Assembly (NCBI RefSeq): GCF_042453785.1
Contig: NC_091677.1
Coordinates: 28,397,501-28,461,500, forward strand
Source of the DNA: Malus domestica
Taxonomy: Eukaryota; Streptophyta; Magnoliopsida; Rosales; Rosaceae
Direction: 5' to 3'
Length of the DNA stretch: 64,000 nucleotides
Below the pieces are notes generated by a model. That model was not told the origin of the DNA. It did no database searches and was given only the letters and a program-made list of their open reading frames with translations. Positions 1-64,000 of this stretch are shown piece after piece; position 1 is the first letter of the stretch, and each line of letters starts with the position of its first letter. A program made the position numbers and the translations under genes.

Positions 1-102
1 AAGAGGGATGCCTGATCAAAAAAGAATGTACGAATAGTGGAAACCAGCTTGACAAAGCTGAAAAGAGTGGGAATAAGTGTCGTTCCCACAGACGGTACCA
101 AA
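1..102 (-). mobile_element. Start of internal region of an LTR retrotransposon leaving the window on the left
   Basis: Read on the minus strand, the LTR at 103-618 is followed after two bases by TGGTACCGTCTGTGGGAA (complement of 83-100). It begins with TGG and sits where a primer binding site should be. The remaining bases would be the start of the internal region. No coding sequence is visible in this short piece. The lineage (Copia or Gypsy) cannot be decided from what is inside the window. Confidence 0.6.
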
Positions 103-618
103 TGTTGATGCACAAAATCAGTGAAGACTTTGGTACAACAGAAAATGTTAAGTTTGTGACATTCGCTAGATTGCTCTGGTCACTAATGTGGATAAGTATG
201 TAAATGGATAGAGACAGGGCAGCAAACACAAGATGTACGTGGTTCACCCAGATTGGTTACGTCCACGGAGTAGAAGAGTTCTCATTAATTGTGAAGGGTT
301 TACACAAGTACATAGGTTCAAGCTCTCCTTTAGTGAGTACTAGTGAATGATTTAGTACAAATGACATTAGGGATTATTGCGGGAGAATGATCTCCTTTTA
401 TAGAAGAGAGTTTCTAGTTTTGTTCTGGCCTTGACACGTGTCATGTTGTGATTGGCCTTTGATGTTGACACGTGTCGCCCTGGGATTGGTCTCTTGGTGT
501 TGACACGTGTTGTGTTGTGATTAGCCTCCTAGTTGGAGGGAAACTCTTATGGGTCCATGACGGTATAACTTTGACCGGTGCTTGGTAGTTTCGGGATTGG
601 TCAAGTATGGTACAAACA
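103..618 (-). mobile_element. LTR (5' LTR of an outward-facing retrotransposon)
   Basis: A 516-bp block begins TGTTTGTACC and ends ATCAACA on the minus strand, the TG...CA ends of an LTR, with a PBS-like site directly after it. A related sequence lies at 63618-64000 in the opposite orientation, with the same TGTTTGTACC start and the same conserved stretch near its 3' part (CCGTGGACGTAGCC... then GAACCACGTA). Several ACACGTGTC motifs are repeated inside. The flank after 618 (TATTA) cannot be checked against the far end of the element, which is outside the window. Confidence 0.7.
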
Positions 619-1700
619 TATTACATTTTTTTCCTTTTCTTTTTTCTTTTACTTTTCTAGAACGCTCTCTCTAGAATCATCTCCATTTTTTTCTCATTCC
701 CGTTCAACTGCCTCTCTGTCTCTCTCTCTTCACTTTTTCTCTATCATCACCAAATTCCATTCTTTTCGCCACTTTCTCCCTCATCATCAAAGATCTTTGG
801 TAGAGATGAAGCTGGGAGGAGCAGAAAGGGGATGATAAAGATGAAAGGAGAAGCTTCCTCCGAGAAATGGGAAAAGCTTCTGGAATTTTGAAGCTGATTT
901 CGTACAACGACAATCTAGTGAAGGTGTTGAAGGACCAGAGGGACATCAACAACTTTGCGCAGTCTCCAACACCACAAGGCCCTTCGTTCCTCCTACGATT
1001 TCGATTTCAATGAAGTCCAGAACTCGCTTCGAGGTTTGTTTCCTCACTTGGGTTCTATTTGTTTCTCGAGAAAATTTATGACCCAGAAAATTTTCAGTTG
1101 GTTGCTTATACTTTTTTTCACTTTCAAGCAAGCTAAATTATGCCTTAGGTAAATCTAGGATTGTATAGTTTAGAAACTTACTGTGTGCACACCTGTAGAG
1201 AGCTCCACCTCAAAATGTAGGGTTCTAACCCATTTTCCGAGAAAATGTTTGCTTAAAGGGGGATAGAGGGGTTAGGTTCAATTTGATTTTTTTCTGGTGG
1301 ATTCTTGTATTTCCCTTGCATAAATGTTTCTCGGAAAAAAGATATATGCCTGGTTTTGTATGTCGATATGTGCATTGATTGATGAGTTCTTATATGAAGC
1401 AGACTATGAGATAAATGGTAGGATTGCCAGAAACTTTCATTAAAGGGTCACTGTTCACTCGTGTTTTAGAGGTTTGCATAGAAGCTGAAAAGCCAGTTTT
1501 TCAAAGTTGCCTTTTGTTGCTTTTGTTTTTTTGCTTTTTTCCACCTAAAACTGTGAAAAAAAACTGAAGTTGGAAGTTTACCAAACACTAAAAACACTCC
1601 CAGTATTTTTTCATACCAGCTTTTTTTTTAAATCACCTCAACCCCATACCATACCTAATTATCGTAGTAAATATAGGTTGACTCATCCTTCTAGCATGGA
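619..1700. other. Non-coding stretch with a small unassigned open frame
   Basis: A pyrimidine-rich stretch (about 620-760) is followed by an ATG at 867 opening a 48-codon frame to a stop at 1011-1013. The same bases in another frame give a second short peptide. Neither was recognised. It could be the first exon of a truncated gene or nothing. From about 1140 to 1700 the sequence is AT-rich with no coding signal. The last 8 bases (1693-1700) are the left target duplication of the following hAT element. Confidence 0.35.
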
Positions 1701-1940
1701 CAGTGGCGAAGCCACGTGAGGACGAGGAGTGGCGACCGCCCCTCCCCTCGCCGGAAAACACAGCTGAAGCCGAGGTTTCGCCCCTCCCCTCACCGGAAAA
1801 CCCAGCCCCTCCATCTCTGTTTTGGCACCGGTGAACTGGTTTTGCTGCTGCGTGCAGCAACACTGGTTCTTTTTTTTTCTTTTAAATTAATAAAAAAATT
1901 AAAATATGGCCCACATGTCCCAAAGTTAGCCTTTCAAAGT

Positions 1941-2140
1941 AGTGCCCACGTGAAACTTTCAGAAAAAAACCAAAAATATATATATGTATAATGTATTGGG
2001 GGGACCGCATGTCCCTCATTCCTTCACTTACTCATTTCAAATTAGTGCCCACGTGAAACTTTCAGAAAAAAACCAAAAAATATATATATGTATAATGTAT
2101 TGGGGGGACTGCATGTCCCTCATTCCTTCACTTAGTCAGT
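1941..2140 (+). repeat. Tandem duplication of about 100 bp in the hAT 5' arm
   Basis: Two adjacent near-identical blocks run from AGTGCCCACGTGAAACTTTC through a TATATATATG run and ATTGGGGGGACC to CTTCACTTA. The hAT arm at 17301-17757 carries an analogous duplication of a block starting ATTGGGGGGACCCCG. The 5' arm of this family therefore seems prone to tandem doubling. Confidence 0.8.
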
Positions 2141-2726
2141 CCGATGCTTTACCATTCCAAATTTCTCCCTTCCAAATCAGAGAGAGAGAGTGCAAAGCTT
2201 CTTCCAAAATCTCAGCTGAGCCTGCAGCAGCCAACGCCCAAGCCCAACCCCAACGGAACGGAAAATAAATCCCCATTGGCTGATTTATGTTGGCTTTTTG
2301 CTGCTAACACTAGCCACTCCAGCCGCTAAGCCGACTTCTAGCCTTCAATTTCAAAGGTAAATTTTTTAATTCCTAAATTTATAATCCCTAACCCTAATTA
2401 ATTATTTAATACGAATTTTGTTTAATTAGTATAGAATGATATGGTAATGCACTAATATGGTTATTGATTATTGATTATTGATATGATTCTATGATTATTG
2501 ATTGATATGAAATTATGAAATTATTTTTTAGGGTGAAAATTAAATTTTGAATTTTTGATTAGTTGTATTCATATGATTAGTTGAATGAATTTTTTATTTA
2601 TTTAATAATTTATATGCTTATTGGTATTGATTAATTGAATTGTTGGTTGGGTTATTATGCATATTAGTATAGACTATAGGATTAAGAGTCTAAGATTTTT
2701 TTTTCTTTCCATTTTACAGTTACGTA

Positions 2727-4042
2727 ATGGAACGGTACTATAAGAAACAATGCTTAAATCCTCCTTCAAACATTTCGGGTAGTCCTTCTCCTTCAAATAT
2801 TCCAAGTAGTCATCCTCCTCCTCCTTCAAATATAAGAAGTCCTCCTTTGAATATTCTGAGTAGTTCACAACAAAGTGAGCCCACTAAGTTGGATGAGATA
2901 TTGGCTAATCTTCATGCAGACCCTGGATATAGACGTCGAATGCTTGATTATCCACCTAATTATCGTGAAGCAATTCGTAGACACTATCTCCAAAATGATC
3001 CTTGTCAACCTAGAGACCACATTATGCCAAGAAAAGTTAGCAACAAAAGATGTTTTATCACTGGTTGGTTTGATAGGTTTAAGTGGTTGGAGTATAGTAT
3101 ATCAAAGGATGCTGCATTTTGTCGTTATTGCTATCTTTTCAAATGTGATTTCGATCAAATGGGTAGCACTGGAAATGATGTCTTCACCGAGAAAGGGTTT
3201 ACAAATTGGAGGAAAGGACCCGAAAATCTTCGAGCCCATGAGGGAGGTGTTGGAAGTCTTCATAATAAAGCTGTACAACAAGCTAGAGATTTGATGACAC
3301 AAAAACTGCAATCCTTGAGAGATGATGACTGCAATCCTTGAGAGATGATGACTTTGGGGACTTGCTTGATGATGTACAAAAGTTTTGTCAAGAGCATGAT
3401 ATTGTCGTTCCTAACATGGAGGATTTGCATTTTGTACCTGGAAAATCAAGGCGTAAAGCTCCAAGACTCACAAACTTCCATTACTATCGTGTGGACCTCT
3501 ATTTTCAAGTCCTTGATACACAATTAAAGGAATTGAATGATCGCTTCAATGAGGTAAACACCGAGTTGCTTCTTTGTATGGCATGTTTGAGTCCGGTGAA
3601 TAATTTTGCATCTTTTGACAAAGCAAAAATTGTTCGTCTAGCTCAACTTTATCCTCAAGATTTTGATCGTATGGACCTCATGAATCTTCCAATTCAACTT
3701 GACAATTACATTCACGATATGAAGATGCATAGTGAGTTTTCATCATTGAGAGGAATTGCTGATCTTGCAAAGGAGTTGGTGAAGACTGGGAGGTGTGCAA
3801 GCTACATATTAGTGTATAAGCTTCTTACATTGGCTTTGGTGTTACCGGTTGCAACCGCTTCGGTGGAGAGAGCTTTTTCTGCTATGAAGATTGTGAAAAC
3901 ACCATTGCGTAACAAAATGGGAGATCAATGGTTGAGTGATAGCATGCTTGTTTACATAGAGAGAGATGTATTTGCTTTTATTGATAATGAGCCTATTATG
4001 CGACGTTTTCATGGTATGAAACGTCGTCGGCAACAATTGTAA
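2727..4042 (+). pseudogene. hAT transposase remnant: N-terminal zinc finger and C-terminal dimerisation region, middle deleted
   Basis: The first open frame (2727-3341, 204 codons) has a Ser/Pro-rich start, then a block with RHYLQNDPCQPRDH, KRCFITGWFDRFKWLEYS and FCRYCYLF, typical of the TTF-type zinc finger of plant hAT transposases. The second (3338-4042, 234 codons) contains LPVATASVERAFSAMK, the hallmark of the hAT C-terminal dimerisation domain. The several hundred residues of DDE-type catalytic core expected between them are missing. A 23-bp tandem duplication at 3305-3350 lies at the junction and shifts the frame, so the halves cannot be read together. The product cannot be an active transposase. 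Whether the N-terminal part is still translated as a DNA-binding peptide is unknown. Confidence 0.88.
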
Positions 4043-4175
4043 TTTGTTTATGTTGATAAATTATGGAAGACATTACTATATAAAATGATTTGGTTGTTGC
4101 TATTCTTTTGAACCTTGCACTCTTTTAACTTCGCCCCTCCCCCCGTCAATTCCTGGCTTCGCCACTGAGCATGGA

Positions 4176-4766
4176 ATGTTTGCTGAGGCGGAAGGATAAT
4201 CAATGAGTTTACATTGAAAATTAGAAAAAAAATCGGTTCTTTCAATTAATATTGGGTAAATCTCAGTTTACTACCTGAAGTTTCTTGGTTTTCAACATTT
4301 AATAAATGAAGTTTTTTTCGTCCCAGAATGGTACATAAAGTCATAATTTTGGGACACTTTCATACATCCATTAAGTTTGCTGTTAAATTAGCTGTTAACT
4401 GCTGACATGTCGCTCACGTGGATAGTGACTAGGCGCCACGTGTCAATCTGGCCCCACTTGAACATAAAAAATAATTAAAAAATAAACTTTTAAAAATTAA
4501 AAATTAAAAAAAAAACTAAGGCTTTTTTTTTCTTCCTAAGTAACCTCATCCCTATTTCGATCCAACCCTTAAATTAATAATTTGAAATCCTCATTTCGTT
4601 CTTCACCATCCTCCAGTTCCATCGACCCCTACGCACGCCAGTAAGAGCGGATTGTAGTCCCCGACCCACCATCCCAACTCTACCGTCTATTTGTAAACCC
4701 ATCCCTTCCCGTCGAATTGCCAAACGACCTCTTCCCCCATGGTCAAATCACTGCCGTTGTGAGCGT
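4176..4766. other. Intergenic repeat-like DNA, no gene seen
   Basis: AT-rich sequence with a CACGTGGATAGTGACTAGGCG...CACGTGTC segment (4410-4445) of a kind common in dispersed plant repeats, then poly-A/T tracts at 4465-4535. No open frame resembling a known protein was found. Confidence 0.4.
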
Positions 4767-5168
4767 CTAATCTACTGGACCCATTTTCCTCGTCGCTGAT
4801 GGATCTGCGGTCGCATTTGAGGGCGAGCTTGGTGATCGCGTCGAAGCAGGAGAAGAGAGAATGGTTGATATGGAGAAGATCTGATTGGGCATTGAGGGAG
4901 AGACGCTGACAAACCGCTTGGCCTCGATTTCCTCCTCCGTGAGCGAGTCGACCGGAAAATCCACTGATATTGCAATTACGACTTTGACGTCGACATCTTT
5001 GTTGAGGTTGGTGCGGTGGTTCTTGGCCAACGATGAAAAGCCATTAGGCACTATGAAGAATTTCTTCCTGCGACGACGTCTCTTGGCTCGCAGATTGGGT
5101 TCAACAAGGCCCGATTCAATAGGGTTTTGGAGTTGTTGTTGATCAAGAAGGGTGTCTTTTGCCTTCAT
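4767..5168 (-). pseudogene. Fragment of an LSD1-like histone H3K4 demethylase gene (N-terminal, before SWIRM)
   Basis: The 133-codon minus-strand frame contains AKRRRRRKKFF, then KNHRTNLNKDVD, then FPVDSLTEEEIEA. This order matches the basic stretch and the start of the SWIRM domain in plant LSD1-LIKE (LDL) amine-oxidase demethylases, where the last motif continues into the rest of SWIRM. Here the resemblance stops at about position 4920 and the next residues are unrelated. SWIRM and the FAD-dependent amine oxidase domain are absent. It is therefore a short captured or duplicated gene fragment, not a working demethylase. Family assignment rests on remembered motif similarity. Confidence 0.65.
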
Positions 5169-6755
5169 GGTTGGGTTTTGAGGTGAAGAGGATGGGGTTG
5201 GATTTTGAGATGAGAAGGATGACGGTTTGGAGCAAGAGTTGGCGATGGCGAAGAAATGAGAACGAACTAGGAATGTGAGTTCATCAAAGGTTACATTTCG
5301 TGAAATATAAACATGACATGTGATGGGATCTAAACATCAATAACCCTTGTAATGTAAATCATAACCAATGAACACACATTTTACTGACTTAGGCATAAGT
5401 TTATGCTTGTTATATGGCACCAAGTGTGGGAAACATGCACAACCAAATGCTTTGAGCATCTTATAATCAGAAGGACGCTGAAAAAAGTTTCTCATATAAA
5501 GATATGTTTGCAAGATTCATTATTGGTAGCAGATTAATAAGATAGACGGAAATAGAAAAAGCTTCAGCCCAATAACTTGATGGAAGTCGAGATTAAGTCA
5601 ATAAATACAACCCTTTTTCAACAATATGATGATGTTTTCTTTCGATGACGCCATTTTGTTGAGGCATATAAGGACAAGAGATTTGATGCCCAATACCATT
5701 ATCACGAAGAAATTGCATAAATAACTAACTTGTGAATTCACTACCACCATCCATTTGCACCATTTTGATATTTAAATTGAGTCGATTTTCAATCATCTTT
5801 TAAAACCCAATAAAGGTGGAAAGCACATCGGATTTTTTGAGTAATGGATATAGCCATACGTAACAGGTGTGATCATCCACAAGGGAGAGATAAAATCTAT
5901 ATCCAAAATTTGACAAAACAGGTGCCAATCCCTAAATATCCAAGTGCAATAATTCTAATGGTTTTTGTGTATGAGAAGTGCGATTAGAGAAAGGTAATTT
6001 GCAAGATTTTCCCATGGGACAAACATGGCAAGTTTTATTAGAATCAATCTCACCACTAATAGGTAAATGGTGTTTATTCAAAATCATCCTAAATACATGG
6101 TAAGACGGGTGTCCAAGGTGTGTATGACAAATGTCTTGAGTCGTCTTTTCTCCATAGAAAACTATTTTCTCTGTAACTTTTGGGGCTGCACGGATGTGAT
6201 AGAGGCCATTGAATCTACTAACAACTAGAAGAAACTTCCCCGTCTTGTTGTCCTATGATAAAATCAGTACCTGTATAAGGTTGCACGTTAGTGAGTGCAC
6301 GAGGACTAGAAACCATGTGGTGGGTTACTCCGAAGTCAAAACACCAATCAATTGGGTTTGAGGTAGCACCTGAGTGATCAGTCGTGTAGGCATAGTTGCC
6401 TCGTTGAGGGAAAACATGAGAATTATGACCATATTTTCCATATTCTTGACAAGGGACATCAAATTGAAATGCAGAGGATTTTGATGATGTTGGGAGCAGC
6501 AGTGGACGATTATTCGATGGAATTGGATTGTGTCATGGGTTTCCATATACACAATGCCATTTGCATTATTATTTTGCACCCATTGATTACCACCATTGCG
6601 GTTGTTCCGCTAACCACCATCATGATCATGATTAAAGTTTCTTCCATATTCACGATGGTCAAAGTTATCACGCCCATTGTTCTAGTTACGACCACGTCCG
6701 CGTCCGTGTCTGTGTCCCTTGTAATTGTTGGTTTGAGGCATGTTTAGGAAGTTCT

Positions 6756-7272
6756 CGAGAGAATAATCTCATGATGGGTGACCCACTAAGAAGTTCTTGT
6801 GTGAGTTCCCAGAAACAAAACCTTGAAGGCGTGGTCTGGGCCCAAAGCGGACAATATCATTTTACGGCGGCCCGGGATGTGGTGGGGGCCTAAGCCGGGA
6901 TGTGACAATTTAGTATCAGAGCCAATCCCTAGCCGAAAGTGTGCCGACAAGGACGTCGGGCCCCTAAAGGGGGTGGATTGTGACATCCCACATCGCCCAG
7001 AGGAGTGGATCGTGTAAGCCTTATATGTATATTCCTAACTCTACCTAGCACAAGACCTTTTAGGAGCTCACTGGCTTCGGGTTCCATCGAAACTCCAAAG
7101 TTAAATGAGTTCGCGTGAGAGCAATCCCAAGATATGTGACCCCTTGGGAAGTTCTCGTGTGAGTTCCCAGAAACAAAACCGTGAGGGCGTGGTCTGGGCC
7201 CCAAGCGAACAATATCGTGCTACGGCGGAGTCGAGCCCGGGATGTGGTAGGGGTCCGGGCAGGGATGTGACA
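6756..7272 (+). mobile_element. Cassandra TRIM retrotransposon, 5' LTR truncated
   Basis: The 3' LTR is 6979-7272 (294 bp, TGTGACATCCC...GGATGTGACA). The 5' LTR survives only as its last about 152 bp (6756-6907). Between them lie a PBS-like TAGTATCAGAGCC (6911-6923, complementary to initiator tRNA-Met with one change) and a purine-rich tract ending CTAAAGGGGGTGGAT before the 3' LTR. The internal region is only 71 bp and codes for nothing, as expected for a terminal-repeat retrotransposon in miniature. The LTR contains 5S rRNA-like sequence, which defines Cassandra. It sits inside a decayed Copia gag. No target duplication can be tested because the left end is lost. Confidence 0.9.
7085..7163 (+). 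promoter_or_regulatory. 5S rRNA-like internal Pol III promoter region inside the Cassandra LTR
   Basis: AACTCCAAAGTTAA, then GCGTGAGAGCAA, then TGTGACCCCTTGGGAAGTTC parallel the A box, intermediate element and C box of plant 5S rRNA. In known Cassandra elements this region gives the LTR Pol III promoter capacity. The truncated 5' LTR keeps only the 3' half of the region (about 6764-6804). This is not a functional 5S gene, because the stem-forming flanks are not preserved as in real 5S rRNA. Confidence 0.75.
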
Positions 7273-7918
7273 ATATGTGGCAAGTGCAACTTCATTTGAT
7301 AATGAAAGTGCTTCCATTCTTTTCTAGAGTTGTTCCTCTTGAAGGAGTAGGTCAAAAAATTCATCAAAACTGAGAGTTTGACGAAGATGAAGGGAAGTGG
7401 TGAACTCTTTTATACTCATGACCCAGACTATGCAATATATATTCAATTAGTTTGTTAACTGTCATCGATGTACTAACGAATGCAAGAGAGTTAAAAAGTG
7501 ACCGAGCATGTATAAGATAATCAGGCATATATTGATCCAGAGTCTTTTTTAGGGTACGAATTTGGTCTCTGAGGGTTCGTACATGAGTCTTAGAGAAAGG
7601 AGAAAGCCTATTTTCAAGAAGATTCTAGGCTTCGAAGGTAGTCGAACATGGAACGAGAATAGTCTTTATTGAGGGAGATGTTATGGCCTTGATCCAACTA
7701 AGCACTAGCTTGTCTTTCAAGTAGATAGGATTGAGTGAGCCATCAGATAAGTTCTTGGCAGGTTTATCTACAAGTTTAACAATAACACCAAGATCATGAA
7801 GTTCGAAATCATCCTTAAATTGTGGCTTCCAATTAAGAAAATTTGCGCGATCCATTGGTGTGGTGAAGATATTAGATATATTGAAGGAGGTGGGAAGAGT
7901 AAAAGTGAAGCATGCCAT

Positions 7919-8148
7919 GGCAAATGAGTCTAACTGTCAGAGGTTCGAAATGCACCAGATGCAGCGGAAGAGAGAGCCGAGTTATCAAGGTTTGCCATTG
8001 ATAGTTAGTAGAAGAAAAGAATAGGATCAACTGATTGGGTGTTAGCCCTTTTTGCTATTAAGAAATATGGACCAGTGAGGTTTTAGAATGTTGCAGCAAG
8101 AAAGGTTTTATGCTGGAATTCTTGACTGATCTATCAGTCATGGTATTC

Positions 8149-8183
<35 letters not shown>

Positions 8184-8347
8184 CACGAGTGGACCAACAC
8201 AATCCCATTTACAGAAAGTATATTAACACAATCAAACAAATTGAATGATTACATGGATAGTCAATCAGTAATTACAGGGGAAGGAAATCAGCCAGATTCT
8301 TGTGAGGGTGAACTTTCTTATGTTTGCCTAATTTTAGGAGATGACTG
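7919..8347. other. No gene; TA microsatellite at 8152-8180
   Basis: Sequence upstream of the Copia gag fragment, possibly its former 5' leader. A (TA)n run of about 29 bp follows at 8152-8180, then AT-rich unique-looking sequence. No coding signal is seen. Confidence 0.5.
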
Positions 8348-8755
8348 AGATGATGGGAATTCGGCCCAAGTATGAAAAATGTTCCTCTCATTGAAATATG
8401 CATGCTTGTAAAATTTGGTAATTTTTTAAAATAGTTGAATTTTCCGGCGAGTCGGGGCAGCGCGTGGACCGAGACCCCATCAGCCCTTCCTAGACTAATT
8501 TGGATACCCTGATTCCATATGTGATGTCCGATTGACAAAATCTCATTGTATGACTATAGTTTTGATAGAGACCACCACTTGGTTATCATACAAATCGACG
8601 ATCTGATTGTTGGGTCATCACCAAACCTTAACACGTTATAGTACATAATGTTTGAGGATCATAGGAACTAACTGATATAGAATCTGACGAATGGATCTTC
8701 CCAAATTGAATTTCTAAGTTTGTAAAACCAAACGTTGATAGCAACCTAACTCTAG
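8348..8755 (+). repeat. Left copy of a 0.4-kb direct repeat (LTR remnant)
   Basis: This block (GGCCCAAGTATG... through GATCTTCCCAAATT to GATAGCAACCTAA) matches 11348-11745 over its whole length with scattered substitutions and small indels. The two copies are in direct orientation about 3 kb apart, with a polypurine tract and LTR-like start between them, so they are best read as corresponding parts of the two LTRs of an old element. Confidence 0.7.
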
Positions 8756-9099
8756 CAATTGGCGGAGATTCAACCGTTGGATCGTTTCAAAATTTTAGAA
8801 TATTCTGCTAGAAGATAAATAAGACCTTGGGAAGTTACAGATCGGAAATCCATGGGCAGATGTTCCAGATTGACTTGTACAGGGTTGTGGACCCCACTTT
8901 TGACAAAGACTTGACTTTTGGTTATTATGCTACAAATTGATCTTAAATACTAAAGTTTGTATTACTAGAGACTATGTAGGGCTTAGTGGGCCTATATTGG
9001 TTAGTGAGTTATCCTAGATAAAATATACATCGATTTACGTGTATGGGACGTCATGTTGTGATATATGTGTTTATTAATCTTCTTAATAATGTGATAAAA

Positions 9100-9500
9100 T
9101 ATAGTCCTGCTTGGTATATCCATGATGGGGGACTGTTAGGGGTTATCATGCTTTGTATATCTACGATGGGTGATCATTACCTACGTTATTAGACTATGCA
9201 TATGGTTTTGCTTGGCATATCCATGATAGGGGACCATACACATTCTGGGAGTGATCATGCTTGGTATATTCGTGATGGGTGATCACTACCTAGAGTTAGG
9301 ATGTGGCCCGGCTTGGTATATCTGTGATAGGGGACCATACGTATTCAAAAGTGATCATGCTTCGTATATCCGTGATGGGTAATCACTACCTGCACGATGA
9401 AATTATGTCTATGGTTCTGCTTGGTATATTTGCGATGGGAGACCATATGCATTCTAGGAGTGATGAGGATTAGTGGTATTTGGTATATTTCGATAGGAAA
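9100..9500 (+). repeat. Imperfect tandem array of the motif GCTTGGTATATCC(G/A)TGAT
   Basis: About eight occurrences of TGCTTGGTATATCCATGATGG-like sequence alternate between GGGGACCATA and GGTGATCACTACCT endings, giving a higher-order unit of roughly 125-130 bp repeated three to four times. The copies are diverged, so the array is old. It lies inside the decayed LTR element. No coding function is implied. Confidence 0.75.
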
Positions 9501-10430
9501 TCATATTTTGGTTGGATTCCGTTGAGTGGTCCGGAATCCCTATTCTTGCTCATTTCTATAAAGTTAGTCCGACCCTAGATTCAAGTGAGTAGGAATTGCT
9601 CACAGTAGATGTTATGTTTATAAAGTAGAATTATCATGTTATTACTTGGAATTCAGGTAGGGAATTATGTAGAATTCCTTCATTAAATTTCGTATATTGA
9701 AATGCGATCTTACTGATTGATTAATGTAGTTAAATGTTAATATAATACACCTATGATTCTTAGGATTGATTGATTGGAGTGATTGTGGAATAATGTTAGA
9801 TATGATTGTTATTATTATGATTAGACTCGTTGACCAATGTGTCTAGAGAATAACATTGTACTTCGTTGACTGTTCTTTAAGATGTTGCATACTATGAATT
9901 GCGGTATTAGGTGAAACATAGTTATTTATATGATGGATGAATTGGAAATCTTGATTGTCGTGTAGGTTTGATATGTAGCCCTAAATCTAGTAATTTCATG
10001 CTTGTCAAGTTGTAATAATTGATTAAGGGATGCTATGTCTTCTGATTAGAATGTATCATAATAACGTTGGGGTGTAGGGAATGGTGAACTACGAATAACT
10101 TGATCCCTATTTAAGATACATAGGTAGTCTAATGAGGAGGTTAGATGTTGTCATAAAGTATACGAAAATTACTAAGCAATTCGAATCTTAAATTATGCTT
10201 TGTACATATCCCGGAGGTGGGGTCTGTTGGATATATGAATATTTGGTGATGTCACGTGTCTATCCTAGACGTGTGTTGGGATCGGGGAATTGAAGTTCAA
10301 AATTGTCGAACTTGAGGTGAGCTTAATCTGATAATAAATGAAGTTGGAATGTCATTTAGTGTTTCGTTATCTATTGAATTGTTGAAATGTTGTGTAGGCC
10401 AATGGAAATTTCAAGGACAAATTTTTTTTT

Positions 10431-11745
10431 AAGGGGGAAAGAATGTGAAATCCCATTCCTGGATTTCACTATTATAATCTACGTGTTTATATTATTGAGA
10501 TTTTATACTATTTTTCTGTAATTTATACTAATTTATTTGAATTTAGATTTCAATTAAACTAATTACAAAGTTTGAAGTTTTGACAATAATCATAAAAAAA
10601 ATCTGTGAACTTTTCAGGGTCACACTGAATATAATTGGATAGATCTCAGTCCTACGAGCACATAGGCGAAAGCCGTTTGCGAATTGGAATTATAACGGAA
10701 AAGTTACGAGCATTCAAAATCGTTTTTCTTTTATTAAAATTTAATTTATATATTAATTGAATTTCTACCAGGTGGGAATTTGGCCCAATCAGAAATAAGA
10801 CCAAGGCAACGAATTAGAAGGGAGGACTCAGCCCAATTAGAAGTGAGGTAATAAGAACCAATTTGAAGAAAGGAAAGGGGAGGCTAACCATTGGGGGAGG
10901 AGAGAACGGAGAAACGGGAGGGAAAAGAGGAAGGTAGAAAACCAAGGGACTCGGGCGACTTGTTTTCCCCCATCGCGACCCGGTTGCCCGACGAAAATTC
11001 TAGAGGTCTTCAGCCATTTTCTCGGCGAATTTCACCAAACTATCACCCAAAAACTCCCCACCGACCTTCCCTTTCCATATTACACCCAAGATTGTTAGGG
11101 TTTTTGCCCCGTATCGTGAAGAACAGAACCGTGAATTCCGGTGACCCCACGACGATGATCCGCCACTCTGGCAACCCTCACCATCAATGACCACCACCAA
11201 AAGACTCCCCTCAACCTTAGGAACAAAACCTAATTAGTGGTGGAGGCGTTGGAGTGCGTATGGTGGCCGAATCGAAGCACACCCATTTCTAAGGTTTCCG
11301 ACGGTCTAAGGTTGATTTCAAGTGTTTTCCGGCCAAATTGGACGTTGGCCCAAGTATGACAATTGTTCCTCTCATTCATATCTGCATGCTTGTAAAATTT
11401 GGTAATTTTTTAAAATAGTTGAATTTTCCGCCGAGTCTGGGCTGCCAGCCGCCGCGAGGGCCGAGACCCCACTTGCCCTCCCTAGAGTAATTTGGATACC
11501 CTGATTCCATATGTGACGTCCGATTGACGAAATCTCATTGTATGACTATAGTTTTGATAGAGACCGCCACTTGGTCATTATACGAATCGACGATCCAACC
11601 GTTGGATCGTCACCAAACCTTAACACGTTATAGTACGTAATATTTGAGGATCATAGGAACCGACAGATACGGAATCCAACATGTGGATCTTCCCAAATTC
11701 AATTTCTAAGTTTGCAAAACCAAACATTGATACCAACCTAATATC
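10431..11745 (+). mobile_element. Decayed LTR retrotransposon end: polypurine tract and 3' LTR
   Basis: AAGGGGGAAAGAA (10432-10444) is directly followed by TGTGAAATCCCATTCCTGG, a polypurine tract plus the TG start of an LTR. The LTR then runs to at least 11745 and contains the second copy of the 0.4-kb repeat (11348-11745). Its true 3' end is missing, because at about 11749 the sequence changes abruptly to the upstream block of protease A. Between 8756 and 10430 no gag-pol frame is recognisable. A 99-codon frame at 10891-11190 is compositionally biased and judged fortuitous. Confidence 0.6.
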
Positions 11746-11748
11746 TTA

Positions 11749-12871
11749 TCTGCCTTTACACTTGTTCTCAAATTGATATACAAGCACGGATGTCCATAGG
11801 AGCACAAAGATGTAATACATTGCCCAAAACACACGGAGGTGCCTTTTCACATTTTTCACACTTTTACATTCATTATTATGAATTTTTATTTATTCTAAAC
11901 TCCTGGAAACACATTGCCCAAAACACACTGTTCACAAGGGTTTCTAGGATTTTAAAAATCCAAACGACAATGTACCCATCTTCAAAGTGTATAGGATGCG
12001 GGGTCACGAGCATTTGCATATTTCTTCACATTTTTCATACTTGTGATTAATTATTATGAATTTTTTGTATTGTGCTTTGGTATTTTTAATATACTTTGGC
12101 ATTTTGAACGTGCATTGGAACTTTTTAATCTTACTTATTTGAGATTACTATGCCTCTTCTAGTAAAGTATTTTGGTAGTTTAAAATTATCACACTAATCT
12201 TTTCCTATCAGATTAAAATGCGTTACCCGTGGATAAACCTGTTAAGAACTCATCAGTGACTGGTGCCCAATTAGTTAACATTTTAACCCAAACTCATTAT
12301 TGTCATGTCGTTTCAAATCGGGTTATCTAATTGTGTAAGAAATTGTCAAGTCTATTATGGACTCTCTCGAAAGTGAGACTCCAGTTACTCTAACAAAAAA
12401 TTTTGCTTCATTTTTTGGTTTTTTGTAGAAGATTTTAAGCATTTACCAAATAAAATTTCGTTTTTCATATTTCAAATAAATAAAAACTAAACTAAAGAAG
12501 AAATAATGATTATCAAACCATCCTTAACTAAAATAAAAATCCAAGATGGCTGAGGATCCACGAGTACATTTCAGAACACAATGTGAACAAGTATATTACG
12601 CACACAAGGACAAAAGGTAAGCATCAGGTCCCAAATTAAATGAAAGGTCAATTTACTAATAATAATCTTACAGGTCTATATCATCATATTTTCTAAGGCA
12701 CGTACCACGCTGATCATTTTTTGGGGCACTGAAATTGCTATAAACGCCATTCTCTCTACCACCTTGAGTAGTATATAAATCGCAGAGCAAGTCTACCATT
12801 TCAGTATATCTGCTCATCATCATATCCTTTACCAAAATCCAGCTTGCTTCTACTACAATAGCTAGCTACCC
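11749..12871 (+). promoter_or_regulatory. Upstream block of protease A, opening with a scrap of KARI intron 7; TATA-like box at 12772-12780
   Basis: The first about 55 bp (TTCTCAAATTGATATACAAGC...AGATGTAA) resemble 59098-59150 in intron 7 of the intact KARI gene, which marks a duplication junction. The rest is non-coding and nearly identical, over the same 1123-bp length, to 33087-34209 upstream of protease C. TATATAAAT begins at 12772, exactly 100 bp before the ATG; the same spacing holds in all five copies. A CCATTTCAGTATATCTGCTCATCATCATATCC leader region follows. Confidence 0.75.
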
Positions 12872-14015
12872 ATGGAGATCCTAAACCTGCGGCTATGGAA
12901 GTATATGTGCTTCGGCTTGATCCTCATGTTGGGAGCTTGGTCTTCTCAAGCCACTTCTCGCAGTCTGCAAGATGCATCAATGTACGGGAGATACGAGCAA
13001 TGGTTGGCTCGTTATGGCCGCGTATATAATGACGTCGATGAGAAGGAAACTCGTTTCAAGATATTCAAGGAAAATGTGGCATTTATAGAATCTTCTAATA
13101 AGGATGCAAACAAACCTTACAAATTAAGTGTCAATCAATTTGCAGACCTTACAAATGAAGAGTTCAAAGCCTCAAGAAATGGATTCAAGGGCCATGAATG
13201 TTCCACGAAGACGACTTCTTTCAAATATAAAAATGTGACTGCTGCTTTGCCAGCAACAATGGACTGGAGAACGAAAGGAGCTGTAACCCCCGTTAAGGAC
13301 CAAGGCCAATGTGGTAAGTACATAAACGTCTAGCTTCCTGCCATTAATTTAGAGAGACACCATATATATTCATCTTTAATATATTCCTAATCTAACTACT
13401 TTTGATTCCAATCGAAATACAGGATGTTGTTGGGCTTTTTCAGCAGTTGCCGCCACCGAAGGTGTTACACAGCTTACAACTGGTAGATTGATCTCTTTGT
13501 CTGAGCAAGAGCTCGTTGATTGTGACACCGCTGGTGAAGACCAAGGTTGTGAGGGTGGCTTAATGGACGATGCGTTTCAGTTCATCCAACAAAATCACGG
13601 TATTAGCACAGAAACTAATTACCCCTACAACGGTGTTGATGGTACATGTAACACCAAGAAGGAAGCCATCATTGCAGCCAAGATAACTGGCTTTGAGGAT
13701 GTGCCGGCAAATAGTGAAAAGGCCCTTCTAACCGCTGTTGCTCATCAACCTGTTTCCGTTGCCATTGATGCTAGCGGTTCCGACTTCCAATTCTATTCAA
13801 GTGGTGTCTTCACTGGAACTTGTGGAACGAGTCTAGACCATGGTGTTACCGCTGTTGGATATGGCGTGAGTGAGGATGGGACTAAGTATTGGCTAGTGAA
13901 GAACTCATGGGGTGCAGAATGGGGCGAAGCTGGGTACATAAGAATGCAAAGAGATGTTGCTGCAGCTGAAGGACTTTGTGGGATTGCTATGTCTGCCTCT
14001 TACCCCACAGCTTAG
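12872..14015 (+). CDS. Copy A: SAG12-like papain-family cysteine protease (intact)
   Basis: The gene has two exons: 12872-13313 and 13423-14015, with a GTAAGT donor and an ACAG acceptor. The joined frame is 344 aa, close to the 346 aa of Arabidopsis SAG12. In order it has a hydrophobic signal peptide (about residues 1-25), an I29 prodomain with an ERFNIN-like pattern and NQFADLT, then the mature protease from about TMDWR. Catalytic residues are Gln144 (DQGQCG), Cys150 (GCCWAF), His287 (LDHGV) and Asn308 (KNSWG). The six papain-type disulfide cysteines are present. There is no KDEL or granulin tail. By family it is a secretory, vacuole-directed protease made as a zymogen and typical of senescence or nutrient remobilisation; that role is inferred. 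Exon 1 encodes the same protein as copy C. Confidence 0.93.
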
Positions 14016-14335
14016 TTAATTAAATCAATGCCTACTAGCTATATGCCTTGTAGGTAGTCTGATATGTGTCAACCTGTATGTGTAAAATATTTATAAGATA
14101 ATCAAGATAATTGCTGGGCATTTATCATCTAAATTTATTAGACTTGTTTTCTTGGTCATCAGGTGTCCAAGAATTCATGATCACACACTATTAGATTTGA
14201 TATGAAAGATTAAAAACCAAAATCACACATTTATTCTCCATCTTAGTCACCCAATGACCAAAAGAACCTATGGTCCAAGTTTGCATTGGCCTCCCACTAA
14301 TCAAAAGATTTGCAATCAAACGTCGATATATTCAG

Positions 14336-15300
14336 GCAGCTATTGGGCTTTTGTAGCAGCGAGAGCCGTTGAAGGAATTTCTCGGCTTACAAATGGTCAA
14401 TTAAACTTTGTCCGAGCAACAAGTGGTTGATTGTGATACCCGCGGTGAAGACCTAGGTTGTGGTGGTGGCTACCTTGACGGCGCCTTTGAGTTCATCAAT
14501 ACTGTGTGATTAGCTCCGCAAGGACCGCAACGCCGGTGTCAAACGCTACATGGAGCACCGAAGGCCCTCATACAGCCAATATAACTGGCTAAGAAGACGT
14601 GCCGATAAGCAATGAGAAGGCCCTGTAAGACGCATGTTGAGTTGTCAATTATTATGAATCAAATTACTTAAAAGGCAAATAACTTGATCTTCAAGATATT
14701 TGACTTTTAACGTAATTCAATATTGGTTAGTAAGAATCATGGAACCAAAATATATTAGTTGACTAATTGAAACCCTAATTAAGTAAGACATATTGTACAT
14801 TCCTTGGTGGGACACCATTAAGATTAAATGGTGATTTGGTGTATTCCTCCAATTACTGTAACAGGCGAGATTGGAGGAACCCTAACCACTATAATAAGGG
14901 TGTTCATGCTTTCACAACGCACACATTCGATTCCGAACAAACCCTATTATTGATGGAACACTTCTGCTTGTTGAAAGTGGAAGACTCTTTTGTCATCCAC
15001 AAGAGTCATGTTTTCCGTATGCCAAAGATGAGTAAATTGTAATTAATTTATTGTAATTTTGGTTTATCAAATATGTAATCCTAATATCTTGTTGTTTTTC
15101 TTATGATTTCAGAAATTTCTTACATATCCCTCTCAAGGCTTGCTAATCTACCTATTTTTGTTTGCATTGATGTCGGAGGAGAAGATTTCATGTCAGTCAT
15201 ATAAAAGTTGTCATTAAAGGGGTATGTGAACTATCCATCAACCAATGTGTTTCCGCTATTGGTCAATGGAAAAGTGTCGATGGAGAACATTCACTGCAAA
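14336..15300 (+). pseudogene. Protease remnant downstream of A (relic R1), catalytic Cys replaced
   Basis: After an acceptor-like TTCAG, the frame reads GSYWAFVAARAVEG, where functional proteases have GSCWAF. The active-site TGT is TAT here, so Cys is Tyr. It continues with recognisable but broken SEQQVVDCDTRGEDLGCGGGYLDGAFEFI-like sequence up to about 14624. There the text GGCCCTGTAAGAC starts a stretch of about 490 bp that looks like an intron ending at ATTTCAG (15112). A second weak piece (NLPVSV.IDVGGEDF-like) follows. Exon 1 is absent and several stops and frameshifts are present. The recurrent 60-70-codon open frame at 14836-15042 falls in the intron-like part and is not believed. Confidence 0.8.
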
Positions 15301-15369
15301 GTATACCACAAGTGGTGTTTTCTCAATGAAATAAGAACATGTGCAACTCTGGTTCAAGTGGTGTTACCG

Positions 15370-16491
<1,122 letters not shown>

Positions 16492-17300
16492 ATGGAGATC
16501 CTAAACCTGCAGCTATGGAAGTATAAGTGCTTGGGCTTGATCCTCGTGTTGGGAGCTTGGTCTTCTCAAGCCACTTCTCGCAGTCTGCAAGATGCATCAA
16601 TGTACGGGAGATACGAGCAATGGTTGGCTCGTTATGGCCGCGTACATAACGACATCAATGAGAAGGAAACTCGTTTCAAGATATTCAAGGAAAATGTGGC
16701 GTTTATAGAATTTTCTAATAAAGATGCAAACAAACCTTACAAATTAAGTGTCAACCAATTTGCTGACCTTACAAATGAAGAGTTCAAAGCCACAAGAAAT
16801 GGATTCAAGGGCCATGAGTGTTCCACAAAGACTTCTTTCAAATATGAAAATGTGACCGTACCATTACCAGCAACAATGGATTGGAGAAAGAAAGGAGCTG
16901 TAACCCCCGTTAAGGACCAAGGCCAGTGCGGTAAGTACATAAACGTCTTTAGTTTCTTGTCATTAATTTAGAGAGACACTGTATATACATACATACATAC
17001 ATACATATATATATATATATTCATCTTCTATTTTTTCCTTAATCTAACTACTTTTGATTCCAATCAAAATACAGGATGTTGTTGGGCTTTTTCAGCAGTG
17101 GCCGCCACCGAAGGAATTACACAGCTTACAACTGGTAGATTGATCTCTTTGTCTGAGCAAGAGCTCGTTGATTGTGACAACGCTGGTGAAGACCAAGGTT
17201 GTGAGGGTGGCTTAATGGACGATGCGTTTCAGTTCATCCAACAAAATCACGGGATTAGCACAGAAACTAATTATTCCTACAACGGTGTTGATGGTACATG

Positions 17301-17610
17301 CACTGGCGAAGCCACGTGAGGGCGAGGAGTGGCGGTCGCCACTCCCCTCACCGGAAAACTGGACTGGATATCTGGGTCAGCCCCTCCCCTTGCTCGCCGG
17401 AAAACCCATTGGTTCAGTGCTCCCTGCTTCGGTGATGTCTGGTGCGCGCAGCAGACTGAGTGTCTGCGTTTTAATTTTTTTTTTTAAAGTAATTGAAACG
17501 GCACCGTTTCGTAGGTTTCAAAATAAAAAAATATATATTGGGGGGACCCCGTGTCCCCCTTTCACTCTTAATCCCTCTAAGACCTCAGTGCAGGACACGC
17601 CACCTCTTGT

Positions 17611-17645
<35 letters not shown>

Positions 17646-17724
17646 TATATATTGGGGGGACCCCGTGTCCCCCTTTCACTCTTAATCCCTCTAAGACCTC
17701 AGTGCAGGACACGCCACCTCTTGT

Positions 17725-17757
<33 letters not shown>
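17301..17757 (+). repeat. Outer left arm of the macrotransposon, with doubled block and TA microsatellites
   Basis: The first about 310 bp are nearly identical to 20379-20690. After them, a block of about 90 bp beginning ATTGGGGGGACCCCGTGTCC and ending ACGCCACCTCTTGTC is present twice (about 17537-17610 and 17651-17727). Each copy is followed by a (TA)n run. The inner arm carries the block once. The TA runs probably grew after the doubling. Confidence 0.85.
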
Positions 17758-17761
<4 letters not shown>

Positions 17762-18094
17762 TTTTTACATTGAATATATCGAGACAAAATTCAGGACAAA
17801 ATTAAAATGAATATGCAAAATATGAAAAAATATGTGCAGAAATAATTTCCCTCGTGTAAAGGCGAAGATGTAGCAAGGGAAGAGGTAGAAATTGTGCATC
17901 TATGGGTAGAGCACAAAACACTTTCTTTTCGTTTTTTTTTTTTTTTTTTTTTTTTTGAATCACAAAATACTTCTATTACAAGGATATTAATTACAAGTTC
18001 TTTGAGTATTCTTTTCGGATAGAGTATTTTAGTGCTGAATGGCAATTGGGATTATTTCAAGGACATATTATGAATGTTTTGTGTATGCATGCAG

Positions 18095-19602
18095 ATGATT
18101 CAAGGAAAACAGAACACCTGCTCGCACTTGATGGAGCAAAAGAAAGGCTTCAGTTGTTCAAAGCAAATTTATTAGAAGAAGGATCTTTCGACCCTGCAGT
18201 CGATGGATGTGAAGGTGTTTTTCATACAGCATCGCCTGTACAACTTTCAGCCACTGATCCGCAGGTACTTCATCCTTTTACTTACATATATAGTTGAACT
18301 TTGATCAGATTGGAAACCCTATCAAATTACGAGGACCAAGTGTGCTTTCGCCATGAAATTCTTTTTAAGTTTCTAGGTTACCCAATGGTACGGACTCTTT
18401 CTCTCTTTTCAGTATACATATTCTTTATGTAAACACTGAATGATTCTTTCGTTCTGCGTCTCAGACAGAACTAACTGACCCTGCAGTGAAGGGAACACTC
18501 AATGTTCTAAAATCGTGCGTAAAATTTCCTACTGTCAAGAGAGTGATTTTAACATCTTCCATGGCGGCAGTCATGGTGAATGGAAGACCTTTGAACCCTG
18601 ATGTGGTAATTGACGAAACATGGTATTCGGATCAAGCAATTTGTGAGCAGTTGAAGGTACGTTTTGTGTGTTACCATACATACGTATTATTTTCTTCCAA
18701 GTTTTCACCTTTTATTCTTTAATGAATTTGTGAAATTTCAATGTCTAATTATGTGCAGGAATGGTATTTTCTTTCAAAAACTTTAGCTGAGGAGGCTGCT
18801 TGGAAATTTTCCAAAGAAAATGGGATTGACTTGGTTACAATCAATCCATCATATGTGATTGGTCCGCTCCTACAGCCAACTCTTAATCTCTCTGTGGAGA
18901 TGATTCTGAATCTCAAAAATGGTACACTTCCACAACCGGATTATTTCTCTCTTTCTTGGTTAGGGCAGAACATGATTGTTTGTAGATGCTCGCAGGCCGT
19001 TTCCTAGCAAATTAGATGATTCATGTGATGCAAGTTTCAAGTATTTCTTGCGATTCAAGTTTTAAATGTTTCGTTTCTATGCAGATATCCCAAGTATAAT
19101 CAGTTCAAATTATCCATCTAGTGATGTCAGAGATGTTGCCTTTGCTCATGTTCAAGCATTTGAAGTCCCTTCGGCTAGTGGCAGATATTGTTTCGTTGGC
19201 CATGTTACACCCATGTCCAAGGCTCTGAGTATTTTACATGAACTCCATCCCACTTTTTTCCCACCTGAAAAGTAAGTTTTCATTTTCAAAATCCCACAAA
19301 TTTGTATTTTGTTTCTTCAAGTTTATGTGGATCGATCTTCAAAAGATTGCTGTCGATCAAATTCCCAGTTTTCGTATTCATTAAGTACGCCATTGATCAA
19401 AGCTCACCGAATGAGGTAAATTTTTAAGGAATATCTGTTTCGTGCATTGTTTGGCAGATGGGATGATGACAAACCTTGTGAACCAGGCTATCAAATATCA
19501 AAGGAAAAAGCAAAAAGTTTGGGAGTTAATTTTCTTCCATTGGAAGTAAGTCTTAGGGACACTATTGAAAGCCTCAAAGAGAAGGGCTTCCTCAAGCTTT
19601 GA
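18095..19602 (+). pseudogene. Captured exons 2-6 of a cinnamoyl-CoA reductase / phenylacetaldehyde reductase-like gene
   Basis: Five exons with correct GT-AG borders: 18095-18264, 18465-18656, 18759-18921, 19085-19271 and 19458-19602 (stop TGA). Exon phases agree at every join, giving about 285 uninterrupted codons. Family motifs are present: [17 protein letters not shown] at the start, VFHTASPV, the Ser of ILTSSMAAV, the YFLSK catalytic Tyr-Lys pair, [29 protein letters not shown] and SGRYC. These are NADPH-dependent extended short-chain reductases of the CCR/DFR group. Exon 1, with the start codon and the GxxGxxG nucleotide-binding motif, is absent; the sequence begins at an intron-1 acceptor (GCAG, 18091-18094). 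It should therefore not fold a complete Rossmann domain. Lack of any stop or frameshift suggests recent capture. No upstream ATG-containing exon was found in the element. Confidence 0.88.
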
Positions 19603-19784
19603 ATTCAAGTGTTTGTTTCTGCACAATCTCTCAAGAGACGGTGAACATTACATTGTTCATGTTCAGATTTTCTAAATTCATCCGCAATGGCGCACGAATG
19701 TTCAGAAGTTGCTATCAACTCTTGGTGCCTGAATTTAAGAAAGGTTGTTTGAATATGTTTTTTCCTTCTTTATACAAGAGATAT

Positions 19785-19900
19785 TGGGGGAAGGAAGAAT
19801 CGAACTCGGGAGTCGGGACCTTCCAGGGGTGAAAACTCTGTATCAGAGCAACATACCCCTTGTTTGAAGAAGTTTACCAATTGAGCTACGTACCGTTTGG
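19785..19900 (-). repeat. tRNA-derived SINE-like head inside the captured DNA
   Basis: On the minus strand TAGCTCAATTGGTAAAC (19888-19872) matches a Pol III A box. CGAGTTCGATTCTT (19808-19795) matches a B box about 65-80 bp downstream, the spacing found in tRNA-derived SINEs with an enlarged spacer. The tail of the element was not delimited. It is not a real tRNA gene, because no anticodon arm or acceptor pairing is evident. Confidence 0.5.
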
Positions 19901-20378
19901 TTTTATAATAAAAATTATTAGAACCTTTCAATATTTTTTCGGTTATTTCAATAATATATGGCCTGATTGCATATGCATAATTATGATTTAGATTCAGACG
20001 GCAGATTCAGAATTTGAACTTTGGAGATCCTAATGTTGGAGGTCCAAGTTTTTTAGATAGAAATATAGCGCGAAATGCGCAACAAATTTCAGTTTATTCA
20101 TGGAGCACTTAGTGGGCTTGTTGTTGTCAATCAAACCATATTTTGCATATGTCAACAAATATCGACATTTACCAAAGCAATCTCATAAGTACCATCGAGG
20201 GCATTTGTTGAATGTTGTCGACACAACTTGTTGATTGTTACTGTGAATATACCTAACAAGCATTACATCGCACTTGGTTGGCAAAAAGGGAACCTATACC
20301 AAATATTCGGAGGATCTCCATAAGACCTTCACATGCTTCTTTCCCAGCCTTGAGTGGTCTTGAGACCACCTTCGTCCC

Positions 20379-20690
20379 CACTGGCGAAGCCACGTGAGGG
20401 CGAGGAGTGGCGGTCGCCACTCCCCTCACCGGAAAACTGGACTGGATATCTGGGTCAGCCCCTCCCCTTGCTCGCCGGAAAACCCATTGGTTCAGTGCTC
20501 CCTGCTTCGGTGATGTCTGGTGCGCGCAGCAGACTGAGTGTCTGCGTTTTAATTTTTTTTTTTAAAGTAATTGAAACGGCACCGTTTCGTAGGTTTCAAA
20601 ATAAAAAAATATATATTGGGGGGACCCCGTGTCCCCCTTTCACTCTTAATCCCTCTAAGACCTCAGTGCAGGACACGCCACCTTTTGTTT
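20379..20690 (+). repeat. Inner left arm of the macrotransposon (second hAT left end)
   Basis: This arm has the same CACTGGCGAAGCC terminus and following 300 bp as 17301-17610, differing mainly by single bases near its end (CCTTTTGTTTT for CCTCTTGTCTT). It directly adjoins the hAT body that runs to 21579, so it is probably the original left end of the smaller element. Confidence 0.88.
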
Positions 20691-21363
20691 TTCAACCTTT
20701 CTGCTAGAGAGCACAGCAAAGCTACCCCCAAAGTCCCATCAGCAACAAAAAGAAATATTTTTTAATTCGAATTGAATTGTCAACCTTCTTCCAGGCTCCA
20801 GCCACTCTACACTTCTCCAGCAGATGAGCCATCGGCTTCAGCCTTCTAAGGTAGTTTTATTTAATTCTCAAATTTACAATCCTTAACCTTAATTAATTAT
20901 TTAATACACATTTTGTTTGATTGGCATAGAATTTTATGGTAATGCACTAATATGATTATTGATTATTGATCTGATTCTATGATTTTTTTATGTGAAATTA
21001 AAATTTGAATTCTTGATTATTTCATATGATTAGTTGAATTGAATATTTATTTATTGAATAATTTGTATGCTATTGGTATTGCTTAATTGAATTGTTGGTT
21101 GGATTAATTATGATGCATATTAGTATAGTCTACTCTAGGATTAAGAGTGTAAGAATTTTTTTTCCTCTCCATTTTACAGTTACGTAAAGGAACAATATTA
21201 TAAAAAGTAATGCTTAAATCCTCCTTCAAACATTTGAGGTAGTCCTTCTCCTTCAAATATTCAAAGTGGTCCTCCTCCTTCTCCTTCAAATATTCCAAGA
21301 AGTCATCCTTCAAGTATTCCGAGTAGTTCACAACAAAGTGAGGTTACTGAGATAGATGAAATT

Positions 21364-21954
21364 TTGGCTAATCTTCCTGAAGATCATGGACATAGACGTC
21401 GAATGCTTGATTATCTACCTAATTATCGTGAAGCAATTCGTAGACACTATCTCCAAAATGATCATTGTCAACCTAGAGACCACATCATGCCAAAAAGAGT
21501 TAGCAACAAAAGATGTTTTATCATCGGTTGGTTTGATAAGTTTCGCCCCTCCCCCAGTCAATTCCTGGCTTCGCCACTGGGTACATGTAACACCAAGAAG
21601 GAAGCCATCATTGCAGCCAAGATAACTGGCTTTGAGGATGTGCCGGCAAATAGTGAAAAGGCCCTTCTAACCGCTGTTGCTCATCAACCTGTTTCCGTTG
21701 CCATCGATGCTAGCGGTTCCGACTTCCAATTCTATTCAAGGGGTGTCTTCACTGGAACTTGTGGAACGAGTCTAGACCATGGTGTTACCGCTGTTGGATA
21801 TGGCGTGAGTGAGGATGGGACTAAGTATTGGCTAGTGAAGAACTCATGGGGTGCAGAATGGGGCGAAGCTGGGTACATAAGAATGCAAAGAGAAGTTGCT
21901 GCAGCTGAAGGACTTTGTGGGATTGCTATGTCTGCCTCTTACCCCACAGCTTAG
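21364..21954 (+). pseudogene. Chimeric open frame: hAT transposase N-terminus fused to protease B C-terminus
   Basis: A single 196-codon frame starts in the truncated transposase ([20 protein letters not shown], then [12 protein letters not shown]), crosses the right inverted repeat and continues in the correct frame into protease exon 2 from CNTKKEA to the native stop. It contains the protease His (LDHGV) and Asn (KNSWG) but no catalytic Cys, so it cannot be a peptidase. The upstream hAT body also has traces of the Ser/Pro-rich leader, broken by stops. Whether the fusion is expressed is unknown; it may be a chance in-frame join. Confidence 0.75.
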
Positions 21955-22263
21955 TTAATTAAATCAATGCCTACTAGCTATATGCCTTGTAGGGAGTCTG
22001 ATATGTATCAACCTGTATGTGTAAAATACCTGATATGTATCAATGCCTTCTCATCTTAACTTAATACTCGCTCCCTTGATGATCTAGTTTTCAAGAATTC
22101 ATTATCACACTCTTAAATTTATTAAAGATTAAAATTAGAACACCAAAAGACCACACTTGCTCTCCATCTTGGTCACCCGGTGACCGAAGGAACATATGAT
22201 CCAAGTTGGCATTGCCCCCCCCCCGCAACTAATCAAAAGAATTGCTTTCAAACATCCATTCAG

Positions 22264-22680
22264 GCAGCTGTTGGGCTTTTGCAGCAGTGGGAGCCGTTGA
22301 AGGAATTACTCGGGTTATAAATGGTGAATTAAACTTTGTCCGAGCAACAACCGGTTGATTGTGATACCGGCTGAAGACCTAGGTTGTGGCGGTGGCTACC
22401 TTGACGGTCCGTGCTTTTGAGTTCATCAATCAAAACCATGAGATTAGCTCCGCCACACCGGTGGCTAGACGGTACAGGCAACACCCATGCCCATCACACA
22501 ACCAATATAAATGCTTATGAAGGCTTGTTAATCTACCTGTTTCTGTTTACATTGATGTTGGAGGAGAATATTTCACGTCAGTCCTATAAAAGTGGTCGTT
22601 ACAGGGGTATGTGGACTATACATCGACCAATGATTTTCCGCCATTGGTCAAGGGATCAGTGACGATGGACATCTAACATG
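22264..22680 (+). pseudogene. Protease remnant downstream of B (relic R2), catalytic Cys codon retained
   Basis: It begins GSCWAFAAVGAVEGITRV after a CAG acceptor-like end, then degenerates with frameshifts through DCDT.., TNINAYEG and LPVSVYIDVGGEYF-like text. Unlike relics R1, R3 and R4 it keeps the TGT of the active-site Cys. It lacks the intron-like stretch between the TGYE and PVSV segments. Relic R5 shares both features. Confidence 0.78.
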
Positions 22681-23072
22681 GCAGGTAAACCACGACGTGG
22701 TGTCCCGTGTCAATGGCGCAGGACTCCACTGGGACAATGAGCCAGTGCCATATACGCCCTATATTATCGTGTCTCAGATTGCATCCGCAAAAGAAGCACC
22801 AATTTAAGAAACGCAAATATTGAAAACTACATCCATAAACCAATAACCAGACCTTCTAAGGAGCCACCATCCGCAGTAACATTATTAATATTTTAACTAC
22901 TTAGTACTACCACAAAATCATACCACAACATTCAGCGTTAAACACAACTTGCAATGTGATGAAGTACACGATCAGTAAAAACAGAATAAACTAGGACAAA
23001 CTACATCACACCTTAAATATGGAGCCAAACGGGATTCATAGGCCAGCTCACAAGCAGTAGGTTCGTTGAGTT
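22681..23072. other. Unit B spacer between relic R2 and KARI scar, no gene
   Basis: Non-coding sequence that matches 57310-57645 (region 3' of the intact KARI gene) in segments such as CATAAACCAATAACCAGAC and CTTGCAATGTG. It supports colinearity of the units. Confidence 0.6.
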
Positions 23073-23681
<609 letters not shown>

Positions 23682-24123
23682 TCAAATCAAATGCAGAAGA
23701 AATTATCCCCAGTTACTAACAAAATCATTTATTTCTATTACGACAAAGATAAAATAACATCACCGCATTTATGTTCCAAGGATCTGAAGTTTCAATTGAT
23801 AGAAAGAAACCTACAATTTGCATCACGAAACAATACGTGTGTTCATTGTTTAGTTGATGACCTAAAATATATATTTGAAGTCATTTTGACTAGATACATT
23901 GACAGACAAAATCCACATTCTTAACTATAGGTCTAAACCTGATATGCATCTTAGTCCGAGAAAAGTAAAAACATCAAAATATTTTCATATACCAATCTTT
24001 TGTTGCCAATATTTTAATATCTTTTAGGCACGCACTTGCTATTCGGACTGTTTAATTAACTTAGTCTGGTGTCAATTTGTCAAAAAAAACTTAGTCTGGT
24101 GTCAATATAAAGTCAACGAAGAA

Positions 24124-26338
24124 TGTAACAACCACCCTCAAATATATGTATTATTTGCTGTTTTACCCTAAGCTGACACGTGTCAGCCATATAACCCTCT
24201 CTTTTTCCCTCTCTCTGTCCCCCCCCCCCCCCCACCCTCGAGACTTCCTTCTTCTTTGTCTCTCTCTCCCGTATCTCTCCTGTAGCTTTCTCACAGCTCT
24301 CCCGTATCTCTCTCTCTTCCTCTCATCCTCCCGCGAGCCTCACCCCTTCACCATCCCCGTACCTGCACCACCTTCACCATCATCAACTCGCCATCCCTCC
24401 CTCTCTATCGTCGCTGCAGAAGACGGAGAAAACCCGAGAAGCTCTCCGGCGGGATCCTTCCTTTTTCCTCCGGTTAGGTAAGGTTGGACTCCCTCTTAAT
24501 CCCCCATGGATGATGTTGAGTGTTGTGTGATGAATTTTACATGGTTTTGTCAAGGTGTTGAAGACGGGATCGGCGCGGGGAAAGTACACCCATCTCCGGT
24601 GAACAGTGGGTGTCGAGAGGAACCCAACCATTTCCGGTCCGATTTACGGCGAACCCAGGGGTACTAACCTCTTTCTCTCTCCTTGTGATTCATTTTGGTG
24701 TGTAGATCGGAGCTTAGGACCCTTGGTTGCAGTCGGCCGGAGCTGGGAAAGCTCCGGCGTGAGTTCCGTCGAAACTAGGCCATTCGGCGTTCTCCATTAA
24801 TCTCAGGCCTTAGCCCTTTCTGGGTCTAACCCATGTTCCCTTTTAATTAATTGGCCTGCGGGCCGTGGGAGTGTGTGTTTAGGGTGGGTTTGCCTTGAGT
24901 AACCCGTGTGTGTGTGTTTAGGGCTTAGGTGTGTGTGTGTGTTTAAGTGTGTGTGCGCGTGTGTATATGCATGCTCTGCATGCATGTGCATGCCGTGCAT
25001 GTGTGTGTGTGTGTTTGGGCTTAAGCCCAAACCACCATTTACTCACCCTAAAGCCTTTTAACCCAAAAACCCTAGGTTCCTAAAACTCATTAAAACCTAA
25101 ACCCTAATCCGGATTTCAAGCCTAAAACCCGTTAGACCTAATTTGACCGTTGATCCCCGATCAACGTTGACTTTTCGGATTTTCGTCCGGGACCCTTCTT
25201 AGGGTAATTCGACGATCTGAATCTGTTTCCAACGTTTGTTTTCCCAAATTCAATTGTTATAATAGAGTTTTATTAATTGGACCATTTATGTGCTTAGGGG
25301 CAATATTTGTGACGTTTTCGTGGTTGCTAGTTGCGTGGGTCTTCGGCGGCCAAGTACTGTGAGTGGACCCCTTCAAAAACATGTTTTAATAATAGAAATG
25401 CATACATGAAAAGCATGATTTAATACTTATGTTTTATGAAGTACTTTATGAGATAACATGCTTACTGAGGCTAGATTGAATTATTACTATTTTTCCTATA
25501 ACCCATGTTCTTATAGAATATCTGATGGATGACGATATGATATTTAGAACATGTTTAGAACATCTCTTTATAGTATAGATGGTGGATAACTTTATATCAT
25601 GAAGTTGTTTTTCAATATTGATATATTCAATGGTTTTGTACTTACCTAGTGGTCCTTTTCGCTACGGGACATAGGGATAGATTCTGGTCCGTCCCGGGCG
25701 ACGGTTTGGTGTTGGCATAGGGTCTGGAGTGTGTTTCCTCTAGCATTTAAGACTAGGGACGGGGAGCCGGCATGGGGCCTGAAGTGTATTTTCCTCTGAC
25801 TGTCTGCTCAGAGACGGGGAGCCGGCATGGGGCCTGGGGGTTATCGGACAATTCACTAGTGATTATTATATATACAAGTTATGATTTGAGATGATGCACA
25901 TCATGCTAGGTTTCGGAAAACCTATGTTTTACATTATATATGTGTTTTCATAAAATCTGGGGGTTAGTATGTTGATAACTGTTTTATTATATATATCAAA
26001 TTGGTCCACTCACCTTTCTTTTGCGCCCCCATTCACTTAGGATCAAGGCACTTAATCCCAACGTCAATACACTTCCGCAGCAACATCTTTGAATCCTCTC
26101 GATGTAGGACCCACTTCTTTATTCATTCAATTTTATCTTAATTCTTTTTAGTGATTATGTTTAGTTGTATGCTTTGAGCACGTTCCTAAATTATTATTTC
26201 ATTGTATTTTAAATTTCTAACTCTGATTTACTTCTTATTCTTAGCTTTTGTATCAATTAATGGCTTTCGTCACCCTCGGGTGTTGGCCAACACGTGTCTA
26301 TCCTAGTATTTGGGGAATATCATGGTCGGGGCGTATCA
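24124..26338 (+). mobile_element. Solo LTR of about 2.2 kb (family 1)
   Basis: It starts TGTAACAACCACCC and ends GGGGCGTATCA, flanked by AAGAA (24119-24123) and ACGAA (26339-26343), a 5-bp target duplication with one change. The intact KARI intron 9 is uninterrupted at the matching point (ACGAACGTTATTAATTTTGG near 58443). A homologous LTR is at 30015-32181. Shared internal marks are a CT-rich leader, CCGGTTAGGTAAG, repeated GACGGGGAGCCGGCATGGGG (about 25760-25850), a TTTTGCGCCC stretch and GGCCAACACGTG near the end. No internal domain or second LTR flanks it. The 111-codon frame in its CT-rich part is compositional. Confidence 0.8.
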
Positions 26339-28324
26339 ACGAATGTTGTTAATTTTGGCAAGTTAAGCATGAAAATACGTATCATTAAACTTGTTACTCA
26401 TATATTCACCCCCACCATCTGATTGAAAATACTTAACAGTAGCATTAAACTGTGTAGCAATGAATGCAAAGAAGTTGCAAAATACTGGAAAAGCATCAGA
26501 TTTATTCATCATTAGGAAAATCCATACAAATCTAGAACAGTCATCAACAAAACTTATGTAATATCTAAAACCTTCTATAGACTTCACTAGTGAAGGTCCC
26601 CATACATCTAAATGGATCTTCTCAAATACAACACTTGATCTATCTTGTTTTACATGAAAATGTAATCTACTCATATTTCCATGAATACATGCAGAACATA
26701 GTGATAGACATGAATCTATTACAACTGGTATCTCAGTAATATTCATCATGTTATGTAATACTTCTTCAGATGGGTGACCTACCCTTTTATGCCAAACTGA
26801 GCTCTTAATCTTCTTTCCAACAAAGGTAGCACCACTTCCAAGCTTTGCACCAAAAGACTTGAAAACACAAAAACTGTAATTTGGAACAACTCCCCATCAT
26901 CACTCTTTCCTTGGTACAACACCATCCGAGTTGCCTTGTCCTGTATAATAACCAAATCATCACAAATGAACCAACATCCATTATCTCTACACAATTTCTC
27001 AACAGAAAGTAAATTCATAGTAATTCGAGGCACATGTAAGACACTGTGCAAAAATAAATCATATATGCTGAGAAGTTTGAATGATAGATGAACCAATATT
27101 TGAAACTGGCAAACCTTCTCCACTGCCAACCGTTATTTTGGCATCACCATTATAAGGAACAAGATTGTTCAAGACATATAAGTTCAATGTCATATGGTGA
27201 GTAGCACCTGTATCAATTACCCATGTATCAGCTGAAGCAAAATCATGAATGTTTTGGACACCATTTGTACCATTTGTTGTATTTGAACCTTGAGCAGTCA
27301 TTTCTACAATTGATACAGGAGGTGGAGCACCTTGATATGAGAAGTTGTTCCTGTGAAAATACTCCAATGAAATGTGTCCTTTCTTGCCACAAATTTGACA
27401 TGTCACAAATCCTCCATAGGGTTGACCATTATCAATTCTATAATAGCAATTAGGTGTTGTGTGACCCTTTCTTGAACATATCTAACACTCAGGAGATATA
27501 GTAGACTTGTAATTAGTGTTTCCATTCCAAGAATTGACTTGTTTGCTTCCATTTGAAGAATTCTAAAACCCACAAAACCGAGAGCCTTTTCCATTATAAT
27601 GAGAGAAATTATAGCCAGAACCAGGTTTGTTTCCAAAGTTAGAATAAGACCTAAAGTTGTTGCCTCATCCATTATTTCTTATGTTATTGAAATTGTTGTA
27701 ATTTGGCCTTTGGTGAAAATTCTATTGAAAGTTCTTGACCCCATTGCTTCCATAACCGGATCATCCATTAAAACTCTCATCTCCATATCCATCATTAAAA
27801 CTATTTTCTTGTAACCTCTGTGAGATTGAGCTTTCACCCTTCTCGTAGCTTTGATATTGCCCCTGTGAGTGTGAAGAATGCTCTTGAACAGACATTGTAG
27901 AAATGGATCAAGACAGATTGTGTACTCTGGACTCAATACTTGCTTCAGCTCCCAGAAGTTGTGCCCTGAAATCTGTCATTGAAATTGATGTTTCTCTGGC
28001 AAGGATTACTGTCTTTATCATCTCAAACTCTGGTGGTAACCCAGATAAGGCAGCAATTACCAAATCATTTTTAGTGATCTTCTCCCTTGCAACCACTAAT
28101 TGATCTTTAAGCCCCTTCAATCGCAACAAATATTTATCCATTGAATCAAACCCCTTTTGTATCGTGTGATTTCAGTCTTAAGCTGATTAATTTTGACCAC
28201 AGACACAGATGCATAACGTTCTTGTAGACATTTCCATGAGAATTCTTACAACCAATAACATAGTCTATGGCTTTATTTGAGAGAGTGGCAATGAGCAAAC
28301 TTAACAAAGATACATCAATCTTAA

Positions 28325-29372
28325 CCAAGGTATAAAATATCGATGATATTGGAAATATTGGTAGTCCAAAAACACGGAAATATCGATGGAAATATCGGGA
28401 TATTATCGATATCGATAAAAATTGAATAAAAACCACGGAAATTGTAAGAAAAACTTGGAAATTTTTATTGAAACTTTGCAAGTTTTTTATTTAGTCAATT
28501 ATCTATTAGTTTATCACAAAAAATTGGAAGGAAATGCATTGCATGATGGATTTAACTAATTTAAGTTGATTATATAACGAGCTGGCAAACATTGTGAGTG
28601 TATTTAGAACTATCAAATTAGTCCTTTATCCTAATTAAATCTGAACTCTATATCTGGGTGAAACCCTCTCAGGCTGCCACGTGGCACCCCATTTCCTTCT
28701 CTCACTCACTTCGACTCTCCCTCTCTCTTCTCTGCACTGTCTCTCTCTCTCTCTCGAAACCCTCTTACCCCTCTCCCTCTCTTGTCGTGACCACACACAC
28801 ACGCAGTAGCACCATTTGCTCAACTCGAGCAGCTTGAGGACACCACCATCATCACACATCATCAGTATTCTCTCTCCCGCCTCTGCGAGAATGGCGGAGC
28901 CCATAAACTCTCCGTCGAGTCTTCTTTGATTTTCTGGTTAGGTAAGTCTCAGATCTCTCTCTCCGTGTTAGTGTGAAGCTCAAATTAGTTTGATTTGCTG
29001 CACTGCACAGCAGCAGAAGTCCTTCGTTCACCACCGCAGAAAGAACAGACAGGGAGCGAGCGAGCGGATGGGAGACACACCACACCCACCCCACCGTGAC
29101 CTCCACCACAGTGGCGCACACTCCGGCGAGCACCATCACCACCTATGAGAGGCGCATATCTTGGTAAAGAAAGGCGCAGATCTTGGCAGCTGCGACGACG
29201 GAGCTCGGCTGCCGTTCCGACGACGGAGAGAGAGAGCGATATTATCGATAATATTGATAATATAGCGATATTTTGACAAAAACTAATTGGATAACCATTA
29301 AAATATCGGTAACGTGAAAAACCGATAATATCGACGAAATATCGCTGATATTATCAGAATTTAAGACCTTGG
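28325..29372. mobile_element. TIR-type element nested in Copia gag, with ATATCG-rich ends and an LTR fragment inside
   Basis: CCAAGGTATAAAAT at the left and the complement of ATTTAAGACCTTGG at the right form imperfect inverted ends. TCTTAA flanks both sides (28319-28324 and 29373-29378), and the gag frame continues across. Both subterminal zones (about 28335-28430 and 29235-29350) are full of ATATCGATATT-like palindromic words that could fold together. The middle, about 28605-28960, matches the 5' part of solo LTR 30015-32181, including GCTGCCACGTGG and GGTTAGGTAAG. The superfamily is uncertain; no transposase is present. Confidence 0.65.
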
Positions 29373-30014
29373 TCTTAACCCATTCTTTGTAAGCTGTGGA
29401 AATTTCCTTTATCACTCCGGCTTCAGGAGTAATACAAAACTTTGGCGGACATTGTGACTTTCCATCAAAGAAATCAAAAAGATCATATCCTCGAGAACAG
29501 ATTGAAACTGATAATTCCATTTGATGAAGTTATCTTCTTGTAACTTCACAGTAATCATACCCAAAAAACTCTCGATTTTAACAGTACTAAACGCCATATC
29601 TACTCAAGAACATAAAATCTTTACACAATTCAATCAATTACTAGACATTTGCTTGTTGCAATCAACACACTTTTGGCAATCGGCCTTTATCGAGTGAACA
29701 AATCTCAAATCAATCAACAATTAATCTTTCAAACAGAAAGGAATGGCAATCGGCCTTTGTATTCCTTCAACAATCTTGCAGAAATTGGCTATCGACCTTA
29801 ACAGACAAACTTGCATATAAGAAATTTTCATTGTGACATATAAACAAACAGATGGAATGCACGAGATAGAAACGAAACCTGAATCACCATTTCCTGATCG
29901 GAAAAGCCCATCGGAGATCAGCAACCAATGATCAAATCACAGCAAAACAAACAACCTAAGAATCGAAACCGTCGGCAAATGATACCATGATAACCATTCT
30001 AAAATTATGCATAA

Positions 30015-32181
30015 TGTTTAACCCACCCCTACTTATAAAAAATAATTCTGTAATTATCCCTAAAAGATTAATGGAACTATCAATCTAGTCCTTAGTTTCC
30101 TTACCCAAACAAGATCTGAAATTTTGATTCTCTTCATTCTCAAGCTGCCACGTGGTAGCACCCCAACAATCCTCATTTTTCTCTCTTTATGTCCCCTACC
30201 TCGTGAACCTTCTCTCTCTCTTTCTCTTTTTCTTTGCACTCACTCATTCTCTCTCTCGAAACCCTCATCTCCATCTCTCTCGTCACCAAGACACACACAC
30301 ACACCCAGCTGCACCACCTGCGAGGAAGACACCCATCATCATCATCAAAACCTCGTCTTTCTACCTCTCTTCCGTCGCTGCGAGGAACGGCGAAACCAAG
30401 AAAATAATCTCCAGCAAGTTCTTTCATTTTTCCGGTTAGGTAAGCATCGGGTCTCCTTCTATCCGTTATTGATCGATGCTTGGATGTGGTTTATTGATTT
30501 TATCTCGTTATTTCCAAGGTTTTAAACCGATTTTGGCTCATGGGAATCACACCCAACTCTGGCGAGCCCATGGTTCCCGTGGTTGTTGAGGGGTTTTCCG
30601 GTCACCTCCGGCCGTTCTACAGCAAACTAAAGGTATAAACATACTCCTCTCTCTTTCCTCTTCATGTTGGTAGCTAGATCGAAGCCTAAGGTGTGCATGT
30701 TTGCAGTCAGCCGGAGCTAAGAAAGCTCTGGCGTTCTTCTCCGATCGCACCAAACCCTTCAAGCCGTTCATCAACCCACAAGCCTTAAGCCTATTTTGGC
30801 CAGCCCAATTCCCTAGCCCGTTCTATTTTTGTTTTTGTTTTAATTCTTTTAATTCCTTAAAAACCCAAAGGGCCTTCGAGTCGTTTTCTTTAGGGCCTTT
30901 GGCCCGTTGCCCAACCCAAAACCTTTTAAGTTTTATTTAATTGTTGTTTTTAGAATAAAGGCCCTTGGGTCGTTTCTGTTAAAGGCTTTAAGCCCAAACC
31001 CTAAAACCCAATTTCCTAAACCCATTAACCCTAAATCTAAACCCAAACCCTTAGGGCCCAATCGGCCTAACCCTAAAGCCCTAAACCCGGTCCAACCCTA
31101 AGCCCATACTCGTTTGGCCCGGTCTGATCGTTGACCATTGACCTTTGACTTTGACCGGTCAATGGTCAACGTTGACTTTGACCGTTAACTTTTTAGGATT
31201 TTGTCCGGGACCTCTCCTAGGTTAATTTCGACGTTCTGGACCCGTTTTTGAAGTCCATTTTCCCAAATTCAATTGTTTGAGTAGATTTTGACTAAATGTA
31301 CCCTTTATGTGAGTTGTGATTATTAGCGGTGATTTCATGATTCCTTTTTTATACGACTTTGCACCAACGGTGTACGATAAGTGAATCCCTTCTAAAATTG
31401 TATGTTTTAATAGTAGAAATGTATACATGAAAAGGATGATTTAATGATTATGTTTTATGAAATGTTTTATGAGATAATATGATTACTGAGGCTATTTTGA
31501 ATTATTACTATTTTTCCTATGTCTGGAGTGTGTTTCCTTTGTCTATTTAGCACAGGGACGGAGAGCCGGCATGGGGCTTGTAGTGTATTTTCCTTTGATT
31601 GTCTGCTCAAAGACGGAGAGTCGGCATGGGCCTGGGGGTTATCAGACATTCACTAGTGATTATTATATATACAAGTTATGATTTGAGACATTGCACGGCA
31701 TGCTAGGTTTCGGAAAACCTATGTTTATCATTATATATGTGTTTTCATAAAACCTGAGGGTTAATATGTTGATAACTATTTTATTATACATATATATATA
31801 TATATATCAACTTGGTCCATTCACATTTGTTTTGCGCCCTTTTCAGGACCTTATAACGAGGAATACGATCTAAGCTACGAGGAAATTCCTTACCAGTGAT
31901 TCAGTGCTATATCTTCTCTGCTTCGGCACCTATTGTAATAGCACTTCTCTATCTTAAATTCCGCTTGTACTCTGTATTAGACATATCCTCCGAACTTTAT
32001 GTGTGTATCATAATTTTATTAATTGGCTGTTGAACTTTAGTATTGTGTTATTAGTCCTTATTGCCTGTTTTAGCATATTTCTCAGCTTTTACTTAAATTA
32101 AATGGCTTTCGTCATCCTTTGGGTGTCGGCCAACACGTGACCATCCCGATATCCTAAGGACATCGAGGTCGGGGCATGTCA
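30015..32181 (+). mobile_element. Solo LTR of about 2.2 kb (family 1, second copy), inside the Copia LTR
   Basis: It runs from TGTTTAACCCACCCC to GGGGCATGTCA, with CATAA before and CAGAA after (one mismatch in a 5-bp duplication). It is homologous over its length to 24124-26338 in the same orientation. It interrupts the 5' LTR of the minus-strand Copia element, so it is younger than that insertion. The open frames in its CT-rich leader (30124-30525) are compositional. Confidence 0.78.
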
Positions 32182-32472
32182 CAGAAAACTCAAGACTTTC
32201 GAAGAACACTTGAAGAAAAAATGAAAGAATCTTTAGAGAGAAAACAGATGAGAAAGATATGATCTTTTGTATTGATGAATACTGAATGAATTACATTTGC
32301 ATAGCTTGGTCTACCGCAAAGATAACTAACACAACCAATTTCCAACAGGCTCTCTAACAGCTTATGTTGACATGGCACTCCAAATACTAACAGCCTATCA
32401 TCCGATGCTTACATGGCACACACTCCTAACAGCTATATTCAACACTAACAATTGCTTGTGTTTGCAATGTTA

Positions 32473-32652
<180 letters not shown>

Positions 32653-32656
32653 TCGT

Positions 32657-33086
32657 CGGGAAAAAAAAAATTCCACTATGTGGCAAAGCCAACATGGGGT
32701 CATTGGTTGCTCATAACCCCAATACCTTTAAAATCATAATGCATACTTATTTGTATATTTGCATATGACCCCAAAACATAATTGCAGCAAACTGAAAGAA
32801 TAAGTCAAAAACACTAAATTACAAATTGCTACTTCTTTTGTGCAACCCTTGTACAGTTATTTGTAGATTTTCTTCTTTCTTTCTTTTGTCTTTCTTCTCC
32901 TATTTCTTGTATGCGACCTTACGGTATACAACAAGTATTTGATAAAAAACCTCACTCGACATTCCTTGGCAAAAAAGCGATAAACTACGACATATTTCGG
33001 CAGATACCCACCAGAAGCTCAACGAAATGATCCAATGAAGTCTTTTTGGCAACAATTATGACTCAATTATTATAAAATCCTGGCTC
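32657..33086. other. Unassigned sequence within the former KARI intron 7
   Basis: About 430 bp with no counterpart in the intact KARI intron 7, between the exon-8 scar and the intron-7 scrap at 33087. It includes a CTTTCTTTCTTTTGTC tract. Its right edge TCCTGGCTCTGCC resembles a transposon end, but no matching left end was found. Confidence 0.4.
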
Positions 33087-34209
33087 TGCCTTTACACTTA
33101 TTCTCAAATTGATATACAAGCACGGATGTGCATAGGAACACATAGATGTAATACATTGCCCAAAACACACGGATGTGCCTTTTCACATTTTTCACACTTT
33201 TACATTTATTATTATGATTTTTTATATATTCTAAACTCCTAGAAACACATTGCCCAAAACACACTGTTCACAAGGGTTTCTAGGATTTTAAAAATCCAAA
33301 CGACAATGTACCTATCGTCAAAGTGTAGAGGATGTGGGGTCACGAGCATTTGCATATTTCTTCACATTTTTCATACTTGTGATTAATTATTACGAATTTT
33401 AATATTGTGCTTTGGTATTTTTAATATACTTTGGCATTTTTAACGTGCATTGGAACTTTTTAATCTTACTTATGTGAGATTAAATACTATGCCTCTTCTA
33501 GTAAAGTATTTTGGTAGTTTAAAATTATCAAACTAATATTTTCCTATCAGATTAAAATGGGTTATCCGTGGATAAACCTGTTAAGAACCCATCAGTGACC
33601 GGTGCCCAATTAGTTACATGTTAACCCAAACTCATTATTGTCATGTCGTTTCGAATCGGGTTATCTAATTGTGTAAGAAATTGTCAAGTCTATTATGGAC
33701 TATCTCGAAAGTGAGACTCCAGTTACTCTCACAAAAACATTTACTTCATTTTTTGGTTTTTTGTAGAAGATTTTAAGCATTTACCAAATAAAATTTCGTT
33801 TTTCATATTTCAAATAAATAAAAACTAAACTAAAGAAGAAATAATGATTATCAAACCATCCTTAACTAAAATAAAAATCCAAGATGGCTGAGGATCCACG
33901 AGTACATTTCAGAACACAATGTGAACAAGTATATTACGCACACAAGGACAAAAGGTAAGCATCAGGTCCCAAATTAAATGAAAGGTCAATTTACTAATAA
34001 TAATCTTACAGGTCTATATCATCATATTTTCTAAGGCACGTACCACGCTGATCATTTTTTGGGGCACTGAAATTGCTATAAACGCCATTCTCTCTACCAC
34101 CTTGAGTAGTATATAAATTGCAGAGCAAGTCTACCATTTCAGTATATCTGCTCATCATCATATCCTTTACCAAAATCCAGCTTGCTTCTACTACAATAGC
34201 TAGCTACCC
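33087..34209 (+). promoter_or_regulatory. Upstream block of protease C; TATA-like box at 34110-34118
   Basis: It opens with the same KARI intron-7 scrap as 11749 and is near-identical to the upstream block of A over 1123 bp. TATATAAAT begins 100 bp before the ATG. The 35-bp segment AATTGCTATAAACGCCATTC... just upstream of the TATA box is present, unlike in copy D. Confidence 0.75.
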
Positions 34210-35353
34210 ATGGAGATCCTAAACCTGCGGCTATGGAAGTATATGTGCTTCGGCTTGATCCTCATGTTGGGAGCTTGGTCTTCTCAAGCCACTTCTCGCA
34301 GTCTGCAAGATGCATCAATGTACGGGAGATACGAGCAATGGTTGGCTCGTTATGGCCGCGTATATAATGACGTCGATGAGAAGGAAACTCGTTTCAAGAT
34401 ATTCAAGGAAAATGTGGCATTTATAGAATCTTCTAATAAGGATGCAAACAAACCTTACAAATTAAGTGTCAATCAATTTGCAGACCTTACAAATGAAGAG
34501 TTCAAAGCCTCAAGAAATGGATTCAAGGGCCATGAATGTTCCACGAAGACGACTTCTTTCAAATATAAAAATGTGACTGCTGCTTTGCCAGCAACAATGG
34601 ACTGGAGAACGAAAGGAGCTGTAACCCCCGTTAAGGACCAAGGCCAATGTGGTAAGTACATAAACGTCTAGCTTCCTGCCATTAATTTAGAGAGACACCA
34701 TATATATTCATCTTTAATATATTCCTAATCTAACTACTTTTGATTCCAATCGAAATACAGGATGTTGTTGGGCTTTTTCAGCAGTTGCCGCCACCGAAGG
34801 TGTTACACAGCTTACAACTGGTAGATTGATCTCTTTGTCTGAGCAAGAGCTCGTTGATTGTGACACCGCTGGTGAAGACCAAGGTTGTGAGGGTGGCTTA
34901 ATGGACGATGCGTTTCAGTTCATCCAACAAAATCACGGTATTAGCACAGAAACTAATTACCCCTACAACGGTGTTGATGGTACATGTAACACCAAGAAGG
35001 AAGCCATCATTGCAGCCAAGATAACTGGCTTTGAGGATGTGCCGGCAAATAGTGAAAAGGCCCTTCTAACCGCTGTTGCTCATCAACCTGTTTCCGTTGC
35101 TATCGATGCTAGCGGTTCCGACTTCCAATTCTATTCAAGTGGTGTCTTCACCGGAACTTGTGGAACGAGTCTTGACCATGGTGTTACCGCTGTTGGATAT
35201 GGCGTGAGTGAGGATGGGACTAAGTATTGGCTAGTGAAGAACTCATGGGGTACAGAATGGGGCGAAACTGGGTATATAAGAATGCAAAGAGATGTTGCTG
35301 CATCTGAAGGACTTTGTGGGATTGCTATGTCTGCCTCTTACCCCACAGCTTAG
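34210..35353 (+). CDS. Copy C: SAG12-like papain-family cysteine protease (intact)
   Basis: Exons 34210-34651 and 34761-35353 give 344 aa with the same architecture as copy A: signal peptide, I29 prodomain ([26 protein letters not shown]) and a mature domain with Gln144, Cys150, His287 and Asn308. Exon 1 encodes exactly the same residues as A. Exon 2 differs from A at [12 protein letters not shown] ([13 protein letters not shown]) and VAASEG (A: VAAAEG). Silent sites in the His region (CACCGGAACT, AGTCTTGACC) match copy E rather than A, which points to gene conversion or a mosaic origin. Splice sites, start and stop are intact. The predicted role is vacuolar proteolysis, by family. Confidence 0.93.
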
Positions 35354-35673
35354 TTAATAAAATCAATGCCTACTAGCTATATGCCTTGTAGGTAGTCTGA
35401 TATGTATCAACCTGTATGTGTAAAATATTTATAAGATAATTATGATAATTGCTTGGCATTTCTCATCTAAATTTATTAGACTCGCTTTCTTGGTCATCAG
35501 GTGTCCAAGAATTCATGATCACGCACTATTAGATTTGATATGAAAGATTAAAAACCAAAATCACACATTTATTCTCCATCTTAGTCACCCGATGAACAAA
35601 AGAACCTATGGTCCAAGTTCGCATTGGCCTCCCACTAATCAAAAGATTTGCAATCAAACATCTATATATTCAG

Positions 35674-36570
35674 GCAGCTATTGGGATTTTGCAGCAGCGA
35701 GAGCCGTAGAGGGAATTACTCGGCTACAAATGGTCAATTAAACTTTGTCTGAGCAACAAGTGGTTGATTGTGATACCCGCGGTGAAGACCTAGGTCGTGG
35801 TGGTGCCTACCTTGACGGCGCCGTTGAGTTCATCAATCAAAACCGTGTGACTCCGCAAGGACCGCAACGCCGGTGTTTGACGGTACATGGAGCACCGAAG
35901 GCCCTCATACAGCCAATATAACTGGCTATGAAGACGTGCCGATAAGCAATGAGAAGGCCAGTAATTATTATGAATCAAATTACTTAAAAGGCAAATAACT
36001 TGATCTTCAAGAAATTTGACTTTTAACGTAATTCAATATTGGTTAGTAAGAATCATGGAACCAAGATATATTAGTTGACTAATTGAAACCCTAATTAGGT
36101 AAGACACATTGTAAATGCTTTGGTGGGACACCATTAAGATTAAATGGTGATTTGGTGTATTCCTCCAATTACTATAACCGGCGAGATTGGAGGAACCCTA
36201 ATCACTATATTAAGGGTGTCCCTACTTTCACAACACACACATTCGATTTCGTGCAAACCCTATTATTGCTAAAACACTTCCGCTTATTGAAAGTAGAAGA
36301 CTCTTTCTGCAAGAGTCATGTCTTCCGTATGTCAAAGATAAGTAAATTGTAATTAATTTATTGTACTTTTGGTTTATCAAATCCGTAATCCTAATGTCTT
36401 GTTTTTTTTCTTATGATTTCAGAAATTTCTTACAGATCCTTCTCAAGGCTTGCTAATCTACCTATTTCAGTTTTCATTGACGTCGAAGAAGAAGATTTCA
36501 TGTCAGTCCTATAACAGTGGTCATTAAAGGGGTATGTGGACTATCCACCGACCAATGTGTTTCCACTATT
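35674..36570 (+). pseudogene. Protease remnant downstream of C (relic R3), catalytic Cys replaced
   Basis: It has the same layout as R1. GSYWDFAAARAVEG carries the Cys-to-Tyr change, and broken QQVVDCDTRGED-like and INQNR-like text runs to about 35958. An intron-like part ending ATTTCAG (36421) and a short PVS.FIDVEEEDF-like piece follow. Small deletions relative to R1, such as loss of CTGTAAGACGCATGTTGAGTTGTC at 35958, show independent decay. Confidence 0.78.
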
Positions 36571-36774
36571 AGTCAAGGGATAGGTGTTGATGGAGAACAT
36601 ACATGGATAAAGTATACTGCAAGTGGTGTTTTCTCAATGAAATAAGAACATGTGCAACTCTGGCGCAAGTGGTGTTTCCGCTTTTAGTTGCTCTGACGCA
36701 ACTCTAGTCACACAAAGTATGCATCAGCAGTCACTAAAATGTCAACTGTAGGTCTGAGTTCAGCGCATACTTTG

Positions 36775-37146
<372 letters not shown>

Positions 37147-37745
37147 TTAAAGATATTCAAAGTTTGATCAAAGTTCCTTGACTTTGTACACCTTATTATA
37201 TTACAATTAATATTTATATATTTTATAGTTTTGACATTAATTGTTTGATATTTTATGAGATTTATAATCCCTCGTTATAATACTATTAGAAACGGTTACA
37301 ACAACAAAATTCAAACATTTTGATTGAATAAATGGATTAAAACTATGTAAAAATAAGAAATAATAAATGGCAAAAGAATGTATCCATAGTGTTAAAAAAA
37401 TTTGTACATTTTACAAAATAAATTTGTACATTTCACATATAACAAAGTGGTACATTAATAAAGAAGAATGGGTACATTATAAATAAATTAGGGTACATAT
37501 AAAAGATTAAAAAGTATGAGTACAAATAAATTTTAAAAAAAATATAGGCGCTAAAAGAAATTAATACATGGGTACAAAATAAAACTAAAAAGAAAATACT
37601 ACAAATTTAAAAAAATATTGCAAATTAAAAGTGGGTACAAACTAAAAATATAAAAATATGATGCAAAGTTTAGGAATAAAGCATAAATATACCATATGTA
37701 ATTTTTGTGTCATCGATTAAATATGCAATGTCACATGACGGTATA

Positions 37746-40029
37746 TGTCACAGCCCGTCCCGAAATTTTTCATTTCCGAGGACGTGAAATTACTAAAGTG
37801 CCCTTAAACGGGATTAAGGTGCATAAATGTGACATTAGTTTAACCTAAAGTTCTTAAACTAGTGTTAATTTGAAGTATTAACTAGTTTTAGGGTCTAAAC
37901 TTAGACCAAGAATTTCATGAACATGTTAAAGTTTGGTGTTTGGGGATTGGAAAAAGGACCACGTGGGATCCCCACATCCCTCAAAACCCTCCTCATTTCC
38001 CGTTCACTGTCTTTCTCTCTCTCTTCCCTCACGACTCTCTCACTCTCTCTGTCACTCTTCTTCTCCGTTCGAACCAAACCAACCACAAAACAACCTTAAA
38101 CTTCCACCAACGACGGATTTAAGAGTGACATCGTACTCCTGAAGACCATACGATCACGATGGTACCCATTTCAAGTAAGTTTGACTTCGGAAAACCCTAG
38201 TTTCAATGTCACCGTAATATTGCACTGTTCACGAACTTTGAATTGGCTTTGTTTTAGGTGAAACCAAGCTCACAGTGAGCTTAAGGAAGTCCCAAGGAAG
38301 CTCGGAGTGCTTCGTTGGCATTAATTGGACGTCAGGATCACGAGTTGTAAGTTTGGCCGAATTCTTGAATTTTTGAAAAGTTTGATCTCGTAGTTTTTAG
38401 GCCCTAAAACTAGTCCAACGTGATAGTAGGTGTTTAGGGCTTCAAGTTGGTATAAATTACATGAAAAATGGTTGAAAAACGAAGGAGAATAGTGGATTTG
38501 AAAAATTACCCAGTTTCCGGCGACCGGAGTCCGGCGAAGGACCGTCGGAGAAGAAACTGGAATATTCCGTTAATTTTAACGGAATATCCTAACGGCAGTA
38601 ACGGTATCCGGTTAAGTTTAACGGAATATTCCGGGGTTTTAACGGAATATTCCTGACGGCGTTAACTGACGCCGTCAGCATGCGTTGCACGTGGCCGCGC
38701 GTGGGGGCGCGTAGGTCCGTGCCTAGGTCGGCGCGTGGGGGCGCGTGAGGACTCCAAAAATTATTTTAAAAATATGGGGATGATCCTGAGGTTGTTTAGG
38801 TCACGGTGATATATTCATATACCCAATTTGAGCAATATATGAGGAGTTATTAGCTAAGATTTGGGTTAGGCGTTAAATAACGTCAAATTGGTTACTTTTG
38901 TATAGGTGAGGCTTATGCGGGCATCGGGCATGGCCAAAGGATGCTCAGGGACTTACGAGACGTCGATGTAATCTGTGAGTGGGCAGTTTTGTTTTCCGTA
39001 TATATATATACTTGACGTTTTCCCAGAAATTGAATTAGAATGAAATTATGTTTTAAACGAAAGGTATATAGAATTATATGAAAACGTGAATTGAAAGGTC
39101 ATGCATAGAAGTATATGAAATATATATGGAAATGTAAATCGAATTGCCATGCATGAAATGATATGAATCAAATGATATGAATTGTTATATGATGCATATG
39201 AATGAATGGTGCGGCGGACGCACAGGTGAGTATTTAATTACTGTTATGATGATGTTGATGTATATTGAGCTCAAATCCTGCACCATGGTTTAGTGCTTAT
39301 AGTATTCACCGCATCGCACGCTCGCCTTGGATCCAAGTAGATGCTGGTCGCACAGTCCACGCAGAGTGGGTGCGACGGGCCAGTCGTAGAATGTTAGTGA
39401 GATTTCGACTGGTGGGTGACCTTAGATTATGTGCATAGATGATTGATGAGAAAGCACTAGAGCGTAACTTATGTGCAGAAGGCCAGACAGGTCACAGAGG
39501 TGACTCCGGCAGAGTGAGAGTGATAGATTTTGAGCTCTAGGTTCAACCGTACAGGGCCATTAGAGGGCCTCCGGTTGATTACTTTCTTGCACCTGATATG
39601 ATTATTGTTGATGCATCCATACTTAACTGTTGAATTAGACATGGCATGGCATGATTGATAAAGAAAAATGTTGAGATAGTAAAAAATGAAGTTTTGAGAA
39701 TATATATGTATATTTATATTTTACATTTCTGGGAAAGTATACAAGTTTTACGGAGAGGGGTTACAACGTTTTGAGAAATGTTTGGATTTGGAAAAGAATT
39801 GTTTTACTGACCCACTCAATTTTGGTTTTGCGCCCCTCCAGGTTCAGGAATCACAAAGGTGTGGTGACTACGAGGAATTCGACGGTGTTCTGACAGATTG
39901 GACAAAATTAGGACTCACCTTCGGGTGTATCAACTTATAAATTGTATCTTAAAGCTTCCGTACTGTGCAAATGGTTACGTCACTCTCACGTGACGGCCAG
40001 CATGCCCTCCTTCGGGACGGGGTGTGTCA
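37746..40029 (+). mobile_element. Solo LTR of about 2.3 kb (family 2)
   Basis: It runs from TGTCACAGCCCGTCCCG to GGGACGGGGTGTGTCA, flanked by a perfect 5-bp duplication GTATA (37741-37745 and 40030-40034). The interior has a CT-rich leader (about 38010-38060), a segment of repeated TTAACGGAATATTCC (38570-38655), GC-rich GCGCGTGGGGGCGCG (38700-38750) and TTTTGCGCCCCTCCAGG near the end. This layout parallels the family 1 LTRs without obvious sequence identity. The 60-70-codon frames in the leader are judged spurious. Confidence 0.88.
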
Positions 40030-40198
40030 GTATACACATGGGTACAAACACAAATAAAACTTTAAAAAATATGGGCATAAAAAGAAACTAATATATGGGT
40101 ACAAATTAAAAATGAAAAAAAAAATTGGTACAAATTAAAAATAAAAATATATGATAAAAAATTTAGCTATAATTATAAATATACTAAGGCTAATTATG

Positions 40199-40751
40199 TT
40201 AACACCCCACAAACTTAATACATCCCACATTTGCTTTTTCACTTAAAAATTATCTTAATACACCCCACTTACTTTCCCATAATACCCCCACACCCCACAT
40301 CTTCAATATACATCTTAGATTTTGTACATACACCTCACATTTCTCAAATCTTATAACACTAATTTTTAATTTTCCGTCATTGAATCTAACCATATGAACA
40401 CTAAAAGATGAATATGAATATAGAAGTTTAAATAATACAGCAAACGCGAGATTAAATAATTATCGATGTCATCGAAATCACTAAAACAATGAAAACTATG
40501 AAGTCTTACCTCATGTGAAGCTCCTGAAACATCGATTTCGTGTTCCATTCGTCAAAAACAATTTTTCTTAATCAACATGTTTGATAGTTGAGAAGATAAA
40601 TAATACGCTAAAAGTGATTTGGGATGTATTTATAAATCTTTATTTTTTTTAAACCTAATAAGGTCAAAATTGTCATTGCATAGTGGAGTAAATACGTCAT
40701 TTAATATTAAATTTTAATGTGGGGTGTATTCAACATTTTGTAGGGTGTTAA
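40199..40751. mobile_element. MITE with inverted ends TTAACACCC(C/T)ACAAA
   Basis: The left end is TTAACACCCCACAAACTTAA, and the right end is the complement of TTTGTAGGGTGTTAA. The similarity continues inward (ATACATCCCACATT against the complement of AATGTGGGGTGTAT). The 553-bp unit is non-coding. Target duplication is ambiguous because the flanks are themselves TAA/TTA-rich. Confidence 0.7.
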
Positions 40752-40999
40752 TATAAAAACCCTATACTAATTGTAACATTTTTAACACTAAAGGAATATA
40801 TTTAAAAATAAAAACATTTTATTATTCAAATAATTAATGATGTTATTAATATCCAATGACCTTAACAAAAAGTTGAAAATGAATAGGATTTTAATCAATA
40901 GAGTAGCAGAAAAGAATGATGTGAACGTAATTTCTCCTTCAAAGAATCCACAAACTCAATAACACTTTCAGTAATGAGAACATGAATGTCCCTTTTTAG

Positions 41000-41220
41000 G
41001 GAGACCAAGATTTTAAACCAAATAATGTGTCATCAATAGGAAATAAGCACGTTAATCAACGGCTAAATAATAATCCAATCATTAACAATCACATCATTTG
41101 GTTTGCAAATTTGGTTTAAAGAATTTGGTCCCCCTAACATTATCCCCTTTCTAAACATGTGACCTGATAACGAGCCGATTAGTTAACGCCTTGACAATCC
41201 ATTATTTTCGTGTCATTTCG
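41000..41220 (+). other. Upstream region of protease D, distal part, up to the CACTA insertion
   Basis: It matches 15700-15950 upstream of protease B (CAAATAATGTGTCA.CAATAG, then ACATGTGACCTGATAACGAGC). It ends at TTTCG, where the CACTA element begins. The region resumes at 46249 (GGATCAGGTTAACATGTCATG), exactly as at 15948 onward. Confidence 0.75.
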
Positions 41221-44200
41221 CACTACTACAATATTAGCTTTAGGTGGCGGATGATGGTGGCGGATATTAAAAAATCATGTCGGATAAATTATATCCGACA
41301 CATCATTTAATTACTGGCGGATATTAGAAAAATCCTATCGGTTATATCCGACATAAATTTATGGCGGATATCAAGAAACTACTGGCGGATATTTACTGGC
41401 GGAATTTTTGAATCTTTTTTTAATATTTTTTTACATATCCTAGCAGTTTTTACGTTAATAGTGGCGGTTATAAGAAATTGACTATTTTATTATTTTACTT
41501 TATGACGGTTATTATTTTAGTATTCTGGCGGTTATAACCGACATAGATGAAAATTTTATTATTTTAAAATGTTATATTGATTAAAAATAAATAAATAAAC
41601 ACATATTTTAAATTTTTTTTTTCACTCATGGCCCTAAAGTCTAATGAACCCAATTCTCACAAGTCATAAATTTTCTGAGAGAATAATGACAACAGACTAC
41701 AATCTAAAGCTCTATCATTTTTGTAATAAGGATTATGCTCCCTCATAGGCAAGCAACAAGATACAAAGAAATTTAAACAATTTTTTCCAATGCGTCACAA
41801 TGCACATTGTCTGGCACACACACATGAACATCTGATGTACTTTATCATGTCTGATTTTATTATTTTAAAATGTTATATTGATTAAAAATAAATAAAAACA
41901 TGTTTTAAATATTATATTTTTTGCAATTTTTTACACATGCTATCTCATAGTATATACAAACATATTTGACGAATGCATATCCTATCAAATTGATAGATTT
42001 AACAAACATTTAAGAGTTAATGTTATGCTTCCATTATTTATAAAATAAGATTTATCCACTAGTGTGAATATTTTAAATTGAAGATTGAATTCATTCATTG
42101 CATTCTTAAAGGATCGAGGAGTGTAGCTGCAAAAAATCATCAAAATCGGAGCTAAAATAACCGTTAAATTGTGATTTTTCGTTTATAACCGTCGAAAACT
42201 TTTGTTTTGTTACCTAATCTCTGAACGTTTGTTTTTTGTGATTTTTTACGTATGTGATCTCGGAGTGTTTACAACGTATGTGATCTCGGAGTGTTTACAA
42301 ACAAGTTTGACGGATAGATCATTGAAAAAAGTTTCGTAGAATGTGTATTGCGTCAAAATGGTAGATTAAATAAACACTTAAGAGTTAATGTTATACTTCC
42401 ATTAAGTATAAAATAAAATTTTGTGGTATCCACTAGTGTAAATATTTTAAATTGAAGATCAAATTCATTCATTACATTCTTATAGGGTCGAGGATTGTAG
42501 CTGTAAAAAATCATTAAAATCGGAGCTAAAATAACCGTTAAATTGTGATTTTTCGTTTATAACCGTTGAAAACTTTTATTTTGTTACCTAATCTCTTAAT
42601 TTTTTTTTTTTGTGATTTTTTACGTATGCGATCTCGGAGTGTGTACGTTTGACGGTTGGATCGTTGAAAAACGCTTCGTAGAATGCGTATCGCATCAAAA
42701 CGGTAGATTAAACAAACACTTAGAGTTAATGTTATACTTACATTAAGTATAAAATAAGATTTATCCACTAGTGCAAATATTTTAAATTGAAGATCGAATT
42801 CGTTCAATGCATTCTTATAGGGTCGAGGATTGTAGCTGTAAAAAATCATCAAAATCGGAGTTAAAGTAACCGTTAAATTGTGATTTTTCGTTTATAACCG
42901 TTGAAAACTTTTGTTTTGTTACCTAATCTCTTAATGTTTGTTTTTTTTTTTTTTACATATGCGATCTCGGAGTGTGTACAAACAAGTTTGACGGTTAGAT
43001 CATTGAAAAACGCTTCGTAGAATGCGTATCGCATCAAAACGGTAGATTAAACAAACACTTAGAGTTAATGTTATACTTCCATTAAGTATAAAATAAGATT
43101 TATCCACTAGTGTAAATATTTTAAATTGAAGATCGAATTCGTTCAATGCATTCTTATAGGGTCGAGGAGTGTTTCCGTAAAAAATCATCAAAATCGGAGC
43201 TAAAGTAACCGTTAAATTGTGATTTTTCGTTTATAACCGTTGAAAACTTTTGTTTTGTTACCTAATCTCTTAATGTTTTTTTTTGTGATTTTTTACGTAT
43301 ACGATCTCGGAGTGTGTACAAACAAGTTTGACGGTTGGATAGTTGAAAAACGCTTCGTAGAATGCGTATCGCATCAAAACGGTAGATTAAACAAACACTT
43401 AGAGTTAATGTTATACTTCCATTAAGTATAAAATAAGATTTATCCACTAGTGTAAATATTTTAAATTGAAGATCAAATTCGTTCAATGCATTCTTATAGG
43501 GTCGAGGAGTGTTGCTGTAAAAAATCATCAAAATCAGAGCTAAAGTAACCGTTAAATTGTGAATTTTCGTTTATAACCGTTGAAAACTTTTGTTTTATTA
43601 CCTAATCTCTTAATGTTTGTTTTTTGTGATTTTTTACGTATGCGATCTCGGAGTGTGTACAAACAAGTTTGATGGTTGGATCGTTGAAAAACACTTCGTA
43701 GAATGCGTATCCCAACAAAACGGTAGATTAAACAAACACTTAAGAGTTAATGTTATACTTCCATTAAGTATAAGTGTAAATATTTTAAATTGAATATCAA
43801 ATTTATTCATTAGACAATATTTATTTATGTTTTTCAAGTATTGATTAGACAATATTTAGTTTGTGTGATGACATTTTCATTGTACAATTTTTTTTTTGTT
43901 TCTTTATCGCATATTTTACATGCATTATTCTCTATTAAACCAAAAGTGTAAAAATTATCTATTAAACCAAACAATTATTTATTTAATTTTTAAAAACATA
44001 TTCTATTTAAATACATATTATTTATTTATTTATTAAACCAAACAATTATTATTTTATTTTTTAAAATTGTAACAAAATTTGGGGGGGGAATTTAAAATTT
44101 TGAGGGAAAATTTTAAAATTTTCGGAGGGAAGTTTGCTGCCATTTTTTTTTTCCGTCGGTTATAACCGACAGTAATAAAATTTTTCTGTTAGTTTTTATT

Positions 44201-46245
44201 TTTAAAAAATGTTACTATCGGTTTTAACCGACAGTAAATAAAATAACCTAAATTTTTAAAACTCATCCATCTTCCTTGCGCCGATGCTTCCCCCTTCCCC
44301 CTATTCTCCTGTCCTCATTTCCTTCTCCTTCTCTTCTTTTCTTTTCTATTATGTTCGAACACTTGCAACCCATTCCAACCAACAATTCCACACACACTGT
44401 AGAGGGCGTGGACAGAGGGTTGATGGGAAGGGTTGGGCGTGGACGGAGGGTTGATGGGAAGGGTAGGAGCTAGAGAGAGGGGGTAGGGGGTGGGTTATGT
44501 CCACTGACGTTGGTTGCGGAGAGAGAGAGATGGGGAAAAGTATGAGGTTAGGGTTGAGGGGAACGGAACAGGTACAGAGAGAGAGAGTGAGGAAGGGACA
44601 TAGGAGTTAGAGGTATGGGTTGATTTGTCAGGGGCTGCTGCATCCTTCCTATTCGAAAGGTAACAAATAATTTTCAATTCATTCTGCTGCATCCTTCCTA
44701 TTCGAAAGGTACATGAATGGCTTCTCATCTGAAATTATTAAACATTGGATTTGCTATTTTGGTTGCGCAGCTATGCAGGTGCTCTCTCCAATCCATCGAT
44801 TAGTTTAGTGCTAGCTGTTATTGCTGCCTTGGAAGTCACAAATATTCCTTCAGCTCAATTGTTTACTTGCGGTACGAACCTTCCTTTTGATCATTATATA
44901 GAATAGGGTGATTGGACTGTGGTTTCGATGGAGGGTGATTGGACTGTGGTTATGATATAAGCTTTTACTTCGTTGTAGAACTTTAATCCACACCTGACTT
45001 TGAACCTGGATTTGCTAATTTGTTTCCATAAATGATTGGGCCGTTGAAGATACATAGAGATAGAGGCTATCCACATGCTCTTTCCTAATTTTTAGTTTTG
45101 CTTTTCCCTGTTCCTCTCCTTGGTTCCTGTCATTGTGTTTGCATATTTTATATCCTTTGGTTTCTCAGGTTATGTACTTATGTTTGGCGTTGCTTGCTTA
45201 TTGTTTTCGTGTTTATATTGTATCAACGACTCTTAGCTTGTTTTGGCTTCTTGCAGCCTTACGGGATTCTGGAAAAATATGTGTTATTTTGTTCCTCTCC
45301 TCGAACTGAAGAGATGTTGTTCATGTTAGCATGGATATTTGTTTAGTCTCCTCACATAATGAAATGTTGTGCTTGACATGAATAAGGGTACTTGATACAA
45401 CCATTTTTTCCGATTTTGTTTGGCCAAGAATTTATCTGTATAAAATCCAAATGCAACCGCAGTTGGGTGATGGATTACATTATCGCTCGTTTGTTTAACT
45501 TCTAAGATTTCTACCTGCGATAATTTTGCGATATCTTGTATGTCATTGTGATTTTCTTTCCCTGATTGCAAACATACGAAGACTTAGGTTGAGGATTTAG
45601 AACGAATATTAGCAAGCTTCTCTTATCTATATTGTTAATTTGTTATAGCCTAGAAAGGATGATCATGACCCTCCCTGTTTATCATTGTCAGTATAGGGGA
45701 TGGGCGGAAGGGTCGGATGACGGGTCGTGGACTAAGAAAACGGTGCCCATTATTGCTCCCTTGCCTAAGACTTTAAAGGCCCTGACAGTCACCGGTGAGA
45801 TCGAGCTCCGGTGAGGTTGGATGGTGAATGCGGGGATATGGAAAATGCAGAAACTGATTTTATTTTTTTTATTATTAATATAAGTCCTGTCGGTTTTAGC
45901 CAACAGTAAATGATTTTATTTATTATTTTTAATTAATTTCTGTCGGTTTTAGCCGACAGGAAATGGTTTTATTTATTCATTTTTAATTAATTTCTGTCGG
46001 ATGGTTTAATGATTTTCTGTCGGTTTTAGCCGACAGAAATATTTCTGTCGGTTATATCCGACACAATTTCTGTCGGTTTTAGAGTATTTTCTGTCGGAAA
46101 ATTAATTTCCTGACGCAAGCAATTCTGTCGCTTATTATATCCGCCACTGCATCCATTTTCTGTCGGATTTTGCTTAAAATCCGACAATAATATATGTTTT
46201 TTGTCGGTTTTCAAAACGCCACTAATAACTGGTTTTCTAGTAGTG
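41221..46245. mobile_element. CACTA (En/Spm-type) transposon, non-autonomous
   Basis: It starts CACTACTACAATATTAGC and ends ACTGGTTTTCTAGTAGTG, giving CACTA termini. The 3-bp duplication TCG lies on both sides (41218-41220 and 46246-46248). Subterminal zones carry many copies of short motifs: GGCGGATAT and ATCCGACA at the left (41240-41560), and CTGTCGGTTTTAGCCGACAG at the right (45880-46210). Such subterminal repeats are binding sites for CACTA transposases. No transposase gene was found in its 5025 bp. The interior holds a 340-bp tandem array and a few exon-like open pieces (for example 44771-44876 between GCAG and GTACGA) that were not recognised. Confidence 0.9.
41936..43800. repeat. Tandem array of about 340-bp units inside the CACTA element
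   Basis: Units begin near 41936, 42232, 42614, 42950, 43289 and 43630. Each contains GCGATCTCGGAGTGTGTAC, a TTGACGG stretch, AACGGTAGATTAAACAAACAC, AAGTATAAAATAAGATTTATCC and ATCATCAAAATCGGAGC. Central units are very similar and the outer ones diverged, as in an array growing by unequal exchange. The repeated minus-strand frames of 63-104 codons here are a by-product of the repeat. Confidence 0.88.
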
Positions 46246-46248
46246 TCG

Positions 46249-46758
46249 GATCAGGTTAACATGTCATGTAAGAAATTACCCGGTCTATTAGAGACTCTCT
46301 CAAAAGTAAAACTCTTCATAGACTCTCTCGAAACTTTTTATTTCAATTTTTGGTTTTTAGTTGAAAATTGTATGTAGTTACCATGTAAGATTATTTCAAA
46401 TGAATAAAAACAGAAGTAAAGACAAAATAATGATTATCAAACCATCCTTAAATAAAATAAATCCAAGATGGCTGAGGATCCACGATTACATTTCAGAACA
46501 CAATGTGAACAAATATATTACGCACACAAGGACAAAAGGTAAGCATCAGGTCCCAAATTAAATGGAAGGTCAATTTACTAAAAATAATCTTAAAGGTCTA
46601 TATCAACATATTTTCTAAGGTACGTACCACGCTGATCATTTTTTGGGGCACTGAGTAGTATATAAATCGTAGAGCAAATCTACCATTTCAGTATATCTGC
46701 TCATCATCATATCCTTTACCAAAATCCAGCTTGCTTCTACCACACTAGCCAGCTACCC
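46249..46758 (+). promoter_or_regulatory. Proximal promoter of protease D; TATA-like box at 46659-46667, 35-bp deletion beside it
   Basis: It is colinear with the promoters of the other copies. TATATAAAT begins 100 bp before the ATG. Directly upstream, the 35 bp from AATTGCTATAAACGCC to ACCACCTTGA found in A, C and E are missing. The deletion lies between TGA repeats, consistent with slippage. Confidence 0.75.
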
Positions 46759-47273
46759 ATGGAGATCCTAAACCTGCAGCTATGGAAGTATATGTGCTTG
46801 GGCTTGATCCTCATGTTGGGAGCTTGGTCTTCTGAAGCCACTTCTCGCAGTCTGAAAGATGCATCAATGTACGGGAGATACGAGCAATGGTTGGCTCTTT
46901 ATGGTCGAGTACATAACGACATCAATGAGAAGGAAACTCGTTTCAAGATATTCAAGGAGAATGTGGCGTTTATAGAATTTTCCAATAAAGATGCACATAA
47001 ACCTTACAAATTAAGTGTCAACCAATTTGCTGACCTTACAAATGAAGAGTTCAAAGCCACAAGAAATGGATTCAAGGGCCATGAGTGTTCCACAAAGGCT
47101 TCTTCTTTCAAATATGAAAATGTGACCGTACCATTACCAGCAACAATGGATTGGAGAAAGAAAGGAGCTGTAACCCCCGTTAAGGACTAAGGCCAGTGCG
47201 GTAAGTACATAAACGTCTAGCTTCTTGTCATTAATTTAGAGAAACACTATATATACATATACATATACAAATA

Positions 47274-47314
<41 letters not shown>

Positions 47315-47961
47315 TCATCTTTTATTTTTTCCTTAATCTGACTACTTTTGATTCCAATCAAAATACAGGATGTTGTTGGGCTTTTTCAGCAGTAGCCGCC
47401 ACCGAAGGAATTACACAGCTTACAACTGGTAACTTGATCTCTTTGTCTGAGCAAGAGCTCGTTGATTGTGACACTGCTGGGGAAGACCAAGGTTGTGAGG
47501 GTGGCTTGATGGACGATGCGTTCCAGTTCATCCAACAAAATCACGGGATTAGCACAGAAGCTAATTACCCCTACAACGGTGTTGATGGTACATGTAACAC
47601 CAAGAAGGAAGCCATCATTGCAGCCAAGATAACTGGCTTTGAGGATGTGCCGGCAAATAGTGAAAAGGCCCTTCTAACCGCTGTTGCTCATCAACCTGTT
47701 TCCGTCGCCATCGATGCTAGCGGTTCCGACTTCCAATTCTATTCAAGTGGTGTCTTCACTGGAACTTGTGGAACGAGTCTAGATCATGGTGTTACCGCTG
47801 TTGGATATGGCGTGAGTGAGGATGGGACTAAGTATTGGCTAGTGAAGAACTCATGGGGTGCAGAATGGGGCGAAGCTGGGTACATAAGAATGCAAAGAGA
47901 TGTTGCTGCAGCTGAAGGACTTTGTGGGATTGCTATGTCTGCCTCTTACCCCACTGCTTAG
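46759..47961 (+). pseudogene. Copy D: SAG12-like cysteine protease with a nonsense codon
   Basis: Exons 46759-47200 and 47369-47961 keep the full length (442 + 593) and good splice sites. Codon 144, CAA for the oxyanion-hole Gln in all other copies (VKDQGQCG), is TAA (47188-47190). Translation would stop after the prodomain and the first residues of the mature region, before Cys150. The rest of the frame is undamaged, so the stop is probably recent. Other private changes are QDASM to KDASM, LARYG to LALYG and DANKP to DAHKP. The intron contains an expanded (TA)n tract (about 47286-47312). A 143-residue prodomain peptide might still be made, but no evidence bears on that. Confidence 0.92.
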
Positions 47962-48281
47962 TTAATTAAATCAATGCCTACTAGCTATATGCCTTGTAGG
48001 TAGTCTGATATGTATCAACCTGTATGTGTAAAGTATTTATAAGATAATCAAGATAATTGTTGGACATTTATCATCTAAATTTAATAGACTCGCTTTTTTA
48101 GTCATCTGGTGTCTAAGAATTCATGATCACACACTATTAGATTTGATATGAAAGATTAAAAACCAAAATCACACATTTATTCTCCATCTTAGTCACCCGA
48201 TGACCAAAAGAACCTATGGTCCAAGTTGGTATTGGCCTACCACTAATCAAAAGATTTGCAATCAAACATCTATATATTCAG

Positions 48282-51200
48282 GCAGCTATTGGGCTTTTGC
48301 AGCAGCGAGAGCCGTTGAAGAAATTGTTAGAGTATGAGTGTGATTCTCACAGTTTAGTAATAATCATTGTTATTTCAAATTGGTATAAAGAGGTCTTAAT
48401 GTGTTCATAAGAGTTAATTCAACTTTGGTTTGGATTGAAACTCTACTGTTGGCTTGAGAATAGAACTCATACTTGTACAAGGATTTGGTCTTGTATTCCT
48501 TGTAGGATTATTATAGGGTAATCCAGATTTTGTAGTATAAAAACCACAAGCCCCTGCTCTCACAAAAACACGCTCTTATTGTTCCAATTACCTATAACTT
48601 GGAGAGCATTGAGTTTTGCAGAGAGGAGAAGGTTGTGTGTAGAGGGTGTCTTGGTATGCGTCCATGTGACAGTTTAAGAAGATGGAGAAGTTGGATTGTA
48701 CACGTAGTGCCACGGCTTGGTGCTTCACATGTCCTGCTGTATTCTTGAACCCAATTCCTCCTTGATACCCTAACAGTCATGGCTTCTTCTTCTGCATCGA
48801 ATTCTGCAGGTATGTTTTCTTCTTGTCCTTGCACTGCAATACTATTCTTGTGCTTCGTGATTTAATAGCATATCTATGATCTATGGTCTGTGTTAAGTAT
48901 CTGTCTTACATGTGGTATCAGAGCCTAGTTGATTATCGCTATTAAATTCGAAAGATTTGTTCAAAAATTGATCAGTATTACATGGGTGTTCATCATGAAC
49001 TGTCTAAACCCAGGAAAAGATACGAACGACACCGTTTCACTAAAAGAGCCGTTACCCATTTAAAACGTTTAAAATTTTTTACCGTTAAAAGCATATGCAC
49101 TTTGCTTTCTTCTTTCTTTGCTCTTTGGTTGTGTTGGTTGTGAAGTTTTCTTGCTTCTCGTATCTTGTGAAACACAACAAATCTTCATCTTTTCCACTGA
49201 TTCTCATCTAATAGTGCAAATCCTTGTGCTCGATTTTGAGAGGTATGTTTTAACAAATTCATATTTTTTTTTCAAAAAAAAAAAAACAAATAGTGAACTG
49301 GTTTGGAGGTCAAATTTGTTCACTTGATTATTAAAGACAAGTGATATGACATCGTTTAAGGAATAACTTTAGTTTAATTTTGGCTGTTGGCTGCATAAAA
49401 GGCAGAAGCTAGAGTTTCATTATTTTTAAACTTTTACCGTTGTCAGTTTGGAAGGGGAGAAACCCGTGTTTATCAATCTGGGGTTGAGAGAGCTTTTTTA
49501 TGCTTGCTTATTTGAGGATAAGTATAGTAATTTAGCTATATACATCTCTCTTAAACATCATAATTCTGATTTTCGAAATTATAGCTTCCGCTGTGTTGAT
49601 TCTGATGTCTGCAGATTGAGATAATTTTGGTTTATTAATCCTCCTTGTACTATTAGTGTAATGAATAAACTTGTATTCTGATATGCTAATTGTGTTATTA
49701 AGAACCATTGAACAAAGATCATGTTATCTGCATATTGAGATTATATTATCATTCTGATCCTCCATATTGATATGATCTAAGAGTTGGGTGACTTGGGTCA
49801 TATCACATATTGACGTTAACTCGATCGTTGTTCTATTGTTTCTCTTGTTTTATTGAAATCTGAATGAGAATTGTTCTTTTCTGGGAATTGGTGCCTACGG
49901 GATTCTGGCCGATAACTTTGGTGATGGCAATCCACATGGATGGGTCTCGAGCATTGATGGATAAATTGATGTTTCATTCATTTGGAGCCGAGGAAGTGCA
50001 ATCGGGTTGATGAATATGGGTCCAGTGATGCATTCAGGTAATTCAGTCCACTATTTCACGCATGATTAATTATTCTCTTATATGCATGATCATAGTGTGA
50101 TGAGTTAAAGCATGATGAATTAGGGCTTTTGTTATTTCGATTATGCTTGTTTATATCTATTGTGAACGCATGATTAAACTCGAAATCCCTATATAGATGC
50201 CAACTTGTGATTTATGTGAGATGTTTGAAATCATCTTTTGCTACATAATAAAAATAAAAAAATAAAAAATAAAAAATTAGTGTAGCATTTGGTCTTGGTG
50301 GAGGATAAAACTTGTTCATATACAACACCTATTGTTCTCTTTTGTCTGTTTGGTGTTGGGACATATATGATGAATATCAATTTGGGATGGAATCATTTTG
50401 ACTGCATGTGTACTCCATAAATTGATATTGTCTGAATGAATTTTGGCAAATATGCTTAATGACTAAGTGGTTCTAAATATTAAATGGAAACCTAATGGAA
50501 TTTGGATGGCATTGTTCCTATTTATGATACATAAACTAAATGCATCAATTTTTGGTTCAAGTATCATGTAGGGAATTTCTTGCTAATTGAACATGTATAT
50601 GGAGATAGTATTCGTGCATAGACGTTGCATATTGATGCATGCATACAAGAAAATATATGAACATATATATGTGAAATATGTTTTGGGTAGAATTGTTATT
50701 GTCCATATATGGAGAATCTGTATACATTGGTGTAATTTGGGTTTTATTTTGTAATGATCTTATTTTCATTAGTTGACCCACATTAGAATTTGTGGCGATA
50801 TATATTGATCTTAGCCTTAAAAATTTACTTGTATGATTATATAGGTCAAGCTATAAATTTTGAGAATTAGCTTGTGTCATCCATATACAAGGATGATAAA
50901 CAAATTAGCTTATGTGAGCTGTTGTCTATATTTATGAATTCATAAGGAAGCCTGTGCTTATTGTATTGTGAAAATCATGGAGTTTAAGATGCATGCTTAT
51001 TGTATATGAATATTTGTGATTTCATTTATGATGCATGCTTTCGCCATTATGTTTTGGTTGAAATCACAAATAGGGAGGAAGATGAACTTTGAGTTCTCCA
51101 GAAGAAATAGTGGTCTTGATTGTCTCGTTTTAATCAAAACATATTGTTGTGATATATATCCAAACATTATCAAAATTTGGTTGATCTTGCTGGATGGATA

Positions 51201-53162
51201 TTGAACTATATATTGAACTAGTTAGGATCAAATTGAATGCAAAAATATTGTGCTTGCTATTCTGATTTTGATCATTGTTGAAACTGGTGATTTTGGGTTT
51301 ATGTGAGATAAGTTTTTCTGAATGGATTGTGACTATCTTTTGATACATAGACTGTTTTGCATAATGGTTTAGGTGTATATGACTAAACTGAGATTATGCA
51401 ATAGGTAAGGAATCGGGAACCAATTGGTTCATATCTCTGGTTTCTTTATCAGCTGTGCAGTATATTCTGCTTATGCTTAAGTGGGAGAATCATATGTTTG
51501 AATGTAAGCATAAGGCTAAGAGTATTTAGGCCGGCCATTATATTTCATATGGATGCTTAAAAACCAGTTTATGGTTTTATTGAAGCAATTGGTTGAATTA
51601 TTTGTGTTACTTAATTTGTTTAAGTAATGAGAAGGATCCTATTATGTTAGCATTCAAAAGGAAACGAATTTGGTTTCCATATGGATTCTGATTAGTCATT
51701 CATTGTATTGGAATGATTTTTAGTTAATACAGTTGCTATTAACTTGTACTTAACTTGGTTGTGTTGAGTATGGCCTAGATAAGTGGGAGCAAATTGGTTT
51801 GGTTTTGCTATAATGGTTCACATAATTACAAAGTGCAAATTAAGTATATTGTAACTTTTGAGTTAATTCTGGGATGTATCAGAAAAGATTCTTAAGTTCA
51901 ATACTTTAAAATGCATAGGTAAGTTGTATGTGAGGTTAAGCTTTTGTTATCCAAAAGATTTGGTGATATGATAAAGTTGTTGATTGATATAACTGTGCTA
52001 TTCATACAATCATGAATAATTTCAAGAGCTTACTGTCAAGAATGTTTGATATTTTTATTTTGGGCTATATGAGTGGGAGTAGACGTCTTGGTTTACTCTT
52101 GAGCTTAGATACATTGCTATGAACATGAACTAGACATTGTGATTTATAAGTTAAATCTGTATTTTGTGTTGCAGAGACAATTATAAATTCATTGTTTTGG
52201 TTTATGTAAGCTGGTTGTATCTATGTACTAGTGTGTTGATGAATCACTTATGTGATCACCTTTATATTGAATTTGTGATGATTATTTATTGTTGTGAATC
52301 ATACTCAAGTGGGAGAATGTTAGAGTATGAGTGTGATTCTCACAGTTTAGTAATAATCATTGTTATTTCAGATTGGTATAAAGAGGTCTTAATGTGTTCA
52401 TAAGAGTTAATTCAACTTTGGTTTGGATTGAAACTCTATTGTTGGCTTGAGAATAGAACTCATACTTGTACAAGGATTTGGTCTTGTATTCCTTGTAGGA
52501 TTATTATAGGGTAATCCAGATTTTGTAGTATAAAAACCACAAGCCCCTGCTCTCACAAAAACACGCTCTTATTGTTCCAATTACCTATAACTTGGAGAGC
52601 ATTGAGTTTTGCAGAGAGGAGAAGGTTGTGTCTAGAGGGTGTCTTGGTATGCGTCCATGTGACAGTTTAAAAAGATGGAGAAGTTGGATTGTACACGCAG
52701 TGCCACGGCTTGGTGCTTCACATGTCCTGCTGTATTCTTGAACCCAGTTCCTCCTTGATACCCTAACAGTCATGGCTTCTTCTTCTGCATCGAATTCTGC
52801 AAGTATGTTTTCTTCTTGTCCTTGCACTGCAATACTGTTCTTGTGCTTCGTGATTTAATAGCATATCTATGATCTATGGTCTGTGTTAAGTATCTGTTTT
52901 ACAGAAATTACTCGGCTTACAAATGGTCAATTAAACTTTGTCCGAGCAACAAGTGGTTGATTGTGATACCCGCGGTGAAGACCAAGGTTGTGGTGTTGGC
53001 TACCTTGACGGCGCCGTTGAGTTCATCAATCAAAACCATGTGATTAGCTCCGCAAGGACCCCAACGCCGGTGCTAGACGATGCATGGAACACCGAAGGGC
53101 CTCCTACAGTCAATATAACTGGCTGTGAAGACGTGCCGATAAGCAATGAGAAGGCCCTATAA
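48282..53162 (+). pseudogene. Protease remnant downstream of D (relic R4), split by an LTR element
   Basis: The first piece, 48282-48324, reads GSYWAFAAARAVEE (Cys-to-Tyr as in R1 and R3). The second, 52909-53162, continues ITRLTNGQL, then broken QQVVDCDTRGEDQGCGVGYLDGAVEFINQNH. Together they match R1 and R3 without gap once the element and one 5-bp copy are removed. Confidence 0.82.
48325..52903 (+). mobile_element. Complete LTR retrotransposon without coding capacity (LARD-like)
   Basis: Two 586-bp LTRs (48325-48910 and 52318-52903, TGTTAGAGTATGAG...TTACA) differ at about nine positions by eye. The target duplication is a perfect GAAAT (48320-48324 and 52904-52908). The PBS TGGTATCAGAGCC (48913-48925, initiator tRNA-Met) follows the 5' LTR. 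A purine tract AAGTGGGAGAA ends directly before the 3' LTR. The 3.4-kb internal region is AT-rich and shows no gag, protease, integrase or reverse transcriptase motif. The PBS and purine tract are of the Copia style, so it is probably mobilised by a Copia partner. The low LTR divergence makes it one of the younger insertions here. Confidence 0.92.
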
Positions 53163-53207
53163 GACTCATGTTGAGTTGTCAATTATTATAATCGAATTAC
53201 TAATAAC

Positions 53208-54632
53208 AGTTGAATATCAGAGTGCGCAACGAACAAGACTAACTAAATAATAGAAATATTATTAAACTAACGAGAATGCCGGAACGGCTACAAAACCCTA
53301 AGAGGCTACATTGTGAATAACTTTATATTCATGCCAAAGTATAAGCTACATTTATAGAGAGCAATACCTAAAAACCCTAATTCGGATGGGCAAGGCCCAT
53401 ATACTAACTAACAAGCAAACTCAAATAATTATAATATACTAATATTTTTCAACACCCCCTGTCAAACTCGTGGCGGTATACGACATGAGTTTGCAAACAA
53501 GCAGATGCGGACTGGCTCCGTTAGGCGGACTGGCAGGCATGCAAACTTGACTTGACTTGATTCTTGACTTGACTGGCAAACTGGTTCTTGATTCTTAACT
53601 TGAATTGATTCTTGATTCTAGCTGGCAAACTGGCTAGAGTTGAGAGTATGGAAAGAACCCGTCACTAAACGAACGAGACTTTCATATCTCAATTATACCA
53701 ACAAACGAACAAAACAATTCCAAACAGGCCGACAACTCATGTGGGCCTCAAAGACATCAACCAAAATGGGCGGCAAACAGCCCACAACCCATTTTTCCTC
53801 TTTTGCCCGTGTGGGCCAAAACCTTAAACAATTTTTTTTCTCTATTTTCTTTTTTTCTCTATTTTTTTTTTTTTTTTGGCATATGTTTCCTTATTTCCTT
53901 ATTCCTTTCTTCTAGACGAACGAGTGCAGCAGCGGTGGAAAATTCTGATCAGGCAGAGAAGGGGATGCGGATACTGTGCGAAGACAGGGCAGTGGTGCAG
54001 ATTCTGGTGGTGTGTGTTGTGCAAGACGGTACGCCGCGAGTGCTGGGTTCATGTTGCCGAGAACTAGTGGCGCACTTAGCTATGTGTAGGCTGGTGCAGC
54101 AATGAACGGATCTTGGTTCAGTGTGGGCTTGGATAGTGGGGCAGCAAATGGTGGCGGAATTTGCACGAGGTGGTGTTGGTAGTTCAAGCAAGTAGAAGGC
54201 GGCTGGATGGGGAATGGGTTTCGGTGCAGGTTTAGGTTCTAGGTTCAACGCTGAGTGGCCCCCGAGCAAACAGATTCAAACAACAAAACCCTAACTAAAG
54301 ACAAAACTGAAACTGAACAACAAACAAATCGATATCAACCCCAAAATAGATTAATTCCCGAGGGATTTAACCTGTTCTGATACCAAGTTGAATATCAAAA
54401 TGCGCAACGAACAAGACTAACTAAATAATAGGAATATTATTAAACTAACGAAAATGTCGGAACGGCTACAAAACCCTAAGAGGCTACATTGTGAATAACT
54501 TGATATTCATGCTAAACTATAAGCTATATTGATAGAAAGCAATACCTAGAAACCCTAATTCGGATGGGTTAGGCCCATACACTAACTAACAAGCAAACTC
54601 AAATAATTATAATATACTAATATTTTCTAACA
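53208..54632 (-). mobile_element. Small non-autonomous LTR element
   Basis: Direct repeats at 53208-53454 and 54386-54632 (247 bp each) are LTRs. On the minus strand they begin TGTTAGAAAATATTAG (or TGTTGAAAAATATT) and end ATATTCAACT. TGGTATCAGAACAGG directly after the 5' LTR (54385-54371) is a PBS for initiator tRNA-Met. A GACAGGGGG tract (near 53464-53456) precedes the other LTR. ATAAC flanks both ends (53203-53207 and 54633-54637). The 0.93-kb interior has no protein motif; frames of up to 106 codons between 53640 and 54270 were not recognised. Its size is between that of TRIM elements and typical LTR elements. Confidence 0.85.
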
Positions 54633-54637
54633 ATAAC

Positions 54638-55505
54638 TTGGTCTTTAATATATTTAACTTTTAACGTAATTCAATATTGGTTAGTAAGAATCATGGAACC
54701 AAGATATATTAGTTGACTAATTGAAACCCTAATTAAGTAACACATATTGTACATGCCTTTGTGGGACACCATTAAGATTGAATAGTGATTTGGTGTTTTC
54801 CTCCAATTACTATAACAAGCAAGATTGGAGGATCCCTAAATCACTATAATAAGGGTGTCCCTGCTTTCACAACACACACGTTCGATTACAAGCAAACCAT
54901 ATTATTGCTGGAACACTTCCGCTTGTTGAAAGGAGAAGACTTTTTTGTCATCCGCAAGAGTATACCAAAGATGAGTAAATTGTAATTAATTTATTATAAT
55001 TTTAGTTTATCAAATCCGTAATCCTAATGTCTCGTTGTTTTTCTTATGATTTCAAAAATTTCTTACAGATCCTTCTCAAGGCTTGCCAATCTACCTATTT
55101 CGGTTTTCATATTTCAAATAAATAAAACAAAACTAAAGACAAAATAATGATTATCAAACCATCCTTAACTAAAATAAAAATGGCTGAGGATCCACGAGTA
55201 CATTTCAGAACACAATGTGAACAAGTATATTACGCACACAAGGACAAAAGGTAAGCATCAGGTCCCAAATTAAATGAAGGGTCAATTTACTAATAATAAT
55301 CTTACAGGTCTATATCAACATATTTTGTAAGGCACGTACCACGCTGATCATTTTTTGGGGCACTGAAATTGCTATAAACGCCATTCTCTCTACCACCTTG
55401 AGTAGTATATAAATCGCAGAGCAAGTCTACCATTTCAGTATATCTGCTCATCATCATATCCTTTACCAAAACCCAGCTTGCTTCTACTACACTAGCTAGC
55501 TACCC
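54638..55505 (+). promoter_or_regulatory. Relic R4 tail joined to the promoter of protease E; TATA-like box at 55406-55414
   Basis: 54638-55107 continues the intron-like tail of the relic, as in units A and C. At about 55108 (TTCGGTTTTCATATTTCAAATAAATAAA) it jumps to the promoter block found at 12460 and 33806, so the KARI scar expected between D and E has been deleted. The block keeps the full TATA region, 100 bp before the ATG. Confidence 0.7.
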
Positions 55506-56652
55506 ATGGAGATCCTAAACCGGCAGCTATGGGAGTATATGTGCTTGGGCTTGATCCTCATGTTGGGAGCTTGGTCTTCTGAAGCAACTTCTCGCAGTCT
55601 GCAAGATGCATCAATGTACGGGAGATACGAGCAATGGTTGGCTCGTTATGGTCGCATATATACTGACATCAATGAGAAGGAAACTCGTTTCAAGATATTC
55701 AAGGAAAATGTGGCGTTTATAGAATTTTCTAATAAAGATGCAAACAAACCTTACAAATTAAGTGTCAACCAATTTGCTGACCTTACAAATGAAGAGTTCA
55801 AAGCCACAAGAAATGGATTCAAGGGCCATGAGTGTTCCACAAAGACTTCTTCTTTCAAATATGAAAATGTGACCGTACCATTAACAATGGATTGGAGGAA
55901 GAAAGGAGCTGTAACCCCCGTTAAGGACCAAGGCCAGTGCGGTAAGTACATAAACGTCTAGTTTCTTGTCATTAATTTAGAGAGACACTATATATATATA
56001 TATTCATCTTTTATTTTTTTTCCTTAATCTAACTACTTTTGATTCCAATCGAAATACAGGATGTTGTTGGGCTTTTTCAGCAGTGGCCGCCACTGAAGGA
56101 ATTACACAGCTTACAACTGGTAAATTGATCTCTTTGTCTGAGCAAGAGCTCGTTGATTGTGACACCGCTGGTGAAGACCAAGGTTGTGAGGGTGGCTTAA
56201 TGGACGATGCGTTCCAGTTCATCCAACAAAATCACGGGATTAGCACAGAAGCTAATTACCCCTACAACGGTGTTGATGGTACATGTAACACCAAGAAGGA
56301 AGCCATCATTGCAGCCAAGATAACTGGCTTTGAGGATGTGCCGGCAAATAGTGAAAAGGCCCTTCTAACCGCTGTTGCTCATCAACCTGTTTCCGTTGCG
56401 ATCGATGCTAGCGGTTCTGATTTCCAATTCTATTCAAGTGGTGTCTTCACCGGAACTTGTGGAACGAGTCTTGACCATGGTGTTACCGCTGTTGGATATG
56501 GCGTGAGTGAGGATGGGACTAAGTATTGGCTAGTGAAGAACTCATGGGGTGCAGAATGGGGCGAAGCTGGGTACATAAGAATGCAAAGAGATGTTGCTGC
56601 AGCTGAAGGACTTTGTGGGATTGCTATGTCTGCCTCTTACCCCACAGCTTAG
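55506..56652 (+). CDS. Copy E: SAG12-like papain-family cysteine protease (intact, 342 aa)
   Basis: Exons 55506-55941 and 56060-56652. Signal peptide, I29 prodomain and mature domain are as in copy A. Catalytic residues are Gln142, Cys148, His285 and Asn306, shifted by two because the Pro-Ala of PLPATMDW is missing (PLTMDW) directly before the mature N-terminus. Loss of these two residues could change where the propeptide is cut, but the core fold is unaffected. Exon 1 has private changes: [18 protein letters not shown]. This copy lies next to the intact KARI gene and so probably keeps the original arrangement of the pair. No disabling change is seen. Confidence 0.92.
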
Positions 56653-56928
56653 TTAATTAAATCAATGCCTACTAGCTTTATGCCTTGTAGGTAGTCTGAT
56701 ACGTATCAACCTGTCTCTGTAAAATATTTATAAGATAATTATGATAATTGCATATGGTCCAAGTTGATTTAATGAACTCGTGATCACACACTTTTATATT
56801 TGATATGAAAGATTAAAACTAGGACACCAAAAGTACACATTTATTCTCAGGTGACCAGAAGAACATATGGTCCAAGTTGGCATTGCCCTCCCACTAATCA
56901 AAAGAAATGCTTTCAAACATCCATTCAG

Positions 56929-57310
56929 GCAGCTGTTGGGCTTTTGCAGCAGCGGGAGCGGTTGAAGGAATTACTCAGGTTACAAATGGTGAATTAAACT
57001 TTGTGATACCGGCGGTGAATATGGCGGTGGCTACATTGACGGTGCGTGCTTTTAAGTTCATCCATCAAAACCATGAGATTCGCTCCGCCACACCGGCGTT
57101 AGACGGTACATGCAACACCCAGGCCCATCACACAGCCAATATAACTGGCTATGAAGGCTTGTTAATCAACCTGTTTCTGTTTACATTGATATCGGAGAAA
57201 ATTTCACGTCAGTCCTATAAAAGTGGTCGTTCCGGGGTACGTTGACTACACATCGACCAATGCTTTTCCGCCATTGGTCAAGGGATAAGTGACAATGGAT
57301 AACTTACATG
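56929..57310 (+). pseudogene. Protease remnant downstream of E (relic R5), catalytic Cys codon retained
   Basis: It begins GSCWAFAAAGAVEGITQVTNGEL after CAG, then has a deletion where R1 has the SEQQVVDCDT part. It continues with TANITGYEG and QPVSVYIDIGE-like pieces and stops. It shares with R2 the intact Cys codon and the absence of the intron-like stretch, so relics fall into two groups, R1/R3/R4 and R2/R5. Confidence 0.78.
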
Positions 57311-57645
57311 GCAGGTAAACCGCGACGTGTTGTCCCATGTCAATGAAATGAAGACATGTTAACAAAATTTTCCACGTCTTATAGAAATGCAAAAATTGAA
57401 AACTACATCCGTAAACCAATAACCAGACATTCTAAGGAACCACCATCTGCAGTAACATTATTAATATTTTAACTACTTAGTACTACCGCAAAATCATAAC
57501 ACAACATTCAGCGTTAAACACAACTTGCAATGTGTTGAAGTACACAGGATGAGTAAAAACAGAATAAACTAGGACAAACAACACACCTTAAATATGGAAC
57601 CAAACGGAATTCATAGGCCGGCTCAGGCAATAGGTTCGTCGAGTT
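57311..57645. other. KARI 3' flank / probable 3' UTR
   Basis: Non-coding AT-rich sequence between the relic and the KARI stop codon, colinear with the spacer of unit B (22781-23072). It probably contains the KARI 3' UTR on the minus strand; no polyadenylation site was pinned down. Confidence 0.5.
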
Positions 57646-61907
<4,262 letters not shown>

Positions 61908-63617
61908 TGATGACTGGGATTCAGAGGAAAATGAACAGGGAGAGTGAGGGTTCGGTGATTAAGCACGTTTTTATACTCGGTTGGGATGTGGCTAACGTGC
62001 GCCGGATGCTTAAATAAGCTAAACTTTCAGGAAGTTCTAAAGACTTTTTTTTTTAGTAAAAATAGTTTTTAAAATTAGCTGAACTTTTTACTTTAGTTTT
62101 TAAAATTTGAAATTGAAAATGTTTCATGAACTTGTCCGCCATTAATTGTTTTGATCTCTTCATTAAATGAAGATAAAATGATAAAATTCAGGGTACTTTT
62201 GTAAAAAAAAATTGGCCTATTGTTTATAAAATTCAGGATACTTTTGTAATTTTCATCCTTGTTTAATAGAAATTTTTCATAAAATAACCAAAATGATTGA
62301 TGGTGTCAAATCAAGAGACTACTTCTATTGATTTCAAATCTTAATGACCAAAGTGATGAGTTATGTCAATGTTATGGACCATTTTAATTAAAAATCTAAG
62401 TTTTAATGTAACGACAGCGTTAGTAGGTTAGATAACTAGTGTAAGTTTTACTTCTATATGAACAGCGTTTGGTTGACAATAAAATGAATTTGAGAATGAT
62501 AAACACCATTTTTATGTTGTAAAAGTAGTACGAATGCCTCGTGTAAAACTAGTGGAAAGGCCTGCATGAAGCGTTGGAAGATGATGATTGGAATTCACAT
62601 GCTTCATGTGAAGGCTTTGTGAATAATGTTAGTTTCCTTTCATTGAGACGTGTGCTATAATTTATGTGCACTGTAGTGTAAGATGAAAGACCTATATAAA
62701 AAGGTGAATTTGAGTCATTTTATACACCGAATACTAACTTCATTTTCCTTGTGAACGACAAGCGTAAAACAGAAAGCATAAAGAAATTATACAAGTTTAT
62801 TTCACTTCTTTTCTTTTGTATTTATCTTCCTTATCCAACAAAAGTAAAGAAAACAAGATAGTTTGTTGCATGATATACTTCCAATCAGATTTGTAGATCT
62901 TGTTTTGAAGAATACGTGAATGATTCATATACAGCATCTTGTTCAACCAATTGATATGTTTTCACAAATAACGAAACCCATCCGCCCATCTTTGATTTCA
63001 TTTTCCCTTCTTGTGGACGAAGACAAGTTTGTTTTCCCTTCTTGTGTCAATTAAAAATGAAAAATAAAAGAAAATGATTTGTCCTTTTCCCCACAATATC
63101 AAACTTAAGAAAGAAAGAAAAAACAATATTTAAAGATACAGGATTGTTTATTCATCAATTCCTTTATGTGAACCAAACGGGCCTTAAATTCGAAATATGA
63201 TTCCATCTCCTTCCAGTTTTCTTTCCATTTCTTCCCTTCTTATTTGAATAATGTGGGCTTTAAAATTGCTTTGGTATTCTTACAGTCAAGAAATGAAAGG
63301 CTTTGTGTGGTGTGAGCTAAAGGCCCTCCAAGGATGAATCACAAGCTATAAGTTTCTTAGATAAGGAATGATTGTCATTTTTCATTGGAATGGATATGCC
63401 TTTACATAATCGCAAGTTTGAGCTTAAGGATAATTCATTATGGCACGTGTGACACTCTTTAAGTGGCGGGTTGGAATCTTACATTATCATGTCTATTTTG
63501 CCAATAACATTAACTTTAGGAGATTTTATGAGGAACATCAATTAAGAGTCTCGTTTAGGAGAGCTGATAGTTAAAAATAAAATGATGGGTGTACTACAAG
63601 TTTAAAATGACGTATGA
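61908..63617. other. KARI 5' flank and intergenic DNA, no gene seen
   Basis: The first about 100 bp should contain the KARI 5' UTR and promoter (minus strand). From 62040 to 62420 there is AT-rich repeat-like DNA with two similar pieces (AAAATTCAGG(G/A)TACTTTTGTAA at about 62186 and 62228). The rest to 63617 is AT-rich, without coding signals or recognisable elements. Confidence 0.5.
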
Positions 63618-64000
63618 TGTTTGTACCATACTTGACCAATCCCGAAACTACCGAGCACCGGCCAACACTATACTGTCAAGGACCCAGAAGAGTTCCCCTC
63701 CGACCAGGAGGCCAATCACTACTCGACACGTGTCAAGATTAGAAGCCAATCAGAGCGCAGCACGTGTCGACATCAAGAACCAATCATAACATGACACATG
63801 TCAATGTGACAAAGCTACAAGTTTTTCTATAAATAGGGGTCATTCCCCCACAATATTGCCTAATGCCATTTTGTGTTAAATCATTCACAAGAACTCACTA
63901 AATTGAGAGCTTGATCCTTTGTACTTGTGTAAACCCTTCACTACTAATAAGAACTCCTCTACTCCGTGGACGTAGCCAATCTGGGTGAACCACGTACATC
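63618..64000 (+). mobile_element. LTR of an outward-facing retrotransposon, cut by the window edge
   Basis: It begins TGTTTGTACCATACTTGACC, and its whole 383 bp is related to the complement of the left-edge LTR (103-618), including repeated ACACGTGTC words and CTCCGTGGACGTAGCC. The final about 130 bp of LTR would lie beyond the window. The base changes are numerous, so these are separate insertions of one family and not the two LTRs of one element. The interior would extend to the right. Confidence 0.75.

Follow-up and report, generated by a model that had tools for sequence, protein, structure and literature searches.

The question raised by this locus is how five exons of a reductase gene, introns included, came to lie inside a protease gene of Malus domestica between the ends of a hAT transposon. 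In the window (the whole 64,000-bp stretch of DNA analysed, on contig C17), a hAT-bounded unit of 4,279 bp, 17301-21579, interrupts exon 2 of a papain-like protease gene, protease B. The initial annotation had one 8-bp duplication bracketing the entire unit, and we found the target site duplication GGTACATG flush with the unit at both ends; the chance of an exact flush 8-mer was computed as 1.5e-5 per pair of places. The target gene and target site comprise the following features.

16492-16930, forward strand: protease B exon 1, encoding the I29 propeptide and the start of Peptidase_C1
17075-17300, forward strand: 5' part of protease B exon 2, rejoined on excision
17293-17300, forward strand: left copy of the target site duplication GGTACATG, 8 bp
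21580-21587, forward strand: right copy of the target site duplication GGTACATG, 8 bp
21588-21954, forward strand: 3' part of protease B exon 2, rejoined on excision
13641-13648, forward strand: empty target site in a paralogue, with others at 34979, 47587 and 56278

The termini of the unit read CACTGGCGAAGCCA... on the left and ...TGGCTTCGCCACTG on the right, and the terminal inverted repeats (CACTGGCGAAGCCA / CAGTGGCGAAGCCA) match at 13 of 14 positions. When the flanks are joined minus one duplication, the resulting 393-base stretch aligns without gaps and over its full length to four paralogues in the window (at 13449, 34787, 47395 and 56086; 96.7-98.0%), each of which has a single GGTACATG at the insertion point and represents an empty site. 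Excision in silico, as claimed at the outset, gives back an exon 2 of 593 bases (17075-17300 plus 21588-21954); with exon 1 this produces an open protease frame of 343 codons, and both the frame and the gapless paralogue alignment agree with the claim. The insert is the sole frame-breaking change seen in protease B, and the interrupted gene, if spliced normally, is predicted to terminate after 227 codons. The surrounding protease region is a tandem array.

Within the unit there is a second left end at 20379, and 17301-17605 is identical to 20379-20683 across 305 bases. The hAT-derived parts, and a longer relative in the same window, are these.

17301-17605, forward strand: outer left end, hAT element bases 1-305, identical to 20379-20683, with private variants common to the inner end
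17523-17750, forward strand: two copies of a 114-bp unit across the joint, with hAT and donor bases inside the unit
20379-21579, forward strand: complete non-autonomous hAT element, 1,201 bp, from the inner left end to the right end, matching copies on C6 and C16
1701-4167, forward strand: longer relative with target site duplication AGCATGGA and transposase-like coding in two overlapping frames, 2727-3341 and 3338-4042

The inner element has full-length matches at C6:31029719-31030951 (96%) and C16:18233292-18234532 (95%), and the related 2,467-bp element at 1701-4167, relative to which it has an internal deletion, matches the inner body at 83%; this relationship and the 305-base identity agree with the earlier description of a second hAT left end standing before a deleted hAT body. 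In the longer relative, frame 3338-4042 contains the Dimer_Tnp_hAT domain (PF05699, 1.4e-7) and the open reading frame 2727-3341 has no Pfam match. Four relatives have 8-bp target site duplications: AGCATGGA, CACTTGGC, TGCATACA and CTAGTAGG. The unit belongs to the hAT superfamily on the basis of its 8-bp target site duplication, its short terminal inverted repeats and the hAT dimerisation domain in its longer relative. It is a hAT composite, or macrotransposon, in which the outer ends were used together with host DNA between them and the target site duplication outside. That the whole unit moved by means of its outer left end and its right end, as the initial annotation proposed by comparison with Ac/Ds macrotransposons, is supported by the target site duplication and the empty sites, and the comparison itself stands. 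The unit is also a Pack-hAT (Pack-TYPE) element, being non-autonomous and holding a host-gene fragment that originated elsewhere.

The DNA between the two left ends contains exons 2-6 of a CCR/DFR-like gene, and its parts are as follows.

17719-19912, forward strand: C7-derived DNA (intron 1, exons 2-6, 3' flank), 98% to C7:1814286-1811735(-)
18095-18264, forward strand: captured CCR/DFR-like exon 2
18465-18656, forward strand: captured exon 3
18759-18921, forward strand: captured exon 4
19085-19271, forward strand: captured exon 5
19458-19602, forward strand: captured exon 6, including the stop codon
19998-20378, forward strand: part of a dispersed repeat that lies 3' of the donor gene, start approximate; the inner element is inside the repeat, near its end
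20371-20378, forward strand: putative left-hand target duplication of the inner element, TTCGTCCC; C7 has TTCGTTCC once, uninterrupted

The introns have GT/AG boundaries and the frame is open to the stop, in accordance with the earlier view of these exons as in phase; the identity of the captured reductase is supported by a match to PDB 4qtz (E 4.2e-110). In the window's own genome (651 Mb in 19 contigs), contig C7 carries the source of the cargo, a CCR/DFR-like gene that appears complete. The capture begins within intron 1 of that gene, and 17719-19912 is 98% identical to it (27 mismatches in 2,185 sites). A retro-copy origin is rejected because introns are present and are 98% like those of the donor, so the capture was genomic, as originally stated. 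The donor had been expected to have a hAT at its 3' side: the gene was located, but the assembled C7 allele has no hAT there, and neither the inner element nor the longer relative at 1701-4167, used as queries, gave a hAT match in the 9.9-kb C7 and C2 loci. The C7 allele also differs from a direct parent in three respects: the last 279 captured bases (20100-20378) match C7:1811735-1811461 at only 85% (34 transitions and 4 transversions), 19913-20099 is absent from C7, and intron 2 of the C7 gene is longer than the captured version by about 357 bases. The true donor was thus probably a haplotype other than the assembled one. Further copies of the composite, which the initial annotation had suggested seeking, were not found among those candidates in the genome that were scored, 40 of 290, and both joints, as exact patterns, occur genome-wide only in this unit. 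Nor did an exact-pattern search find the CCR exons and inner left end lacking the outer end, the arrangement named in advance as contrary to the composite reading.

The outer left end had been described as a distant one; that it belonged to a separate element is not supported by the 305-base identity and the shared private variants. The outer and inner ends have four private substitutions in common relative to C6 and C16, the only two other full-length copies found, and each has one unit of the TGGTTCAG repeat, which is present as two units in C6 and three in C16. A 21-mer that begins CACTGG (C at position 3) occurs exactly four times in the genome: at the two ends within the unit, in C6 and in C16. 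An independent family member is rejected as the source of the outer end on the strength of this 21-mer count and the shared private variants. A scan for left ends found 130 places at no more than one mismatch, and 100 of these were listed, the one-mismatch places reaching into C13; among the 100 of 130 there was one same-strand pair within 100 kb, the window's own, and there were two opposite-strand pairs. On these comparisons, the outer left end is a 305-base piece, copied either from the inner element or from a twin of very recent origin.

The outer left end proper consists of those 305 bases only, and the donor intron follows directly. Fusion at 17605 is direct, over about 1 bp of homology. 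An exact search with the joint as a 22-mer finds it in this unit only, twice owing to the 114-bp tandem duplication (17523-17750) that crosses it. The duplicated unit holds both hAT and donor bases and is therefore later than the joint. For the same reason we set aside the idea that it is an old trait of the family, the relative at 1701-4167 having a 104-bp duplication of its own. The inner joint, 20378/20379, is flush with element base 1 and lies within the repeat, whose other copies have no element there.

A tree rooted on C2, in which 5 of the 23 non-coding differences had no branch assignment, bears on the age of the composite. Of the assigned changes, 9 at the 1,328 non-coding sites and 1 at the 857 exon sites fall on the composite branch; the corresponding figures for the C7 branch are 9 and 3. 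Were the composite as old as the split from C7, 4.1-6.4 differences would be expected between its left ends (counting none, half or all of the five unassigned changes as its own); none is observed (P 0.016-0.0016). The result points to a composite younger than that split, if one clock and no gene conversion are assumed.

These observations probably reflect the history of a single element whose left end was partly duplicated upstream of its flank, the composite then moving as a macrotransposon. A hAT would have inserted into the repeat 3' of the CCR/DFR-like gene, on a donor haplotype unlike the assembled one, and a piece of its own left end would then have been copied and joined upstream, within intron 1. 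The new left border would have made exons 2-6 transposable, and transposase supplied in trans would have carried the whole unit into protease B, on another chromosome from the C7 locus. The copying may have come about when transposition coincided with replication and led to re-replication and end joining (the Composite Insertion route of maize), or through a microhomology-driven tandem duplication that broke in the element and in intron 1. End-joined maize cases have 0-4 bp of homology, and the joint here, with about 1 bp, falls in that range. As the hAT-bearing donor haplotype is absent from the assembly, the formation step is one that we infer. Against this reading, the maize composite insertions are described as having begun from two elements with reversed ends rather than from one (PMC4270019, PMC9910405), and three of the six that were sequenced were reported to have been closed by homologous recombination and not by end joining (PMC4270019). 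Gene conversion, or a local hop over a short distance, could also have left the two ends identical.

The single-element reading gains a possible second case at C16:8477600-8479417, where another element with a doubled left end has its target site duplication, CTAGTAGG, outside the outer left end, and where just 2 extra bases lie between the outer piece and the inner left end. Its joint, sought with as many as 3 mismatches allowed, was found nowhere else in the genome. Its two left ends match each other at only 94%, which counts against the single-element reading. This pair is not among the 100 of 130 left ends listed.

The same architecture would also fit two insertions, a history that we consider unlikely. 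A local hop into intron 1, followed by loss of everything beyond the first 305 bases together with some flank, would leave a fractured element whose left end then pairs with the downstream copy's right end, as in classical macrotransposition or the neighbouring-elements model of Pack-CACTA. Neighbouring elements with complementary terminal deletions have been described (PMC13317346), and the maize papers apply the term macrotransposon to composites bounded by Ac and fractured Ac. However, the ends of the unit are identical while the C6 and C16 copies differ at four shared sites and in repeat number, so that two insertions would require the local hop and the deletion to be recent. No remnant of a second element was found in the 9.9-kb C7 or C2 loci, though neither is the donor haplotype, and the outer piece of the C16 element, 2 bases from its inner left end, is hard to derive in this way. 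Gap repair with template switching is improbable: synthesis after excision would copy 305 bases, switch to the C7 gene and return into a complete element. The short-homology joint at 17605 is the expected trace of a switch, and replication errors in break repair have been suggested as a source of captured sequence (PMC3260210); but the return joint falls exactly at element base 1, in a repeat that occupies the matching position 3' of the C7 gene, as expected of insertion by transposase and not of a random switch. An assembly artefact or chance collage, for which the tandem protease array offers long near-identical stretches, is barely credible: the target duplication is exact, the donor was traced to a different contig, the joints occur nowhere else, and a 114-bp duplication arose later across the joint.

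In the Ac/Ds macrotransposition of Huang and Dooner, the outer ends of linked elements reportedly mobilise the DNA between them, and two donor elements are needed. The apple unit resembles it in its use of outer ends, but no second donor element was found at the assembled C7 allele, which is not the direct donor haplotype. Like the maize Ac/fAc Composite Insertions (PMC4270019, PMC9910405), the unit has an end piece joined to flank and element (with 0-4 bp of homology in some maize alleles), usable left and right ends and an 8-bp target site duplication; in one maize example, 1,391 bp of Ac 5' sequence and 9,022 bp of fAc plus flank meet at a joint with a 4-bp overlap (PMC9910405). The maize events differ in that they arose from two elements with reversed ends and were detected close to the parent locus after no more than a few generations, whereas in apple one element seems enough and the product is on another contig than the donor.

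The compound Ds-l4-483 of maize B73, from a different hAT family, likewise has a complete element at one border, a truncated duplicate with a perfect end at the other, and transcribed host DNA between (PMC3260210). In Ds-l4-483 the target site duplication flanks the complete element itself and recurs at the far end (PMC3260210), whereas the inner left flank of the apple unit is TTCGTCCC and not GGTACATG. Its cargo is described as an LTR-retrotransposon fragment and transcribed sequence (PMC3260210); the apple unit carries five spliceable exons, for which the donor has been located and its site is empty. Pack-hAT and other Pack-TYPE elements share with the unit a non-autonomous hAT, a genic fragment and insertion into another gene (PMC8903248), but in the unit the route of assembly can be read from the complete element inside it and from the doubling of its left end. 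Likely alternative transposition is described in Arabidopsis for VANDAL21 elements, which are not hAT elements (PMC12312487). Among the open-licence titles and abstract openings listed we found no report of a natural hAT composite in apple or of gene capture by macrotransposons outside maize.

The maize precedents make this kind of structure a known one, and the unit is a further case, a well-resolved natural example of a phenomenon known mainly from maize. The pick-up of genes by hAT elements is poorly documented: a 2011 maize survey called it a rare feature (PMC3260210), and a 2026 review grants that DNA transposons may capture sequence by a mechanism yet to be discovered (PMC13317346). Here a single non-grass genome resolves the target, the locus of the donor, the two joints and the parent element, and the shared private variants trace the outer border back to the element that also forms the inner one, which makes the one-element route directly testable in other haplotypes. 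It is possible, and we put it forward tentatively, that a lone non-autonomous hAT would mobilise a neighbouring gene without a partner by placing a copy of some 250-300 bases from its own left end upstream of the flank, at least twice in this genome (with a gene cargo of 2.66 kb on C17 and of 2 bases on C16), so that doubled left ends would be a means by which hAT elements repeatedly capture genes; as part of the same tentative proposal, the exon phases would permit in-frame splicing from protease to reductase, with a predicted fusion of 431 amino acids.

It is close to certain that the 4,279-bp composite at 17301-21579 was delivered into exon 2 of protease B as a single hAT unit. The target site duplication (TSD), GGTACATG, is found at both 17293-17300 and 21580-21587, directly abutting hAT-type ends, and the rejoined flanks, with one duplication kept, aligned ungapped, along their entire 393 bases and at 96.7-98.0% identity, with four paralogues elsewhere in the window (the ten matches listed were these four, the two flanks themselves and four diverged fragments at 70-74%). 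The flush TSD and the ungapped alignment bear out the unit proposed in the initial annotation, and rejoining gives an exon 2 of 593 bases, just as it had claimed. With exon 1 this exon makes an open papain-like protease frame of 343 codons; with the insert present and normal splicing, the predicted protein would end after 227 codons, five codons inside the hAT end. The window holds five protease genes, and diverged fragments near 14371, 22299, 35709 and 52903; a 3.7-kb segmental duplication (11749-15439 and 33085-36774, 94%) carries one protease gene in each copy. Other features of the window are a 340-bp unit in a tandem array of about 4.4 copies (42274-43773) and, at its two ends (232-632 and 63604-64000), an inverted repeat whose arms of about 400 bases share 82% identity.

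The cargo lies between the outer left end (17301-17605) and the complete inner element (20379-21579) and includes reductase exons 2-6 (857 nt), whose GT/AG borders and frame, open to the stop, confirm that they are in phase and were captured with their introns. The closest solved structures to the cargo protein are CCR/DFR-type reductases (4qtz, E 4.2e-110) and its Pfam domains are 3Beta_HSD, Epimerase and NAD_binding_4; it has no counterpart of the first 37 residues of the 4qtz chain, where the nucleotide-binding fold begins. Captured exon 2 requires phase 1, and this is the phase in which protease exon 1 ends (a match with a chance of one in three), so skipping of protease exon 2 would yield an open frame, and a protease-reductase fusion of 431 aa is a possible predicted product.

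The donor gene anticipated in the same genome was located on contig C7 in a search of the window's own assembly (651 Mb, 19 contigs), in which the window is C17:28397501-28461500: the captured segment matches C7:1814286-1811735, minus strand, at 98%, in two blocks with 4 and 23 mismatches (27 of 2,185 sites). The C7 gene looks complete because an exon 1 frame lies upstream and exons 2-6 are free of insertions and deletions; C2 carries a more distant relative (82-87%). About 357 bases beginning GGCTGGTTTGG, which we take to resemble a small transposon, are inserted in C7 intron 2 (about C7:1813308-1813665) and absent from the cargo; 187 bases of the composite (19913-20099) are missing from the 3' side of the C7 locus; and the last 279 captured bases (20100-20378) have 85% identity to C7:1811735-1811461, in the repeat beyond the gene's 3' end. 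These differences make C7 an allele or close relative of the donor rather than the direct parent. Relative to C7, the repeat part has 34 transitions and 4 transversions and the gene part 15 and 12. Methylation of the repeat might lead to such a bias, but we do not consider the difference fully accounted for.

An inner left end does exist at 20379 besides the outer one, as the initial annotation held, but the distant outer end that it described probably does not belong to a separate element: the 305 bases there are identical to the inner left end. Past base 305 comes donor intron 1, with one base common at the joint plus a loosely similar T-rich stretch. Both left ends have four substitutions in common relative to the copies on C6 and C16, and one TGGTTCAG unit where C6 and C16 have two and three; the two ends, C6 and C16 are the only four places genome-wide with the exact terminal 21-mer with CAC, which at up to one mismatch occurs at 130. 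The common substitutions, the repeat count and the four-place 21-mer point to an outer left end copied from the inner element, or to one recent parent of both. A 114-bp tandem duplication (17523-17750) takes in the joint and is therefore later than it. A second hAT with a doubled left end lies at C16:8477600-8479417: its outer piece of 243 bases is 94% identical to the inner left end (228/243), with two bases between, and its TSD, CTAGTAGG, brackets the element from the outer left end to the right end; its doubled joint had no other occurrence in the genome at up to three mismatches. Copied-fragment outer left ends thus occur more than once, and each time it is the outer left end that the TSD marks as used.

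The two left ends are identical, whereas cargo and C7 differ. A composite dating back to the cargo-C7 split should, under one clock, show 4.1-6.4 left-end differences (P 0.016-0.0016), although gene conversion could also have produced the identity. On the cargo branch there is one exon change, where the non-coding rate predicts 5.8-7.4 (P 0.02-0.005), tryptophan replacing a codon that is cysteine in C7 and C2; the C7 branch has three (P 0.17-0.06). Few exon changes and identical left ends suggest, from small counts, that this DNA was a working allele for most of its branch and became cargo late.

The inner element is one of at least three full-length copies among the best 40 of 597 candidates, those on C6 and C16 having their own TSDs (CACTTGGC and TGCATACA). 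A longer relative is present in the window:
1701-4167: longer relative of the element, with AGCATGGA as its TSD and two frames sharing the transposase-like coding; it has its own 104-bp tandem duplication at 1932-2138.
The inner element sits within a dispersed repeat. In nine of ten copies of this repeat that were compared, the alignment reaches the insertion point, where there is no element, and continues briefly into similar sequence; one further copy aligns only up to query position 446 of 479. The hAT sought 3' of the donor gene is absent from the assembled C7 site, which reads TTCGTTCC-ATTG uninterrupted, the gene itself being in place. The empty repeat copies and the uninterrupted site indicate that the inner element probably arrived by transposition into the repeat, on a haplotype outside this assembly.

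In maize, alternative transposition during replication is described as giving Composite Insertions, with segments re-replicated from two forks and usable ends on the outside; in six sequenced alleles the joining was by end joining in three (0-4 bp homology) and by homologous recombination in three (PMC4270019). In a later maize allele (PMC9910405), a 4-bp overlap connects 1,391 bp from the 5' part of Ac with a 9,022-bp segment made up of fAc and flank. The apple unit has the same plan: a 305-base left end, flanking donor DNA of about 2.66 kb (counting the 114-bp repeat once) and a complete element. It probably arose either as in maize, by alternative transposition during replication, re-replication and then joining to a left-end piece, or by a microhomology-mediated tandem duplication at the donor locus and subsequent macrotransposition, which gives the same product. 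Two insertions, one element being fractured, are a less likely origin.

Capture of genes by hAT elements has been reported in maize, where compound Ds-l4-483 is described as a TSD-flanked complete element, trapped DNA and a truncated duplicate that has a perfect terminus followed by a further TSD copy (PMC3260210), and Pack-hATs have been surveyed (PMC8903248). With these precedents the C17 composite belongs to a known kind, of which it is an unusually well resolved case.
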